A DNA stretch of 64,000 bases from Phaeocystidibacter luteus (GTDB lineage: Bacteria > Bacteroidota > Bacteroidia > Flavobacteriales > Schleiferiaceae), in contig NZ_WBVO01000001.1 in the NCBI RefSeq assembly GCF_008933115.1, positions 372,001 through 436,000 on the forward strand, given 5' to 3'. Below the pieces are notes generated by a model. The model had not been told where the DNA came from and ran no database searches. It was given only the letters and a program-made list of their open reading frames with translations. A program made the translations under genes and the position numbers. Positions 1-64,000 of this stretch are shown one piece after another. Each line of letters starts with the position of its first letter. Position 1 is the stretch's first letter.

Positions 1-1
1 T

Positions 2-1714
2 CCTAGCATGACGCGCAAGGCGAGCACAGGTCCGATGTGGGTTGTAGCCCTTGAAGCCGCGGATAACATCATCGATCAGAATCCAAATGCCACCTTCCAC
101 GTGATTTCTGCAAGTAGTGAGGGTGCTGATGCCATCCCCCTAAACGCGACTGCGGCTCGAAAAGCGGTTCGTGGAATCCAGCCGTCGAAGAATTCACTTA
201 CTTGGCAGGATGTCATGCGTAGAATTTCTACCTACGGCATCACAGATACAGCGCAGGTTTACATGCTCACGGATGCCCAGGAAGTCACCTTGGATGACCT
301 CGATGAATCGGACCTCAAAATAGAATTACTGCCGGTCCTCATTCAACCCGTGGGAAGAGCGGCGAATCTGACTATAGATTCAGCTTGGGTGAATTCGCCC
401 GTAATCCTTCCTAATCAGGCCTTAGAACTTGGCTATTCCCTTGTGAACTATGGTGATGAAGATTCTGATGTTCCGACAGAGCTATGGGTGAACGGCGAAT
501 TGCGTGGCGCAAAATCACATTTGGTTGAAGCTGAGTCTTCTTTGGAATCTAGCATCACATTCCAAGTAAATTCCAATCATGTTCAGACTATAGAGTTGAG
601 GATTCAGGACGATGCCATCAATTATGATGACTCGTATTTCCTCACTGCCAACGTGAGATCGGAGTTAAGCATGCTTCACATTTACGATGCTAGTTCTGCC
701 ACCCTCCCTCTAACTGAGCTTATCAATGATTCGGCCGTTGTGCTTGAGTCTGTGAACTACGCTCAAATTCCATACGGCAGACTTTCTAATTTCGACTTGA
801 TTGTGCTGGATCGCACCCGAGGAGCTTGGCCAAGTGGATTGGCAAGTGGCTTAAATGAAGCAATTGAAAGTGGCACCTCTGCACTCATCCTACCGTTCGG
901 GCCTTCAGAACAGGACTTATCAACCTTGAACATAAGTAAATACGGGGAAGCAGATACGGTGAACATCTCGAACATTGAGGTGAATTATGGCGATGCGTTC
1001 TACTATGGAGTCTTTTATGAAGACCCAAAGAGGATTCAATTACCGACGCTCGACACGCACTTCCCGATCGCGGATGACTATAGAATTCAAGGTGGAACAA
1101 ATCTATTGCAGTCTGCCTCTGGTAGCCCAAGCCTCGTGAGGTATCAACGTGGATTTGGACAAATTTATCAGTGGAATGCCCACCCCGTTGCCGATCAGAA
1201 TGGCTGGAGTGAACTGTATGTCCCACTACTCTATCAAATGGCCATTTTCAAAGGTCAGCCTCAATGGTATTCATTTGAGCTCGGGACTGCGACTAGCTTC
1301 TTAATTGAACATGAGGAATCTGGCAGTGATCAGGTAGTTATGTTGAAACAAGATTCGGTAGAAGTCATTCCCCAACAGCGCAGTATGGGTGTCCGAACCG
1401 AAATCAATCTTTACGCAACAGAACTCGACCCTGGTTTTGCAATCCTGTGGAAAGACAATACGGCTATTGAAACAATCGCTTTGAATACCTCTTCTGCAGA
1501 AAGCAACCCTGCTTTACTTACAAGCGATGCACTCTCAGGAAAACTCAGTGAAAAAGGATACGAACACACCATTTCTGAAATTGATAACAAGTCCGACATT
1601 TCCAAGGTACTTGCAAGCTTGCAGGGCGAAGGACAGGATTCAAAATGGTGGATTCTTGCCGTGGTAGGTGTTCTTCTTTTAGAAATGATTCTCTGGCGAC
1701 AACCAAAAAGTTAA
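2..1714 (+). CDS. BatA/VWA-like membrane protein, C-terminal part (cut by window start)
   Basis: The reading frame is open at the left window edge, so the true start lies outside. The visible ~570 residues begin inside what looks like a von Willebrand A-type fold (alternating strands and helices up to about residue 110, ending in a YMLTDAQE stretch). They continue with beta-rich, Ig-like segments and end in one transmembrane helix (WWILAVVGVLLLEMILW) with a short basic tail. This matches the C-terminal half of the Bacteroidota BatA-domain proteins, which start with two N-terminal membrane helices (not visible here) and display a large periplasmic part. Such genes often sit directly before a dihydroorotase gene, as here with a 10-bp gap, so the two are probably co-transcribed. 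The cellular role of the family is unclear. Confidence 0.75.
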   Translation, partial: PSMTRKASTGPMWVVALEAADNIIDQNPNATFHVISASSEGADAIPLNATAARKAVRGIQPSKNSLTWQDVMRRISTYGITDTAQVYMLTDAQEVTLDDLDESDLKIELLPVLIQPVGRAANLTIDSAWVNSPVILPNQALELGYSLVNYGDEDSDVPTELWVNGELRGAKSHLVEAESSLESSITFQVNSNHVQTIELRIQDDAINYDDSYFLTANVRSELSMLHIYDASSATLPLTELINDSAVVLESVNYAQIPYGRLSNFDLIVLDRTRGAWPSGLASGLNEAIESGTSALILPFGPSEQDLSTLNISKYGEADTVNISNIEVNYGDAFYYGVFYEDPKRIQLPTLDTHFPIADDYRIQGGTNLLQSASGSPSLVRYQRGFGQIYQWNAHPVADQNGWSELYVPLLYQMAIFKGQPQWYSFELGTATSFLIEHEESGSDQVVMLKQDSVEVIPQQRSMGVRTEINLYATELDPGFAILWKDNTAIETIALNTSSAESNPALLTSDALSGKLSEKGYEHTISEIDNKSDISKVLASLQGEGQDSKWWILAVVGVLLLEMILWRQPKS

Positions 1715-1724
1715 ATTTGCGGTC

Positions 1725-3002
1725 ATGACAAGCATTCTTCTTCGCAAAGCGCAGGTAGTAGATCCGCGCTCTCCGTACAACGGCCAGACTGTTGATATTC
1801 GAATTGTGGACGAGCAAATTACCGCCATTGGCGAGGCTTTAGAAGCAGAGAATGATGAAGAAGAAGTCAATTTAGAAGGTCTTTCCATTTCCCCAGGATG
1901 GGTTGAAATGCACTCAGACTTCGCAGATCCGGGACAAGAAGAACGCGAAACCCTGCAATCTGGCTCGATGGCCGCCTTACGCGGTGGTTTCAGCACAGTT
2001 TGCCTGACTCCTAACACTTCGCCTGTAATCCAGAGCAAAAGCGATATCGAATATATCTACGCCAAGGGACAGGTACTCCCGGTCAACCTATACCCTATCG
2101 GCGCGCTATCTCGCGATATGAAGGGAGAGGAAATGACGGAGATGTTCGACATGTTCTCAGCCGGAGCTGTAGCCTTCTCGGATAATCACAACCCTGTCAC
2201 CAACCCGAACCTCCTCAAAATGGCGCTGCTTTATTCAAAGACAGCCCAAATGCCAGTCGTCGACTTTCCTTTCGAACCAAAGCTTGCGAACGATGGCCAA
2301 ATGAATGAGGGGCATACAGGAACTTATCTCGGTCTAAAAGGCATTCCCAACTTGAGTGAAGAACTCATTGTGGCGCGCGATATAGAACTCTGTGCGTACA
2401 CCGAAGGATCCCTTCACCTGTCGAGAATATCAACGGCAGGCTCAGTAGAACGAATTCGTCAAGCCAAGGCCAACGGCCTCAATATCACGTGCGATGTAAA
2501 TCTCTACAACTTACTTCTCACCGATGCTGCCCTTCACGAGTATGACTCCTTCTATAAAGTCCAACCGCCACTTCGAAGCGAAGAAGACCGCAAAGCACTG
2601 ATCCGCGGAGTGAACGATGGTACAATTGACGCCATCGCGGTAGATCACAACCCTATGGACGTCGAGCGTAAAAAATGCGAATTCCAACACGCTTCCTTTG
2701 GGATGGCCTACATTGAGCAAGCCTTTGGTCTATATGGCGCAGAGCTCTCCAAAGAAATCACGTTAGAGACTTGGGTTCAATGTCTTTCACACGGACCACG
2801 CGAGGCGTATAACCTTGGTCCGATTGAAATTGTAGAAGGTGCACCGGCCGAACTTACCGTATTCGATTCGAAGGTAAGCTGGACTGCCAATAAAGCCGAC
2901 TCACAAAGCTTAGCGTACAACCAACCCTTCCTCGGAAAACCACTTCAAGGACGCGCATTTGGGATTTTCAACAAAGGAGAGTATTTCAAGACCGAATCAT
3001 AG
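1725..3002 (+). CDS. pyrC: Dihydroorotase-family protein with degenerate metal site
   Basis: The 425-residue protein aligns by motif with type I dihydroorotases, the cyclic amidohydrolases that close carbamoyl-aspartate to dihydroorotate in pyrimidine synthesis. Family landmarks are present: an N-terminal beta segment, GGFSTVCLTPN near residue 90, a GLKGIPNLSEE segment, a GTIDAIAVDHNPMD segment and the C-terminal amidohydrolase strands. However, the HxH metal pair is HSD (residues 63-65), the expected His in the FPFEP region is replaced, and the HHL motif reads YNL. It therefore looks unable to bind two zinc ions. Similar degenerate forms occur in flavobacteria and resemble the inactive PyrC-like partners of aspartate transcarbamoylase. 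The family is certain; catalytic activity is doubtful. Its stop overlaps the convergent MBL gene by 6 bp. Confidence 0.85.
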   Translation: MTSILLRKAQVVDPRSPYNGQTVDIRIVDEQITAIGEALEAENDEEEVNLEGLSISPGWVEMHSDFADPGQEERETLQSGSMAALRGGFSTVCLTPNTSPVIQSKSDIEYIYAKGQVLPVNLYPIGALSRDMKGEEMTEMFDMFSAGAVAFSDNHNPVTNPNLLKMALLYSKTAQMPVVDFPFEPKLANDGQMNEGHTGTYLGLKGIPNLSEELIVARDIELCAYTEGSLHLSRISTAGSVERIRQAKANGLNITCDVNLYNLLLTDAALHEYDSFYKVQPPLRSEEDRKALIRGVNDGTIDAIAVDHNPMDVERKKCEFQHASFGMAYIEQAFGLYGAELSKEITLETWVQCLSHGPREAYNLGPIEIVEGAPAELTVFDSKVSWTANKADSQSLAYNQPFLGKPLQGRAFGIFNKGEYFKTES

Positions 3003-3770
3003 GGTCACAGGAATTCTGAGTCCGTCGTGTGCCAACTGAATTCCGTCGGGAAGATTTGCATTCATTTCAGCTTCTAACCCCATTCTGTGGGAAATATGGG
3101 TGAAATAGGTCATTTCAGCACCAATTGATTTCGCCACCTCTATGCCCTTGTCCAAGTGATAATGGGAATGATGCGGTTCGTGATGTAAAACTCCGAGCAC
3201 AAGAAATTTTAGTCCAGTTAGTTTCTGCAGAGTTTCATTATCAATGCCATTTACATCTGTGATATAGGCAACATCTCCAACTCGAAAGCCATGTACAGGC
3301 CAACTGCCATGCCATACAGGAAGCGGTATCACAGCTATACCGTTCAGGCTAAATTCCGATTTGGGCAGATCTCTCAAATTAATTCTTGGCGCGCCGGGAT
3401 ATGGTTCATGGTGAAACGCGTAGGAGAATTGTTGTTTTAGCCGGTTCTGTACTCGTTCCGTAGCCCAAATATTCATGGTAACTCCAGCGGTAAAGTTGTA
3501 GGCTCGAACATCATCAATACCAGCCACATGATCCATATGCTCATGAGTCATCAAAATGTGTTCTAGCTTATCCTGCTCAATTCCAAGCATTTGCTGCCTA
3601 AAGTCAGGTCCGCAATCTATAGCAGCGGCCCAACCGGAGGCACGATCTCTGAAAATGGCGGCTGACCTAAACCGTCGATCTCTGGGGTTTGAGGAAGTAC
3701 AAACCTCACACTTACAGCCAATTACTGGTACACCTTGAGAAGTTCCTGTGCCGGTGAGAATTAATTCCAT
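2997..3770 (-). CDS. MBL-fold metallo-hydrolase (PhnP-like)
   Basis: A 257-residue metallo-beta-lactamase fold protein. The key motif is THEHMDH (HxHxDH) near residue 87, with later metal ligands in WHGSWPVHG, ITDVNG and the C-terminal THISHRMG segment. An N-terminal CKCEVC cluster near residue 20 resembles the extra zinc site of PhnP-type cyclic phosphodiesterases. It begins MELILTGTGTSQG, which is typical of Bacteroidota members annotated only as MBL-fold hydrolases. A cyclic phosphodiester or similar small substrate is likely but not proven. There is no phosphonate gene cluster nearby, so a role in C-P lyase metabolism is not supported. The gene is transcribed away from the divergent gene that starts at 3855. 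Confidence 0.85.
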   Translation of the reverse strand: MELILTGTGTSQGVPVIGCKCEVCTSSNPRDRRFRSAAIFRDRASGWAAAIDCGPDFRQQMLGIEQDKLEHILMTHEHMDHVAGIDDVRAYNFTAGVTMNIWATERVQNRLKQQFSYAFHHEPYPGAPRINLRDLPKSEFSLNGIAVIPLPVWHGSWPVHGFRVGDVAYITDVNGIDNETLQKLTGLKFLVLGVLHHEPHHSHYHLDKGIEVAKSIGAEMTYFTHISHRMGLEAEMNANLPDGIQLAHDGLRIPVTL

Positions 3771-3817
3771 AGGTCAAAAATACATGCAAAATTCTCGACA
3801 AACACTTACATTCTCGT

Positions 3818-3825
3818 TACCTTTG
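3818..3825 (+). promoter_or_regulatory. Candidate -7 promoter element TACCTTTG
   Basis: TACCTTTG matches the Bacteroidota -7 consensus TAnnTTTG exactly and lies 29 bp before the ATG at 3855, in the gap between divergent genes. No clear -33 TTTG element was seen at the ideal distance. The identical octamer stands at nearly the same distance in front of prfC in this window. Confidence 0.5.
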
Positions 3826-3854
3826 ACTCTGTACGACTGTACTAAGCAACACAC

Positions 3855-5288
3855 ATGGATCGCATTGTCCTCAACCCCGCCCAAAAGGCGCTTCGCATCA
3901 ACCTTGACCCGAATGTTTACGGCACATTCGCCGAAATTGGAGCTGGTCAAGAAACCGTTCGTCACTTTTTTAGAGCCGGAGGAGCTTCCGGAACCATCGC
4001 AAAGGCCATGTCGGCATACGATAAGGACTTTTCCGATGCTATTTACGGTAAGGAGAAGGACAACCGCTATGTGACGGAAGTGCGATTGAGAAAGATGCTC
4101 GACCATGAGTACGGTTTGATTACAGAACGTCTGGATCGAGAAAAGCATCCAGATAAGCGTTTCTTCGCTTTTGCCAACACGGTTGCCACCATCAACTTCG
4201 CAAAGACCTTTAAGGGTCATGGATGGTTGGGATTGCGCTTCCAGACTTCGCCTGAGAAGGAGCCAAACGAAATCATCATTCACATTAGAATGCATGAAAA
4301 CGAGGCCAAGTATCAGCAGGAGACCATTGGTGCCATGGGGGTAAACCTCATTCATGGAGCGTTCCACCTTTGGGATGATCCACGTGAACTTCTTCATTCG
4401 CTTTACGACAATATCTCTAGGGATGCTATTGAGGTTGATATGATCAACTTCTTGGGTCCAGACTTTGAGAATGTCGACAACCGCCTCATGAGCCTTCAGC
4501 TCATCAAGAATGGATTTACAGACGCTGTAATCTTCGGACCTGAAGGGAACAACCTTCTTCCAGCCGAGGTACTTTACAAGAAAAACGTGCTCGCCTTACG
4601 CGGATCTTTCCGCCCAGTAACTAAGGTGAATATCGATATGATTAAGAAGGGCTACCGCATGTTCGTAAAGGAACGCAAGGTAGAACGAGATAAACTCGTA
4701 GTTCTCTTCGAAATCACGCTTAACAACCTACTCTCCGAAGGTGAAATCGATGAGCAGGACTTCCTAGACAGAGCGGAAATCCTCTGTTCTTTAGGTCAGA
4801 CTGTACTTATTTCGAATTACCAGGAGTACTACAAACTAGTCGATTACTTCGGTCGATTCACACCGCGCAGATCGGGCCTCATCATGGGTATTCCAAACCT
4901 GGAGGAAATCTTCAATGAGAAATACTACCGCAATTTGAATGGCGGAATCCTCGAGGCCTTCGGTAAGATTTTCTCAAAGGATATCAAGATTTACGTATAT
5001 CCGTTCAAGCCTACAGCCAAGTCAAAGCTTACGACTAGCAAGAACTTGAAGGTACACCCTCGCTTCCGTCCGATTTTCGATTATTTGATCTACAACGGTC
5101 GTATCGTTGATATTGACGACTTCGATGAATCGATTCTTCACATTTTCTCCAGAGAAGTCTTGAGGAAGATTCGTCAGGGTGAAGACGGCTGGGAAGGTGC
5201 TCTACCTGCTTATGTAGACAACATCATCAAGGAAAATGGCCTCTTTGGATTTGAGGTTCAGGAGGATGTAGAGAAAGGCGGCAAGTAA
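3855..5288 (+). CDS. Conserved Bacteroidota protein of unknown function (477 aa)
   Basis: I recognise this as a conserved protein of Bacteroidota that databases sometimes label, without good reason, as a TonB-dependent receptor or nicotinate-nucleotide adenylyltransferase. There is no signal peptide, membrane span or receptor plug domain. It reads as a soluble, mixed alpha/beta cytoplasmic protein that starts MDRIVLNPAQKALRINLD. It contains a conserved stretch around residues 40-60 (ETVRHFFRAGGASGTIAKAM) and ends in a charged C-terminus. No nucleotidyltransferase HxGH motif is visible. It is a single gene behind its own promoter candidate and faces the photolyase gene tail to tail. No function is assigned. 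Confidence 0.85.
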   Translation: MDRIVLNPAQKALRINLDPNVYGTFAEIGAGQETVRHFFRAGGASGTIAKAMSAYDKDFSDAIYGKEKDNRYVTEVRLRKMLDHEYGLITERLDREKHPDKRFFAFANTVATINFAKTFKGHGWLGLRFQTSPEKEPNEIIIHIRMHENEAKYQQETIGAMGVNLIHGAFHLWDDPRELLHSLYDNISRDAIEVDMINFLGPDFENVDNRLMSLQLIKNGFTDAVIFGPEGNNLLPAEVLYKKNVLALRGSFRPVTKVNIDMIKKGYRMFVKERKVERDKLVVLFEITLNNLLSEGEIDEQDFLDRAEILCSLGQTVLISNYQEYYKLVDYFGRFTPRRSGLIMGIPNLEEIFNEKYYRNLNGGILEAFGKIFSKDIKIYVYPFKPTAKSKLTTSKNLKVHPRFRPIFDYLIYNGRIVDIDDFDESILHIFSREVLRKIRQGEDGWEGALPAYVDNIIKENGLFGFEVQEDVEKGGK

Positions 5289-5297
5289 GTCTTACGA

Positions 5298-6596
5298 TTA
5301 ATTCAACCCTGATTTGTAGCGGTCTAGCGCGCGTTCACGAGCTTCCTTATGAACGACGATAGGTTCGGGATACGAACTGGTTCCATACTCGGGAACCCAG
5401 CGTTTCACGTACTTCAAATCCTTATCGTATTTCTCCAACTGAGATTCGGGATTGAATATTCTGAAGTAAGGTGCGGCGTCGCAACCACTGCCTGAGGCCC
5501 ATTGCCACCCTCCTACGTTTGAAGCTAATTCAAAGTCGAGCAGCTTGCGGGCAAAATACCTTTCTCCCAAGCGCCAATCGAGCAACAGATGCTTCGTGAG
5601 GAAACTTGCCACAACCATTCTCACGCGGTTGTGCATGAATCCGGTTTCGTTCAATTCGCGCATCCCGGCATCTACTAGCGGGTAGCCCGTTTTACCCTCA
5701 CACCAAGCATCGTAATGCTCTTCATTGTGCTCCCATTCTATGTTGTCATACTTGGACTTGATTGCCGTATCCGGACTATCGGGATGATGAAAGAGAATCA
5801 TTTGATAGAAATCGCGCCAAATAAGCTCGTTTAGGTACTTCTCGTTGTGTTCTTGAGCGAATTTGGCAAGCGCACGAATGGAAATGGTACCGAATCGTAA
5901 GTGCACGCTCAGTCTAGAGGTTCCTTGAATCGATGGGATGTCTCTCGTTTCGTCGTATCCATCAATGATCTTCTCGGGAAACTGCCTAGCCGGAATCTCT
6001 ATTGTAGACGGAACGAAGTCCATATCACTCAATTCCAATAGCTTAAATGGCTTTGTTTGATGCAGATTTTCAGCTAAATCTAACGTGTCGTAGGCCCTAA
6101 ACGAATCGCTTTGCAAGGCAGCTTTCCACTTCTTACTGTATGGAGTGTACACCAGATACGGATCGCCGTCGTCCTTTACAACCTCAGACTTCTCAAAGAT
6201 GACATGGTCTTTGGCTCCGATGAAGTCAACATCATTCTTCTTTAAAAACTGATGAATAGACTTGTCTCGTTCTCGGGCGTAGGGTTCATAGTCGCGGTTG
6301 GTGAAAACCGCTTCTACGTCAAACTCCTGGAGAAGCTCTTCATAGACTTTAAGCGGATCGCCGTACTTTACTAGTAAAGAGGCGCCGAGCTGCTCGTACT
6401 CTGACTTTAGCCGTTGAATTTCTCTGTAAATGAATGATACACGAGCATCATCCTTATCCTCGAGCTTGTCGAGAATGGACGAATCGAAGATAAAGACAGG
6501 CTGAACGGGAGTATCGGCGCTTAACGCCTTAAAAAGTCCGGCATTGTCATGGATACGGAGATCTCGTCGATGCCAAAAAAGAGCTACAGAACTCAT
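5298..6596 (-). CDS. phr: Deoxyribodipyrimidine photolyase (cryptochrome/photolyase family)
   Basis: A 432-residue flavoprotein that uses blue light to split UV-induced pyrimidine dimers. The N-terminal antenna (DNA_photolyase) domain starts VALFWHRRDLRIHDN. The C-terminal FAD domain has GTSRLSVHLRFG, LIWRDFYQ and GYPLVDAGMREL, then NVGGWQWASGSGCD, which holds tryptophans of the electron-transfer chain and the conserved aspartate next to FAD. It ends near FRIFNP plus a short tail, so the length fits class I bacterial photolyases. It is the last gene of the minus-strand light block that begins with carH. The adjacent folE/queD could supply a pterin antenna, but this is inference. A cryptochrome-like sensory role cannot be excluded by sequence alone. 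Confidence 0.93.
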   Translation of the reverse strand: MSSVALFWHRRDLRIHDNAGLFKALSADTPVQPVFIFDSSILDKLEDKDDARVSFIYREIQRLKSEYEQLGASLLVKYGDPLKVYEELLQEFDVEAVFTNRDYEPYARERDKSIHQFLKKNDVDFIGAKDHVIFEKSEVVKDDGDPYLVYTPYSKKWKAALQSDSFRAYDTLDLAENLHQTKPFKLLELSDMDFVPSTIEIPARQFPEKIIDGYDETRDIPSIQGTSRLSVHLRFGTISIRALAKFAQEHNEKYLNELIWRDFYQMILFHHPDSPDTAIKSKYDNIEWEHNEEHYDAWCEGKTGYPLVDAGMRELNETGFMHNRVRMVVASFLTKHLLLDWRLGERYFARKLLDFELASNVGGWQWASGSGCDAAPYFRIFNPESQLEKYDKDLKYVKRWVPEYGTSSYPEPIVVHKEARERALDRYKSGLN

Positions 6597-6634
6597 AGAG
6601 GAGGAATGTTTTTGCCCTACTCTATCTCACGCGT

Positions 6635-6784
6635 TTATCTGTCGCGCAATTCGATTTCGGTGAGGGCTGAATCATATTCTTCAACCAAGTCTGGCGTTGT
6701 ATTGTTCTGGGCTTTTATCTCCTTTTCAGGATTAAACTCTTTGTGTTTCCACGAAGGCTTAAAAAGCTTGCGAAGGGTTTTCAT
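6635..6784 (-). CDS. Small hypothetical protein (49 aa) between folE and phr
   Basis: This short ATG-started frame encodes 49 highly charged residues beginning MKTLRKLFKPSWKHKEF and ending TEIELRDR. The first ~15 residues are basic and the rest is acidic and polar, with no cysteine cluster or membrane span. The same frame can be extended upstream to a TTG at 6823 (62 aa). It sits in line with the light block, 95 bp after folE and 38 bp before the photolyase, so it may be co-transcribed. I do not recognise it. The only reasons to believe it are position, strand and the lack of an alternative explanation for the gap. Confidence 0.35.
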   Translation of the reverse strand: MKTLRKLFKPSWKHKEFNPEKEIKAQNNTTPDLVEEYDSALTEIELRDR

Positions 6785-6879
6785 GAAGTATTTCTGTGAG
6801 TCAAGTGTAGTCCAAGGATACAATGAAAAGAACCTCTCACCAAACAGATGAAATGTTCATTTTTTCACTGCACTGAGCC

Positions 6880-7596
6880 TTAGCCCTTTACGTACTGTAA
6901 GAACTCCTTGCGTGTAGACTTCTTCTCGAAAGCCCCGCTGTAGTGGGTTGTTACCGTGCTCGAACCACAGTCTTCAACTCCTCTGGTTGAAACACAAAGG
7001 TGTTCGGCATCGATATAGACCGCTACGTCTTCGGTGTGAAGTACTTTCTTGAGTTCTTCTGCAATCTGCTCCGTTAATCGCTCTTGCACTTGTGGGCGCT
7101 TAGAGAAATACTTCACGATGCGGTTGATTTTGCTCAAACCAACAACCTTTCCACTAGAGATGTAGGCCACGTGACACTTCCCTAGAATGGGTACGAAGTG
7201 ATGTTCACAATAGCTCTGGACGGTGATATCGCGTTCAACGAGCATTTCACCGTACTGATATTTATTGTCGAAAAGCTTTGCTTCTGGCTTGTTTGCTGGA
7301 TTCAACCCTTGAAAAACCTCCTGAACGTACATTTTAGCGACTCTGCGCGGTGTACCTGAAAGGCTATCATCGTTGAGGTCCATTCCGAGGATGTGCAGAA
7401 TGTCTCTGAACTTTCCTTCAATTAAATCCACTTTCTCGGCATCTGAGATATCAAATGCATCAGGACGCAAAGGGGTTTCCTTCGAAGTACCTACGTGGTC
7501 GTCGCCTGACTTATCTACGATTTGCAAAATCTCGTCGGCAATAGAGTGATTACTCTTGCGGGCCGCTGAATTCGCAGAAATTTCTTGGTGTTTCAT
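6880..7596 (-). CDS. folE: GTP cyclohydrolase I
   Basis: A 238-residue homolog of FolE, which converts GTP to 7,8-dihydroneopterin triphosphate, the entry to folate, biopterin and queuosine-type pterins. The zinc-binding CEHHFVP motif, GKVVGLSKINRIV, the PQVQERLTEQIA segment and the C-terminal EHLCVSTRGV and SSTVTTHYSG stretches are all present. The N-terminal ~45 residues are a variable, polar extension, as in many FolE proteins. Its start lies within the 3' end of queD (47-bp overlap in another frame), which suggests coupled translation. Its place in a carotenoid/photolyase block suggests light-dependent induction, as reported for folE genes in LitR/CarH regulons of other bacteria (family knowledge from memory). 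Confidence 0.95.
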   Translation of the reverse strand: MKHQEISANSAARKSNHSIADEILQIVDKSGDDHVGTSKETPLRPDAFDISDAEKVDLIEGKFRDILHILGMDLNDDSLSGTPRRVAKMYVQEVFQGLNPANKPEAKLFDNKYQYGEMLVERDITVQSYCEHHFVPILGKCHVAYISSGKVVGLSKINRIVKYFSKRPQVQERLTEQIAEELKKVLHTEDVAVYIDAEHLCVSTRGVEDCGSSTVTTHYSGAFEKKSTRKEFLQYVKG

Positions 7597-7966
7597 ACAA
7601 CTTCACCTTTAAGGATAATTGGTTCGTGATGTGTGGACGCAGCCATTCCCAAATGGTAACGGCAATCCACTCTGCTGTTGGAATTCGCGTTTTGAAAATC
7701 TCGACTTCCTCGTTGAGGTTTTTGTGATCGAGTTTTTTCTCCACGTGTTCCTCAATCAGATCCGCGAGCTCTTTCATGTCCATTACGTAGCCTGTTTCAG
7801 GTTGAATTGGACCGGTCACTGATACGATTAGCTCGTAATTGTGACCGTGATAATGCGGATTGTTACACTTGCCGAAGGCAGCATCGTTTTGCTCCATCGA
7901 CCAGCTAGGGTTGTGCAAGCGGTGCGCGGCATTAAAGTGCGCATGTCTACTTACGGTAACCTTCAT
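7550..7966 (-). CDS. queD: 6-carboxytetrahydropterin synthase / PTPS family
   Basis: A 138-residue 6-pyruvoyltetrahydropterin synthase-like enzyme acting on dihydroneopterin triphosphate, the FolE product. Zinc ligands are visible as HFNAAHRL near residue 10 and HYHGHNYEL near residue 40, with the catalytic cysteine in FGKCNNP just before. The later KLDHKNLNE and TAEWIAVTIWEWL segments are typical. An upstream TTG would give a 153-aa form, but the ATG at 7966 overlaps the idi stop as ATGA and starts the conserved KVTVSRHAHFNAAH segment, so it is preferred. QueD normally feeds queuosine synthesis; other queuosine genes are absent here. Whether the product is used for queuosine, another pterin or a photolyase antenna is open. 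Confidence 0.9.
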   Translation of the reverse strand: MKVTVSRHAHFNAAHRLHNPSWSMEQNDAAFGKCNNPHYHGHNYELIVSVTGPIQPETGYVMDMKELADLIEEHVEKKLDHKNLNEEVEIFKTRIPTAEWIAVTIWEWLRPHITNQLSLKVKLYETPRNFCEFSGPQE

Positions 7967-8478
7967 ACATTTACAGATTGAATGAATCGATCGAAAATGA
8001 TTTTGAACCACTCAGTGTATCGTTGGGGTCTCTTTTCGATGTCATTCTTCAGATCATCAACATTCACCCATTTCCATTGAGCGACTTCGGAAGGGTTCGG
8101 TTTTGGTTCACCTTCAAAATGCCCGACCATCACGTGGTCGTACTCATGTTCTGTTAGGCCTCCGTCTAGCTCGGCCTTGTAGGTAAACTCTAGAACCTTT
8201 TCTAGGTCGGTATCAAATCCCATTTCTTCCATCAAACGACGGTGTCCCGCTTCAATAATGGTTTCGCCATCTCTAGGGTGACTGCAACATGCGTTGGTCC
8301 ACAATCCTCCTGAGTGGTACTTGTGAAGGGCGCGTTGATGAATCATCATCTCGCCCTTAGAATTGAGAATAAATACTGAAAATGCTCGGTGAAGTAGTCC
8401 TTTGCGGTGGGCTTCCATTTTCTCCATCAGTCCGAGCTGTTGATCACGCTCGTCGACCAGGATAACGAGTTCTGCCAT
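7963..8478 (-). CDS. idi: Isopentenyl-diphosphate delta-isomerase, type I
   Basis: A 171-residue Nudix-fold isomerase that interconverts isopentenyl and dimethylallyl diphosphate. It supplies both C5 units for the carotenoid precursor geranylgeranyl diphosphate. The catalytic cysteine lies in TNACCSHPR and the catalytic glutamate in GLTEHEYDHV. The HRAFSVFIL strand and the RRLMEEMGF Nudix-like helix are also seen. The length matches bacterial type I enzymes. It lies 12 bp after crtB and overlaps queD by 4 bp (ATGA), so it is an integral member of the carotenoid operon. Its presence suggests that isoprenoid flux is raised together with pigment synthesis. Confidence 0.95.
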   Translation of the reverse strand: MAELVILVDERDQQLGLMEKMEAHRKGLLHRAFSVFILNSKGEMMIHQRALHKYHSGGLWTNACCSHPRDGETIIEAGHRRLMEEMGFDTDLEKVLEFTYKAELDGGLTEHEYDHVMVGHFEGEPKPNPSEVAQWKWVNVDDLKNDIEKRPQRYTEWFKIIFDRFIQSVNV

Positions 8479-8490
8479 GTATTTGAATTA

Positions 8491-9330
8491 TTAGAGCAAA
8501 TTAAAACTGTGGCGAAGGTAAGAACTCACGAACAGTCGATACTTTCTTCTATTCGGAATTCTGATTCTTTCTTTAAACACCACCGATGCGGACGTTCTTT
8601 TGATTTTACCGAAGAGTGCGTAGTAATACACATAAGCGATATATACTCCAAAACGCGAACCCTTAGGTAATTGTTTAATTCCTTCGAAGCCTGCAGCAAA
8701 ATCCGCCTCTATATCAGCTTCAATTCTGCGTTTAGCTTCCTCGTCAAAGTTGCCCAAATCAACGTCTGGGAAGTAGCTTCTGCCCAACTGATGGAAATCT
8801 GCGCTTAGGTCTCTCAAGAAGTTGATTTTCTGGAATGCTGAGCCCAGCTTCATGGCAGACGACTTCAGGTGCTGGTAACGCTCCTCATTTCCGTCTACAA
8901 AAACCTTAAGGCACATCAACCCTACAACTTCGGCACTACCAAGAATGTATGTGTCGTACATCTCCTTGTCGTACTCGCGGGTAGGATCTAAATCCATCTC
9001 CATGCTGCGCAAGAAGGTCTCTATAAGGTCATGGTCAATGTTGTATTGTCTTACAACCGATTGGAAGCTATTGAGGATGGGATTCAAACTGATTCCATCT
9101 TCTATTGCTTGATAAGTCTGACGTTTAAAATCCTGGAGCAATCTCTCTTTAGGATACTCGTGAAAGGTGTCTACAATTTCATCGGCAAAACGAACGAATC
9201 CATAGATGGCATAGATTGGATCGTGGAGTTCGCTCTTCAACCCAAGGATACCAAGGGTGAATGATGTGCTGTAACGTTGGGTTACAATCCTACTCGTGCG
9301 AAAAGACAGTTGGTCAAACAAGGCTTTCAT
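8491..9330 (-). CDS. crtB: Phytoene synthase
   Basis: A 279-residue squalene/phytoene synthase that joins two geranylgeranyl diphosphates into 15-cis-phytoene, the first committed carotenoid step. The two Asp-rich magnesium-binding motifs are FADEIVDTF near residue 48 and NFLRDLSADFHQLGRSYFP near residue 170. The YSTSFTLG segment near the N-terminus is the usual start of the fold. Length is at the short end of bacterial CrtB proteins but all core elements are present. Its ATG overlaps the crtI stop as ATGA, which indicates coupled translation. It acts at the cytoplasmic face of the inner membrane. Confidence 0.95.
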   Translation of the reverse strand: MKALFDQLSFRTSRIVTQRYSTSFTLGILGLKSELHDPIYAIYGFVRFADEIVDTFHEYPKERLLQDFKRQTYQAIEDGISLNPILNSFQSVVRQYNIDHDLIETFLRSMEMDLDPTREYDKEMYDTYILGSAEVVGLMCLKVFVDGNEERYQHLKSSAMKLGSAFQKINFLRDLSADFHQLGRSYFPDVDLGNFDEEAKRRIEADIEADFAAGFEGIKQLPKGSRFGVYIAYVYYYALFGKIKRTSASVVFKERIRIPNRRKYRLFVSSYLRHSFNLL

Positions 9331-10811
9331 GCTGTACGCTTTAATTGGTCTTTTTCAATCTCTTGGGCAACAACCTGACCTGAAATCAGGCTTGGTGGAA
9401 CACCAGGTCCCGGAGTAGTCAATTGTCCGGTGTAGTAAAGGTTTGGCACCTTAGGACTCTTCATCTTAGGCTTTAAAATAGCCGTTTGACTTAGCGTATT
9501 TGCCAATCCGTATGCATTGCCTTTGAAGGCATGATAGTCGTTCACGAAATCCGAATAGGCATAGTCTCTTCGGAAAACGACGTGGTCTCTGTAATCAATT
9601 CCAGTATGTGACTTCAATCGATCCATCACAATTTGGAAGTATTTTTCCTGAATCTCTTCGGTTTCCTTCATATCTGGAGCTACCGGAATCAGGATAAACA
9701 TGTTTTCGCTTCCTTCCGGAGCTACTGTAGAATCTGTGAGTGAAGGAGCTGAAACGTAGAACAGTGGGTCTTCAGGCCAATGTGGATCTTCATAAATAGC
9801 CTTAGAGTGTACATCAAAATCACTGTCGAAGAACAGATTGTGATGCAAGAGTCCCTCTACCTTTCGGTCTAAGCCCAAATAGTAAAGCAAACTACTTGGA
9901 GCGAGTTTTCTTGAATCCCAATATTTTTCGGAATAAGCACGTGACTCTCTGCGAAGTACGCGCTGCTCCATGTGATGATAATCGCCAGCGGCAACTATGA
10001 CATCCGCTTTGTAATTGGATGAAATGGTCACGACTTCCGAGATACTGTTTCCTTCGTAATGGCAACGCAGCACCTCACTGTTGTACACGAATTTCACACC
10101 TTTCTCTTCGGCCAGACTCACCATTCCTTCTACAATCTTGTGCATGCCGCCCTTTGGGTACCATGTGCCCAGGGCCATGTCGGCATAATTCATCAGACTG
10201 TACAAAGCCGGTGTATTCTTCGGCATCGCGCCGAGGAAGAGAATTGGAAACTCGAGTAATTGAATGAGTTTGGGACTGGAAAAAGACTTGCGGATGTAGG
10301 CCTTCATGGAAGTAAGCAGGTGCATTTGGACGAGGCCTTTTAACACCCGCATGTCTGCAAATTCCATGATGGAGCGACCTGGCTTGTACACCAATTCCTT
10401 AATTCCTACTTCATATTTGTAGGCCGCTTCATCTAAAAACTGTTTTAACTTCGCCCCACTCCCCGGTTCGATTGAATCGAACATCGCGTAAAGTGCTTCA
10501 GGATCTGCGGGTAGATCTTCGGGACCATCTTTAAAGTAGACCCGGTACGAAGGGTCGAGTCTCTCGAGCTCATAATAGTCTGATACTTTCTTGCCGAAGC
10601 GTCCGAAATAGTCTTCGAACACATCGGGCATCCAGTACCAACTTGGTCCCATATCATAAGTAAAGCCGTGTGAACTGAACTTTCTAGCTCGTCCACCGGC
10701 TTGCTCATTTTTTTCTAATACCGTAACGTCGTAGCCTTTATCGGCAAGCGTTGTAGCTGCGGAAAGCCCGGCGAACCCGCTCCCGATTACTATGGCTGAT
10801 GGTTTGTTCAT
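9327..10811 (-). CDS. crtI: Phytoene desaturase (CrtI type)
   Basis: A 494-residue FAD-dependent desaturase that introduces double bonds into phytoene, usually to lycopene. The dinucleotide-binding motif IGSGFAGLSAATTLADKG is at the N-terminus, followed by VLEKNEQAGGRARKF. The C-terminal carotenoid-binding signature (LYYTGQLTTPGPGVPPSLISG) closes the FAD site. It starts 3 bp after the sigma factor stop and overlaps crtB. No cyclase (crtY), hydroxylase (crtZ) or ketolase lies in the window, so the final pigment depends on genes elsewhere. In flavobacteria the end product is commonly zeaxanthin or a related xanthophyll; that is family knowledge, not visible here. Confidence 0.95.
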   Translation of the reverse strand: MNKPSAIVIGSGFAGLSAATTLADKGYDVTVLEKNEQAGGRARKFSSHGFTYDMGPSWYWMPDVFEDYFGRFGKKVSDYYELERLDPSYRVYFKDGPEDLPADPEALYAMFDSIEPGSGAKLKQFLDEAAYKYEVGIKELVYKPGRSIMEFADMRVLKGLVQMHLLTSMKAYIRKSFSSPKLIQLLEFPILFLGAMPKNTPALYSLMNYADMALGTWYPKGGMHKIVEGMVSLAEEKGVKFVYNSEVLRCHYEGNSISEVVTISSNYKADVIVAAGDYHHMEQRVLRRESRAYSEKYWDSRKLAPSSLLYYLGLDRKVEGLLHHNLFFDSDFDVHSKAIYEDPHWPEDPLFYVSAPSLTDSTVAPEGSENMFILIPVAPDMKETEEIQEKYFQIVMDRLKSHTGIDYRDHVVFRRDYAYSDFVNDYHAFKGNAYGLANTLSQTAILKPKMKSPKVPNLYYTGQLTTPGPGVPPSLISGQVVAQEIEKDQLKRTA

Positions 10812-10814
10812 GGT

Positions 10815-11324
10815 TTATTTGATGCGATAGTCCTTAAGCTTGGCCATCATTTTCTTCCTTGCCAAGAAGATACGGCTTTTTACAGTGCCTAGAGGGATGT
10901 CCAAGATTTCAGAGATCTCCTCGTATTTGTAGCCGTTATAGTGCATCATAAATGCCTCGAGATAGTTCTTCTCAATAGACTCTATCTGACGCATCACAAA
11001 TTCGTGATCAACCAAGCTGTCGGTATTCACATCTTTGGTCGATACGGTTGAGTTGATGAAGTAACTGTTGTCCGTTTCATCAACAAAAGTGTTTTGGTTC
11101 TTCTTCTTGCGGTAGTTGTTAATGAAGGTGTTCTTCATAATGGTGTACAACCACCCTTTCAGGTTGGTACCGTTGCGGTACTTGTCCTGATTCTTAATGG
11201 CCTTGTAAAACGTTTCTTGAATAAGATCTTCTGCATCATCCAAGCGCTTGGTTAGCTTGAGGGCTAACTGCTTGAGAAACTGATGATGTTCATTAATAAG
11301 CGACCCGAACTCTGCGTTTGACAT
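10815..11324 (-). CDS. ECF-type RNA polymerase sigma factor
   Basis: A 169-residue sigma-70 family protein. Region 2 is seen in LTKRLDDAEDLIQETFYKA and GWLYTIMKNTFINNYR. Region 4 carries the helix-turn-helix YEEISEILDIPLGTVKSRIFLARKKM. The ATG at 11324 is preferred to the TTG at 11369 because the longer form would run into the operator-like repeats at 11361-11369. It stands between carH and crtI in the same direction, so light-dependent relief of CarH would raise this sigma factor along with the pigment genes. It may amplify the response at other promoters. No anti-sigma factor gene is adjacent, which is unusual for a signal-controlled ECF factor and fits control by transcription instead. Confidence 0.9.
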   Translation of the reverse strand: MSNAEFGSLINEHHQFLKQLALKLTKRLDDAEDLIQETFYKAIKNQDKYRNGTNLKGWLYTIMKNTFINNYRKKKNQNTFVDETDNSYFINSTVSTKDVNTDSLVDHEFVMRQIESIEKNYLEAFMMHYNGYKYEEISEILDIPLGTVKSRIFLARKKMMAKLKDYRIK

Positions 11325-11337
11325 GACGTCTGTAGTT

Positions 11338-11369
11338 TTGTTTAACAAAAGCAAGTCAAAGTTAAACAA
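11338..11369 (-). promoter_or_regulatory. Inverted 9-mer upstream of the sigma/crt operon; candidate CarH operator
   Basis: TTGTTTAAC at 11338-11346 and its exact reverse complement GTTAAACAA at 11361-11369 are separated by 14 bp, in the gap upstream of the sigma factor start. The same word occurs again at 11416-11424 and, in a similar inverted layout, in front of carH. Repeated short inverted words at both promoters of a MerR-family light regulon are what CarH operators would look like. Binding is inferred only. Confidence 0.6.
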
Positions 11370-11415
11370 TTTGTTGGAACATCAATATATTTTGTTGAAT
11401 ATTTTTGCTCAAACA

Positions 11416-11424
11416 GTTAAACAA
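11416..11424 (-). promoter_or_regulatory. Additional GTTAAACAA half-site
   Basis: A third exact copy of the 9-mer lies 46 bp upstream of the inverted pair, just beyond the carH stop codon. CarH-type repressors bind as tetramers to several half-sites, so an extra site at this distance would fit, but this is inference. Confidence 0.45.
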
Positions 11425-11430
11425 TATGTC

Positions 11431-12333
11431 TTAATGCTGATTAGCAGTGAGTTCCGTGCGCATCTCCATTACGTCTTTACAGAGAATGAAGCGCTTATCG
11501 AGACCGTTTCTCTCGAAGAACTGCACTTGGCGACCACCACAGTACCATTCTAACTCCTTAGAACCAATGAGTTCGGTAGCCTTTTCGAAATAATGATGAA
11601 GATCCCCTTCGTATGGGTTGGTCGTGAAAATGCTCACTAGCGCATCTACGTGAACCTTGTCCAATACCTCGGTGATGTAATCGAGCGGCAGAGACTGTCC
11701 TAGGTAGATCACTCTGTGTCCCCTACTCTTTAGAATGTAGTTCAGATATAGTAGTCCGAGCTCATGCAGCTCATCTGCTGGCAAGTAAAGCAGGAAGGTC
11801 TTCCCCTCCTCTTGTGTAGAGCCTTCCATCAATCTATCTATGGCCACATACAGCTTTTGCTTGATGAGATTCGAAGCGAAGTGTTCGTGGGAGATACTAA
11901 TGGTGTTGGTCTGCCAGAGGATTCCAACTTGTTGAATAAAGCCACCGACCACCTTGGTGAAGGTTTCATCGGAGCCAACAGCTGCTATTGAATTCGTAAG
12001 GATGCGGTCGAACAATACCTCGTTGTATTCCAACATCGCAATCTTGAGCCCATTGATCTGGCTTTCGTAATTGCCCTGATACTTCGAGGAATCTAGCACT
12101 AGCGTATGTCGCTCGGCATCAGACAAGGCCGCAACCTTAGAAATCTTCATACCGCTGTGCACCAACACGGCAACGTTCAGGAGTCTCTTCAAATCGGAAT
12201 CCTTGTAATAACGAATATTCGTGCTGGTACGCTCGGGAGTAACCACATCGTAGCGCTGTTCCCATACACGAATCGTGTGGGCCTTGACGCCAGTGAGGTG
12301 TTCTAAATCTTTTATTGAGTACTTACTCTCCAT
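11431..12333 (-). CDS. carH: CarH-type MerR-family regulator with cobalamin-binding photosensor domain
   Basis: A 300-residue transcription factor. Residues 5-70 form a MerR winged-helix DNA-binding domain (YSIKDLEHLTGVKAHTIRVW). Residues ~90-165 form the four-helix bundle that caps B12. Residues ~175-290 form the Rossmann-like cobalamin-binding domain. Two light-sensor signatures are exact: Wx9EH (W140, E150, H151) and ExHxxG (E188, H190, G193), whose histidine is the lower cobalt ligand. In known CarH proteins adenosylcobalamin promotes a DNA-binding tetramer in the dark, and light breaks it. The residue after the tryptophan is Gln rather than the His found in Thermus CarH (from memory). 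It is predicted to repress itself and the downstream sigma/crt genes in darkness. Confidence 0.92.
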   Translation of the reverse strand: MESKYSIKDLEHLTGVKAHTIRVWEQRYDVVTPERTSTNIRYYKDSDLKRLLNVAVLVHSGMKISKVAALSDAERHTLVLDSSKYQGNYESQINGLKIAMLEYNEVLFDRILTNSIAAVGSDETFTKVVGGFIQQVGILWQTNTISISHEHFASNLIKQKLYVAIDRLMEGSTQEEGKTFLLYLPADELHELGLLYLNYILKSRGHRVIYLGQSLPLDYITEVLDKVHVDALVSIFTTNPYEGDLHHYFEKATELIGSKELEWYCGGRQVQFFERNGLDKRFILCKDVMEMRTELTANQH

Positions 12334-12348
12334 GAATGGATACTACAT

Positions 12349-12381
12349 CTGTTTAAAAGATATAACCACAAAGTTAAACAA
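12349..12381 (-). promoter_or_regulatory. Inverted 9-mer upstream of carH; candidate autoregulatory operator
   Basis: GTTAAACAA at 12373-12381 is an exact copy of the word found before the sigma gene. Fifteen bp away, CTGTTTAAA at 12349-12357 matches the inverted partner TTGTTTAAC at seven of nine positions. The arrangement and spacing repeat those at 11338-11369. The site lies 16-48 bp before the carH ATG, so bound protein would block carH transcription. Confidence 0.55.
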
Positions 12382-12435
12382 ATGTGCTAACATCATGTGA
12401 ATATTTTCATATGTCGCTAGAACTAGCCTATTCCC

Positions 12436-12443
12436 TACCTTTG
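12436..12443 (+). promoter_or_regulatory. Candidate -7 promoter element TACCTTTG for prfC
   Basis: TACCTTTG matches the TAnnTTTG consensus exactly and ends 28 bp before the prfC ATG. The identical element precedes the gene at 3855 at nearly the same distance. Confidence 0.5.
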
Positions 12444-12471
12444 CCGGCCGAACATGTAGAGTAGATTATCC

Positions 12472-14052
12472 ATGGGATTTAAGGAAGAAATAGCACGTAG
12501 AAGAACATTTGGCATCATCTCCCACCCGGATGCAGGTAAAACCACACTTACAGAGAAGCTCCTTCTCTTTGGTGGCGCCATCCAGGAGGCCGGAGCTGTG
12601 AAGTCCAACAAGATCAAGAAGACCGCTACTTCTGACTTCATGGAAATCGAGAAGCAGCGTGGAATCTCGGTAGCTACTTCCGTTATGGGATTCGAATATG
12701 GTGGTAAGAAGATCAACATTCTCGATACTCCAGGTCACCAAGATTTTGCTGAGGACACCTACCGAACGCTCACAGCGGTTGATTCCGCAATCGTAGTTAT
12801 TGATGTTGCCAAAGGCGTAGAGGCTCAAACCGAAAAACTCGTAGAAGTTTGTCGAATGCGCCAAACACCGATGATTGTATTCATCAACAAACTCGACCGT
12901 GAGGGTAAGGATGCCTTTGACTTGCTCGATGAGGTAGAACAAAAGCTTGGATTGAACCTCTGCCCTCTTTCATGGCCTATTGGAATGGGACAGCGCTTCC
13001 AAGGCGTATATAATATGTACGGAAAGAATCTGCAGTTGTTCAGCGCCAACAGCAAGCAGAAGATTGCTGAATCCATTGAATTCGACAATATCGAAGATGC
13101 ATCACTTGACCAGCATATCGGAGAAGAGTCTGCAGCGACTTTGCGAGAAGAGGTCGAGCTCGCCAGCGGAGTTTATCCAGAGTTCTCTCAAGAAGATTAC
13201 ATTAAGGGCGACCTATGTCCGGTATTCTTCGGATCCGCTCTCAACAACTTTGGCGTCAAAGAATTGCTCGATTGCTTCGTCGACATCGCGCCAAACCCAC
13301 AACCTAAGGCTGCAGAAGAGCGTGTAGTGAATCCAATGGAGGACAAGTTCTCAGGATTCGTTTTCAAGATTCACGCGAACATCGATCCGAATCACAGAAG
13401 TAGAATTGCCTTTGTGAAAGTCGTATCTGGTCTATTTGAACGAAACACGAATTACAAGCACGTCCGCTTGGGCAAGAGCTTCAAGTTTTCGAGCCCTACC
13501 ACCTTTATGGCCTCTAAGAAGGAAATTGTTGACAAGGTGTACCCAGGAGATATTGTGGGCTTACCAGACACCGGCAACTTCCGGATTGGCGACACCATTA
13601 CGGGAGGCGAAGACCTTCATTACACTGGTATCCCGAGCTTTTCACCTGAACATTTCCGCTTTATCAACAATGCGGATCCAATGAAGGCCAAGCAGTTGAA
13701 CAAGGGCATCGATCAATTGATGGACGAAGGCGTTGCCCAGCTGTTCACCTTGATTCAAAACGGTCGTAAAATTATTGGGACCGTAGGTGCGCTTCAATAC
13801 GAGGTAATCCAATATCGTTTAGAGCATGAATACAATGCGAAGTGTTCCTACGAGAACTTTCCGGCCTACAAGGCATGTTGGATTGAAAGCTCTGACGAAG
13901 GTCAGCTCGAAGAGTTCAAACGCCTAAAGCAGCGTTACTTGGCGGAGGATAAATTTGGAAAGCTTGTATTCTTGGCCGATTCTCAATTTGGCTTGCAAAT
14001 GGCGCAGGAGAAATTCGACAAGATCAAGTTCCACATGAAGTCTGAGTTTTAA
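12472..14052 (+). CDS. prfC: Peptide chain release factor 3
   Basis: A 526-residue translational GTPase that recycles release factors RF1/RF2 from the ribosome after termination. The G1 loop is SHPDAGKTTLTEK, G3 is DTPGHQDF and G4 is NKLDRE. The switch I region reads KQRGISVATS. Domains II and III follow (GFVFKIHANIDPNHRSR, then GALQYEVIQYRL). Length is as usual for RF3 and shorter than EF-G because domain IV is absent, which separates it from elongation factors. It is transcribed divergently from carH with a 138-bp gap that contains both promoters. Its last 4 bp overlap the convergent gene. Confidence 0.95.
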   Translation: MGFKEEIARRRTFGIISHPDAGKTTLTEKLLLFGGAIQEAGAVKSNKIKKTATSDFMEIEKQRGISVATSVMGFEYGGKKINILDTPGHQDFAEDTYRTLTAVDSAIVVIDVAKGVEAQTEKLVEVCRMRQTPMIVFINKLDREGKDAFDLLDEVEQKLGLNLCPLSWPIGMGQRFQGVYNMYGKNLQLFSANSKQKIAESIEFDNIEDASLDQHIGEESAATLREEVELASGVYPEFSQEDYIKGDLCPVFFGSALNNFGVKELLDCFVDIAPNPQPKAAEERVVNPMEDKFSGFVFKIHANIDPNHRSRIAFVKVVSGLFERNTNYKHVRLGKSFKFSSPTTFMASKKEIVDKVYPGDIVGLPDTGNFRIGDTITGGEDLHYTGIPSFSPEHFRFINNADPMKAKQLNKGIDQLMDEGVAQLFTLIQNGRKIIGTVGALQYEVIQYRLEHEYNAKCSYENFPAYKACWIESSDEGQLEEFKRLKQRYLAEDKFGKLVFLADSQFGLQMAQEKFDKIKFHMKSEF

Positions 14053-14429
14053 GCCGTAGCGCTAGCAGGACCAACAAGACGAAAAATACTCGTCGGGGTA
14101 TCGCAGATAATTGCCTTGCCTCGGTACATGGCAACTGGTGCCCTAAGAAGCTCTGGTCTACGCTTGATTGCCTCAAGCCAAATTGCTGTGTTGTATTCAC
14201 TCCCTCTATGGATTCTTTGATACTCCAAGTCGGCTTTGTTCAACAGGCGTTTAGGGTCGGTCTGCAACCGGTCAACCATCAATCTGAACATGGTCCCAGA
14301 GATGTTCACAGAATTGACTTCTTGCTTATTGATGTGTGAGGTAATGGTCATCGCCATGGCCAGCGTTTGCCGGTCGCGCGAATTGTTGGCGTTGTAGAGC
14401 AGTGTGAGCTCTTCGTTTCGTAGATGCAT
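14049..14429 (-). CDS. ArsC/Spx-like thioredoxin-fold protein lacking the catalytic cysteine
   Basis: A 126-residue protein that follows the pattern of the arsenate reductase (ArsC/Spx/YffB) family. The N-terminal LTLLYNANNSRDRQTLAMA corresponds to the ArsC segment with NPxC followed by SRxTL. The C-terminal RPELLRAPVAMYRGKAIIC corresponds to the HPILINRPIVV region. The catalytic cysteine position is occupied by asparagine, so reductase activity through a cysteine is not expected. Similar Cys-less members are known to me from Bacteroidota. A binding or regulatory role is possible. It overlaps the prfC stop by 4 bp in convergent orientation and is followed upstream by the repeat-rich gap. Confidence 0.7.
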   Translation of the reverse strand: MHLRNEELTLLYNANNSRDRQTLAMAMTITSHINKQEVNSVNISGTMFRLMVDRLQTDPKRLLNKADLEYQRIHRGSEYNTAIWLEAIKRRPELLRAPVAMYRGKAIICDTPTSIFRLVGPASATA

Positions 14430-14612
14430 GATGATTGTTCTTAGGGGCTGTTCTTTAACAAGATACGGAAAATCTGAGATAAGGACATCGCGAGCGATGT
14501 AATGCTCCCTTTGGTCGCAAGAATGCTGCGCATTAAGACTTTCTTCGAAAGTAAAACTCCCTTCGGTCGTAAGTGGACTGAACTACTTCTCGCATTGACT
14601 ATTCCAAGGAAC
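14430..14612. repeat. Hairpin-rich intergenic sequence with two copies of a 17-bp word
   Basis: No gene is supported here. CTCCCTTTGGTCGCAAG at 14505-14521 and CTCCCTTCGGTCGTAAG at 14557-14573 differ at two positions, and a third, inverted copy lies at 34634-34651. Between them are small perfect stem-loops, ACATCGC-GA-GCGATGT (14485-14500) and ACTTTC-TTC-GAAAGT (14538-14552). The stretch looks like a dispersed non-coding repeat family that leads into the 48-bp array. Confidence 0.5.
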
Positions 14613-14965
14613 GATGCAATATTATACGAAGCACCTTGCGAAGCCCCACTTCCGAGGAATGAGGAAGTCTTGTGCAAAGCACCTTGCGTAGCCTTACTTC
14701 CAACAAACGAGGAAGTCTTGTGCGAAGCACCTTGCGTAGCCTTACTTCCGAGGAACGAGGAAGTCTTGTGCAAAGCACCTTGCGTAGCCTTACTTCCAAC
14801 AAACGAGGAAGTCTTGTGCGAAGCACCTTGCGTAGCCCTGCTTCCGAGAAACGCGGAAGTCTTGTGCGAAGCACCTTGCGTAGCCTTACTTCCGAGGATC
14901 GAGGAAGTCTTGTGCGAAGCACCTTGCGTAGCCTTACTTCCGAGGATCGAGGAAGTCTCTCCCTC
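14613..14965. repeat. 48-bp tandem repeat array, about seven copies
   Basis: Units begin at 14613 (degenerate), 14661, 14709, 14757, 14805, 14853, 14901 and 14949 (partial), an exact 48-bp period. The units at 14661 and 14757 are identical, those at 14709 and 14805 nearly so, and those at 14853 and 14901 differ by one base. This shows stepwise duplication of a 96-bp dimer and then of a monomer. Each unit contains ACTTCC...GGAAGT arms that could fold. Because 48 is a multiple of three, long frames open on both strands, but the units look non-coding. There are no unique spacers, so it is not a CRISPR array. Confidence 0.9.
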
Positions 14966-14983
14966 CAACCCTCCATACTCCAG

Positions 14984-15018
14984 CATAAAAAAAGGCACAA
15001 GCTTTCGCTCATGCCTTT
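14984..15018 (-). terminator. Rho-independent terminator downstream of fabI
   Basis: Read on the minus strand, AAAGGCA, a 14-base loop region with a small inner stem, TGCCTTT and a run of seven T form a standard intrinsic terminator, about 115 bp after the fabI stop. Confidence 0.8.
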
Positions 15019-15050
15019 CTATATCCAGTGTGCTGTTAGTCTCCCTGTCA

Positions 15051-15125
15051 ACACTTCAGTCCAACAGTCCAACGGTCTATAAGTCCATTGATCTATAAGT
15101 CTGTTAGTCTATTAATCCAAAGGTC
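15051..15125. repeat. Degenerate short direct repeats (AGTCCAAC / GTCTATAAGTC type)
   Basis: Between the fabI stop and its terminator lies a run of short imperfect repeats: AGTCCAAC twice, then GTCTATAAGTC, ATCTATAAGTC and GTCTATTAATC words. It has no coding appearance and resembles slipped-strand expansion. Confidence 0.5.
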
Positions 15126-15133
15126 TAGACACC

Positions 15134-15946
15134 CTATTTCATAAACTCATCCATCACCATATCACTAACCCCTACATTCGAGAATCCACCGTCATGGAAG
15201 AGGTTTTGCATAGTGACTTTCTTGGTGAGGTCGCTGAACATCATTACGCAGTATGACGCGCATTCGTCGGCGGTCGCATTGCCAAGAGGTGACATCTTCT
15301 CCGCGTAAGCGATAAATCCGTCGAAGCCTTTAACTCCGCTACCCGCGGTTGTCATCGTAGGTGATTGCGAAATCGTGTTAACGCGGACTTTTTTCTTAAC
15401 ACCCCAGTGGTAACCGAAGCTACGAGCGATTGACTCGAGATAGGCCTTATTGTCGGCCATATCGTTGTAATCCGGGAATGTACGTTGAGCCGCCATGTAA
15501 GTTAGCGCGAGGATTGACCCCCACTCGTTCATTGCGTCGAGGTTCCATGCTGTTTGCATCACCTTGTGGAACGATACTGCTGAAACGTCCCAGCCTTTCT
15601 CCAACCAATCGTAGTTGAGCTCAGTGTAGTGCTTTCCTTTACGCACGTTCACCGACATTCCGATGGAGTGAAGAACGAAGTCAAGCGGTCCGCCCAACTC
15701 TTCTACTGCACCTTTGAAAAGGTTTTCAAGATCTTCCATGCTTGTTGCATCGGCAGGAATGATCTTAGACCCCGTCTTCTCTGCAAGCTCGTTGATTTCG
15801 CCCATTCTCATGGCGATTGGAGCGTTTGTTAGAACGAATTCTGCACCTTGCTCATGGCATTGTTCAGCCACTTTCCAGGCGATTGACTCTTTATTCAATG
15901 CACCGAAGATGATGCCTCTTTTTCCTTTCAACAAGTTGTTTGACAT
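15134..15946 (-). CDS. fabI: Enoyl-[acyl-carrier-protein] reductase (NADH), FabI
   Basis: A 270-residue short-chain dehydrogenase-type enzyme that carries out the last reduction of each fatty-acid elongation cycle. The nucleotide-binding start KGKRGIIFGALNKESIAW is the FabI form of the Rossmann motif. The catalytic pair appears as LTYMAAQR followed by YNDMADNK (Tyr-x6-Lys). SPTMTTAGSGVKGF is the substrate-binding loop region, and DGGFSNVGV is near the C-terminus. Length fits FabI. It is a single gene with its own terminator and is likely essential unless FabK, FabL or FabV exists elsewhere. It is the target class of triclosan-like inhibitors (family knowledge). Confidence 0.95.
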   Translation of the reverse strand: MSNNLLKGKRGIIFGALNKESIAWKVAEQCHEQGAEFVLTNAPIAMRMGEINELAEKTGSKIIPADATSMEDLENLFKGAVEELGGPLDFVLHSIGMSVNVRKGKHYTELNYDWLEKGWDVSAVSFHKVMQTAWNLDAMNEWGSILALTYMAAQRTFPDYNDMADNKAYLESIARSFGYHWGVKKKVRVNTISQSPTMTTAGSGVKGFDGFIAYAEKMSPLGNATADECASYCVMMFSDLTKKVTMQNLFHDGGFSNVGVSDMVMDEFMK

Positions 15947-16003
15947 ATCGTAGGATAAGTTAATTGCGTTGTTCGATTCGGCTAAGATAGTGAATTGCCC
16001 ACC

Positions 16004-17659
16004 CTAATTGAGTGAAAGTAGCTCGGCAGCATTAGCCCTTGCAGCGTCACTCGCGGCGTCGCCGCTCAGTATTCTCGACACCTCTTCCACTCTTTCGTCT
16101 GGATTGAGGATTCGTATTTGAGTTCTTGTAACTCCTTCAATTTCAGTTTTCTCGACCAAGTAATGAGACTTTCCTGCGGCAGCAATCTGCGGCAAATGTG
16201 TAATGGCCAAAACCTGCATTTCGGCGCCCATTCTCTTTAGAATAGTGGCCACTCTTTTTGCAGTTTCTCCGCTAATTCCGGTGTCTATCTCATCAAAAAT
16301 GATGGTCGGAAGTCGCTTCGAGCTTCCCATAATGGCTTTTAGAGCCAACATTACTCGTGAAAGCTCGCCACCACTTGCCACTTTGTGAAGAGGCTTAGCA
16401 TCTCGACCCATATTGGCGCTAAATGTCCAACTAACTTCATCATATCCAGTCGGGCCAGGTTGATCCCTCGCATCGAGAGCCATCATAATCCGTGCATTCG
16501 GCATATTGAGCTCAGTTAGCAAGTCACCAATCTTGGTTTCAATATTTGGCAGAACCTCGCTTCTAGATTCAGTGAGTGCAGTTCCGGCCTCCGCCATAGC
16601 TTGTTCAGCTTTGACACATTCCGATTTGGCCTCTTCAATCCGCTCTTCCATATTGGCAAAGAGATCAACTTTAGCGCTTATCTCCTCTCTGGCGTCAATT
16701 AAGTCCGACAAAAGCGATACTCTGTGCTTACTCTTCAAATGTTGAATTAAGCTCATTCGGTCATCTAAAACCTGCAATCGCTCTGGATCGAAATCCGCAT
16801 TCGAAGCTATGCGTTCAAGCTCCCCTTGAATGTCCGAAAGTTCAATTTGAACACTTCGCACACGCTCCAGCAAATCGTGGACTCTAGAATCGTACTTCGA
16901 AGCACTCGTCATACTTTGAATCAATCCTTCCAACTGATTCATTATTCCATTGTCAGCACTCATCAATCGGTCTGAATCGCCCATGGTTTCAGCAACTTCC
17001 TCTGCATGCTGCAATCGATGTAGCTCCTCTTCTATCGCATCTTCTTCCTCCGGAGATTCTAATCGGGCATCAATGAGCTCGTCTAGCAAGAATTTCTGGT
17101 AGTCCATATCTTGGCCACCGGTCAATTCACGCTCAATCTCTTCAAGCGCCTTGACGGCCTTTTTCCAATTGGTATGAGCAAGCTTAAAGGCATCACGTTC
17201 AACTTCATTCTCTGCAAGTTGATCAATCAACGAAAGCTGAAATTGAGTGTCTCTCAGAAGGAGCGTGTCATTCTGTGAATGAATATCAATCAACCTTTGG
17301 GCTACCTCATTTAAATCAGAGACACGCGCGGGTGTATCATTGACGAAGGCTCTAGACTTTCCAGATGGAAGAATCTCTCTTCTCAAGATGGTCTCATCGC
17401 TGTAATCGAGGTCGAGCGATTCAAATAAAGAACGAAGCTGATAGTTTGTGAGATTCACCGTGAGTTCCACCACACATTTCTCATCGGAATTGAGTGCCGA
17501 TTTGAGATCTGCTCTATCTCCCAAAGCTAAACCCATAGCGCCGAGAAGGATGCTCTTCCCCGCACCAGTTTCACCTGTAATACTAGAAAACCCAGAGGTG
17601 AAATCTAGATCCAACTCTGAAATGAGCGCGTAATTTCGAATGTGTAGGTGTGTAATCAT
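16004..17659 (-). CDS. recN: DNA repair protein RecN
   Basis: A 551-residue SMC-like ATPase used in double-strand break repair. The Walker A motif GETGAGKSILL is near residue 34. A long coiled-coil pair spans roughly residues 150-360. The signature KVASGGELSRVMLALK and Walker B IIFDEIDTGISG lie in the C-terminal ATPase half. The usual RecN start MITHLHIRNYALISELDLDF is complete. It lies downstream of the bamD-rpoZ-coaBC-porD block, an order common in flavobacteria, but here a small plus-strand gene is inserted between porD and recN. Confidence 0.95.
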   Translation of the reverse strand: MITHLHIRNYALISELDLDFTSGFSSITGETGAGKSILLGAMGLALGDRADLKSALNSDEKCVVELTVNLTNYQLRSLFESLDLDYSDETILRREILPSGKSRAFVNDTPARVSDLNEVAQRLIDIHSQNDTLLLRDTQFQLSLIDQLAENEVERDAFKLAHTNWKKAVKALEEIERELTGGQDMDYQKFLLDELIDARLESPEEEDAIEEELHRLQHAEEVAETMGDSDRLMSADNGIMNQLEGLIQSMTSASKYDSRVHDLLERVRSVQIELSDIQGELERIASNADFDPERLQVLDDRMSLIQHLKSKHRVSLLSDLIDAREEISAKVDLFANMEERIEEAKSECVKAEQAMAEAGTALTESRSEVLPNIETKIGDLLTELNMPNARIMMALDARDQPGPTGYDEVSWTFSANMGRDAKPLHKVASGGELSRVMLALKAIMGSSKRLPTIIFDEIDTGISGETAKRVATILKRMGAEMQVLAITHLPQIAAAGKSHYLVEKTEIEGVTRTQIRILNPDERVEEVSRILSGDAASDAARANAAELLSLN

Positions 17660-17792
17660 GCAAACTCAAAGTGAGAAGAACAAAGATAAAATGAAATGTG
17701 AGTGTGAAGTGATATTCAACAGAGTTCCTTTAATTCATTAAATTCAGTCATCAAACCACAGATTTATCTCGATCTGTATAAACTATTCTCTC

Positions 17793-18398
17793 ATGAAGCA
17801 GCTCATCTCGAATCTCGTCGTACTCCTCATCTTTTTTACGATAACTGCACATTCTCAAACTCCAAGTCAAAATATCCAACCTTGGCGTGTTGATGGCCGG
17901 ATGGGGTACTCAATGCTACAATATAACAAGAGCTCGCCCGAGTTCAATTCACGTGCACGAAGCTTGAATATCGGACTTCAATTTAGAATTAAGAGAATTG
18001 TGTTAGCTGTCGATATGAATTTTGGCGAGCACACTACAATCGTCTATAATGGCGGAAATATCACTGGCGATGAAATGCTGGAGACGTATAAGTTCGGCGT
18101 GGGGTATGCTGTTCAATCCAAACACCTGGAATTGGTTCCAAAATTACTGTACCTCGATGGCTACACAGATTTATGGTTTGAAAATAACGGAGACATAGAT
18201 GATCTACGGATTCGGGGAGCGGTCATCGCCGTGGATATAAATTTCACTCCTCGAAAAGGATATGGATTCTACATCAACATTGCTTCTGAGATAGACCCAA
18301 TTTTCGGGAACGCGGTTCCCGACACCTGGGACAACGTATATAGGCAGTTATCTGTTGGCGTTCGAATGGACCTATTTAATTCCCAGCCTGGAGAATAG
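17793..18398 (+). CDS. Secreted/outer-membrane barrel-like hypothetical protein
   Basis: A 201-residue protein with a clear N-terminal signal peptide (MKQLISNLVVLLIFFTITAHSQ). The mature part alternates short polar and hydrophobic beta segments and ends in a strand with aromatic and hydrophobic residues (LSVGVRMDLF), as in small outer-membrane beta-barrels. I do not recognise a family. It is the only plus-strand gene between prfC and ribD. It is divergent from recN and overlaps the convergent porD end by 23 bp. It may be a recent insertion into the conserved recN-porD neighbourhood. Confidence 0.7.
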   Translation: MKQLISNLVVLLIFFTITAHSQTPSQNIQPWRVDGRMGYSMLQYNKSSPEFNSRARSLNIGLQFRIKRIVLAVDMNFGEHTTIVYNGGNITGDEMLETYKFGVGYAVQSKHLELVPKLLYLDGYTDLWFENNGDIDDLRIRGAVIAVDINFTPRKGYGFYINIASEIDPIFGNAVPDTWDNVYRQLSVGVRMDLFNSQPGE

Positions 18399-19293
18399 CG
18401 TCGTAATCCGAGCTACGCGGCCCGTCAATCTGCTGAAGTACCTCCACCAAGTCTGATACTTGCATAGATGGTCCATTCGAGAAGATGGAAATGATTTCAT
18501 CACTCTTTGCTTCCATGAAGAGCTGAATGAGGAATGATCCTGGTCGACGCTGATAGACATCCTTCAAAGCCATTAAGCTGTTCTTAATAGCCTGCTTAGC
18601 CGCTTCTTGCTGGTCCTGATCATACATCTTATCCAAACCCAGGCGATGATACTGATAGAGCGTGTTTGAGACTTGATCAAACGCTGGGTTCAACAAGTTA
18701 TCGACCATCCAATAACGGTTCCTATTGCTGTCGAATGATCTCCATCCAGTCGCCGAGTTATCATTTTGCGCAGCAGCTGTAATAGTCTGAGCCTTAACGT
18801 AAAAAGGCTCTCCTGCTCCCGGCGCGTAGGTGTCGTGATCCAATCCAATGAACACATAAGCGTAGAATGCGAGGATCGACGTGAGATTACTCAAATGCTG
18901 ATTTTCAACATAGTCAATCGGAGATCCTTCAACATAGGTAAACTGGATATACGGGTCAATCCAGTTTAGTACGGGTGATTGATACGTACTGTTATAGATC
19001 GGTCGACTGTAATTCAGCTGAAGCTGACCACTAAACCGGCCGCTCTGCTGGTCGTACTGATCAATAACGAACACAAACGTACATGTGATTCGCTCTTCCG
19101 GCTGATATTCTAATTCGGTCCATTTACGCCCATTCATGAACTCGGTAAGCCTAGTTTCAAGATTCGTGAAAATGGACTTGTCCGTAATCTGAACACTAGG
19201 AGCTGTCACGCGCACAGTGGCTTGAATTTCCTGAGCTTGCAGTGAGAGGGCTGTGAAGAAAACAGCAATTAAGGCGATGGCCTTTTTAAGCAT
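18376..19293 (-). CDS. porD: PorD-like protein (DUF4835), type IX secretion-associated
   Basis: A 305-residue protein starting with a signal peptide (MLKKAIALIAVFFTALSLQAQ). The mature protein has the DUF4835 pattern: TVRVTAPSVQ, then a conserved WTELEYQPEERITC segment, YNSTYQSPVLNW, and a YAYVFIGLDHDTY segment near the middle. DUF4835 corresponds to PorD, named in Porphyromonas for its link with type IX secretion; its molecular role is not settled. The ATG at 19293 overlaps the coaBC stop by 8 bp; a TTG three codons upstream is less likely. Its place after bamD-rpoZ-coaBC is conserved in flavobacteria and supports the call. Confidence 0.88.
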   Translation of the reverse strand: MLKKAIALIAVFFTALSLQAQEIQATVRVTAPSVQITDKSIFTNLETRLTEFMNGRKWTELEYQPEERITCTFVFVIDQYDQQSGRFSGQLQLNYSRPIYNSTYQSPVLNWIDPYIQFTYVEGSPIDYVENQHLSNLTSILAFYAYVFIGLDHDTYAPGAGEPFYVKAQTITAAAQNDNSATGWRSFDSNRNRYWMVDNLLNPAFDQVSNTLYQYHRLGLDKMYDQDQQEAAKQAIKNSLMALKDVYQRRPGSFLIQLFMEAKSDEIISIFSNGPSMQVSDLVEVLQQIDGPRSSDYDAILQAGN

Positions 19294-20491
19294 AGCGTTC
19301 AATTATCTTTTCTAGAATTACGTTGGCAACTTCGCGCTTGGACAACAACGGAACTTCAGTCCTATTCTTATCTGCGTCGAATATAATTACCTTATTTGTG
19401 TCGTGACCAAACCCTGCACCTTTATCGCGGAGGCTGTTCAGCACAATCATATCGAGCTTCTTCCGCTTGAGTTTACCGAGTGCATATTCCTCCTCGTTCT
19501 GCGTTTCTAGGGCAAATCCAACTAGGAACTGCCCGTTAGCCTTCTTCGCTCCTAAAGCCGAGAGTATATCTACAGTTGGTTCGAGTTCGATATTCCATGA
19601 GTCGGCAGATTTCTTCTGCTTTTCACGAATCTGAACTTTCGGTTTGTAATCAGAAACGGCGGCGGAAAGAATGATAATATCCGCATTCGCCTCACCACTC
19701 ATCACGGCATCGTGCATCTCTTGGGTTGATTCAACCCGTGTGATCGTTAGCTTCGGGTCCGCTGCATTTAAATGTGAGGGGCCCATAATGAGGTTAACTT
19801 CAGCGCCAAGCTCCAGCGCGGCCTGTGCTAAGGCAAAGGCCATCTTTCCGGTGCTGCGGTTTCCGATGAAGCGTACTGCATCAATCGCTTCGTAGGTTGG
19901 TCCACCATTGATAAGCACACGTTTGCCGTACAACGGTTTATCCTGTGCGAGTGCATCTTCAACAAAAGCAACGATATGCTCAGGCTCTGCCATACGTCCC
20001 TTGCCCTCTAAACCACTGGCTAATTCGCCAGATTCGGAAGGGATGATGTGGTTTCCGAACGATTCGAGCTTGGAAAGATTCTGTTGGTTCGCAGGATGTG
20101 CGTACATGTCGAGATCCATAGCTGGAGCAATGAATACGGGACACTTTGCCGATGCATAGGTAGCGGTTAACAGATTGTCGCATTGTCCAGAAGCCATCTT
20201 GCTCATGGTATTGCTGGACGCTGGAGCGACAATAAACAAATCAGCCCACAAACCGAGCTCCACGTGATTGTTCCACACCTTGGCCCCTGTATCGTCGTTT
20301 GTGAAAGAATCCAAAACGGGATTCTTGCTAAGAGTTGACAACGTTAGGGGTGTAACAAAGTCGGATGCTGTAGGCGTGAGAACAACACGCACTTCAGCAC
20401 CCGCCTTTACAAGGAGTCGAACTAAATGAGCCGACTTGTAGGCCGCAATGCTGCCGGTAACGCCCAACAGGACTTTCTTTCCGCGCAGCAT
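19286..20491 (-). CDS. coaBC: Bifunctional phosphopantothenoylcysteine decarboxylase / phosphopantothenate-cysteine ligase
   Basis: A 401-residue two-domain enzyme (Dfp) catalysing two consecutive steps of coenzyme A synthesis. The N-terminal FMN-dependent decarboxylase domain (residues 1-180) starts KVLLGVTGSIAAYKSAHLVR and includes the APASSNTMSKMASG and PAMDLDMY segments, the last with the usual active-site methionine region. The C-terminal ligase domain (residues ~185-401) has LINGGPTYEAIDAVRFIGNRSTG and VGFALETQNE. Length fits. It is packed between rpoZ (7 bp upstream) and porD (8-bp overlap), so all are probably one operon. Confidence 0.95.
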   Translation of the reverse strand: MLRGKKVLLGVTGSIAAYKSAHLVRLLVKAGAEVRVVLTPTASDFVTPLTLSTLSKNPVLDSFTNDDTGAKVWNNHVELGLWADLFIVAPASSNTMSKMASGQCDNLLTATYASAKCPVFIAPAMDLDMYAHPANQQNLSKLESFGNHIIPSESGELASGLEGKGRMAEPEHIVAFVEDALAQDKPLYGKRVLINGGPTYEAIDAVRFIGNRSTGKMAFALAQAALELGAEVNLIMGPSHLNAADPKLTITRVESTQEMHDAVMSGEANADIIILSAAVSDYKPKVQIREKQKKSADSWNIELEPTVDILSALGAKKANGQFLVGFALETQNEEEYALGKLKRKKLDMIVLNSLRDKGAGFGHDTNKVIIFDADKNRTEVPLLSKREVANVILEKIIERYA

Positions 20492-20498
20492 GAGCTAC

Positions 20499-20831
20499 TT
20501 AAAATACTTTCTTTACGTCTTCTGGGTAACGTACGTATACGTTTCCTTCCAACCACTCTTGTAGTGCGAGTGCAGTTGGTTTAGGAAGGCTTTCGTAAAA
20601 CTTAGAAACTTCGATTTGCTCTTTGTTTTCAAAGATCTCCTCTAAGTTCTCTGTGTGAGTTGCGAACTCTTCCAACTTTTCGTGAAGCTCTTCGCGAATC
20701 TCGTCATTGAGTTGGTCGGCGCGACGAGCAATCATTACGAGTGACTCGTAAATGTTGGTCGTAGGTGCGTCGATTTCATTCAAATTGCGCGTTACAGTCG
20801 TGCGCGCGGCTTGACTCTTCTTGTAATCCAT
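20499..20831 (-). CDS. rpoZ: RNA polymerase omega subunit, Bacteroidota type
   Basis: A 110-residue protein of the Bacteroidota RpoZ family, which helps assemble and stabilise core RNA polymerase. It contains the conserved PTTNIYESLVMIARRADQLN segment, corresponding to the omega fold. A long acidic helix follows (EELHEKLEEFATHTENLEEIF), and the family C-terminal part FYESLPKPTALALQEWL. The ATG at 20831 shares one base with the bamD stop (TGATG), which decides the start over a TTG one codon upstream. The gene order bamD-rpoZ-coaBC is typical for the phylum. Confidence 0.92.
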   Translation of the reverse strand: MDYKKSQAARTTVTRNLNEIDAPTTNIYESLVMIARRADQLNDEIREELHEKLEEFATHTENLEEIFENKEQIEVSKFYESLPKPTALALQEWLEGNVYVRYPEDVKKVF

Positions 20832-21640
20832 CAAGAAACTGATTTACCGTTCAAATACTCTTCAATCTTTGTCATAGTCTCGTCTGCATCATCCTTGAAC
20901 TCACTGTCCGGGAAGGTACGAACGAAATCCAAATAGGCCGTTCTCGCTGCTTTGAAGCGATCTGCCTGTTTGTCGAGAACACTGTTCTCAGCCAACAAAA
21001 ATGCCGATCTCATTCTGTAGAACATCGCCTCTTCTCTATACGGCGTGTCCGGGAAATCGTTCAGCGTGTTGGCAAACGCCGTAAGCGCAGCGCGATACTG
21101 GCGTGTATGGTAATATTGATATGCGATTTCGTAGCTCTTCTTTTCGAGCTTACCTCGCAATTCATCGATCATGTCGTTACATTCTGGAATGTATGAAGAA
21201 CCAGGATGTGTGTTGATGTACAACTGTAATTCATTAACCGCCTTGTACGTGTATGCCTGATCCAGACTCCATTTCGGAGCTTCCAAGTAGTAACACTTGG
21301 CGGTCATATACGCAGCTTCGTTTGCACGTGGGTGCGACGGAAAGGTTTGGTAGAAGAACTTAAAGTGGTATCCCGCTAGGATATAGTCTTCAATTCCGAA
21401 AAGCGTGGCGCAATAATAATAGTATACGTCTTGCACCTTCACTGTTCCGCGGTAGAGTTCACGTAACTCTTTAAAAATGGGAAGTGCCTTGTTGTACTGA
21501 CCTTCCTCGTAGTATTCCACAGCCTTGGTGTATTTGTAATCCAAGTCTGTGCTCTTTAATACACGTTGATATTCAGAGCAACCTGTGAGCATTAGCACGC
21601 TCGACAAGAGTAAAATAATAAGTGCGTTTTTACGAAACAT
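20831..21640 (-). CDS. bamD: Outer membrane protein assembly factor BamD (lipoprotein)
   Basis: A 269-residue lipoprotein of the BAM complex that inserts beta-barrel proteins into the outer membrane. The signal peptide ends in a lipobox around LMLTGC, and the mature protein starts at that cysteine. Five TPR-like helical repeats follow, for example KAVEYYEEGQYNKALPIFKEL and SHPRANEAAYMTAKCYY, the normal BamD layout. A TTG at 21703 would add 21 residues before the signal peptide and is rejected in favour of the ATG at 21640. It is translationally coupled to rpoZ. Its presence upstream of porD fits an envelope-biogenesis operon. Confidence 0.93.
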   Translation of the reverse strand: MFRKNALIILLLSSVLMLTGCSEYQRVLKSTDLDYKYTKAVEYYEEGQYNKALPIFKELRELYRGTVKVQDVYYYYCATLFGIEDYILAGYHFKFFYQTFPSHPRANEAAYMTAKCYYLEAPKWSLDQAYTYKAVNELQLYINTHPGSSYIPECNDMIDELRGKLEKKSYEIAYQYYHTRQYRAALTAFANTLNDFPDTPYREEAMFYRMRSAFLLAENSVLDKQADRFKAARTAYLDFVRTFPDSEFKDDADETMTKIEEYLNGKSVS

Positions 21641-21678
21641 CCTGCAAAAGTAATGAGAATACACCAACGTGTAAAGGG

Positions 21679-22683
21679 TCATTTTCGCATTCGCTCCCAC
21701 CAACTTTTAATTTGATGGATAACTTCACCCCGAACGTCGGGATAATGTTGAGGTTTAACTGGTTGAGCAATGGCTTTCGCAAGTGCGTTTTCCAACTTAC
21801 TCGAAGAGAGCGACTCAAGCGCTGGAACGCCCATTAAACCTAGCGCTTCTGCGTTGCACCACTGTTCATACTGACCCGCAATTGGAACGACAACCAGTGG
21901 AATTCCGTGGTGTAAACACTCTGAAGGAAGCTCGAATCCGGCGCTGCAAACAACCGCCTTTGAGGAGATTAATTCTTCTGAAAATTTTTTGCCTGAAATA
22001 GGGTTCCAACGAATATTTCCCATTTCCTGCTCAGATTCGATCGATTTATGAAAGATGCTGAACTTGTACGGAAGCGAGGATAGCTTCTCTGAAATCTCAG
22101 CTTTTGAGTAGGCGGGAAGATAGACCACTACCCTATCTCCAGGCATGTAATAGGCATGAAGAATGTCATCGTGGATAATGGGCAACAGGATGTCATTTGC
22201 ATACCGTTGGTAGTGAAAACCGATACTGTCCCTTACCGGGGCGTAGTTGTTTAACACCAGTTTTCCCATCGGCATAACCTTCTTCGTCTTAGGCGACTTT
22301 GGGTTGGCCACAGCAGCCTGGTGACTCAGTCCTAGAACAGGAACTTTTCTCCGCTTAGCTGCTCGAAGAGAAATACTCTCAAAATCATTGATAATGAAAT
22401 CGTATTGCTCCACCGGGATCTCTCTAACTTCCCGGAATACCTTGAAAATATTGTTGCTCACAAGAGTTTTCAGGATATCCACACTTCCGTCGCCTCCATA
22501 TTCCATGGATATTCCCTTGCCTGTCCACACGGGAGCCGACGGTAAATCGACGTCGCTGTTCCCTCCTACCAAGGCGAGGTCTACATCGAATTCTTCAATG
22601 AGTTTAGGATAGAGCGCGCGTGCACGGGAAACATGGCCATTTCCAGTGCCTTGAATCGCATAAAGGACCTTAGTTCGCTGCAA
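21679..22683 (-). CDS. MurG-like (GT-B fold) glycosyltransferase, family unknown
   Basis: A 334-residue GT-B fold protein. The N-terminal glycine-rich loop VLYAIQGTGNGHVSRA resembles MurG and UDP-glucuronosyltransferase-type enzymes. The C-terminal donor site reads VVCSAGFELPSECLHHGIPLVVVP and QYEQWCNAEALG. It is too divergent to be MurG itself. The only start consistent with the conserved N-terminus is a TTG at 22683, 14 bp inside the LpxH-like gene, which suggests coupled translation. Pairing with an LpxH-like hydrolase hints at a glycolipid or surface-glycan role, but the substrate is unknown. Confidence 0.82.
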   Translation of the reverse strand: MQRTKVLYAIQGTGNGHVSRARALYPKLIEEFDVDLALVGGNSDVDLPSAPVWTGKGISMEYGGDGSVDILKTLVSNNIFKVFREVREIPVEQYDFIINDFESISLRAAKRRKVPVLGLSHQAAVANPKSPKTKKVMPMGKLVLNNYAPVRDSIGFHYQRYANDILLPIIHDDILHAYYMPGDRVVVYLPAYSKAEISEKLSSLPYKFSIFHKSIESEQEMGNIRWNPISGKKFSEELISSKAVVCSAGFELPSECLHHGIPLVVVPIAGQYEQWCNAEALGLMGVPALESLSSSKLENALAKAIAQPVKPQHYPDVRGEVIHQIKSWWERMRK

Positions 22684-23509
22684 TTACTTGTGATTCTTTA
22701 AGTAGTTCAGCTAAGATAGCCTTTGGACTTGCATCAATGAGTGAATCGCGCTCGTCTTGTTGCCTTGTGCTCAAATCGTGCTGGTAAAGCGACCACTTCC
22801 CTTTGTTGTATTCCAGTGCGGTACAGTTCTCGACCCAATCCCCGGAATTCAGATACATGGTCTTTCCATTCTTCGTTTCAACCTCGCGCATTTGTGGTTG
22901 ATGGATATGGCCGCAGATGACGTAGTCGTATTTCTGATCAACCGCTAGCGTAGCGGCTGTATCTTCAAAATCAGAAATGAACTTGACCGCCTTCTTCACG
23001 CTGTTTTTGATCTTTTTCGACAAGCTGTACTTCTCTCTACCCATTTTCTCGAGCAAGAAGTTCATGGCTCTGTTCATGAGGATTAACAAGTCGTAACCCC
23101 ATCCTCCAAGTTTGGCAATCCACTTGGCATTCTGGATGCTTGCATCGAATATATCTCCATGGAACATCCAGGCTTTCTTGCCGTCCAGATCCATGACGAG
23201 TTTATTTCTCAGGTGAATATTCCCAAGGTCATAATCTGCGAACTTCCTTAGCAATTCATCGTGATTCCCAGTCAGATAATAGATCTCTGTCCCCTTACTA
23301 GCCATGTGGAGTAGGCGTTTGAGCACGCGCATGTGCGACTTCGGGAAATACCTTTTGCGGAAGTTCCAGATGTCGATGATATCTCCGTTGAGTACGAGGG
23401 TTTTGGGCTTGATGCTTCTCAGATACTGATGAAGCTCCTTGGCGTGGCAGCCAAATGTTCCTAGGTGAACATCGCTTATTACCACGGTTTCGAGTAAGCG
23501 TTTTCTCAT
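22670..23509 (-). CDS. LpxH-like metallophosphoesterase (UDP-2,3-diacylglucosamine diphosphatase family)
   Basis: A 279-residue calcineurin-like phosphoesterase with all five metal-binding blocks: ISDVHLG at the start, NGDIIDIW, TGNHDELL, FHGDIFD and ICGHIHQP near residue 205. Bacteroidota members of this group are annotated as LpxH/LpxH2-type UDP-2,3-diacylglucosamine hydrolases of lipid A synthesis. Some are divergent, so the substrate is not certain. The ATG at 23509 is preferred to an upstream TTG. It overlaps the following glycosyltransferase gene by 14 bp, so the pair probably acts together, possibly on a membrane glycolipid. Confidence 0.85.
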   Translation of the reverse strand: MRKRLLETVVISDVHLGTFGCHAKELHQYLRSIKPKTLVLNGDIIDIWNFRKRYFPKSHMRVLKRLLHMASKGTEIYYLTGNHDELLRKFADYDLGNIHLRNKLVMDLDGKKAWMFHGDIFDASIQNAKWIAKLGGWGYDLLILMNRAMNFLLEKMGREKYSLSKKIKNSVKKAVKFISDFEDTAATLAVDQKYDYVICGHIHQPQMREVETKNGKTMYLNSGDWVENCTALEYNKGKWSLYQHDLSTRQQDERDSLIDASPKAILAELLKESQVIAAN

Positions 23510-23582
23510 GTCTCGAGGTTTGAACAAAAGTATACCCCTGTTCTTACCTCGAGGTTAATGAGAAATGAAGAAATGAGAAGGC

Positions 23583-24456
23583 TTACTTGGTCAAGCGAGC
23601 CGTTTCATTCTCAAGCTTCATGTACAAATCGTTAGAAATGGGCCAGAGCGGAAGTCGGAGTGTATCTCCGCAAATTCCTCTTTGTTTTAACACTGCCTTA
23701 ATGCCGCCAGGATTTCCTTCTGCAAATAGCATTCTGGTCACCTCAAAAAGTTGGTAATGCTTCTCGCGTGCTTCGTCAAGCTTACCAGCCAACGTTTCGC
23801 GCACCATTTCAGTAAAAATCTCAGGATATCCTTGTCCGCTTACCGAAATTACGCCATCTCCGCCATGAGCAATAATGCCGAAGGTCAGGTTATCATCTCC
23901 ACTTATTACGGCAAAACCATCTGGTCTATTATTGATGATTTCCATCACCTGCTCCATATTTCCTGAAGCCTCTTTTACAGCGACTATATTTTCGAAATCC
24001 TGAGCCAAGCGCACTGTGGTTTCGGCAGAGATGTTAGAAGACGTTCTCCCAGGCACATTGTACAGGATGATTGGCACAGGGCTAACCTCCGCAATGGCGC
24101 TGTAATGCTGATAAATACCTTCTTGTGTAGGCTTGTTGTAATATGGGCTTACCGATAGAATAGCGTCGATTCCTTCGGGAATTCCACTTTCAATCTGATT
24201 TACGATTTCCGCAGTGTTGTTTCCGCCCAACCCCATCACAACGGGTAGTTTCCCAGCGTTTGTGCGAATCACGGTAGAAACTACTTCAAACTTCTCTTCC
24301 GTATTGAGCGTCGCACTCTCACCCGTAGTCCCAAGAACTACGAGATACTCCACTCCTCCTGCGATACAGTGCTTCACTACATTCTCTAAACCTGCGTGAT
24401 CAACACTTCCATCTGAATTAAATGGTGTGACAAGCGCAATGCCTGTACCTGTGAAT

Positions 24457-24467
<11 letters not shown>
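23583..24467 (-). CDS. dapA: 4-hydroxy-tetrahydrodipicolinate synthase
   Basis: A 294-residue class I aldolase-type enzyme condensing pyruvate with aspartate semialdehyde, the first step of the diaminopimelate/lysine branch that supplies peptidoglycan. The TGESATL loop, the tyrosine in ILYNVPGRT and the Schiff-base lysine in VAVKEASGN are present, followed by SGDDNLTFGIIAHGG. Length is normal. Its first 11 bp overlap the end of the DUF6913 gene, so it is translated from the ligA transcript. The region downstream toward the LpxH-like gene is only 73 bp. Confidence 0.96.
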
Positions 24468-27044
<2,577 letters not shown>

Positions 27045-27055
27045 TCAGCTTCAAC

Positions 27056-27877
27056 TTATGAACGACCGATTACGAAGCGAGGTCTTTCTGTTATGTCGTC
27101 GAGTATCTCCAAACCCTTCCAACCATAATCACGCATGATTTGGGCTACTTTCTGGGTATGGTTGATGTGACATTCGAACGCAAGCCAAGGTCTGGAAGGC
27201 ATGCTCGCAGCCACTTTCGAGATTTCTTCATAGAACAGCTCTGGCCGCCCGTCTGGAACGAATAATGCCAAGTTAGGGTCAAAGTCAACCACATTCTTTG
27301 ACATTCCAGGCCGTTCTTTTTCCTCTATATATGGAGGATTGCTAACGATTGCGTCCCAGTCTCCCGGTGGCAGGCCAGAGAGAATATCGTGTTCGATAAA
27401 ACGGACTTCAACAGCTAGTTCTTTGGCATTATTGCGGGCCACCTTAAGGGCGTCAACAGACACATCCAATGCGGTCAATTCGAGATCTGGCCTATACTTT
27501 TTGAGCGTAATGGCAATGCAGCCACTCCCCGTTCCTATGTCGAGAACACGACTGCCCTCGGGAAGGTGATCTACGAGCCATCTGACGAGGTCTTCGGTTT
27601 CGGGACGAGGAATGAGCACATCGGAATTCACCTGAAACTTCATGTCCATGAAATACGCGAATCCAATAATGTGCTGGATTGGCTCTCCCTTTTGTAGGCG
27701 CTCAAGAACATTCTCTACGTCAAAATGAACTTCTCGATCGGCACTTGAGATCCACTCCATCCGAGATACCTCGTGGACATCCTCAAGCCACATTCGCAAT
27801 AATTGCTGGGCCTCTGATGGCTCATAAACACTGGAAAGAGAATCATTCCAGAACATTTGAAGTTCCCTGCCTGTCAT
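27056..27877 (-). CDS. prmC: Peptide chain release factor N5-glutamine methyltransferase
   Basis: A 273-residue SAM-dependent enzyme that methylates the GGQ glutamine of RF1/RF2. The N-terminal helical domain carries QHIIGFAYFMDMKF. SAM motif I is VLDIGTGSGCIAI near residue 117. The substrate-binding signature NPPY follows in DAIVSNPPYIEEKE. The ATG at 27877 is preferred to a TTG seven codons upstream. Length is normal. It lies 68 bp before the ligA start in the same direction and is divergent from ribD. Confidence 0.94.
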   Translation of the reverse strand: MTGRELQMFWNDSLSSVYEPSEAQQLLRMWLEDVHEVSRMEWISSADREVHFDVENVLERLQKGEPIQHIIGFAYFMDMKFQVNSDVLIPRPETEDLVRWLVDHLPEGSRVLDIGTGSGCIAITLKKYRPDLELTALDVSVDALKVARNNAKELAVEVRFIEHDILSGLPPGDWDAIVSNPPYIEEKERPGMSKNVVDFDPNLALFVPDGRPELFYEEISKVAASMPSRPWLAFECHINHTQKVAQIMRDYGWKGLEILDDITERPRFVIGRS

Positions 27878-27956
27878 AGGTAGCAAAGATATTTGCAATC
27901 CTCTTGAACATCTTGAAATTGATGGTCAAATCCTCTTACAATGTTACTTTTGAGCC

Positions 27957-28991
27957 ATGAATCACGAAATCTACATGCGGAGATGTCTAGAATTGGCAGC
28001 ACTTGGACGAGGAAAGACGAGTCCGAATCCGATGGTAGGTTCCGTAATTGTCGAGAATGGCGAAATCATTGGCGAAGGTTGGCACCACAAGGCTGGCGAG
28101 CCTCATGCTGAAGTCAATGCCATCAATTCGGTTGTAGATCGCTCAAGACTCGTCAATGCCACCATCTACGTGAATCTCGAACCTTGCGCACATTTTGGCC
28201 GAACCCCGCCTTGTGCGCTAAGAATAATCGAAGAGTGCATTCCACATGTTGTGATTGGCACTCGCGATCCCCACAGTGCTGTTGCCGGAAAGGGTATCGA
28301 AATGATGAAGGATAAAGGGATACGCGTTGAAGAGGGGTTTCTTAGTGATGAGTGTACCGAGCTGAACAAAGCCTTTTTCACCTTTCATAGCGCCGAGCGA
28401 CCTTATGTAACCCTAAAGTATGCTCAAAGCAGCGATGGTTTTATCGCGCCAGATCCAGATAGGCGTTCAGCTGGGGAACCTGCATGGATTACAGGAGTAG
28501 AGTCGAAACAACGCGTGCATCGCCTCAGAGCTGAAGTAGATGCGATACTCGTGGGTGGAAAAACGGTATCACTAGACAATCCGTCGCTCACTACGAGACT
28601 ATGGCCAGGAAGCAACCCACAGCGCGTGGTTTGGGCAAACCGACCAGTCGACTCTAAGTCAAAGGTGATTTCGGACGGTTTGTCTACTTGGATTGTAGGC
28701 CGTAATGCAGACCAGCACGGGTACAGCGAACCGGTTGAAGCGTGGAATGCGAACTCTGTGATTGAGTTGCTTCACGGCCTTCACGAACGGAACATCACTC
28801 ACCTTCTTGTGGAAGGTGGCGCTCAAACACTCAATCAATTTGTGGCGGAGAATCTTTGGGATGAGGCCTTTTTACTTGTTGGTCCAACTGAATTCACCTC
28901 CGGCACCCCTGCCCCACAATTATCAAACGCGAAACTCGAATGGGAAGAACAAGTTGGGGCGGATAACTGGAAAAGATTCACGAGGATATGA
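27957..28991 (+). CDS. ribD: Bifunctional riboflavin biosynthesis deaminase/reductase RibD
   Basis: A 344-residue two-domain enzyme of riboflavin synthesis. The N-terminal zinc deaminase has HAEVNAI and PCAHFGRTPPCA, which hold the zinc ligands. The C-terminal reductase starts near residue 150 (YVTLKYAQSSDGFIA) and has the VGGKTVSLDNPSLTTR and LLVEGGAQTLNQF segments. A TACTTTTG word that fits the -7 promoter consensus ends only 4 bp before the ATG, so the transcript may be leaderless or nearly so; this is a weak inference. The stop overlaps the next gene by 4 bp. Confidence 0.95.
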   Translation: MNHEIYMRRCLELAALGRGKTSPNPMVGSVIVENGEIIGEGWHHKAGEPHAEVNAINSVVDRSRLVNATIYVNLEPCAHFGRTPPCALRIIEECIPHVVIGTRDPHSAVAGKGIEMMKDKGIRVEEGFLSDECTELNKAFFTFHSAERPYVTLKYAQSSDGFIAPDPDRRSAGEPAWITGVESKQRVHRLRAEVDAILVGGKTVSLDNPSLTTRLWPGSNPQRVVWANRPVDSKSKVISDGLSTWIVGRNADQHGYSEPVEAWNANSVIELLHGLHERNITHLLVEGGAQTLNQFVAENLWDEAFLLVGPTEFTSGTPAPQLSNAKLEWEEQVGADNWKRFTRI

Positions 28992-29839
28992 TGTACATCT
29001 TACTGAGCATTGTGTGCTCTACCATCATCTTTATTCTTTTCAAACTCTTCTCGAAATACCGTGTAGACAACCTTCAGGCCATCGTAGCCAACTACTTCAT
29101 TGCTGGCACTTTAGGATGGCTACCCTTGCCTCAAGAATCCATAGAGTACACCGAATGGAGTATTTGGCCATTCGTAATCGGAATCATGTTTATCACCCTA
29201 TTCCAACTGATGGCGAAGGTTACGCAAGATCACGGTGTGAATGTGGTATCCGTAACCGTGAAAATGTCGGTTGTCATCCCTATTCTAAGCGGGATTCTTT
29301 TGTTGAATGACTATATCGACATTCCTCAAGTTGTAGGAATCCTTTTGGCCTTGTTCGCCGTATATGCAATTAATCGGCCTTCGGGTGATGCACAGAGGAA
29401 TAATTCGGGTTGGGTAGGCCTCACGATACTGTTTATAGGAAGTGGCCTGCTCGATTCATTCTTGAAGATTATTGAGAATGGCGTGGTACACGAGAATCAT
29501 TTGAGCTACTTCACAAGTTCGGCGTTTGGCATTGCTGGAGTTCTTGGTGTACTCTTCGTGATTTATAAGATATACGTCCAGAAAAGTGCAAAATGGAGTG
29601 CTAAGAGCTGGATATGGGGATTGATTCTGGGAATTCCGAATTACGGTAGTATTTACTTCTTAATGAAAGCGTTAGGCGGAGAGTACCCAAGTGCGGTCCT
29701 CTTCCCTATCAACAACGTGGGCGTAGTAGCGCTTTCGGCCCTGGCGGCACTTCTGCTCTTTAATGAGCGTATTACTAAATGGAGAGCCATTGGCTTAATT
29801 AGCGCTGCAGCGGCGATTATATTGATGTCGGCACAATGA
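28988..29839 (+). CDS. EamA-type (DMT superfamily) transporter
   Basis: A 283-residue membrane protein with about ten hydrophobic helices in two repeats. It begins MMYILLSIVCSTIIFILF and ends WRAIGLISAAAAIILMS. Conserved features of the drug/metabolite transporter family include a glycine-rich first loop, the VKMSVVIPILSGILLLND segment in the first half and FPINNVGVVALSALAALLLFNE in the second half. The substrate is unknown. It starts within the ribD stop (ATGA) and its own stop overlaps the YigZ gene by 4 bp, so the three genes are co-transcribed. A flavin-related export role is only a guess from position. Confidence 0.85.
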   Translation: MMYILLSIVCSTIIFILFKLFSKYRVDNLQAIVANYFIAGTLGWLPLPQESIEYTEWSIWPFVIGIMFITLFQLMAKVTQDHGVNVVSVTVKMSVVIPILSGILLLNDYIDIPQVVGILLALFAVYAINRPSGDAQRNNSGWVGLTILFIGSGLLDSFLKIIENGVVHENHLSYFTSSAFGIAGVLGVLFVIYKIYVQKSAKWSAKSWIWGLILGIPNYGSIYFLMKALGGEYPSAVLFPINNVGVVALSALAALLLFNERITKWRAIGLISAAAAIILMSAQ

Positions 29840-30450
29840 GTGATAAGATCGAAGACACCTTCCGAACGATTGAAAAACAGGCTGATTCGCTTTTTAAGGA
29901 CAGAGGCAGCAAGTTCTTTGGTTACGTGTTCCCAATGAAGAGTGAAGAAGACTTCAAATCGGCGATGGAAACGATCAAGACTGAACATCACCAGGCGCGG
30001 CATCATTGCTTCGCCTACCGATTTGACCCAGATGATTTGAAGTATAGAGCGAATGATGACGGTGAACCTTCACATTCGGCTGGAACACCTATTCTACACG
30101 CACTTCAATCTGCTGAGTTGATAAACGTTGGTGCAATCGTGGTTCGCTATTTCGGTGGGACGAAGCTTGGTGTTTCAGGTTTGATCAATGCCTACCGAAC
30201 CGCTGCGGAAATGGCCATAAATAGCGCTTCTATAATAGTACGTGAGCTTGAATACTCCGCTAAAATAACCACCGATTACGCCCACTTGAGTCAGGTTCTA
30301 TACCAGCTCGAGCAGCATGAAGCTAGAATCGAGCAAAGGAAAATGGAATACGACTGTGAATTTGAATTTAGCGTACGAAGAGCGAACTATGAGTCGTTGA
30401 AAATCAACATAGAAACCCTAGAAAACGTTAAGTTTGTAGGTGAATTCTGA
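29836..30450 (+). CDS. YigZ/IMPACT family protein
   Basis: A 204-residue member of the YigZ (UPF0029/IMPACT) family. The conserved core is visible as HHCFAYRF, DDGEPSHSAGTPIL and VVRYFGGTKLGVSGLINAYR, followed by the C-terminal DUF1949-like ferredoxin fold (residues ~135-204). Proteins of this family are linked to translation-related stress control in eukaryotes; in bacteria the role is unclear. It overlaps the upstream EamA gene by 4 bp. Length is normal for YigZ. Confidence 0.92.
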   Translation: MSDKIEDTFRTIEKQADSLFKDRGSKFFGYVFPMKSEEDFKSAMETIKTEHHQARHHCFAYRFDPDDLKYRANDDGEPSHSAGTPILHALQSAELINVGAIVVRYFGGTKLGVSGLINAYRTAAEMAINSASIIVRELEYSAKITTDYAHLSQVLYQLEQHEARIEQRKMEYDCEFEFSVRRANYESLKINIETLENVKFVGEF

Positions 30451-30462
30451 CTGTTACGAATT

Positions 30463-32268
30463 ATGAGATTACACCTTACCACAGCATTTGCGCTCCTCAT
30501 CGGCTTTTCGGCCCTAGGTCAAAAGCACAATCATTCGCATGATGAGAGCATCTATTCTCACCCACTCATGCAGAAAGAGGCTGTCCAATGGTACGGTGGA
30601 TTTGTTATTCAAAATGATGCAGTGAGCGAGATTAAGACTCACTTTTTCAACAAGTTACCACAAACGAATGGCTCTACATTTGAGTTGGTAGCTACAGCTC
30701 AGAGCCCGTCTGGGACGCACTATCACTTCGCTCAATTTATTCAAGGTCAAAGAGTCTTTGGGACTGAGCTCGTTGCGCATATCGATCTGTCCAACCGTGT
30801 TAGGCTGATTACAGCAACTGTATTCCCCACTTCGATGGCACAGGGTACTCCAATACTCGAATCAACAGCACCGTTGAATTCAGAAGACTTCTTGAGAGAG
30901 CCAATCAGGGGAGTGTGGTTCTACAATGGACAAACGCTTCAACCCGCTGTTCGTCAGGTTGTTGCCGACGGTTTGAAGTTTGAGGAATTCGTCAACTCAG
31001 CAGAAGGAAATACGCTTTGGAAGAGAGATTTGAACCTCTACATAGATACTACCGTGAGCGTGATGGTGTTTGATCCAGATCCACTGACGATGGTTCCATC
31101 AGTTTATGCGGATCCATACAAAGATCAAGGCGATGCAAATAGCTCGAACCTAGACCCTTTGCGCGTTCAGCGCGACGTGGTTGCCGATTACAACAATGGC
31201 ACATTTAGGTTACAGAACGCCTATGTAAAAATTAGTGACTTCGATTCACCATCGACCGCAATTACGACGGAGTCTAGTCCCCAGTTCCACTACTCGCGCT
31301 CAACAGATGCCTTCGAACAAGTCAATGCATTTTACCACGTTACTCAGTATCAGTTCTACATGCAGAGTTTGGGCTTCAACTTATGTGGATATCAAATCAA
31401 TGTAGATGCGAATGCATGGAGTGGCGCGGATCAATCTTCTTTTAACCGAAGTACGAATCCACCGAGTATGCGCTTTGGAGAAGGTGGTGTAGATGATGCG
31501 GAGGACGCGGATGTGGTACTTCACGAATACGGTCATGCCATCAGCCACAGTGCAAGTCCGAGTTCGAATTCAGGCACGGAAAGAGGCTGCCTCGATGAAG
31601 CTCTAGGCGACTATCTAGCAGCGAGTTACAGCCGCTCGGTTTCACCATTTGGTTACGACAGAGTATTCTCTTGGGATGGACATAATGAATATTGGAATGG
31701 CCGATTTGCATCGAACGTAAACAACAAGAATTACCAGAACCTCTCCTTCAATAGCATCTACACGCACACAGATATTTGGGCTTCTGCATTGATGGAGATT
31801 TGGGGCAAGCTCGGCAGGGAGGTAACGGATAAGATTGTACTTCAAGGAGTTTACAGCTATGCCTCAGGAATGACAATGCCTCAAGCAGCGATGGCTGTGG
31901 TAGATGCGGACAGCACCTTGTATGGAGGGCAACACGTTCAGCCTATTTGGGAAGCCTTTGTAAATCACGGAATCTTACCGGCGAACCCAATTGGATTGAC
32001 AGAACTAGACGATAGACAAGAGGTGCTATTCTATAATACAACGGGCTTTGCGCGTGGTGAGAACATAGATGTACACTTGAATAGCGAGCGTGATTATCGC
32101 TACTACATGATGGACATGTCGGGCAGAATTATCAGCCATGGCACCATTAAAAGCGGCACGGAGCGATGGACGTACAGCAGCTCTGGCCTTCGCACAGGCA
32201 CGTACATCTTACAGCTTACGGACGATCAGGGAAGATCACATCGACAAAAGCTCGTTCGATTGAACTAA
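30463..32268 (+). CDS. Secreted gluzincin metallopeptidase with FTP-like prodomain and T9SS type A sorting domain
   Basis: A 601-residue exported protease. A signal peptide (residues 1-19) is followed by a propeptide of the fungalysin/thermolysin type. The zinc motif HEYGH at 354-358 and the third ligand glutamate E379 in CLDEALGDY give the gluzincin spacing. The catalytic domain runs to about residue 500. The last ~85 residues form a type A sorting domain (YMMDMSGRIISHGTI, GLRTGTYILQLTD, QKLVRLN), so T9SS exports and probably anchors it. It likely digests extracellular protein. The subfamily (M36 or M4) is not decided. It lies 12 bp after the YigZ gene. Confidence 0.88.
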   Translation: MRLHLTTAFALLIGFSALGQKHNHSHDESIYSHPLMQKEAVQWYGGFVIQNDAVSEIKTHFFNKLPQTNGSTFELVATAQSPSGTHYHFAQFIQGQRVFGTELVAHIDLSNRVRLITATVFPTSMAQGTPILESTAPLNSEDFLREPIRGVWFYNGQTLQPAVRQVVADGLKFEEFVNSAEGNTLWKRDLNLYIDTTVSVMVFDPDPLTMVPSVYADPYKDQGDANSSNLDPLRVQRDVVADYNNGTFRLQNAYVKISDFDSPSTAITTESSPQFHYSRSTDAFEQVNAFYHVTQYQFYMQSLGFNLCGYQINVDANAWSGADQSSFNRSTNPPSMRFGEGGVDDAEDADVVLHEYGHAISHSASPSSNSGTERGCLDEALGDYLAASYSRSVSPFGYDRVFSWDGHNEYWNGRFASNVNNKNYQNLSFNSIYTHTDIWASALMEIWGKLGREVTDKIVLQGVYSYASGMTMPQAAMAVVDADSTLYGGQHVQPIWEAFVNHGILPANPIGLTELDDRQEVLFYNTTGFARGENIDVHLNSERDYRYYMMDMSGRIISHGTIKSGTERWTYSSSGLRTGTYILQLTDDQGRSHRQKLVRLN

Positions 32269-32271
32269 TCC

Positions 32272-32679
32272 CTACTTGAAATACGGAGAAAAAATGTCGG
32301 CCACAGATTGCGGAGCTTTCTGTGGTCGTCCGCTTTTAATATCTACGAACACGAGGGACACTAGACCTATATTAAGAAGGACATTTTCCTCGTTATAGAT
32401 TTCATGTTTAAACGTTATTCGGGTCGAAGGCATTTCGTCGATTATGGTGACGATTCTTAGGAGGTCGTCATATTTGGCTGGGCGGATATACTTGCACTCC
32501 AATTTTAGGACGGGAAGCATGGTTCCGGCCTCTTCCAATTCGCGGTAACTCATGCCTAGATTTCGCAATAACTCAACGCGTCCAACTTCGTAGTATTGAG
32601 CATAGTTACCGTAATAAACTACCCCCATTTGGTCGGTTTCGCTGTAGCGAACACGAGTCGAAGTTTCAATTGTAACCAT
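32272..32679 (-). CDS. Acyl-CoA thioesterase, YbgC/4-hydroxybenzoyl-CoA thioesterase type
   Basis: A 135-residue hotdog-fold protein. The N-terminal RVRYSETDQMGVVYYGNY segment contains the catalytic aspartate of the YbgC/FcbC group, and it continues with YYEVGRVELLRNLG. The later CKYIRPAKYDDLLRI and ITFKHEIYNEE strands complete the hotdog. The substrate is likely a short- to medium-chain acyl-CoA or acyl-ACP; YbgC proteins elsewhere are tied to the Tol-Pal envelope system, but no tol genes are nearby. It is convergent with the metallopeptidase gene (3 bp apart). Confidence 0.9.
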   Translation of the reverse strand: MVTIETSTRVRYSETDQMGVVYYGNYAQYYEVGRVELLRNLGMSYRELEEAGTMLPVLKLECKYIRPAKYDDLLRIVTIIDEMPSTRITFKHEIYNEENVLLNIGLVSLVFVDIKSGRPQKAPQSVADIFSPYFK

Positions 32680-32805
32680 GCGTCTGATTCTTAATGAGTT
32701 CCCGCGAAAACACTGGGATTGCGGCGGGGCGGTGAGTGCCAGAAGATGTGGCTAAAAAACTTAAAAGTCAAGTACAATTTCGCTTTTTTAATAACTTTTT
32801 TGTTC

Positions 32806-32861
32806 ACACATTTGTCCGTGGAAGCAAGCACGGGTCAGATCCTTGACCGAAGACAATGTGT
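32806..32861. promoter_or_regulatory. Nested inverted repeats upstream of dnaA
   Basis: ACACATTTGTC (32806-32816) pairs with GACAATGTGT (32852-32861) apart from one bulged base. Within it, GGTCA (32833-32837) pairs with TGACC (32844-32848). The structure lies 40-96 bp before the dnaA ATG, in an AT-rich gap. It could be a protein-binding site or a leader hairpin. No DnaA box (TTATCCACA) was seen, so an origin is not claimed. Confidence 0.35.
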
Positions 32862-32901
32862 GCTCCTAAAAATTACTGTACTAACCACCTAATTTCTATC
32901 G

Positions 32902-34335
32902 ATGGACAGAACCGCTGAAACCGTCTGGAAGGGTTGTCTTGACTACATTCAAGATAACATCAATAGCCAAGCTTTCAAGACGTGGTTCCTGCCTATCAAG
33001 CCCCTAAAGCTTCAAGGTGTGGTGCTCACCATTCAGGTGCCTAGTAAATTCTTTTACGAATGGCTTGAGGAGCATTACATCAAGTTGTTGAAATCGGCCA
33101 TTACGAGAGAGCTCGGAGATGATGCTAAGTTGGTCTACAGCATTGTTATGGAAAACACCTACGGAAACAGCAATCCGCACACGGTGAAAATTCCGAGTAC
33201 GAACAGAGGACCGATCAAAAATCCGAAGGTGTCGATGCCTGTGGAGATCGGCGGAAATGACGGAATTCGCAATCCTTTTGTCATTCCCGGACTGAAGAAG
33301 GTACACGTCGAATCACAACTCAACCCCAACTACACGTTTGAAAGCTTTATCGAGGGAGATTGCAACCGCCTGGCGCGTTCGGCTGGATTTGCCGTAGCGA
33401 ACAAACCTGGAGGAACATCATTCAATCCCCTGCTCATCTACGGAGGAGTTGGCTTAGGCAAAACACATCTCGCACACGGAATCGGAATCGAGATTAAGGA
33501 CCGCTACCCCGAAAAGACGGTATTGTATGTATCTGCTGAAAAGTTCACCCAGCAGTTTATTGATTCAATCCGGAACAACACCAAGAACGACTTCGTACAC
33601 TTCTACCAAATGATCGATGTGCTCATCATTGATGACGTACAGAGCTTTAGTGGAAAAGAAAAAACACAGGACGTATTCTTCGAGATCTTCAACCACCTAC
33701 ACCAACACGGAAAACAAGTAGTGCTTACTTCCGATCGTGCACCGGTTGATCTTCAAGGCATGGAGCAACGCCTACTCTCTCGCTTCAAATGGGGCTTGAG
33801 TGCTGACCTCCAGAAACCAGACCTCGAAACAAGAATCGCCATTCTTCGCAAGAAGTTATTTACGGACGGCATTGAGATGCCTGACGACGTAATCGAATAT
33901 CTCGCGTACAGCATCAATAGCAACGTGCGCGAATTGGAAGGAGCTCTAATCTCACTATTGGCACAATCCAGCCTGAACAAAAAGAAGATTACGGTTGAGC
34001 TCGCCAAGCAGATGATTGACAAGTTCGTGAAGAACACCACGCGCGAAATTTCAATCGACTATATCCAAAAGGTGGTATGCGATTATTTCGACATGCCTAT
34101 GGAACTGTTGAAATCGAAGACCCGCAAGCGCGAAATCGTGCAGGCACGTCAGCTTACCATGTTCTTTGCAAAACAACTTACAAAGAACTCACTAGCAACG
34201 ATTGGAGCGCAATGTGGAAACAAAGACCACGCTACTGTACTTCACGCTTGCCGCACGGTAAACAACTTGGCGGAGACCGACAAACGCTTCCGCACGTACG
34301 TCGACGACCTAAAGAAAAAGCTCACGCTAGCTTAA
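32902..34335 (+). CDS. dnaA: Chromosomal replication initiator protein DnaA
   Basis: A 477-residue AAA+ initiator that melts the origin. Domain I (residues 1-80) includes TWFLPIKPLKLQG and EWLEEHYIKLLK. Domain III has Walker A GGVGLGKTHLAHG near residue 180, Walker B VLIIDDVQSFSG and the sensor/arginine-finger region LLSRFKWGL. Domain IV ends with the DNA-binding signature GNKDHATVLHACRTV. Length is normal. The gene stands alone: dnaN and other origin genes are not adjacent, as is common in Bacteroidota. A strong terminator follows directly. Confidence 0.97.
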   Translation: MDRTAETVWKGCLDYIQDNINSQAFKTWFLPIKPLKLQGVVLTIQVPSKFFYEWLEEHYIKLLKSAITRELGDDAKLVYSIVMENTYGNSNPHTVKIPSTNRGPIKNPKVSMPVEIGGNDGIRNPFVIPGLKKVHVESQLNPNYTFESFIEGDCNRLARSAGFAVANKPGGTSFNPLLIYGGVGLGKTHLAHGIGIEIKDRYPEKTVLYVSAEKFTQQFIDSIRNNTKNDFVHFYQMIDVLIIDDVQSFSGKEKTQDVFFEIFNHLHQHGKQVVLTSDRAPVDLQGMEQRLLSRFKWGLSADLQKPDLETRIAILRKKLFTDGIEMPDDVIEYLAYSINSNVRELEGALISLLAQSSLNKKKITVELAKQMIDKFVKNTTREISIDYIQKVVCDYFDMPMELLKSKTRKREIVQARQLTMFFAKQLTKNSLATIGAQCGNKDHATVLHACRTVNNLAETDKRFRTYVDDLKKKLTLA

Positions 34336-34356
34336 ACACCTGGCCCGAAAGAATGA

Positions 34357-34391
34357 AGAACCCCTTGCAGAGATGTGAGGGGTTTCTTTTT
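34357..34391 (+). terminator. Rho-independent terminator of dnaA
   Basis: AACCCCT (34359-34365), a 12-base loop, AGGGGTT (34378-34384) and a T-rich tail form a standard intrinsic terminator about 25 bp after the dnaA stop. Confidence 0.8.
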
Positions 34392-34392
34392 A

Positions 34393-34464
34393 TCCGCCTG
34401 CCGGCGGAAAGGATTGCCCTGGGCCTAGCGGCCAAGGGCAAAAGGATTCCCGCTGGTGCGGGAA
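34393..34464. repeat. Three consecutive perfect GC-rich stem-loops downstream of dnaA
   Basis: Hairpins TCCGCC-TGCC-GGCGGA (34393-34408), TTGCCCT...AGGGCAA with an inner GGCC/GGCC stem (34414-34441), and TTCCCGC-TGGT-GCGGGAA (34447-34464) follow each other, spaced by AAAGGAT-like linkers. They come after the dnaA terminator in a 394-bp gap without genes. They may be a dispersed palindromic element, a structured RNA or extra terminators. Confidence 0.65.
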
Positions 34465-34729
34465 AAGGGGGTAGTTCAACCGAAGTAGAAGCAACAATAC
34501 ATCGCAGTATCCATCGAATGAAACGTCGCCCATTATGTATCCTGAGCGTTCTACCATCGCCAGGTGGTAAACCCTCTAGCCTTACGAAGGAAGGCTAACT
34601 TTTGACGGTCTGCCGAATGGCAGAGCAGTGAACCTTCGCGACCAAAGGGAGCACTTTTCGCCGCAGGCGGACCTTGCCCCTTCCATCCTCTTTCCTTACC
34701 TTCCATCCTCACGACAATAGACCTGATTC
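34465..34729. repeat. Non-coding remainder of the dnaA-phosphatase gap with repeat fragments
   Basis: No gene is supported here. CTTCGCGACCAAAGGGAG (34634-34651) is the inverted form of the 17-bp word at 14505-14521, and CCTTCCATCCTC occurs twice (34679-34690 and 34699-34710). The base composition and repeat content match the other non-coding gap at 14.4-15.1 kb, so the two gaps may share an element family. Confidence 0.45.
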
Positions 34730-35182
34730 ATGAAAATTCTAATGGTTTGTTTGGGCAATATTTGCCGATCTCCAATGGCTGAGGGAATCTTGCGGAAGCA
34801 TGCCCAAGGGACTGATATTGAGGTTGACTCTGCCGGAACAAGCGCCTATCACGTTGGCGAGAACCCCGATCCGCGAGCTGTTCTGACCGCCCGTAAGCAC
34901 GAGGTTCGAATCGACAAACTCGTTGGCCGACAGTTTAGCGTTGAGGATTTCGACAACTTCGACCGCATTTACGTGATGGACGATTCAAACCGAAAGAATG
35001 TCTTGCAGCTCGCAAGAGATGAGCACGATGTGTCTAAAGTTTCCCTCCTCCTAAATGAAGTAGACGAATTCCCTAAGGGTATGGAAGTTCCAGACCCATA
35101 TTACGGGGGTGACAGAGGTTTCGAAGACGTATACCAAATGATCACTAAAGCCGCTTTGGCCATCGTTCAAAAACATGGATAA
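34730..35182 (+). CDS. Low-molecular-weight protein-tyrosine-phosphatase
   Basis: A 150-residue phosphatase of the LMW-PTP family. The active-site P-loop is CLGNICRSP near residue 7, after the start MKILMVCLGNICRSP. The general-acid aspartate lies in VPDPYYGGDRGFEDVY near residue 125. In bacteria such enzymes often act on tyrosine kinases that control exopolysaccharide export or act as stand-alone phosphatases; no kinase gene is adjacent. It overlaps the methyltransferase gene by 8 bp, so they form an operon with the DUF3820 gene. Confidence 0.93.
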   Translation: MKILMVCLGNICRSPMAEGILRKHAQGTDIEVDSAGTSAYHVGENPDPRAVLTARKHEVRIDKLVGRQFSVEDFDNFDRIYVMDDSNRKNVLQLARDEHDVSKVSLLLNEVDEFPKGMEVPDPYYGGDRGFEDVYQMITKAALAIVQKHG

Positions 35183-35909
35183 CTCCGTAGAAGAATCCCT
35201 ACCATCTGCTCCGCTCTACCTCATTCCATCGCGAATTGCGGAAACCGAACCACTCGAAGTTTTACCACTTTCCATCAAGAAAGTCGTTGACTCGATCGAC
35301 CATTATATTGTGGAGAACGAAAAGACTTCGCGCGAGTTTATTAGAAAGGTGTATCCGCCGAAATCGCAGCCAAGCATGCATTTCGAGATTTACAATCAGT
35401 ACACGGAGCGAACTGAAATTCCACAGCTACTCAAACCTTGCTTAGAAGGATACCCCGTAGGACTGATTTCGGATGCAGGTATTCCGGCGGTTGCCGACCC
35501 CGGTGCCGATCTTGTTCTCGAAGCGCATAGAATGGGCATTCGCGTCATACCTCTTATCGGTCCATCCTCTATCATTCTTGCTCTGATGGCCTCTGGCCTA
35601 AATGGCAACAGCTTCACATTTAATGGTTTCTTGGCTGCTGAATCAGCACCTCGAAAAAAGAAGATTCAAGCACTTGAGAAGAAAGCCATCAAAGGAGAAA
35701 CGCAGATCATGATTGAATCGCCCTTGCGAAACCACAAGCTACTCGATGACATTCTAGCTGTGTGTGATGATGCTACCCTGCTCTGTATTGCCTCAAGCAT
35801 CACAGCTCCGCAAGAGAACATTGCGACAAGGACCATTGGGGAATGGAGAGCTGAGAAGCCCAATCTAGATAAACTTCCATCCATCTTCCTACTTGGTCAG
35901 CAGCTGTGA
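35175..35909 (+). CDS. RsmI-like tetrapyrrole methylase-fold SAM-dependent methyltransferase
   Basis: A 244-residue protein of the tetrapyrrole methylase fold. The core motifs are YLIPSRIAET at the start, GLISDAGIPAVADPGADLV around residue 95 and the glycine-rich PLIGPSSIILALMASGLNGNSFTFNGFL segment. Known relatives (RsmI) methylate the ribose of C1402 in 16S rRNA. This one lacks RsmI's usual length and belongs to the second Bacteroidota clade, whose substrate is not clear. It overlaps its neighbours by 8 bp and 4 bp. Confidence 0.88.
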   Translation: MDNSVEESLPSAPLYLIPSRIAETEPLEVLPLSIKKVVDSIDHYIVENEKTSREFIRKVYPPKSQPSMHFEIYNQYTERTEIPQLLKPCLEGYPVGLISDAGIPAVADPGADLVLEAHRMGIRVIPLIGPSSIILALMASGLNGNSFTFNGFLAAESAPRKKKIQALEKKAIKGETQIMIESPLRNHKLLDDILAVCDDATLLCIASSITAPQENIATRTIGEWRAEKPNLDKLPSIFLLGQQL

Positions 35910-36127
35910 ATCCACAAATTCTAGTAGAAATTGTCACGCATAAGATGCCCTTCGGCAAGTATGCAGGTCGCTATTTGAATGAACTTCCCGTAAGTTATTT
36001 GGAATGGTTTGCGCGTAAAGGTTTTCCCGAAGGCAAGCTGGGAATGCGCCTCCAGACGGTACTAGAGATTAAATCGAATGGATTGGACTACCTCCTTGGA
36101 CCCATCATTGCCGAGCATAGGAAGTAG
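35906..36127 (+). CDS. DUF3820 family small protein
   Basis: A 73-residue protein beginning at GTG (GTGA overlap with the methyltransferase stop). It shows the DUF3820 pattern: MPFGKYAGRYLNELPVSYL, then WFARKGFPEGKLGMRLQ. Family members are small, often linked to exonuclease or DNA-related proteins; the function is unknown. The tight overlap with the methyltransferase gene supports a common operon. The 36-bp gap to mnmE includes GACCTTTG, one base off the -7 consensus, so mnmE may have its own promoter. Confidence 0.85.
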   Translation: MNPQILVEIVTHKMPFGKYAGRYLNELPVSYLEWFARKGFPEGKLGMRLQTVLEIKSNGLDYLLGPIIAEHRK

Positions 36128-36163
36128 GATTGTCAATCGCATCAAAACAACGACCTTTGCGGC

Positions 36164-37543
36164 ATGTCGTACATCGAAGATACTATCTGTGCACTCGCAA
36201 CTCCTCCAGGCATGGGCGCTATCGGCGTTATTCGCCTGAGCGGCCCAAAGGCCATTGAAATTGCAAATTCGATTTACAAGAGTCCGAAAGCCGGCAAGTC
36301 ACTGCTCGACGCTAAGGGACAAACGCTTCATTTCGGATCGATTGTAGATGGCGACCAGCTCGTAGACGAGGTACTTCTCTCCCTTTTCCGCGCCCCTCAC
36401 TCTTACACCGGTGAAGATGTCATAGAGATTAACATCCACGGATCGACTTTCATCCAGCGCAGGATGATGGAACTGCTCATCAAAAAGGGTGCTCGCCCAG
36501 CTCGTGCCGGTGAGTTTACCATGCGTGCATTTGGCAATGGCAAGATGGACTTGAGTCAGGCTGAAGCTGTGGGTGACCTTATCGCCAGTGAAAGTGAGGC
36601 CGCTCACCAAGTGGCTATGCATCAGATGCGTGGAGGCGTGCGTGAGGAAGTTTCGAAGTTGCGACAAGAACTTATTGACTTCGCCTCCATGATTGAGCTT
36701 GAGCTCGATTTTGGAGAGGAGGATGTCGAATTTGCAGACAGAGACCGCCTACATGAATTGCTAGATGCTGTCCAAAAGACGGTTGTCCGATTGATTGGAT
36801 CGTTCACTCTCGGAAATGCCATTGTGGAGGGAATCCCCGTTGCAATTGTCGGTGCACCGAATGCTGGAAAAAGCACGTTGCTCAACGCCTTACTCCAAGA
36901 AGAGCGTGCGATAGTTAGTGATATTGCCGGCACTACGCGCGATACGGTTGAGGATGAAATTCACCTCGGTGGCCTGACCTTCCGGTTCATCGATACCGCA
37001 GGCCTTAGAGAAGCAACCGATGAAATAGAGCGCATTGGGATAGAGCGCAGTTACGCAAAGATTGAGCAGGCAAAAGTTGTGCTTTACCTCTTTGATTCGA
37101 ACGATATTGACACGACAGAAGAACTCAATCGTATTGATGCCATTAAAGCTAAAGCGGGCAATAAACCCGTGGTTGTTATTGCCAATAAGACGGATAAGCT
37201 TTCTGAAACCGACGTGATTGACTCCCTTCCAGTAGATGTTAGGCTCTCTGCCAAGGAGAAATCTGGCATTGAGGAATTGGAAGAGCTCCTCTTGGAAACG
37301 GTTGACATGAAAGGTCTGAATGCCAACGATACTGTCATTACCAACGCGCGCCATTACGAAGCCTTGCTTCGAACACAGGAGGACGTTGACCGTATTCGAA
37401 CAGGCCTAAACACAGGTCTAAGCGGCGACCTCGTAGCCTTCGACATTCGTCAGGCGCTCGCACACTTAGGCGAAATCACCGGTGAGATCACAACGGACGA
37501 CCTCTTGGGGAACATCTTTGCGAATTTCTGTATCGGAAAGTAA
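36164..37543 (+). CDS. mnmE: tRNA modification GTPase MnmE (TrmE)
   Basis: A 459-residue GTPase that with MnmG installs the 5-carboxymethylaminomethyl group at U34 of several tRNAs. The N-terminal folate-binding domain starts DTICALATPPGMGAIGVIRLSG. The G domain has GAPNAGKSTLLNALL near residue 230, DTAGLREATDEIERIG and NKTDKL. The C-terminus ends in FCIGK, the expected cysteine-containing FCIGK tail. Length is typical. It is a single gene, convergent with nothing, and followed by a short gap before the AI-2E transporter. Confidence 0.97.
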   Translation: MSYIEDTICALATPPGMGAIGVIRLSGPKAIEIANSIYKSPKAGKSLLDAKGQTLHFGSIVDGDQLVDEVLLSLFRAPHSYTGEDVIEINIHGSTFIQRRMMELLIKKGARPARAGEFTMRAFGNGKMDLSQAEAVGDLIASESEAAHQVAMHQMRGGVREEVSKLRQELIDFASMIELELDFGEEDVEFADRDRLHELLDAVQKTVVRLIGSFTLGNAIVEGIPVAIVGAPNAGKSTLLNALLQEERAIVSDIAGTTRDTVEDEIHLGGLTFRFIDTAGLREATDEIERIGIERSYAKIEQAKVVLYLFDSNDIDTTEELNRIDAIKAKAGNKPVVVIANKTDKLSETDVIDSLPVDVRLSAKEKSGIEELEELLLETVDMKGLNANDTVITNARHYEALLRTQEDVDRIRTGLNTGLSGDLVAFDIRQALAHLGEITGEITTDDLLGNIFANFCIGK

Positions 37544-37652
37544 TCAACCTCTTCTTCCCACCCTTTCCCCCACCATTCCTAAAGTGTATCTTTAAGCAAC
37601 TTGCTTATCACTGCAGATGAGCACGACCTAACCTACGCAATCCGATACACCA

Positions 37653-38738
37653 ATGAAGAACAACATTGACGTAAATGAGCGCTTTAAAAGTGTGGCTGAA
37701 ATCACGATTAGACTTGGTTTCCTCTTATTACTTATCGCATGGTGCCTCCGCCTCCTCTACCCCTTTGCAGGGGTCATTCTGTGGGGTGTTATTCTAGCTA
37801 TTGCAGCCGGCCCTTTACATCTCAACCTTAAAAAACGAATGGGAGATAATTCGAAAAGAGCTTCCATCGTCATTGTATTGGTCGGACTATTCATCATTGT
37901 TATACCGTCATGGATTTTCATGGAATCGCTCGTGCATGGAGTACAACAGCTCAAAGCTAGTATTGACGCTGGGTCGCTGACAATTCCTCCACCAACAAGT
38001 GAAGTTGGAGAATGGCCAGTTGTTGGCGATAAAGTGTTTGGACTTTGGTCAGAAGCCTCCGAAAATTTGGAAGGCTTCACAAGCCGGTACATCGATCAAA
38101 TCGGACACTTTGGTTATACCCTCGTAGAAGGACTCGCCAGCATTGGTGGAAGTATCATCAGCCTCATCATCTCCATTTTAATTGCAGGTGTGTTATTGGC
38201 AACACCAGGTACACGACAAACTTCGGTTAAGTTCTTCCACAAACTCGTTGGAGATCAAGGGGAGGAATTCACGAATATCATTTCCAAAACAGTGAGCAGT
38301 GTGGTTAAAGGTGTTATCGGCGTCGCTTTTATTCAAGCGATATTAGTGGGTCTGGGTTTGGTCATTGCCGGTGTTCCATACGCTGGAGCGTGGACGCTCG
38401 TCGCGCTTGTTCTCGCCATCCTTCAACTCCCCGTGCTACCTGTCAGTCTATTGGCCGCATTTTGGCTCTACTCGAACATGGGACCAGTTCCAGCTTCGCT
38501 GTGGACCGTCTACTTGCTACTCGCAGGCGCGTCGGATAATATTCTCAAGCCCATTCTTCTTGGAAAGGGCGCGTCTGTCCCTATGATTGTCATCTTCCTA
38601 GGGGTTATCGGCGGATTCCTCATGTCGGGATTTATCGGTTTATTCACCGGCGCAATCATTGTTTCCATCGGCTACAAACTGTTTGTGGCTTGGCTAAACG
38701 GCGATGATGATGATGCCTCTACCTCAGTTCAAGAATGA
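37653..38738 (+). CDS. AI-2E family transporter (putative exporter)
   Basis: A 361-residue membrane protein with a hydrophobic hairpin at residues ~14-45, a soluble periplasmic or cytoplasmic middle (~90-150), and six or seven further helices to residue ~345. The conserved family pattern is visible in the GVIGVAFIQAILVGLGLVIAGVPYAG and LKPILLGKGASVPMIVIFLGVIGG segments. The family includes exporters of small molecules and sodium/proton antiporters; the substrate here is unknown. Its stop overlaps the sulfotransferase-like start by 4 bp, so it may export a product of the downstream pair. Confidence 0.87.
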   Translation: MKNNIDVNERFKSVAEITIRLGFLLLLIAWCLRLLYPFAGVILWGVILAIAAGPLHLNLKKRMGDNSKRASIVIVLVGLFIIVIPSWIFMESLVHGVQQLKASIDAGSLTIPPPTSEVGEWPVVGDKVFGLWSEASENLEGFTSRYIDQIGHFGYTLVEGLASIGGSIISLIISILIAGVLLATPGTRQTSVKFFHKLVGDQGEEFTNIISKTVSSVVKGVIGVAFIQAILVGLGLVIAGVPYAGAWTLVALVLAILQLPVLPVSLLAAFWLYSNMGPVPASLWTVYLLLAGASDNILKPILLGKGASVPMIVIFLGVIGGFLMSGFIGLFTGAIIVSIGYKLFVAWLNGDDDDASTSVQE

Positions 38739-39448
38739 TTATACATTCCATTTCTGGTCCACGAAACATCAGTACAGCCCTGATGTACAGCTTTGCTCAG
38801 CGCACTGACATTATACCGTTAGATGAACCGTTCTACGCTTCCTACCTGAACGTGAATCCAGATTTATCACATCCGGGACGGGAGGACATCTTGAAGTCAC
38901 AGTCGACGGATCCAGCCACGGTTGCTGAAAGAATTACACAGCTTAATCAAGATGGTAAACATGTGTATGTGAAGGACATGGCCCATCATTTTGCTGATAT
39001 GAACTTGCCGCCTTTACCAGAGTCGAAGGCTATCTTTCTAGTGCGTGATCCAGCTAAGCTCATCGCATCCTTTCAAAAGGTAATACCACTCCCCTCTCTG
39101 AAGGATATCGGTCTAGAAGAGGAATGGAAGCTTTTTCAACAATACAAAAATGCCGACCTACCCGCATTTGTAATTCCAACTGAACGGTTAGCTGAAAATC
39201 CGCGGGAAAGCTTGAATACGCTTTGTGAAGCCCTTGATATTCCAATGGACGACAAGATGCTTTCATGGTCTGCCGGACCAAAAGCGTACGACGGTTGTTG
39301 GGCGCAGTATTGGTATTCAAATGCTCATAAAAGCACGGGGTTCACACCCTTTCAATCAAACTATTCTCAATTGAATTCTCACGGCGAAGAACTGCTCGAA
39401 CGAGCACTTCCCTACTATCAATCACTTCTCGAAAACAGTTTACTATGA
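38735..39448 (+). CDS. Sulfotransferase-like protein
   Basis: A 237-residue P-loop protein. The 5'-phosphosulfate-binding loop is ISGPRNISTALMYSFAQR at residues 5-22, and the 3'-phosphate-binding segment is AIFLVRDPAKLIASF near residue 103. The fold and length match the small sulfotransferase-like proteins of marine bacteria. The substrate is unknown. It is coupled by ATGA overlaps to the AI-2E transporter before it and to a class IV aminotransferase after it. PAPS-dependent activity cannot be concluded from sequence alone. Confidence 0.83.
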   Translation: MIIHSISGPRNISTALMYSFAQRTDIIPLDEPFYASYLNVNPDLSHPGREDILKSQSTDPATVAERITQLNQDGKHVYVKDMAHHFADMNLPPLPESKAIFLVRDPAKLIASFQKVIPLPSLKDIGLEEEWKLFQQYKNADLPAFVIPTERLAENPRESLNTLCEALDIPMDDKMLSWSAGPKAYDGCWAQYWYSNAHKSTGFTPFQSNYSQLNSHGEELLERALPYYQSLLENSLL

Positions 39449-40344
39449 AACAAGAGTACAATCCAATCAATGCGAACATTCAAGTTTGGGTGGGAGATAA
39501 ATTGTATCCTCGAAAAGAGGCGAAAGTGAGTGTGTTCGACAGCTCCGTACAAGGAGGCGATGCAGTTTGGGAAGGTCTGAGAGTCTACAAAGAAGGCATT
39601 TTGCATCTCGATAAACACCTTGACAGATTAGACCATTCCGCAAAAGCGCTAGCCTTTGCTGACATTCCTTCAAGAACGTTCATTCACAAAGCCATTTCGG
39701 AAACACTAGCCGCTAATGGGATGACGGATAACGCCCACATCCGATTGACACTCACTCGAGGTGAAAAAGTAACTAGCAGTATGGATCCTAGGGTGAACGA
39801 AAATGGCAGCACACTTATCGTTTTGGCTGAACACAAGCAGATCGTATTCGACAACGAGGCGGGTATCACCGCAATCACCTCGGCGATTCGCAGAAATGCG
39901 CCCCAATTCCTCGATTCCAAGATTCACCACAATAATCTATTGAATAACATACAGGCCAAAATACAAGCGATAGCCGCCGGTGTTGATGCCGCATTAATGC
40001 TCGATCAGAATGGATTTGCTGCCGAACTTCACGATGTGAACATCTTCATGATAAAAGGAGACGAAGTTTTCACGCCACATGCCGATGCATGTCTACCCGG
40101 CATCACCCGAAACCACGTCATTCAAGTGTGTAGGGAGAATGCTATTTCAATTACGGAGGCTCGTTTGAGCTTGTCCGAACTCTACTCCGCCGATGCGCTG
40201 TTTTCGTCTGGCACTATGGGAGAGCTAACACCAATTGTGGAACTAGATGGGAGGAAGATTCCGAATGCTGCAAAAAACAGCTTGTTTCAATCGGTTAGAC
40301 AGGCCTTCAACAAGAGCATTCCTCAGCACTGTCAGAAGATCTAA
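39445..40344 (+). CDS. Class IV aminotransferase (branched-chain aminotransferase-like)
   Basis: A 299-residue fold-type IV PLP enzyme. The PLP lysine lies in FLDSKIHHNNLLNN near residue 160, and the conserved glutamate lies in GFAAELHDVNIFMIK near residue 195. The N-terminal SVQGGDAVWEGLRVYKEG segment and the C-terminal DALFSSGTMGELTPIVELDG are typical of BCAT/DAAT proteins. It is likely an amino-acid or beta-amino-acid transaminase, but it differs from housekeeping IlvE and is tied to a sulfotransferase gene, so a specialised substrate is plausible. Followed by a promoter candidate for the MBOAT gene. Confidence 0.88.
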   Translation: MKQEYNPINANIQVWVGDKLYPRKEAKVSVFDSSVQGGDAVWEGLRVYKEGILHLDKHLDRLDHSAKALAFADIPSRTFIHKAISETLAANGMTDNAHIRLTLTRGEKVTSSMDPRVNENGSTLIVLAEHKQIVFDNEAGITAITSAIRRNAPQFLDSKIHHNNLLNNIQAKIQAIAAGVDAALMLDQNGFAAELHDVNIFMIKGDEVFTPHADACLPGITRNHVIQVCRENAISITEARLSLSELYSADALFSSGTMGELTPIVELDGRKIPNAAKNSLFQSVRQAFNKSIPQHCQKI

Positions 40345-40371
40345 AGTTCAATTAATTCCCCATAAATACTC

Positions 40372-40379
40372 TACTTTCG
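40372..40379 (+). promoter_or_regulatory. Candidate -7 promoter element TACTTTCG
   Basis: TACTTTCG differs at one base from the TAnnTTTG consensus and ends 31 bp before the MBOAT gene ATG. The same octamer lies in front of the giant adhesin gene. Confidence 0.4.
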
Positions 40380-40410
40380 CCAACTGAACGACTAGACAAG
40401 CCAGGCAGCC

Positions 40411-41862
40411 ATGCTGTTTAACTCGATTGATTTTGTACTATTTCTTCCTGTGTTTTTCGCGGCGTACTGGCTTGTACAACCGCTCAAACTCAAGTGGCAG
40501 AATCTCATTGTTCTCACATTCAGCTACCTCTTCTATTCTTGGTGGGATATCCGCTTTACCAGCCTAATCATCCTTAGCACGATTATCGATTATGCAGTTG
40601 GACTGCAGTTGCAGAGGACCAATACCCCGTCAACTCGCAAGCTACTCCTCGGAATCAGCATGGCGGCAAACCTAGGTATGCTGGGCTTCTTCAAGTATTA
40701 CAACTTCTTCGTTGACAGCTTTGCAGACGCCTTCTCATACTTCGGAATGGAATTTAGCGGGTCGACGCTGGACATCGTTCTTCCGGTTGGGATTAGCTTC
40801 TACACCTTCCAAACCATGTCGTATACCATCGATGTGTACCGTCGTCAGTTAGAGCCAACTAGAGATTTCATAGCGTTTGCGGCCTTCGTATCGTTCTTTC
40901 CACAACTTGTGGCAGGTCCAATCGAGCGCGCCTCCAACCTACTCCCTCAAATGCTCAAGCGTCGTTATTTCGACTATGCCAAATCAACGGAAGGAATTCG
41001 CTTGATTTTATGGGGTTTGTTTAAAAAGATCGCCATATCCGATGCACTCGCGCCGAGCGTCAATCACATCTTCGAGAATTACGGTTCCATGTCAGCAGGA
41101 ACACTTGTTCTGGGCGCTGTCTTCTTTGCTTTTCAGATTTACGGTGACTTCAGCGGCTATTCCGACATCGCACGAGGTCTAGCTAAATTACTTGGATTTG
41201 AGCTGATGCTAAACTTCAACCTCCCGTACTTTTCTAGGAATATCGCGGAGTTTTGGCGTCGCTGGCACATCTCGCTATCTACCTGGTTTAGAGACTACTT
41301 ATACATTCCGTTAGGTGGATCTAGAGTTGATAAAAACAAAGCCATTCGAAATGTTTTCATCGTATTTCTAGTATCTGGATTCTGGCATGGTGCAAATTGG
41401 ACTTTCCTCGCGTGGGGTGGCATTCACGCAATGCTCTTTATCCCGAGCTTCATCATTGGAACAAATCGGAAACACCTATCTGAACATAAGCCTGTTACCG
41501 CCTGGATGATGGCGCCTGCTGATTTTGGCAAGGTGCTATTGACCTTCGCGTGGGTTTGTATCGCCTGGATCTTCTTCAGAGCACCTTCTATAGGCATTGC
41601 AGGCGATTACATTTATCAGATTTTCACCTTTAGCGGTGGAGATGTACTCTCACTAAACCCGTATGACAATCAGCCATTTGGTTTTGAGGTTGTGCTTTTG
41701 ATTCTATTTGTATTCATTGAATACGGAATGTCAATTCAAAAAATCAATCTTTATTCAAGCCGCGTTTGGGCTCGGACCTGTGTTGATGTGGCGTTGATCC
41801 TCGCCATAATTCTCAGCATCCCTATCGATTCCGCACAATCCTTCATTTACTTCCAGTTCTGA
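40411..41862 (+). CDS. MBOAT family O-acyltransferase (AlgI/DltB-like)
   Basis: A 483-residue polytopic membrane enzyme with about ten helices. The start MLFNSIDFVLFLPVFFAAYW is typical for AlgI-like proteins. The MBOAT core includes FWRRWHISLSTWFRDYLYIPLGGSR and the catalytic histidine in GFWHGANWTFLAWGGIH near residue 330. Such enzymes pass acyl groups across the membrane to polysaccharides or teichoic acids together with an SGNH partner, which follows directly (1-bp overlap). The acceptor glycan is unknown since no polysaccharide cluster lies next to it. Confidence 0.93.
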   Translation: MLFNSIDFVLFLPVFFAAYWLVQPLKLKWQNLIVLTFSYLFYSWWDIRFTSLIILSTIIDYAVGLQLQRTNTPSTRKLLLGISMAANLGMLGFFKYYNFFVDSFADAFSYFGMEFSGSTLDIVLPVGISFYTFQTMSYTIDVYRRQLEPTRDFIAFAAFVSFFPQLVAGPIERASNLLPQMLKRRYFDYAKSTEGIRLILWGLFKKIAISDALAPSVNHIFENYGSMSAGTLVLGAVFFAFQIYGDFSGYSDIARGLAKLLGFELMLNFNLPYFSRNIAEFWRRWHISLSTWFRDYLYIPLGGSRVDKNKAIRNVFIVFLVSGFWHGANWTFLAWGGIHAMLFIPSFIIGTNRKHLSEHKPVTAWMMAPADFGKVLLTFAWVCIAWIFFRAPSIGIAGDYIYQIFTFSGGDVLSLNPYDNQPFGFEVVLLILFVFIEYGMSIQKINLYSSRVWARTCVDVALILAIILSIPIDSAQSFIYFQF

Positions 41863-42749
41863 TGAAGCGGTTTCTGATTCACATAGCATCTTTATTGATT
41901 ATAACACTCCTCATTTTGGAGATTGTGCTACAAGCAACGGGTTGGGCAACGCATTCCGTACCCAAGGCGAATGTGGATGGAAACTTCATGCTGAAACCCG
42001 GAGAAACAGGACAATTTCGCTCGGGCGGCAGAGGTGAAATTGATGCTGAATTCTGGATAAATCCGCAGGGATACAACAGTGCAATAGACTACGGTATTTG
42101 GGACTCATCCGTTGTCCATATTGCTATCATCGGAGATTCATACATCGAAGGATTAAGGGTTGATTATCAAAACTCTATAGGTCGCCAATTAGAGCAGTTA
42201 TCGAACACGGAACTAGTCGTGCATGAGTACGGTAGATCTGGTGCGAATCTCAAGGATTACGAGCTTCTTACTAAACGTGCAGAAGCCCGTGGGTATGACG
42301 CTATTTTTGTGTTATTGAACGAATCCGATTTATTCGCTGAATTGCCCAGCTTCGTGGGAATGGGTCACAAGGCAAAGCCCAATACACCGAAAGGATTCGA
42401 GTGGCAACTCCCCTACTACCTCAACCGAAATCAAGGCCTTTCAAGAAACTTTTCTGAAGTAGGTAGAAACGCGGAGAAAATGCTAGAGAAAGTCGGCTTG
42501 GCTGGAGGTATCGAATGTATGAAATCCGCTGGACCACCGCTGGACGTGCTATCTGGACTTTCAGACAATGTGGTCATACTCTACGAAACGGGTAGGCTTA
42601 ACGCCTCTTACCCTAAGGCCCAAGGATTGCCCTATATAGAGATTGATTTTGGCGATGCTCCTTATAACTATGGTTTCGACCGTCATTGGAATGAAACCGG
42701 TGCTGGAATTTGCGCTGAATACATCTACAACTACCTGAAAGAAAGGTAG
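41862..42749 (+). CDS. Membrane-anchored SGNH/GDSL-type protein, partner of the MBOAT enzyme
   Basis: A 295-residue protein with one N-terminal membrane anchor (LIITLLILEIVLQA). The SGNH hydrolase pattern is seen in IAIIGDSYIEGLR, block I with the nucleophile serine near residue 90, and in the C-terminal FDRHWNETG, which holds the Asp/His pair. It functions with MBOAT proteins as in AlgJ/AlgX or PatB pairs, where it transfers the acyl group to the glycan in the periplasm. Its start shares one base with the MBOAT stop. Hydrolase or transferase activity is inferred from motifs only. Confidence 0.8.
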   Translation: MKRFLIHIASLLIITLLILEIVLQATGWATHSVPKANVDGNFMLKPGETGQFRSGGRGEIDAEFWINPQGYNSAIDYGIWDSSVVHIAIIGDSYIEGLRVDYQNSIGRQLEQLSNTELVVHEYGRSGANLKDYELLTKRAEARGYDAIFVLLNESDLFAELPSFVGMGHKAKPNTPKGFEWQLPYYLNRNQGLSRNFSEVGRNAEKMLEKVGLAGGIECMKSAGPPLDVLSGLSDNVVILYETGRLNASYPKAQGLPYIEIDFGDAPYNYGFDRHWNETGAGICAEYIYNYLKER

Positions 42750-42854
42750 AGAATCCCGTATCGCGATTTTGTGTTGTACAAACGGTAGTTGGTGTTACTT
42801 GTAGGGTAGCGCCTCCAATACATTTGTTCCCGTAATCACGAAATCAAGATAACC

Positions 42855-43913
42855 ATGATAGACAAGAGTAAACCTGTACTAGTAACCGGCGCCACTGGAT
42901 TCGTGGCAGGCTGGTTGGTGAAAGAGCTGCTGGACAACGGCATAACCGTTCATGCGGCTGTTCGCGACCCAAAGAACAAGAAGAAGGTTGCACACCTCGA
43001 TGAGCTTGCCAAAAACTCAAAAGGTGAAATCAAATATTTCGCGAGCGATTTGTTGAAAGAAGGCTCATACGCAGAAGCTATGGAGGACTGTGAATTGGTG
43101 TACCACACTGCTTCACCTTTCATCACAAATTATAATGACCCTCAGAAGGATCTCATCGATCCTGCCGTAAAGGGTACCGCAAATGTCTTAGAGACCGCCA
43201 AGAATACTCCTTCTGTCAAGCGTGTTGTCGTAACGAGCAGTTGTGCAGCGATTTACACAGATGCAATTGACACGCACAACGCCCCTGGAGGTAGAATTAC
43301 AGAAGAAGTGTGGAACACCACGGCTAGTTTGGACTATCAGCCATACTCATACTCAAAGCTACTTGCAGAAAAAAAGGCATGGGAAATTCAAAAGTCGCAA
43401 AACCAATGGGACTTAGTGACCATCAACCCGAGTCTAGTGGTGGGTCCACCTCTCAATGCGAATGCCGTGACGTCTGCCACATTTGATTTCATGAAACAGA
43501 TTGGTGACGGAACGCTTAAGATGGGCGCCCCTCGACTTGGCATTGGTATGGTTGATGTTCGAGATGTGGCTAAAGCCCACTACAACGCTGGTTTCATGCC
43601 GGAAGCTCAAGGACGGTATATCACCTCAGCGCATTCAACCAATTTGCTTGAAATGGGGCAAATCCTATCTGAAGAGTACGGTAACTACCCTCTTCCTAAG
43701 CGCCCGATGCCGAAGTGGCTGCTCATGCTTGTGGGCCCTATGGCGAATAAGCTGTTCACTAGAAAGTTCATTAAAAACAACGTGGATATTGAGTGGAAGG
43801 CTGACAACTCCAAGATCAAGAGAGAGTTGGGAATTGAATTCCGACCTCAAAAGGAAAGTCTGAATGATGCATTTCAAGTAATGATTGACGAGGGCTTGAT
43901 TGCTGCTAAGTAA
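42855..43913 (+). CDS. NAD(P)-dependent epimerase/dehydratase family reductase
   Basis: A 352-residue extended short-chain dehydrogenase. The nucleotide-binding motif VTGATGFVAGWLVKELL is near residue 10. The catalytic region reads VVTSSCAAIY and, further on, YSYSKLLAEKKAW (YxxxK, residues ~165). The pattern resembles dihydroflavonol-4-reductase and cinnamoyl-CoA reductase-like enzymes. The physiological substrate in bacteria of this type is unknown; an aldehyde or ketone is likely. It is monocistronic and faces the T9SS propeller gene tail to tail across a shared hairpin. Confidence 0.88.
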   Translation: MIDKSKPVLVTGATGFVAGWLVKELLDNGITVHAAVRDPKNKKKVAHLDELAKNSKGEIKYFASDLLKEGSYAEAMEDCELVYHTASPFITNYNDPQKDLIDPAVKGTANVLETAKNTPSVKRVVVTSSCAAIYTDAIDTHNAPGGRITEEVWNTTASLDYQPYSYSKLLAEKKAWEIQKSQNQWDLVTINPSLVVGPPLNANAVTSATFDFMKQIGDGTLKMGAPRLGIGMVDVRDVAKAHYNAGFMPEAQGRYITSAHSTNLLEMGQILSEEYGNYPLPKRPMPKWLLMLVGPMANKLFTRKFIKNNVDIEWKADNSKIKRELGIEFRPQKESLNDAFQVMIDEGLIAAK

Positions 43914-43938
43914 GATTTCCACCGTTTAGAATAAAAGA

Positions 43939-43972
43939 GAAGGGCGAGATAGATCATTCTACCTCGCCCTTC
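43939..43972 (-). terminator. Strong stem-loop between convergent genes (minus-strand terminator)
   Basis: GAAGGGCGAG (43939-43948) and CTCGCCCTTC (43963-43972) pair perfectly around a 14-base loop. On the minus strand the stem is followed by a T-rich run (TCTTTTATTC), as expected for a terminator of the gene ending at 43994. It may also stop plus-strand transcription. Confidence 0.75.
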
Positions 43973-43993
43973 GACATGATTAGCGTACCGCTA

Positions 43994-46333
43994 TCAGCGA
44001 ACGATTATGCGATGTACGCCTATCTTTTCCCCTCTGAGAATATAGACTCCAGCGGGGAGTTGGCTTACGTCCAACTCCGCTGAAGCCCTCAATTGAACCA
44101 AGTCTCGGCCCATAAGATTTGTGAGGGTGACGTCGTCCTCTACATCCCAGTGAATCATACGCTCCGCTGGATTGGGATAAACGACTACCTCAGTCGGTTC
44201 AACTTCAATGACAGATACATTATTCGTAAAGTCTTGTGCGTAAAGACCTGTACCTGTTCCAACTAAGAGCTCATCATAGAACAGGCTCTCAATCCTCGTA
44301 CCTATTGGATAAGCATACGCCAGGTTCCATGGCCCTAAGATGCTGTCAATAGGATGACTATGAATTTCATTGTTCAACGCTAAAAAGAGTTGTCCGCCAC
44401 CAGAAGTCAAAGCCGTTGGCGTCGGTCCATTTGGTCCCACCACGAAACTCCAACTCGAAGTCGCTATATCTTTCATGTATACACGAACAGGCGGATTAAT
44501 TGTACTGCTTGTGTAGTACAATGCTAAAACTGTATCTGCGTTGTCCGTCAGCTCTAAATCAAGAACGGCATCTGTCGCCCCAAAGGCCGACTCTGCGGTC
44601 ACGGTACGGGTACCACTACCCGACTCCTCCATTCGGTAGACACCCGAATAGCCTGAAGTCATAGGATCCGATTTAAGCGATACGTAAAACACACTTTTCC
44701 CGCCTTCATCGAGAGCCACTACATCCGTTGCATCCACATCTTTACCTGGAGAGCCAGCCACAATAAGCTCTTGCGTCCACGTGGCACCGCCGTCGGTCGA
44801 AATGAAAATGCCTCCATCATCGATATTCTCGAGTTCATACGTGGCATAAACAATATTGTGATCTACCGGAGAAACGGCAAGACCTGTTACTCGCGTACCC
44901 ACTCTGGGGTAGTTGTACGTTGCGCCATGACTTCCACCCATCATTGGGTCGAATACGAGGTTCCAGTTCACGCCACCATTCGTGGTTTTATACACCCTTC
45001 CGTTCCCAACATACACCGTATTGCTATCGGTTGGATCCATTGCTACACTGAAGTAAGGCGAACCGTCGCCCTGCGGAAATATGGGGTCTGTCCATATCGG
45101 ACTTCCGCTTTTAAAAGCTTCCACTTTTCTAATTCCGGACTTACTAGCAACGTAGCCTGTGGCGAAACTAGGGGTCATATCGATTCCATTTACTTGCACC
45201 GCGGTAAGTCCTTCGTTAGCTCCGAAAACAGAATCGGCCGCATACCGAGAAACGCCGAAACCAACATTGGTTGTGAGGTAAACTGTGGATTGGCTTCTTG
45301 AATCGATTAGTACGTGCCCGTCGTTTGCCTTGTTGTTATTCCCCGTGAAGAGTCGCCCGATCTCTGTCCAAGAGCCCGGAGCCCCGATAGAATCTGAATA
45401 CGCTCTACCACAGTATACGCCGTATTGCAGTGCGCCTACCGCCGTGAACTGAAAATTCTGTCCGGGCACACCTCCCGGAGGGCCAGGCAGGTTAAAGTCT
45501 CCTGTGGTCCAGGTAGCGCCGTTATCCCAAGAGATGCCAATCTTACGATCGGTATTCGGAGGCGTTCCAAAGGCGGGACCACCAGCAACGTACCACGCTC
45601 CAGTTGGAGAGACACCAAAAGTCATCCATTCAATATTCGGGTCTACCGGAGCTGGGTTTACTGCTGAGGTTATACTTGCTGAAGGCGTTAATGAATTGAT
45701 ATTTTGATTGATAGACAGTTGATATGGGGTAGCCCCTGGTTCGAATAGTTTCAGGTACATGGTTGTAGGATCTACCACCATTTGCGGCGGACCATTAAAC
45801 TGCCGTGTTAAATCTAACCCTCCTCCTATTGTGAGTGTTCCTGACGTTGATATCGAACCCCAAACAAGTGAGTCGTTGCTCGACGGCATGGCACCATTCA
45901 GAACTGCTAGATAGGTATTTCCTTCTATGATAAAATTCTTGACCATGCCTTGCACCATGGTAGCGCTCGTAGCTGAAGGATCCGTTTTATACACCGTACC
46001 CATGGCTAAGAAAAAAACTTCCATGGTGGTATGAAAGGCTTGGACTTGCTGAATATTGCTGCCATAGCCATCATCCCAATCAGCAGAAGGCACCGGATGT
46101 ACACTGTCAAATACTGGTCTTCCGCCGGAATAATTCACATCTGCGTAGAATAATGAGTTGGCACTTTCGGTAGCAAAGTAGATCCGTGTGGGGCTAACAC
46201 CGTCGTCTGCCTGAGCTATGGCAAGAACCCTTCCTCCAAAGACTCCTTGAGGATCGGGGGCTGATAAGGTTTGAGAATTTAGCTGAAATGCGGATAGCAT
46301 CCCGGCTAACGCGAGGAGATAGAACTGTTTCAT
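43994..46333 (-). CDS. Secreted beta-propeller protein with T9SS type A sorting domain
   Basis: A 779-residue exported protein. A signal peptide (MKQFYLLALAGMLSAFQLNSQ) is followed by a long beta-rich region with BNR/VPS10-type repeats (SWDNGATWTTG, TTNGGVNWNLVFD, STDGGATWTQE), each with the S/T-x-D/N-x-G-x-x-W pattern, consistent with a sortilin- or sialidase-like propeller. The last ~75 residues are a sorting domain (VVVYPNPAERMIHWDV, GVYILRG, IIVR), so T9SS secretes it. No catalytic sialidase residues are evident. The role may be glycan or protein binding at the cell surface. Confidence 0.87.
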   Translation of the reverse strand: MKQFYLLALAGMLSAFQLNSQTLSAPDPQGVFGGRVLAIAQADDGVSPTRIYFATESANSLFYADVNYSGGRPVFDSVHPVPSADWDDGYGSNIQQVQAFHTTMEVFFLAMGTVYKTDPSATSATMVQGMVKNFIIEGNTYLAVLNGAMPSSNDSLVWGSISTSGTLTIGGGLDLTRQFNGPPQMVVDPTTMYLKLFEPGATPYQLSINQNINSLTPSASITSAVNPAPVDPNIEWMTFGVSPTGAWYVAGGPAFGTPPNTDRKIGISWDNGATWTTGDFNLPGPPGGVPGQNFQFTAVGALQYGVYCGRAYSDSIGAPGSWTEIGRLFTGNNNKANDGHVLIDSRSQSTVYLTTNVGFGVSRYAADSVFGANEGLTAVQVNGIDMTPSFATGYVASKSGIRKVEAFKSGSPIWTDPIFPQGDGSPYFSVAMDPTDSNTVYVGNGRVYKTTNGGVNWNLVFDPMMGGSHGATYNYPRVGTRVTGLAVSPVDHNIVYATYELENIDDGGIFISTDGGATWTQELIVAGSPGKDVDATDVVALDEGGKSVFYVSLKSDPMTSGYSGVYRMEESGSGTRTVTAESAFGATDAVLDLELTDNADTVLALYYTSSTINPPVRVYMKDIATSSWSFVVGPNGPTPTALTSGGGQLFLALNNEIHSHPIDSILGPWNLAYAYPIGTRIESLFYDELLVGTGTGLYAQDFTNNVSVIEVEPTEVVVYPNPAERMIHWDVEDDVTLTNLMGRDLVQLRASAELDVSQLPAGVYILRGEKIGVHRIIVR

Positions 46334-46428
46334 GGTCAGTGGTATTGGTTGTAATAGGCTGACTTGAAGGTAAGTAAATTCTTACAAAACGAAACGTTTC
46401 ACCCTGACCTTCTTTTGTAATACCTTAG

Positions 46429-46938
46429 ATGAATATGAGCATACAATTCCCAAGTGCGGAAGACGCACGACTCAAATTCCGTTTCATAGCCGAACCTTCT
46501 GATGTGAATTTTGGAGGCAAAGTTCACGGTGGAGCCGTCATGAAATGGATTGACCAAGCTGGCTATTCACTGGCTGTTAACTGGAGCAAGTATTATTGTG
46601 TAACCGTCTACGTTGGCGGAATTAGGTTCTACAAGCCTGTTCGAATAGGTGACATTGTTGAGGTTGATACTCGAATAATCTATACAGGCAGAACCTCTAT
46701 GCACATTGCCGTTGATATTCATGCGGCGAACCCAAAGACCGGTAGGCGCGTAAAAACAACCCATTGTGTGATTGTTTTTGTTGCGGTTGACGACGATAAT
46801 GAGCCGGCGGAAGTGCCAAAATGGACACCTACTTCAGAAGAAGAACAGCACATGGAGCTCTATGCAAAGAAACTGATGGAGCTAAGAAAGGATATTGAAC
46901 ACGAGATGGAACCCTTCATGAAAGATGGACAAATTTAA
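46429..46938 (+). CDS. Acyl-CoA thioesterase, hotdog fold (YciA/BFIT-like)
   Basis: A 169-residue hotdog protein. The active region NFGGKVHGGAVMKWIDQAGY is typical of YciA-type acyl-CoA hydrolases, and the RTSMHIAVDIHAANPKTG strand follows. A ~35-residue charged C-terminal helix extends the domain. The likely role is acyl-CoA pool control. Its last 14 bp overlap the GNAT gene, so the two are co-translated. An upstream TACCTTAG octamer close to the ATG resembles a -7 element but is weak. Confidence 0.9.
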   Translation: MNMSIQFPSAEDARLKFRFIAEPSDVNFGGKVHGGAVMKWIDQAGYSLAVNWSKYYCVTVYVGGIRFYKPVRIGDIVEVDTRIIYTGRTSMHIAVDIHAANPKTGRRVKTTHCVIVFVAVDDDNEPAEVPKWTPTSEEEQHMELYAKKLMELRKDIEHEMEPFMKDGQI

Positions 46939-47221
46939 GATCAGCGAAAGCCTCTCTGAAGAAAACAGGGGTCAGTATGAAATTGTGATAGACGGCTCGC
47001 CTAAAGCCTACATGAAGTTTACTCGACTGGAGCGCGTACTAATCCTTCACCATACGGAGGTTCTGCCCTTTTTGAGAGGAAAGGGCGCCGCACGCCAGCT
47101 TTTAGAACATGCGGTAGAAGATGCCCGTTCGAACAATCTCACAATCAATGCCATCTGTCCGTTCTCTAGAAAAGTACTGGAACAAAACGAAGCCTACCGC
47201 GACGTTTACCCGAACGATTAG
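46925..47221 (+). CDS. Small GNAT-family N-acetyltransferase (YjdJ-like)
   Basis: A 98-residue single-domain protein of the short GNAT class. The acetyl-CoA-binding region is EVLPFLRGKGAARQLLEHAVE (with R-G-K-G-A in place of QxxGxG/A), followed by AICPFSRKVLEQN. Small GNATs of this type (YjdJ, GTP-type) may acylate small molecules or proteins; the substrate is unknown. It overlaps the thioesterase gene by 14 bp and the convergent unknown gene at its stop. Confidence 0.88.
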   Translation: MDKFKISESLSEENRGQYEIVIDGSPKAYMKFTRLERVLILHHTEVLPFLRGKGAARQLLEHAVEDARSNNLTINAICPFSRKVLEQNEAYRDVYPND

Positions 47222-47613
47222 TTCATCAAGAACTGTAGTTCACCATTCCACATTTCGAGCACATCTTCGATTTTTGATTTCCACGATTCCGAAAAATCCT
47301 CAATCATATACCACTTGGTCATATCGATATGAGAATTCTGCACATTGAGATGCAGTGGCTCAAGCAGATGTACAATTCGGATGACCACACTCCTAAATTG
47401 GATGACATTGCGGTAATTCCAGTTGTCGTTTTCTATGAGTTCAATAAAAGCCAGGAAAGGCTCCATGGCCGATTCGGGCAGCATGAGGCATGTCTCAACT
47501 GCGAATCTGCGCAATTCTGGTTCGATAGACTTCAATCTCATCTCTTCTGAGCAGATCGAAGGATCTTCCCAAACTACGCTGCTTTCTGATATCCATTCAT
47601 TTGTCTCCTTCAT
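47218..47613 (-). CDS. Hypothetical protein (131 aa)
   Basis: A 131-residue soluble, acidic, mostly helical protein with no signal or membrane segment; I do not recognise its family. It carries several tryptophans (NEWISESSVVWED, NDNWNYRN, MTKWYMIEDF, LEMWNGELQ), which suggests a stable small fold. Codon use looks like the neighbours. It is convergent with the GNAT gene (stop codons overlap) and divergent from the AlbA-domain gene. The reverse-strand frames over the same interval are shorter and lack protein-like composition, so the minus strand is preferred. Confidence 0.65.
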   Translation of the reverse strand: MKETNEWISESSVVWEDPSICSEEMRLKSIEPELRRFAVETCLMLPESAMEPFLAFIELIENDNWNYRNVIQFRSVVIRIVHLLEPLHLNVQNSHIDMTKWYMIEDFSESWKSKIEDVLEMWNGELQFLMN

Positions 47614-47720
47614 CTAAAGCATATACGTAGAATTACGTCGAACAGTTTACTCGAAGGCCAGTTATATTGAGAATCCGTTACCGACAAACTACATTTGAGC
47701 CCTCAACGCTGTATTTACCG

Positions 47721-48368
47721 ATGCATTATATCGAGAAGCTGATAAAAGAAGGTGAACATCAACAACAGGATTTCAAGTTCCGGGTAGATGATGCGCGCAA
47801 AATTGCCAAGACCCTCGTTGCGTTTGCCAACACAGACGGCGGTAGATTGCTCATTGGCGTGAAAGATAACGGCAGAATTGCGGGAGTGCGAAGTGACGAA
47901 GAATACCACGTAATAGAATCTGCCAGCCAGATGTACACCACACCAGAAGTAGGATTCACCGCAACGATTCACGACGTCAATGGCAAGCAGGTTCTTGAAA
48001 TTGAAGTCGAGCCCAGTTCAGAGCGTCCCCATTACGCAATCGATGAAACAAAGAAGGAATGGGCTTACTTTAGAAAGGACGATGAGAATCATCCAGCCAA
48101 TGGTGTCATAATCGAATGCTGGAAAATGCAGGCTGAAGGGTCAAAATCTGCAGTATTGGCTCAGTATAACGATGTCCATCGCAAGCTCTACGATCTAATC
48201 AATTCTGGTGAAAGGGTAACCATATCCAAATTCATCAAAACTGCCGGCATCTCCCCCACCGAAGCGCGTAAGATTTTGGCCACTTTCTTGAGGTGGGAGT
48301 TGATTGATTTCGACATCGATCAACACGGAATTTTTTACACCGATATTGCGGAAAACCACGATTTATAA
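47721..48368 (+). CDS. AlbA_2 (Schlafen-type) putative DNA-binding protein
   Basis: A 215-residue protein with an N-terminal AlbA_2 domain. The family core is EHQQQDFKFRVDDARKIAKTLVAFANTDGGRLLIGVKDNG (shown here only by its parts: the QDFKF strand and FANTDGG-LLIGV), then VLEIEVEPSSERPHY. The C-terminal ~60 residues look like a winged-helix (RVTISKFIKTAGISPTEAR). Such proteins are often regulators or nucleic-acid-binding proteins. The ATG at 47721 is preferred to a TTG 18 codons upstream, since the latter adds residues unlike the family. Confidence 0.87.
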   Translation: MHYIEKLIKEGEHQQQDFKFRVDDARKIAKTLVAFANTDGGRLLIGVKDNGRIAGVRSDEEYHVIESASQMYTTPEVGFTATIHDVNGKQVLEIEVEPSSERPHYAIDETKKEWAYFRKDDENHPANGVIIECWKMQAEGSKSAVLAQYNDVHRKLYDLINSGERVTISKFIKTAGISPTEARKILATFLRWELIDFDIDQHGIFYTDIAENHDL

Positions 48369-48374
48369 CGCTTC

Positions 48375-48482
48375 TCAGACAAGTACAGGTGTGTATTGCT
48401 GATCTGGTTAAGAGGTCAACAAATCGTTTAATGCCTGTAAATCAGATATAAACACTTAACTTTCCATGTAGGACTTGTCTGA
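48375..48482. promoter_or_regulatory. Distant inverted 10-mer upstream of the giant adhesin gene
   Basis: TCAGACAAGT (48375-48384) and ACTTGTCTGA (48473-48482) are exact reverse complements 88 bp apart, in the 205-bp gap before the adhesin gene. They could be two operator half-sites or the base of a long leader structure. Evidence is the pairing only. Confidence 0.3.
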
Positions 48483-48511
48483 TTTTCGGCATATTCCAAA
48501 ATTACTTTTCC

Positions 48512-48519
48512 TACTTTCG
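48512..48519 (+). promoter_or_regulatory. Candidate -7 promoter element TACTTTCG for the adhesin operon
   Basis: TACTTTCG differs at one base from the TAnnTTTG consensus and lies 54 bp before the ATG at 48574, just downstream of the inverted 10-mer. It is the only promoter-like word seen in this gap. Confidence 0.4.
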
Positions 48520-48573
48520 GAGAGTTGTTTGAGAGAGCAACGCCAGACCTAGACCTAAGAATTTATTTTTAAG

Positions 48574-51500
48574 ATGCTAACGGCTCGAACGTACACCACC
48601 TATCGTTCCTTGCGCTGGTTCATTTTACTCGTCTCGCTCAGCTTGAGTTCGGCGATATTTGGACAGACCTTGTTGCCTATATCTACTCCTGCAGCCACCA
48701 ATGATACGCTGAGAATTTGTGAGCAGACTATAGTTACCTATCAGTCGTTAGAATTTGGCTTCAATAATCCCATCATAATTTGGTCATTCCCCGGAGGCAA
48801 TCCAACTTCAGGAGGAGGCAATGGTCCGCATAATGTTAACTACATCACAGCGGGGACTTACTATGCATCCGTTACGGCAGTAGATGGGGCCTTGATTGTT
48901 TCGGACACTATTTGGGTGATTGTTTCTAACAACGTTCCTACAGTGACCTACACCCCACCTAGCACAAACATGTGTTCGTCCGACGCACCATTCTTACTCA
49001 CAGGTGGATCTCCGGCAGGTGGCGTTTACAGTGGTCCGGGGGTGACAAACAATATATTCGACCCAGAAGCGGCTGGTCCAGGGACACATCAAATCTGTTA
49101 CACCTACACGGAGCCGGGAGGATGTTCTGCACAGGCTTGTGCGAACTTCACATTAACGGCTGGCCCAGATGCGTCGATTTCCGATCAGGATCCATTCACC
49201 CCTTTTGCAAACTGCGTTGCAGCAGGTGGATCAGCTACTTACACGTTGTCTATCGACAACATCTCCACCACCCTAGCTACAAATACGAGTTATTACATTG
49301 ATTGGGGAGATGGCTCTGCACCGTACACAGGCGCTACCCTTCCCAATGGTACAAGTCACACCTACACCGCTCTCGGTAATTTCACCATTACCGTAGCGGT
49401 AACATCAGCAAATGGTTGTTCGGATACCAATACATACAACTTCTTCAACGGTCAAAACCCCAACGTGGGAATTGGTATTGGTTCTTCACAAGGTTGTATT
49501 CCGTTTACGCTAGACGTACCGATTCTGAATACGACAAACAACCCTCCTGGAACGACATACGAAGTTGAATTTGGCGATGGAACGGTTATGATTTTCAATC
49601 ACCCTCCACCTGATACCGTCAGCTATACCTATACAACCACTTCATGTGGCACCACTGACCTTCTTGGCAACCCGAACTCTTACTACGTGCGGATTCGCGC
49701 CACAAACCCATGTGGCACCACCCAAGCCTTGGCAAGTCCCATCGAAATTTCACAAGCACCTGAAATCGACCTTCAGGCAAACGATAGCACGGTGTGTGTT
49801 GGACAATCCGTTCAGCTTACCGACCTTTCTGATTCTGCATTCTATGTTTCAGGTGGAAACTGTTCTGCCACCTACACAAGAGATTGGATTGTAACACCTG
49901 CTACAGGTTGGACAATCACCGGTGACAATGGTCCGAACCCAACCGTGACCTTCACCGACACCGGCTTCTACGAAGTATGCGTAGCCATTCAGCACCCGTG
50001 CGGAAACGATACGGCTTGCATCCAGATTTGCGTTGGCGACGATCCAGATATCAACGTTCAAACCGCCACGAACGGAACCTGTGCTCCTATGGAACTGACC
50101 ATGTGGAACAATTCGCAATTCTTCACGTCTTGCTTCCCTACCGTATCTGGCTTTGTGGTCAATGGAACCGATAGCGCATGGTCTAACATCAATGGCACGA
50201 CCTTATCTGGCGATAGCTCGATATTCCGATTTGATACTTCGGGAACATACACAGTAAGCTACTACGCTGTAAATGATTGTGATAGCGTATTCTGGGACAC
50301 CACTGTTGTCGTTGGAGCTGAGCCCGTTGTTAATATGCCTGCCGATCAGCTTTTCTGTGAACTAGACACCATCAATCTCAATCCATCGGGAGGCATACCA
50401 AACAACGGCGCAGAAGTTGACCTCAACAATTCCAACCTCATTGAATACCGCTGGCACATCTTCCCAGCCACAGGTTGGAGCTATACAGGAGGCACGGGGC
50501 CAAATGACCTTAGACCGCTTGTTTCATTCACCGATACAGGGGATTATACCGTCTGCTTAGTGGTTGAAACCGAATGTGGAATTGATTCAGCATGTAGGCT
50601 CATATCCTTCAGGACAGGTCCAAGTTTGGACATCTCTCCAGATACGACCATCTGTTACAACGAAAGCGCAGTGCTCGGTGTAGGTGTGCTTTTAGGAAAT
50701 CCGCCATACACATATCAATGGGAAACGGTTCCGCCTAGCGGGTTCTCTGCCACAACGGATACCATTGGACTGTTTAATCTCACCTCAACTACTACGTATC
50801 AAGTTACGGTAACCGATTCTTTGGGATGTACTTCCGACACAACAGTGACTGTGACAGTAAACCCAGAAATTATAGTCGATGCAGGGCCAGACATAACCGT
50901 CTGTGCACGTGATTCTATCGACCTGCTAGGTACCATCTCGGGTGGAACTCCTCCGTACTCGTTTTACTGGTCACCAGGTGGAATCCTCAACGATTCTACC
51001 CGATTAGACCCGACCGTTGCAGGGCTCTTCGGCGATACAACCTTCGTATTATTCGTAACTGATTCTCTTGGCTGTACGTCGAGCGACACGATTGACGTTT
51101 CCGTTTATCAACCCATACTTTATGTAGATGCAGGTCCAGATACCATTTACTGTAACACCAATGTAGTTGAAACGCTTCAAGGATATTCTCCTCCAGGCGG
51201 CACTTGGACAGGTACCGGCGTGGTTGCCCCAGATGGTTTCAATCCAAGCGTCGCGGGTACTGGCACTCATCAATTGATCTATAGCTTCACGGATGTAAAT
51301 GGCTGTTACGACGAGGATACGGTTCTCATCACAGTAATCGACCCAGTACCGCCGGTAGCGGGTCCTGACACTATAGTTTGTATTGATTCTGATACAATAC
51401 CACTTTCGGGTGTGCCGGTTGGTGGCGTGTGGACCACAAACGGCCCGGCTTCAATATTATCAGGCAACCAGTTCATACCGAATGTGGTAGGCACATTTGA

Positions 51501-54500
51501 CTTGTACTACACCACAGGCTATGGAAGCTGCGAACTAAGCGATACTATTACAATTACGGTAAACGATCGTCCAGATCTTGGTGGTCCTTTCACGCGCGAA
51601 ATTTGCTCAGGCGATAGCATACTCTTCATTCCAAATTCAAGCGTTGCTTCTTCTTCAATCTTTTGGAATCTCGTTCAATCGGGCGGTATAACTGGTGCCG
51701 ATGCTACAGGAACAGGAACGATAGAAGACACCCTATTCAACGCTAGTAATCAGATAGATACAGTTGTTTACGAGCTGTACGCCATTGGCCCGAACCCCAC
51801 TGACTGCGAAGGTGACACCACTACTCTTACGGTCATTGTCTATCCCATTCCAAACATCACAAACCCGATTGATAGCTTCGAAATTTGCTCGGGTGATCTC
51901 TTTACATTCTTCCCAACAGCAGATGTTGCGGGAACGACGTTCGACTATGTTACCGTATCGATGGATGATTCGATTTCTGGAGGTTCGAACGGCACTGGAA
52001 ATATCGGTGACTTCCTAACGAATAACTTCGGTCCTCCAGGATATGTGCATTATCAGATTTATGCTGCGGGTCCTGCTCCAACCAATTGTGTTGGTGATAC
52101 ATTAGATGTATATGTACTCGTGAACCCTTTACCAGTTGCGGATGCTGGTCCTGATCTAGACTACTGTTCCAACGATTCCGTACAATTACAAGCGAACATT
52201 CCTGGAACTTCCACCTTTACATGGACGCCAACTACCGGATTGAGCGACCCTAACGCTCAACAGCCATTTGTGACAATCACCAATACCGGTGCGTCGGCGA
52301 TCACGCTAGATTACATACTCACGGTTACGGACACAGCCACGGGATGTGTGAACACCGATACGGTTACGATCACAATCAATCCACTTCCTCCGGTTGATGC
52401 AGGTCCAAATACTGCCATATGTATAGGCGATTCAATCACTATCGGCACATCAAACAATGCCGCATATACGTATCAATGGTTCATTCCGGGAAATCCGGTG
52501 TTCGCTACCTCTGGAACTGTATCGGTGATGCCGGTAATTACCACTACTTATAGACTTATTCAGACGGATACGGCGACTAGCTGCTTGGACAGCTCGGATG
52601 TAACCATTACGGTGATTGCTGCTCCTGTGGCCGGCTTTGTGGCAAGTCCAGATTCGGGTTGTGCTCCTTTGAACGTTTCCTTTACCGATACCAGCACAGT
52701 AGGCGTATCGCACAACTGGTACGTTAATGGTCAGCTCTTTAGCAATCAACAGAATCCAAACATCATTCTGAACAATACTTCTAATGATGTGGATTCGATT
52801 TACACCATTCAGCTCATTATCACTTCTGGCTCGGGCTGTTCAGATACAACGGAGCAAAACATCGTGGTACATCCAAATCCGGATGCTTCCTTCAACCTAC
52901 CTACTCCTTTCTGTGCTCCAGATAGCATTTCGGCCTCATTCACGGGTGGAGCGCAAACGGGGTCGACCTTCCAATGGGGAGCGAGTTCTCCTTCGGTTCA
53001 GATCTTTAATGGGAATGACAGTTTAGCTTCGTTCGTGTTCCCAGATTTTCAAGGAACCTTTGATTCGACATACACTATCTGGTTGGTGATAACCTCTCCA
53101 AACGGTTGTGTTGATTCAACTGCACAAAACGTCACTGTTTATGCCCGTCCTACCGCCGGATTCTCCATTCCTAGTAATGATTGCGGACCTTCATCCGTAA
53201 CCGTGAGTAGTATCGCAAGTGGGACAGCCATCACCTATGGTTACAGTGTAATTCCTAGTACTGGAGTTGTCATTTCTGATCCTGCGGCGGCGAATCCAAC
53301 GATCACCTTCCCTGCTAGCACTTCAGATTCAGTCGTGTATACGGTTTATCAATCTGTGATTGACAGCAGAGGATGTGCCGATTACGATTCAGCCTCATTC
53401 ACGATTTACCCAACACCAACTGCTGGGTTTACAACTGCCTTGAGCGATAGCTGCTCACCGTTTACAGTTGATTTCAGCAACATCTCCACCCCAAATCAAA
53501 CGGGGATGGACACAAGCAGCATGACCTTCAGCTGGGTGTTTGGCAACGGTCAGGTTTCATCTGCGACAAATCCTACTACAACGTACACGAACAACGGTAC
53601 TTCGGATACGAGTTTTGTCGTTCGACTCATTGCGACAAACGCCTTTGGTTGTGTGGATACCGTTTATGACACTATTACGGTTCACCCGGATCCTATCGCT
53701 CAATTCTCAGGTAGCCCACTTACGGTTTGTGCTCCATTTACGATTGATTCGTCCGTGGTAAACATCACACTTTACCCAGACGCAAATAGTCAGTATATCT
53801 GGCAGGTGGTTGATCCAAATACGGGTACCGTTTTGGCAGGCTACAACGGACCTTTCGCGCTGAGCCACACCTTGCTAAATGACGGGGATACAATCATCGT
53901 TCGACTGATTACCACCTCGCCATTCGGATGTGCGGACGATACAGCGGAAGTGACCTTCTCCACCATTGAAGATCCAGTAGCTGGCTTTATTGCAACGCCG
54001 GATAGCGGTTGCGCTCCGCTCAATGTGGCTATTACCGACACCTCAACTGCGGGTGTGTCGCATGAATGGTATCTAGATGGTGTACTCGTGAGTAATGCTC
54101 AGAACCCGAACCTCGTACTTACGAATACGAGTAATGCATTTGATAGTACGTATACGCTTCAGCTGATTGTAACTTCTGGATCTGGATGTAGCGATACCAC
54201 GGAGCAAAATCTGGTAGTTTGGGCCAATCCAGTGGCGAGCTTCTTGGCTACGGAAGTCTGCGGCGGCGAAGCCACTGTATTTAATGATCAAAGCGTGGGT
54301 ACGCAAAGTATTGTGGCCTGGGCTTGGGACTTTGGCGATAGCCAGACGGATACTGTCCAAAATCCAACACACCTCTACTCTAGCCCTGGTGTTTACGTAG
54401 CATCCCTTACCATTACAGATGCTAGAGGATGTACCCACACTGTATCGGACACCGTGATAGTACGTCCTCGTCCAGTTGCAGATTTCGACGCAAATGGCAC

Positions 54501-57219
54501 CTGTGGAGCCGACACACTTTGCGTTAACCTACCTTCCACATTCTTTGATTTATCGACTATTTCCCCACTTGGAGGAAATATCACTGCATGGGAATGGGAT
54601 ATGAATGCTGATGGAATTACAGATTATTCTACCGATACAGCCATTCACACCTTCATCGACTCGGGTTTTGTAGACGTTCAGTTGATTGTTGAAACTGAGT
54701 ACGGTTGTAGAGATACGCTTGTCAAAACATATTACGTTCAAACACCGCCGAATGCTGATTTCGTTCTAGACACAAACTACGGTTGTGGTCCACTTCAAGT
54801 GAATGCAACGAATCAAAGTACGGGTACCATCACTTCTCACGCGTGGGTGGTATATGCGATTAACGATGCAGGAAATCGAGTAATCCTACACACTTCAAAC
54901 ACCAGCGGTTCCGGCAACATTCCAACCTTCCAACCGAGCAACATCCGAGACACGACCTATTACATCGAACTAACGGTTGGCAACTGCTGTGGATTTGACA
55001 CGATTACAAGAACCGCCACGGTTAGATCTAACCCAAGCGCTGGTATACTTCCAGATCAATTCATCGGTTGTTCACCTATGCCGGTGGAATTCCAGCTCGA
55101 CGGTCAGGTAAATGGCAGTCCAGATTACGTGGTGATTCATTATGGCGACGGCACTATTGATACGGTGTACAGAACTCCACTCATTCTACCGAATGGCGAC
55201 ACGACGTTTATTTGGGGAGCTCAGACGCACCAATACACTTATGCGGGTCCGAATTTAGACACAGTTTACACCGTTCGTCAATACGTTTACAACCCATGCG
55301 GCATCGATAGCACATCGGTGAATATAACGGTGAGACGGGCAACGGTAAATGCATTTATTGACGCTAGTCCGCGCCAAGGCTGTGCGCCGCTGACCGTAAC
55401 ATTCGCCAACGCCAGTTTCCGTGCTCAGAACTTTACATGGTGTTTGGACTATGACACAATTACGGGCAATTGCACGCAACCAGCGGTTGGAGATACAATC
55501 GTGTACACTTACAATCAGCCGGGCACGTACACCGTGGCCCTCTTTGCCAACGACAACTGTACGTTCGACACAACCTTTGTTACCATTGAGGTATACGAAA
55601 CCCCGAACGTTCAATTCACGGCCAACGATGTATGTCAGGGTGACTCAACGACCTTTGTCAACAATACGGTTGCCAACTCGGCCTTTATCAGCTCTTACAG
55701 TTGGGACTTCGGCGATGGGAATACGAGTTTCCTTGTCAACCCTCAACATTTATACTCGAATCCAGGGGTCTATACCGTCACGTTAATTGTCAACACCACT
55801 GATGGTTGTCCAGATACCGCTGTACAAAACGTCGTCGTTCACCCTGGTCCAGTTGTAGATTTCGTTCCTGTAGACCTTTGCTTGAATGAACAACCATTTA
55901 CGTTTGACAACCTTACGGACACTCTTCAAACGCCGCTTTCTGGAACGCTTTGGAACTTTGGTGATGGTAATACCAGCACGGATTATGAGCCAACGCATTC
56001 GTATGCCGCTCCTGGAGTGTATGATGTAACATTGGTGCATACTACCTCGAACGGCTGTATTGACAGCATTACCTATCAGGCAGTAATCAACGCTCTTCCT
56101 ACTGCAGCGTTCGATACGGTTAAAACATCCACAGGCTCATGTGGCGCACCGCAGAGTTTTGATTTTGTAAACAACAGCGTGGGTGCTGATCGCTACTTGT
56201 GGGACTTTGACTTAGCCAACCCAGGTTCGCTTACCGATTCGGTTGAGAACCCAAGCTTTACGTTTACAAACCCAGGTGTTTACGACATACGATTGATAGT
56301 TGAAAGCAACGCTGGATGTACAGATACCGCCTTCTCACAGGTCATCGTCTCGCCTTACCCTACGGCTTCCTTTAATGTAGATACTACCTACGGTTGTGCT
56401 CCTCTAACTGTAGCCTTTACAAGCTCGAGCTCATTTAACTTCCCACTGGGTTCAATTGAAACGTACTATTGGGACTTCGGAGATGGAACCACTGCTACAA
56501 CTCAGGTAGGCGGAGTTACGCATACGTACAACGATCCTGGCTTCTACACAGTGAGTCTTGTTGTTGAAACCAGCTTTGGGTGTACTGACACGTTCACGGT
56601 AACCAATCTAATTTCGGTGTATCCTCAGCCTGTGGCCGACTTTACCTTCCAGATTAATAGTGATGGAACGGTGCAATTCTTCAATCAATCGACGCTAGTT
56701 GATGGCAACACTACCTATCGCTGGGACTTTGGAGATGGCACGGCAAGTTTAGAGGAGAATCCGATTCACAGCTACCGTGGATTGAGATACGAGAGAGATC
56801 TTCAGTTTGAAGTATGCTTACTTGTGGATAACCCTTACGGATGTCCGGATAGTATTTGCTACTCGGTTGAACTACTTGCTTACAGACTAGAAGTGCCGAA
56901 CGCCTTTGCTCCAGACTTGCTGAATGTAGGAGATGGAAACGTGTTCTTGCCTAAAGGAAACAACATCGCAGAATACCGATTAGAAGTGTTTGATGCGTAC
57001 GGTAACTTGGTTTTTGAAACCACGGAATTGAGTTCAGAAGAAGGTATTCCAACTGAACCTTGGAATGGCACCTTTATGAATGAAGGTACAGATGAACTAC
57101 CTTCAGGTGCTTATGTGTGGAAGATACAAGCCGTATTTATTGACGGTTACATCTGGCCTGGTAAGCGATATGATGATGGAAGAGTATTGAGATTTGGAAC
57201 AGTTACGCTCATACGTTAA
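48574..57219 (+). CDS. Giant SprB-like surface adhesin with PKD repeats and T9SS type B (gliding motility) C-terminal domain
   Basis: A 2881-residue exported protein. A signal peptide (~residues 1-31) is followed by tandem Ig/PKD-like modules, most with one cysteine pair. Early modules resemble SprB/PKD-like repeats (DAGPD starts); later ones have the PKD signature WDFGDG or variants near residues 1917, 2377, 2460, 2632 and 2717. Two modules near residues 1350 and 1800 are near-duplicates. The final ~105 residues (VPNAFAPDLLN, FDAYGNLVFET, PSGAYVWKI) form the gliding motility-associated sorting domain. SprB-type adhesins move along the cell surface and need T9SS and SprF. The frame is uninterrupted. 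Adhesin function is inferred. Confidence 0.93.
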   Translation: MLTARTYTTYRSLRWFILLVSLSLSSAIFGQTLLPISTPAATNDTLRICEQTIVTYQSLEFGFNNPIIIWSFPGGNPTSGGGNGPHNVNYITAGTYYASVTAVDGALIVSDTIWVIVSNNVPTVTYTPPSTNMCSSDAPFLLTGGSPAGGVYSGPGVTNNIFDPEAAGPGTHQICYTYTEPGGCSAQACANFTLTAGPDASISDQDPFTPFANCVAAGGSATYTLSIDNISTTLATNTSYYIDWGDGSAPYTGATLPNGTSHTYTALGNFTITVAVTSANGCSDTNTYNFFNGQNPNVGIGIGSSQGCIPFTLDVPILNTTNNPPGTTYEVEFGDGTVMIFNHPPPDTVSYTYTTTSCGTTDLLGNPNSYYVRIRATNPCGTTQALASPIEISQAPEIDLQANDSTVCVGQSVQLTDLSDSAFYVSGGNCSATYTRDWIVTPATGWTITGDNGPNPTVTFTDTGFYEVCVAIQHPCGNDTACIQICVGDDPDINVQTATNGTCAPMELTMWNNSQFFTSCFPTVSGFVVNGTDSAWSNINGTTLSGDSSIFRFDTSGTYTVSYYAVNDCDSVFWDTTVVVGAEPVVNMPADQLFCELDTINLNPSGGIPNNGAEVDLNNSNLIEYRWHIFPATGWSYTGGTGPNDLRPLVSFTDTGDYTVCLVVETECGIDSACRLISFRTGPSLDISPDTTICYNESAVLGVGVLLGNPPYTYQWETVPPSGFSATTDTIGLFNLTSTTTYQVTVTDSLGCTSDTTVTVTVNPEIIVDAGPDITVCARDSIDLLGTISGGTPPYSFYWSPGGILNDSTRLDPTVAGLFGDTTFVLFVTDSLGCTSSDTIDVSVYQPILYVDAGPDTIYCNTNVVETLQGYSPPGGTWTGTGVVAPDGFNPSVAGTGTHQLIYSFTDVNGCYDEDTVLITVIDPVPPVAGPDTIVCIDSDTIPLSGVPVGGVWTTNGPASILSGNQFIPNVVGTFDLYYTTGYGSCELSDTITITVNDRPDLGGPFTREICSGDSILFIPNSSVASSSIFWNLVQSGGITGADATGTGTIEDTLFNASNQIDTVVYELYAIGPNPTDCEGDTTTLTVIVYPIPNITNPIDSFEICSGDLFTFFPTADVAGTTFDYVTVSMDDSISGGSNGTGNIGDFLTNNFGPPGYVHYQIYAAGPAPTNCVGDTLDVYVLVNPLPVADAGPDLDYCSNDSVQLQANIPGTSTFTWTPTTGLSDPNAQQPFVTITNTGASAITLDYILTVTDTATGCVNTDTVTITINPLPPVDAGPNTAICIGDSITIGTSNNAAYTYQWFIPGNPVFATSGTVSVMPVITTTYRLIQTDTATSCLDSSDVTITVIAAPVAGFVASPDSGCAPLNVSFTDTSTVGVSHNWYVNGQLFSNQQNPNIILNNTSNDVDSIYTIQLIITSGSGCSDTTEQNIVVHPNPDASFNLPTPFCAPDSISASFTGGAQTGSTFQWGASSPSVQIFNGNDSLASFVFPDFQGTFDSTYTIWLVITSPNGCVDSTAQNVTVYARPTAGFSIPSNDCGPSSVTVSSIASGTAITYGYSVIPSTGVVISDPAAANPTITFPASTSDSVVYTVYQSVIDSRGCADYDSASFTIYPTPTAGFTTALSDSCSPFTVDFSNISTPNQTGMDTSSMTFSWVFGNGQVSSATNPTTTYTNNGTSDTSFVVRLIATNAFGCVDTVYDTITVHPDPIAQFSGSPLTVCAPFTIDSSVVNITLYPDANSQYIWQVVDPNTGTVLAGYNGPFALSHTLLNDGDTIIVRLITTSPFGCADDTAEVTFSTIEDPVAGFIATPDSGCAPLNVAITDTSTAGVSHEWYLDGVLVSNAQNPNLVLTNTSNAFDSTYTLQLIVTSGSGCSDTTEQNLVVWANPVASFLATEVCGGEATVFNDQSVGTQSIVAWAWDFGDSQTDTVQNPTHLYSSPGVYVASLTITDARGCTHTVSDTVIVRPRPVADFDANGTCGADTLCVNLPSTFFDLSTISPLGGNITAWEWDMNADGITDYSTDTAIHTFIDSGFVDVQLIVETEYGCRDTLVKTYYVQTPPNADFVLDTNYGCGPLQVNATNQSTGTITSHAWVVYAINDAGNRVILHTSNTSGSGNIPTFQPSNIRDTTYYIELTVGNCCGFDTITRTATVRSNPSAGILPDQFIGCSPMPVEFQLDGQVNGSPDYVVIHYGDGTIDTVYRTPLILPNGDTTFIWGAQTHQYTYAGPNLDTVYTVRQYVYNPCGIDSTSVNITVRRATVNAFIDASPRQGCAPLTVTFANASFRAQNFTWCLDYDTITGNCTQPAVGDTIVYTYNQPGTYTVALFANDNCTFDTTFVTIEVYETPNVQFTANDVCQGDSTTFVNNTVANSAFISSYSWDFGDGNTSFLVNPQHLYSNPGVYTVTLIVNTTDGCPDTAVQNVVVHPGPVVDFVPVDLCLNEQPFTFDNLTDTLQTPLSGTLWNFGDGNTSTDYEPTHSYAAPGVYDVTLVHTTSNGCIDSITYQAVINALPTAAFDTVKTSTGSCGAPQSFDFVNNSVGADRYLWDFDLANPGSLTDSVENPSFTFTNPGVYDIRLIVESNAGCTDTAFSQVIVSPYPTASFNVDTTYGCAPLTVAFTSSSSFNFPLGSIETYYWDFGDGTTATTQVGGVTHTYNDPGFYTVSLVVETSFGCTDTFTVTNLISVYPQPVADFTFQINSDGTVQFFNQSTLVDGNTTYRWDFGDGTASLEENPIHSYRGLRYERDLQFEVCLLVDNPYGCPDSICYSVELLAYRLEVPNAFAPDLLNVGDGNVFLPKGNNIAEYRLEVFDAYGNLVFETTELSSEEGIPTEPWNGTFMNEGTDELPSGAYVWKIQAVFIDGYIWPGKRYDDGRVLRFGTVTLIR

Positions 57220-58306
57220 GTCTGCCCTCCTTGTGTTGGCCGTGTGCGCAGCGTATTCCGCTGAGGCACAGGATCCGGCATTCTCACTATTCAACATCAA
57301 CCAACTTTACCTCAACCCGGCGTTTACGGGTGGTAAAGGCGATTTGAGTGTTGGACTGAACAGCCGCGCACAATGGACACGTGTACCGAGTAGGTTTCAA
57401 ACGAACATGGCTTACATTCAGGGCGGTTGTCCAAATTGGAACTTGGGACTAGGCCTTCGTTTGTTTGACGACACCGAGGGTGAAGGCTATATGCGAAACA
57501 CCAATGTTGCAGGTCTGGTAGCTGTTCACTTACCTGGACGATTCGGACGAAGCTTGCGCGCCACTCGAAACAAAAAGTATATCCTGAGTTTTGGATTGCA
57601 GCTAGCGGTAGGACAACGCCGATTGAATTGGGATGACCTTGTTTTCTCTGATCAATTAGACCCTTACTTAGGAATGTATGTAAATCAAAGTCAGGTTAAC
57701 CCTCAAAACGAGGTCAGCAACTTTGTCTTCGACATGGGGGTTGGTACCCGTTTCCGTTTTGCGTTTGGGAACAGAGGTAGTTATGCAAGCATGGGCGTTG
57801 CGGCCTTCCACATCAATCAGCCGGTTGAATCCTTCTTCAACATGGAAACTCGCCTACTTCCTCGATATACAGGCTATTTCTACACCCACTTCCAGACCAG
57901 TAAGTTTACCAATAACCCGCATTACCTCAGTATTGGGTGGGTTATGGATCATCAGCAGGTATTGCGCACAAATACGCTGAACATGAATTACGATGTGATG
58001 AGTAATTTGATGATGGGTATCGCCTACCGAAAGAAGCATGTCTTCATGGTAGATAACGACTACGATTCGTTCATTCTCAGCTTCATGTACACCATTGGTA
58101 ACTTGACGTTAGGGTACAGCTACGATTTCACGCTGCCAAATTTGGGATTGGAGAATACGGCAGGCACACATGAAATCGGCATCATTTACAACTTCAAGGG
58201 CACGTCTTTCTGCAAGAAAGGAGCACGTCGAGCGCGTTCTATCGACTGTTATGATTTGGACTTGAAGAGGGCCGATCGATCAAATTGGAGTATCTGGCGA
58301 CCGTGA
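57194..58306 (+). CDS. PorP/SprF family type IX secretion membrane protein
   Basis: A 370-residue outer-membrane protein of the PorP/SprF family. A signal peptide ends near AEAQ, and the mature start DPAFSLFNINQLYLNPAFTG is the hallmark of the family. A series of beta strands follows, ending TAGTHEIGIIYNF plus a basic cysteine-containing tail. The only suitable start is a TTG at 57194, 26 bp inside the adhesin gene, so translation is coupled. In Flavobacterium SprF is required to secrete SprB, and such pairs sit side by side, which supports the assignment of the upstream gene. Confidence 0.92.
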   Translation: MEQLRSYVKSALLVLAVCAAYSAEAQDPAFSLFNINQLYLNPAFTGGKGDLSVGLNSRAQWTRVPSRFQTNMAYIQGGCPNWNLGLGLRLFDDTEGEGYMRNTNVAGLVAVHLPGRFGRSLRATRNKKYILSFGLQLAVGQRRLNWDDLVFSDQLDPYLGMYVNQSQVNPQNEVSNFVFDMGVGTRFRFAFGNRGSYASMGVAAFHINQPVESFFNMETRLLPRYTGYFYTHFQTSKFTNNPHYLSIGWVMDHQQVLRTNTLNMNYDVMSNLMMGIAYRKKHVFMVDNDYDSFILSFMYTIGNLTLGYSYDFTLPNLGLENTAGTHEIGIIYNFKGTSFCKKGARRARSIDCYDLDLKRADRSNWSIWRP

Positions 58307-58355
58307 CACGTTGAAATCCCTCTAATTGCTTTCGGGTATTTGTATCTTTCACCCG

Positions 58356-58934
58356 ATGAAAGGCGTAATCTACTTTTTACTACGGTTCGGACTCACTTGG
58401 TTGGGTCTTTCCTTTTTGTACTCTTCCGTATTCATACACAAATACGATACGGCTGAGCCTCCCGTAACGGATCCGATTACGAGGTATATCGTCCATCAAA
58501 CTGCCACGGCCGCGGAGCTCTTCGGGTATGAAGTAGAAATCTTGTACGACCATCACCTCACCTATCCAACTGAGGATGAGCAAACGATGGATTCCCTGTA
58601 CTTCAACGACACCTACGCTGTAAGTGTAGAGGAAGGCTGCAATGCCATTAGCAATGCCATCATATTCCTCGCATTCATTATTGGTTTTGGAGGAAGATGG
58701 AAAGCCTTGATATGGTTCATCCCCATGGGATTAGCCTTTATTCATGTGGCGAATATCACGCGGATTCTTCTATTGGGTGTTTTAAATGTGGATTATGGAG
58801 GTGAAGGCTTTCACTTCTTCCATAAGTACCTTTTCACGGCTTTTCTATACGGAGCCATTTTCATACTGTGGGTTTGGTGGGTGAATAAGTACGGCGGTAC
58901 CGTGAAAACTGAGGAAGATGAAACTACTGCCTGA
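58356..58934 (+). CDS. xrtF: Exosortase family protein XrtF
   Basis: A 192-residue membrane protein with about five helices. The exosortase catalytic residues are visible: Cys in VEEGCNAISNAI, Arg in ANITRILLLGVLN, and His in FHFFHKYLFTAF. The pattern and size fit XrtF of flavobacteria, a transpeptidase-like protease for a still unknown sorting signal. The ATG at 58356 is preferred to a TTG ten codons upstream. Its 3' end overlaps the XrtF-associated gene by 17 bp. It follows the SprF gene by 49 bp, so the adhesin, SprF and XrtF may be expressed together. Confidence 0.9.
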   Translation: MKGVIYFLLRFGLTWLGLSFLYSSVFIHKYDTAEPPVTDPITRYIVHQTATAAELFGYEVEILYDHHLTYPTEDEQTMDSLYFNDTYAVSVEEGCNAISNAIIFLAFIIGFGGRWKALIWFIPMGLAFIHVANITRILLLGVLNVDYGGEGFHFFHKYLFTAFLYGAIFILWVWWVNKYGGTVKTEEDETTA

Positions 58935-59388
58935 GTTCATTCGTCCGAATTGGAAAGTGCTTATCCTTGGCTTCCTCGGACTATGCACGGTATATGTACT
59001 CAAGCATCAATTGAACGTATGGGCATGGTTGCATGGGGAGCATCGGGTGTTCTACGACACTACAGAGAACCTGACTTCGTTCCCCGCTGGCGAAGTAATT
59101 TTGAATAAATCGGTGAGATACCTGTTGAACGACCTGTTCAGCATCATGATTATCCACGGAATATTTCAAAACCAGAGGTACACAAAGTTTGCCTTTGGAC
59201 TCTTGCTTTTTGGAATGCTCGTTTTACTTCCGCTCTATTTCCTACTGGTATACTATGCGCCGGATGGCTACACGTCTATGGTAGCGAACGTTCATCGAAT
59301 CGTGCTCAACCCAGTACTGATGATGCTATTGATTCCATACCTGTACCATATGGAGCGACAAAAGAATGAAAAAAAGGGAGCCAGCTGA
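58918..59388 (+). CDS. Exosortase F system-associated membrane protein
   Basis: A 156-residue membrane protein with an N-terminal helix (VLILGFLGLCTVYVL) and about three further helices (FAFGLLLFGMLVLLPLYFLLVYY and others), the pattern of the small partner that follows xrtF in flavobacteria. The VRYLLNDLFSIMIIHGIFQ segment is typical. Its role is unknown; it may help XrtF find substrates. It starts inside xrtF, and its stop lies within the stem of the minus-strand terminator of the next gene. Confidence 0.87.
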   Translation: MKLLPEFIRPNWKVLILGFLGLCTVYVLKHQLNVWAWLHGEHRVFYDTTENLTSFPAGEVILNKSVRYLLNDLFSIMIIHGIFQNQRYTKFAFGLLLFGMLVLLPLYFLLVYYAPDGYTSMVANVHRIVLNPVLMMLLIPYLYHMERQKNEKKGAS

Positions 59389-59400
59389 GCTAACTCCCTT
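59369..59400 (-). terminator. Rho-independent terminator of the barrel gene ending at 59450
   Basis: On the minus strand AAGGGAG (59400-59394), an inner AGCT/AGCT stem, CTCCCTT (59380-59374) and a run of seven T form an intrinsic terminator. It overlaps the 3' end of the plus-strand XrtF partner gene. Confidence 0.75.
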
Positions 59401-59449
59401 CACCCCCCTCAGGGCTAACCAATTGCGATAGAATTGGCACGAAAAAGCT

Positions 59450-60100
59450 TTAGAAGAGTCGATAAGACCCACCCAGCATAGCGTAAACTGGCCAGTCTTC
59501 TCCATCTCCAATTCCAGATACACCATCTAGGTAGTCATTCCCAGTGTACTGAACGCCTCCAACGAGGGTGATTGACCAATGGTCATCAAAATAGTACTGC
59601 ATTCCGCTTCCAAACTCCAGCGCACCGGCTTGAGCCGAACGCGTTTCCGAAAGTTGTGTCTTGTTCGACGATCCGAATCCTTTAGCTCCGTAAGCCGTGC
59701 TCTGATAGTTCATCGCGTGAAAGCCAACACCAAAGTGTGACCAAATGAGAAAGGAGCGACGGCGCTTGTAAAAGTTCGCCGGAGTATTGTAGTAGTATCG
59801 CATGCTCATCATCACAGAGAAGTCGTTTCCTTCTGCACGATATTCCTGAAGCCAACCATTATCTATGGATGGGGTGAGAGACATAGAAGCATATCGGATT
59901 TCGCCTCCATATCTCCAGTGTGGAGCTTCGGCAATGTCCCAAAATGCATTAATAGATGTGATAGATGCTGGAGTAAAACTATACTCTGTGAGCTCTCCTC
60001 TTACGACTTGAACGCCAGTGTAAACACCGAATTCTTGAGCCTGGAGGGGTACTATTCCCAAAATTGAGATAATAGCACCGAACAGTAATTGTCTTTTCAT
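59450..60100 (-). CDS. Outer-membrane beta-barrel protein, paralog of the barrel at 62075
   Basis: A 216-residue exported protein with a signal peptide (MKRQLLFGAIISILGIVPLQAQ). The mature sequence alternates beta strands and ends YAMLGGSYRLF with a terminal phenylalanine, as in outer-membrane barrels. Its C-terminal half matches the gene at 62075-62731: G-QYYF, then a YLDG segment and a terminal glycine-rich strand. The two genes flank a Wzi/RemB-like barrel gene. Function is unknown. A 7-bp hairpin lies directly before the ATG. Confidence 0.75.
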   Translation of the reverse strand: MKRQLLFGAIISILGIVPLQAQEFGVYTGVQVVRGELTEYSFTPASITSINAFWDIAEAPHWRYGGEIRYASMSLTPSIDNGWLQEYRAEGNDFSVMMSMRYYYNTPANFYKRRRSFLIWSHFGVGFHAMNYQSTAYGAKGFGSSNKTQLSETRSAQAGALEFGSGMQYYFDDHWSITLVGGVQYTGNDYLDGVSGIGDGEDWPVYAMLGGSYRLF

Positions 60101-60123
60101 GGCAGTAAATGTTTAGTACTGCC
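60101..60123 (-). promoter_or_regulatory. Hairpin directly upstream of the barrel gene start
   Basis: GGCAGTA (60101-60107) and TACTGCC (60117-60123) pair perfectly around a 9-base loop and touch the ATG of the gene that starts at 60100. A stem here would cover the translation start region of the mRNA. Only the pairing supports it. Confidence 0.35.
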
Positions 60124-60163
60124 AGCAAGTAACGACCCCTCCGTAAACCATGTCGCACGGTTT

Positions 60164-60201
60164 TTCCGTCAGACATGCCTTAATGGAAAGTTCTGACGGA
60201 A
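60164..60201 (-). other. Inverted repeat abutting the Wzi/RemB-like stop codon
   Basis: TTCCGTCAGA (60164-60173) and TCTGACGGAA (60192-60201) are perfect 10-bp arms with an 18-base loop, beginning at the base after the stop codon of the minus-strand gene. There is no T run on that strand, so it may be an RNA-stability or weak termination element. Confidence 0.5.
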
Positions 60202-61929
60202 TTAGATGTCGCTATATGTGCGGAAAATTGTCGTTCTAATGCCGCCTGAAATCCAGGTGTTCGACCCAGACAATTGACCTTGTTCGATGTATGGATATAC
60301 GAGCCCACTTCTAAAGCCCAGCGTGACAAAGGCATCCATTTGCCAAGCTGGATTGATGGTATAGGCCATGGTGGCTCTAGCATTGAGAATTGTCGTGGAA
60401 GGATCATTGCGTGGACCGAAACCGTCATCACTACTACGCGAATCGTATCCAACCCAGAGGTCTGCTCCTTCTCCGTAGTACACGCCATTCTCCAAAATAG
60501 CTAATCCCTTGATGGCATACGAGAAGTGCAATTGCGTTGTCCATCTCTTGTGATACCAAGCTCCACGCAGTACGATCTCTGAAAAGTCGGACCCCAATGG
60601 ATGTGCTATCGGCTGTGAGAAATGCGCATAGTTGGTGAGCACGTTGCGGTGTGTGTAGGTAAACGGACGCACTTCGTTCCATTCGGCAAGGATACTCAAG
60701 CGATCATGTGTTGTGATGTTGTGGTCGAATCGGTATCCCAACTGGTATCCAAACTTATTCAACCAACTTCCATTGTTCTCTCTGAGAGCGGAAAGATTGA
60801 ACTCGTCGAGAACGAACTGACCATATACGGTATGTCCCCCATCGAACTTATAGGATGCGTTCATTCCCAAAAGTGCATTCCCTAAGCGGCTATCGATTTG
60901 ATCTTCTATTGGTCGATAGAAAATGATCGGGTTGAAATAACTGACATCAAGTCCGCCATTCGTGGTATCTGAACCGTAAACAATGGCTTCGTAGAAACTC
61001 AGGTTGAGCTTTTCGGTAACATCCCAGCTCAAGTAGTGGGAAGAGATCCATTTACGCCTGTTCCCAGGATTGAGGTTTACAACATCGCGAGTGTCATACA
61101 TCTGAGTCCAAAGGTTGATGTACTTAAATGGACCAAAAGTGGTTTCAATTCTGAAATATGGATAGTTCAATGCATTATCGCTCAACAAAAGTGAGCGGTA
61201 CCCTTCACCATAGAAAAACTTGCCTTGACCGAGCATGAAGGTGAAGTGCTTATTGGGTGTATAGGCGATATTTCCTGAGGCCCATCGGTGATCCCATCCA
61301 TCTGTCTTAAAAGGCTTGGCTATACCCTGACCAATCATCACCCCTCTTGCGGACACATAACTATCTAAGTACTCTGGTAGAAAAACCTGACTTTCAATGA
61401 GCATGGTTTCAAACCTAAACTGTTGCCCGATTCCTCCTGCTAAACGAGCACCGCGTTGATTTGAGCTAATCGTTCCGTCGGCAATACCGGATTGTACACC
61501 TGCATCCAGGTTCAACACTGGGTCGGCACTAATCCACCAATCGTCGCCAGACATAAAGATGAGATGTTCGTAGAAAAGCTTTCGCTTCCACCATGCGGTT
61601 GGATATTCATCAAAGAGCGGCTCATTAGACCAAGGTGATAGCTTTGCTCCATTGACAACCTCTCTCTCCTCTACGACGGAATATTGTGGCCAAATACTGG
61701 TATGAGATGCATGATCTCGACTGAAGGATAGCGTTCTGTCATCCAAAGTCATGAATTGAGACAACTTGCCTTGAGTCACAGTAGTCTGATCAAGTTTTTC
61801 AACAATATTTCCGGTGGAATTGCGGACTGTTGATTCTGATGTCGCTATAAATGTAGAATCCTCACTTTGAGCATGAAGAGAAATCGTGCTCATCGAGCCA
61901 ACGATAACAAAGAGAAACCATCTTTTCAT
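60202..61929 (-). CDS. Wzi/RemB-like outer-membrane beta-barrel protein
   Basis: A 575-residue exported protein with a signal peptide (MKRWFLFVIVGSMSTISLHAQ). A ~100-residue N-terminal region is followed by a large barrel, seen in alternating strands with many aromatic residues. Its conserved segment QGKFFYGEGYRSLLLSDNA, followed by an FRIETTFGPFKYINLW-type strand, is the pattern of the capsule assembly protein Wzi family. In Flavobacterium a related protein, RemB, supports gliding. The precise role here, capsule attachment or motility, is not decided by sequence. It is followed by a strong inverted repeat and by a paralogous small barrel gene. Confidence 0.8.
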   Translation of the reverse strand: MKRWFLFVIVGSMSTISLHAQSEDSTFIATSESTVRNSTGNIVEKLDQTTVTQGKLSQFMTLDDRTLSFSRDHASHTSIWPQYSVVEEREVVNGAKLSPWSNEPLFDEYPTAWWKRKLFYEHLIFMSGDDWWISADPVLNLDAGVQSGIADGTISSNQRGARLAGGIGQQFRFETMLIESQVFLPEYLDSYVSARGVMIGQGIAKPFKTDGWDHRWASGNIAYTPNKHFTFMLGQGKFFYGEGYRSLLLSDNALNYPYFRIETTFGPFKYINLWTQMYDTRDVVNLNPGNRRKWISSHYLSWDVTEKLNLSFYEAIVYGSDTTNGGLDVSYFNPIIFYRPIEDQIDSRLGNALLGMNASYKFDGGHTVYGQFVLDEFNLSALRENNGSWLNKFGYQLGYRFDHNITTHDRLSILAEWNEVRPFTYTHRNVLTNYAHFSQPIAHPLGSDFSEIVLRGAWYHKRWTTQLHFSYAIKGLAILENGVYYGEGADLWVGYDSRSSDDGFGPRNDPSTTILNARATMAYTINPAWQMDAFVTLGFRSGLVYPYIEQGQLSGSNTWISGGIRTTIFRTYSDI

Positions 61930-62074
61930 AGGTGAAAGATACGATGTTAATCATCTATGAAACTGATTTTCCCGTTTCATCCGTACATGGATGTGTAAGG
62001 AAATTCTGTAAGAAAGAACAGTCGCTCTGTTTATCAATCCTTTAGCAATTTGTGCACATCCAAAACAACCCACT

Positions 62075-62731
62075 ATGAAAAAGACAGCCGCAATTCTATT
62101 CTCTCTCGTAGCCCTCTCGTTTACAGCCAATGCTCAACGTTGGACAGAAGTTGAAGTATATGGCGGTACTTCATTCGTACAAGGAGAAATGCAAGAGAGC
62201 GCTATTGGTTTCAACAGTCTTCGTCCAACCTTTGGCGCAGCTATCCACACCAGAGCGAACAAGAGTAACTTCATGTCATTCGGCGGCTCATTCAACACGT
62301 ATTCCATGAACACCACGTACATGGAAGACAAGAACTGGCTTTCGGGTCATAGTGTTGAAGGGATGGCATACCAAGCACAGCTAAGTATGCGCCTTATCAT
62401 GACAGGCAGAGACGACATGAGATTCATGAAGGGAGCCTTCCTCACGTATTTTGAAGCAGGACTGGGTGCGCACTTCGCATCATTCCGCTCTACTTACCCG
62501 CCGGACGTAATCGTGAAGAAAACAGATATCGATCGCCCAACTCAAACCGTAGTTGCGCCACTGGCTTCTGGCACTTTAGGGTTCCAATACTACTTCAACT
62601 ACAAGATGGGTATCAACTTTAGACTAACTGGACAAGCGGCTGGAACAGATTACCTCGACGGTATTCAAGGAATCACCGACGCAAACGACTACTTAATGTC
62701 GGCCACCCTCGGAATGACATTCGCGCTTTAA
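62075..62731 (+). CDS. Outer-membrane beta-barrel protein, paralog of the barrel at 59450
   Basis: A 218-residue exported protein with a signal peptide (MKKTAAILFSLVALSFTANAQ). The mature part is beta-rich and ends MSATLGMTFAL. It shares with the gene at 59450 the VYGGTSFVQGEM / VYTGVQVVRGEL start, the GFQYYF segment, and the YLDGIQGITDANDY / YLDGVSGIGDGEDW segment. It is divergent from the Wzi/RemB-like gene, and a terminator follows directly. No function is known. Confidence 0.75.
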   Translation: MKKTAAILFSLVALSFTANAQRWTEVEVYGGTSFVQGEMQESAIGFNSLRPTFGAAIHTRANKSNFMSFGGSFNTYSMNTTYMEDKNWLSGHSVEGMAYQAQLSMRLIMTGRDDMRFMKGAFLTYFEAGLGAHFASFRSTYPPDVIVKKTDIDRPTQTVVAPLASGTLGFQYYFNYKMGINFRLTGQAAGTDYLDGIQGITDANDYLMSATLGMTFAL

Positions 62732-62753
62732 CCCACGATTCTATACAATACAT

Positions 62754-62781
62754 AAAGGCGTCTTAGTGGCGCCTTTTTTTA
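62754..62781 (+). terminator. Rho-independent terminator of the barrel gene ending at 62731
   Basis: AAAGGCG (62754-62760), a 9-base loop, CGCCTTT (62770-62776) and a continuing T run form a clear intrinsic terminator 22 bp after the stop codon. Confidence 0.85.
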
Positions 62782-62791
62782 TATAGATAAC

Positions 62792-63202
62792 ATGAAAACA
62801 ACGGTTCAAATTTGGGATTGGTCAGCCCTTTCAGCATATTTACGCCTGCAACCCCCTACTGGCCACCTATTTATGACCCCCTTTAAAATTCTTGAGGACC
62901 ATTACGGTTTCTCGGTGCTATCGCCTTACAAGAGCGTGCTCAAAGCTGCTATCACCCCTCCGCTAGATGCGAAGGGAACGATAGTAAAGGAGTGGTTATT
63001 TAGAAAAAACAAGCTGCGTAGCGGAAGTGAGTTCTTTTCCGTTTTCTCGGATGACGAACTCACCATTCTCCTCAACAAATTTCAAGACCTTGCCCACAAG
63101 AAGGAACACAATCATTCAATGATCGATTCTGATCAGTGGTTGCACCGCGCTTTTAAAAGATCGATTTCCAAGCTGGTGAAGCTTGGCTCGAATCTGATCT
63201 GA
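62792..63202 (+). CDS. Hypothetical protein (136 aa)
   Basis: A 136-residue soluble protein that I do not recognise. A second ATG at 62873 would give a 109-residue form that starts MTPFKILEDHYGFS; the first 27 residues read less like a folded domain, so the true start is open. The body is helical and basic towards the end (HRAFKRSISKLVKLGSNLI). No signal peptide, cysteines or membrane helix are seen. It lies between a terminator and a histidine kinase gene in the same direction, 58 bp before it, so it could be its operon partner. Confidence 0.6.
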   Translation: MKTTVQIWDWSALSAYLRLQPPTGHLFMTPFKILEDHYGFSVLSPYKSVLKAAITPPLDAKGTIVKEWLFRKNKLRSGSEFFSVFSDDELTILLNKFQDLAHKKEHNHSMIDSDQWLHRAFKRSISKLVKLGSNLI

Positions 63203-63260
63203 TATTTCTGAAATCCATAGTTCGCTTTCTCTCGTATATCTCACACCTAAAGAGATAATT

Positions 63261-64000
63261 ATGGCCTCGTTGTATGACAAATTGAATTCTCTCTCCACGC
63301 TCCGTAAAAGTTACCCGCTTAAGTTCTTAGCGGTAGCCTTTCTTGGAATACACCTCCCTGTCATTGGGTTAATCGTAACCATTCAGTTTACTGATTTGGC
63401 ATTAAGGCCATGGCTAGCTGTGCTTATTGTGGTTGGGGTAACCCTTCTATCTAGCATATTAACACTCTTCATCTTAAGAGAGTTAACACTACCCATTCGT
63501 CAAATTGCTTCGGATGTGGAGCGCTATAAAGCCACTCGAAAGCTCCCGAATTGGAATGCTTCTGGTGCTGATGAAGTTTCTTCTCTGATGCGATTGACAG
63601 AGGATGCTCTTCGATCGTTGGAAAACAGTAGAATTCGACAGGAAGATCTTTCCATGCTTCTTTCACACGACTTAAGAAGTCCAATTGGTGCGGCGATTGG
63701 CTTACTGGAGGTGCTTCCTGAACTAGATGATAATGAGAAGGAATTAAGGCTAAAGGAATTACAACAGTTAATGCGCGACCAATTGGCATTTATTGATGTC
63801 GTACTGGCCATTCAGAAACATGAAAACATTTCAGCCTATGACGAAATGGGCGATGTTTCTATCCTTCATTCAGTGAAAGAGGTGGTCGAAAGCTTGTCTA
63901 CTAGCACAAAAAACAAGCGTATCAATATCTCCGTATCCGTGCAAAACGAGCTCGTCAGGGCAAACCAGAACATGTTGCGCCAGGCACTCACCAACTTGCT
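63261..64000 (+). CDS. Sensor histidine kinase, N-terminal part (cut by window end)
   Basis: This frame, translated by eye from the ATG at 63261, stays open to the right edge (246 codons). It starts MASLYDKLNSLSTLRKSYPL. Two membrane helices follow at about residues 23-42 (AVAFLGIHLPVIGLIVTI) and 52-71 (WLAVLIVVGVTLLSSILTLF), with almost no periplasmic loop. A HAMP-like linker (LPIRQIASDVERY) leads to the H-box LLSHDLRSPIG near residue 134, with the phosphoacceptor His, and the start of the N-box (NQNMLRQALTNL) at the edge. The ATPase domain lies outside. The short loop suggests sensing in the membrane or cytoplasm. Its regulator is not in view. Confidence 0.9.
   Translation, partial: MASLYDKLNSLSTLRKSYPLKFLAVAFLGIHLPVIGLIVTIQFTDLALRPWLAVLIVVGVTLLSSILTLFILRELTLPIRQIASDVERYKATRKLPNWNASGADEVSSLMRLTEDALRSLENSRIRQEDLSMLLSHDLRSPIGAAIGLLEVLPELDDNEKELRLKELQQLMRDQLAFIDVVLAIQKHENISAYDEMGDVSILHSVKEVVESLSTSTKNKRINISVSVQNELVRANQNMLRQALTNL

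Follow-up and report, generated by a model that had tools for sequence, protein, structure and literature searches.

A conserved spaced inverted repeat as the predicted DNA site of a CarH-type regulator in Phaeocystidibacter luteus and related Bacteroidota

Results

An inverted 9-mer pair as the predicted site of the adjacent CarH

We propose that the inverted pair TTGTTTAAC-N14/15-GTTAAACAA, found upstream of an ECF sigma factor gene and of carH in Phaeocystidibacter luteus, is the DNA site of the adjacent CarH, and that AdoCbl-bound CarH represses from this site in the dark and is released by light, a reading to which we assign a probability of about 0.8. The site, its spacing, its conservation, its association with CarH and the conservation of the B12 ligands were computed; physical binding, dependent on AdoCbl and light, is inferred in the absence of binding data. 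Coordinates below are those of the window, the whole 64,000-nucleotide stretch of DNA that was analysed. The four papers cited for comparison (PMC9304148, PMC11796333, PMC12705666 and PMC3587595) were available in part only, and statements that rest on them extend no further than those parts.

The genes of the block are as follows.

11431..12333, minus strand: carH, 300 aa, with Pfam matches to a MerR-type DNA-binding domain and B12-binding domains
10815..11324, minus strand: ECF sigma factor gene (Pfam Sigma70_r2 and r4_2), ATG at 11322-11324
9327..10811, minus strand: crtI-type desaturase, 3 bases past the sigma gene (Pfam amine oxidoreductase; named from gene order and similarity)
8491..9330, minus strand: crtB phytoene synthase (Pfam SQS_PSY)
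7963..8478, minus strand: NUDIX protein (Pfam NUDIX), probably idi from its context
7550..8011, minus strand: PTPS, 6-pyruvoyl tetrahydropterin synthase type (Pfam)
6880..7596, minus strand: folE, GTP cyclohydrolase I (Pfam)
5298..6596, minus strand: photolyase-type gene (Pfam)

The CarH protein matches MerR_1 (6e-17) and B12-binding_2 (3e-8), as well as a second B12 domain (B12-binding, 8e-4) that remains below its cut-off, and its residues 4-232 match Thermus CarH (5c8d, E 6e-14; 3whp, E 5e-14). W140, E150, H151 and H190 align with W131, E141, H142 and H177, the AdoCbl-binding residues of Thermus CarH (PMC11796333), and are invariant in all 24 aligned CarH sequences.

At window positions 12334-12471, carH and prfC (release factor 3, by Pfam) diverge, and 61 of 71 loci share this layout. 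Elsewhere in the window, at 14441-15098, open reading frames of both strands encode tandemly repeated peptides, so that a tandem DNA repeat is located there.

Three predicted operators were located.

11338..11369, no strand: operator O2 of the sigma-crt operon, an exact inverted pair TTGTTTAAC-N14-GTTAAACAA
11392..11424, no strand: operator O1, upstream of O2, TTGTTGAAT-N15-GTTAAACAA with 2 mismatches
12349..12381, no strand: operator of carH, CTGTTTAAA-N15-GTTAAACAA with 2 mismatches in all

The arms of O2, TTGTTTAAC at 11338-11346 and GTTAAACAA at 11361-11369, are separated by 14 bp and match without mismatch, and those of the carH promoter, CTGTTTAAA at 12349-12357 and GTTAAACAA at 12373-12381, by 15 bp. 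Both pairs are thus present as a preliminary description of this DNA had given them, and the matching distance to the genes that it had claimed was also found, with 13 bases between pair and ATG at sigma versus 15 at carH (ATG 12331-12333). The further copy of the 9-mer that it had listed at 11416-11424 exists but is not a lone one: it is an arm of a third pair whose partner, TTGTTGAAT at 11392-11400 across a gap of 15 bp, had been overlooked, and the sigma promoter therefore carries two pairs, O2 and O1. No pair was seen when the sequence upstream of the photolyase-type gene was read.

Putative promoter elements were assigned as follows.

11357..11364, minus strand: putative −7 box TAACTTTG of the sigma promoter, identified from its sequence and overlapped by the left arm of O2
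11383..11385, minus strand: putative −33 TTG of the sigma promoter, by inspection, 18 bases before the −7 box
12369..12376, minus strand: putative −7 box TAACTTTG of the carH promoter, from its sequence, by inspection

The TTG at 11383..11385 was called the −33 element on the basis of the spacing permitted between −33 and −7 elements; at the carH promoter, inspection revealed no perfect −33 TTG at the right distance from the −7 box. As judged from its letters, part of the conserved sequence is the −7 promoter box TAACTTTG, which the left arm overlaps and which matches the box of the flavobacterial promoter consensus TTG..TANNTTTG (PMC3587595). No promoter box includes the right arm, yet five of its positions are conserved at 1.00 over 15 genera.

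The signal in the genome is the spaced pair

The window contains five copies of the 9-mer versus 0.62 expected, a number reached by none of 100 shuffles. In the whole genome (3.2 Mb), however, 22 copies stand against 35 for the reversed control, so that the 9-mer, whose recurrence had underlain the preliminary prediction, is by itself without enrichment. Of the 16 copies that belong neither to the light block nor to a DUF4397 site, 13 fall within mechanically called ORFs; the site at 22247 is likewise in an ORF. Four of the 22 copies are clustered in 1,044 bp, for which a rough Poisson estimate gives an expectation of ~1e-6. For the motif TGTTTAA-N16/17-TTAAACA, the 3.2-Mb genome has three sites, at the sigma gene, carH and a DUF4397 gene, versus none for the control, and the exact full pair with gap 14 has a single genome occurrence, at the sigma promoter. 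With up to 3 mismatches, full pairs are not commoner genome-wide than controls (5 vs 6 at gap 14, 2 vs 4 at gap 15); the only two matches at gap 15 are the promoters of this locus. The signal is the spaced inverted pair, not the 9-mer alone.

As a genome probe, TGTTTAACTTTG gave three exact matches, two of them in the window promoters, and was dropped because at one mismatch it gave 15 matches vs 36 for the control. Its third exact copy, and the only one not in those promoters, lies at C1:675939-675950 (L029).

The pair is conserved in the family

Family, class and phylum are used here as the groupings of the search tool. Of the 88 family genomes, 74 gave CarH matches, a count that includes short fragments and one weak match (E 3.6e-4); a peptide-pattern search of the named genome collection returned one locus, from a Flavobacteriaceae MAG. 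The region between carH and sigma was usable in 61 of 71 loci, with L042, L060, L062, L063, L064, L077, L099 and L110-L112 excluded on account of another next gene, a contig end or a sigma gene too far away. For rhodopsin, 61 matches led to 57 loci used and 52 counted, five upstream regions being too short or containing N. All orientations of the paired 9-mer, at gaps of 0-44, were compared with dinucleotide shuffles.

With at most 2 mismatches, TTGTTTAAC-N14/15-GTTAAACAA precedes sigma in 59 of 61 family loci (shuffles 0.03), and only at gaps of 14 or 15. With at most 3 mismatches, it is found upstream of carH in 15 of 71 regions (shuffles 0.07) and upstream of rhodopsin in 10 of 52 (shuffles 0.13), leaving 56 carH and 42 rhodopsin promoters of the family without a pair at that threshold. 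The site is therefore near-universal before sigma and restricted to a minority before carH and rhodopsin. A second pair, detected loosely (up to 5 mismatches) 40-75 bp upstream of O2, accompanies 50 of 59 sigma regions, and the consensus of the site is TTGTTTAACTTTG-N10/11-xTTAAACAAAA (60 rows, 15 genera).

Genus-weighted counts for the inverted orientation at gaps 14 and 15 were 8.22 and 5.71 of 20 genera at carH (shuffles 0.13 and 0.14), and 11.86 and 9.80 of 16 genera at sigma (shuffles 0.39 and 0.38). These two gaps rank highest at carH, followed by direct gap 12; at sigma, direct gap 12 and others appear in the list alongside them, an effect explained, at least partly, by the near-palindromic half-site (TTGTTWAACAA) and the presence of two pairs.

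Genomes with the pair are genomes with CarH

Genome-wide searches used the pattern TTGTTTAA-N15..17-TTAAACAA and its reversed form. The 88 family genomes contain 61 pattern sites, distributed over 47 genomes, versus one for the reversed pattern, and 43 of the 61 are in the carH/sigma/crt region by manual count. In the class, 162 of 395 genomes carry the pair (269 sites), and 14 carry the control, 10 of those being CarH-positive. With CarH called at a profile E of at most 1e-20 (253 of 395 genomes), the exact pair is present in 157 of 253 CarH-positive vs 5 of 142 CarH-negative genomes (Fisher 4e-35), and it is absent from 96 of the CarH-positive ones. Two of the five CarH-negative genomes with a pair were examined, and their sites are inside ORFs. 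Within 21 mixed families, the pair occurs in 71 of 125 genomes with CarH vs 5 of 65 without (family-stratified chi2 38). When CrtI, called at an E of at most 1e-60, is considered as well, the pair is present in 146 of 229 genomes with both proteins, 11 of 24 with CarH only, 3 of 37 with CrtI only and 2 of 105 with neither. The sampled genomes are related, so these association tests overstate independence. In other classes, in which CarH was not searched for, the pair was found in 2 of 223 genomes.

A set of class loci was assembled from the 29 best-scoring carH loci and 19 hand-chosen ones, of which 18 came from genomes that lack the exact pair (L296 gave none). The pair (up to 2 mismatches) was found 3′ of carH in 23 of 25 loci in which sigma comes next, in all three with crtI next and sufficient room, and in 0 of 18 others; two of five sigma-less loci in this set had less than 45 bp between the genes. 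Five loci without a sigma gene between carH and crtI keep the site (L110, L111, L252, L258 and L292), although sigma genes elsewhere in these genomes were not searched for. The operator prediction is thus supported comparatively, by conservation at the sigma promoter, gap preference, co-occurrence with CarH and the loci lacking an intervening sigma gene, and lacks binding data.

The geometry differs from that of known CarH operators

In Thermus thermophilus, Bacillus megaterium and myxobacteria, the CarH operators consist of 11-bp direct repeats in tandem, nnnnTnnACAn, with the core TnnACA (PMC9304148). They resemble the site described here in the presence of a MerR-B12 regulator beside crt genes, in the TnnACA half-site, in the overlap with promoter elements and in having several half-sites per promoter. 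The half-site TTAAACA contains the TnnACA core, and the left arm of the pair lies over TAACTTTG. In contrast to those repeats, however, the half-sites described here are inverted and 23-24 bp apart, start to start.

A Thermus-type direct-repeat operator found no support: tandem runs of three TnnACA were absent from 132 regions (71 carH, 61 sigma), runs of two occurred in 2 carH and 3 sigma regions (shuffles 0.6 and 1.3), and there was no peak at ±11 bp from either the right arm, where the score is at background (1.19 and 1.28 vs 1.16), or the left arm (0.80 and 1.72 vs 1.19). A loose three-repeat score is nevertheless raised at sigma, where 49 of 61 regions reach at least 9 of 12 (shuffles 19.9), which counts against a purely inverted reading. 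A weaker signal at 21-22 bp (2.37 and 2.45 at −22 vs ~1.2) is due to the near-palindromic half-site. In Thermus, a single CarH dimer holds two outer repeats that lie 22 bp apart (PMC9304148); by analogy, the inverted sites may make use of this dimer span without a middle repeat, which is an inference.

Two further systems are comparable. Inverted repeats were also noted near the promoter at the CarA site of Pcrt in Myxococcus xanthus, where later data favoured the direct repeats that are unsupported at the Bacteroidota sites (PMC9304148). LitR-LitS of Streptomyces likewise combines a B12 photosensor with an ECF-type sigma gene linked to crt genes, but LitS drives a separate crtE promoter (PMC12705666), whereas here the sigma gene directly precedes crtI, probably in one operon.

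Sites at other genes

The other 18 family sites belong to rhodopsin (4), crtY-blh (1), photolyase/SDR (1), fasciclin-type (7) and DUF4397 (1) genes, a secreted protein beside a CRP-type gene (2), flavin-reductase-like/Hsp20 (1) and a lipoprotein (1). Among 30 class loci examined, 27 sites are located before genes for sigma (12), crtI (2), carH (2), DUF4397-type proteins (8), folE/PTPS (2) and rhodopsin (1); of the remaining three, two are in ORFs and one is elsewhere. Gene names away from carH were assigned by eye, except for ten proteins checked with Pfam, which confirmed rhodopsin, lycopene cyclase, dioxygenase, photolyase, fasciclin, PTPS, GTP cyclohydrolase and three DUF4397 examples.

In the P. 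luteus genome, which gave no rhodopsin match, a pair and a further 9-mer precede a DUF4397 protein with a secretion tail (C25:91725-91783; L161 2726-2784). The DUF4397-type genes with a pair, 8 of the 30 class loci and most of them named by eye, extend to other families of the class. Fasciclin-domain lipoprotein genes with an exact pair occur in several genera of the family (L144, L147, L153, L154, L155, L158 and L159; Pfam for L144 only). To our knowledge, neither DUF4397 nor fasciclin surface proteins are known as light-responsive. The folE and PTPS genes, within the light block of the window (6880-8011), have a pair of their own at one or the other in other families (L220, L225, L246); these pairs hint at light-controlled pterin synthesis, perhaps for photolyase. 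In two genomes (L151, L152), a pair lies between a secreted-protein gene and a gene for a CRP-type regulator.

We consider it probable, though by no means assured, that Bacteroidota possess a class-wide B12 light regulon in which CarH, on inverted half-sites 23-24 bp apart, jointly controls ECF sigma-crt, proteorhodopsin and retinal synthesis, pterin and surface-protein (DUF4397, fasciclin) genes.

Discussion

Combining these findings, we envisage the following mechanism, in which dark repression, release by light, the operon structure and the role of the sigma factor are all inferred. At the sigma and carH promoters, the left arm of the pair would cover the putative −7 box (TAACTTTG) and the right arm the predicted transcript start, with a second pair upstream at the sigma promoter. 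In the dark, AdoCbl-bound CarH would occupy the pairs and block transcription of sigma-crtI-crtB-idi-PTPS-folE and of carH. Light would break AdoCbl, CarH would leave the DNA, and the genes would be expressed. In relatives, the rhodopsin, crtY-blh, folE/PTPS, DUF4397, fasciclin and perhaps photolyase genes may join the regulon via the same site. Autoregulation of carH is likely in this genome; most relatives have no clear site at carH.

Classical MerR proteins are activators. This precedent would be compatible with a CarH that, bound to the pairs, activates, or is switched by light from repression to activation, in place of plain repression in the dark. Activation as described for LitR is the main rival on mechanism: Streptomyces LitR is described as promoting litS transcription in the light (PMC12705666), and the regulatory sign could therefore differ here. 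We hold this to be unlikely, considering that a protein bound to the pairs would block at the −7 box and transcript start, and that CarH of Thermus, Bacillus and Myxococcus represses in the dark (PMC9304148). Given the predicted position of the pair over these elements and this known behavior, dark repression and release by light are favored.

The pairs could also be bound by a different light or stress regulator that co-occurs with CarH, for instance one of the CRP/FNR type, of which LdrP of Thermus is an example. Co-occurrence is no proof of binding, and the two sites of L151 and L152, away from carH, adjoin a CRP-type gene; the conserved block, however, has no such gene, and the half-site has the CarH core TnnACA, which makes this explanation improbable.

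About equally improbable is that the motif is the promoter of the neighboring ECF sigma factor, which would drive itself and the crt genes while CarH acts elsewhere. The best conservation of the site is indeed found before the sigma gene, and LitS directs the crtE promoter in Streptomyces (PMC12705666). Against this stand (i) the structure of the site, an inverted repeat with equal half-sites and a fixed gap, (ii) the overlap of its left arm with a housekeeping-type −7 box, (iii) the five carH-crtI loci that keep it without an intervening sigma gene, with the reservation about sigma genes elsewhere made above, and (iv) the fact that its presence tracks CarH across genomes. Finally, look-alikes arising by chance from a −7 box and AT-rich DNA, suggested by the identity of TAACTTTG with a promoter box, the lack of enrichment of the 9-mer and 3-mismatch pairs no commoner than controls, can be dismissed in view of the conservation of the right arm outside promoter boxes, the gap specificity, the 61 family sites versus one control and the far lower counts for shuffles and reversed patterns.

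We found no CarH or LitR operator reported for Bacteroidota and no CarH control of rhodopsin in a literature search that covered titles and the beginnings of abstracts, with most subscription literature outside its reach, so that an earlier description is not excluded. A text search for the 9-mer gave 1,273 chance matches, none relevant by title among the matches listed. Within the same limits, inverted half-sites 23-24 bp apart are a geometry that we found described for no CarH.

How flavobacteria regulate rhodopsin expression needs further work (PMC3587595). With a site delimited, a photoreceptor named and target genes listed, this regulation becomes testable. If our proposal is true, CarH is able to recognize DNA in an arrangement different from the solved one, and surface functions under the control of light can be suspected for the DUF4397 and fasciclin proteins.
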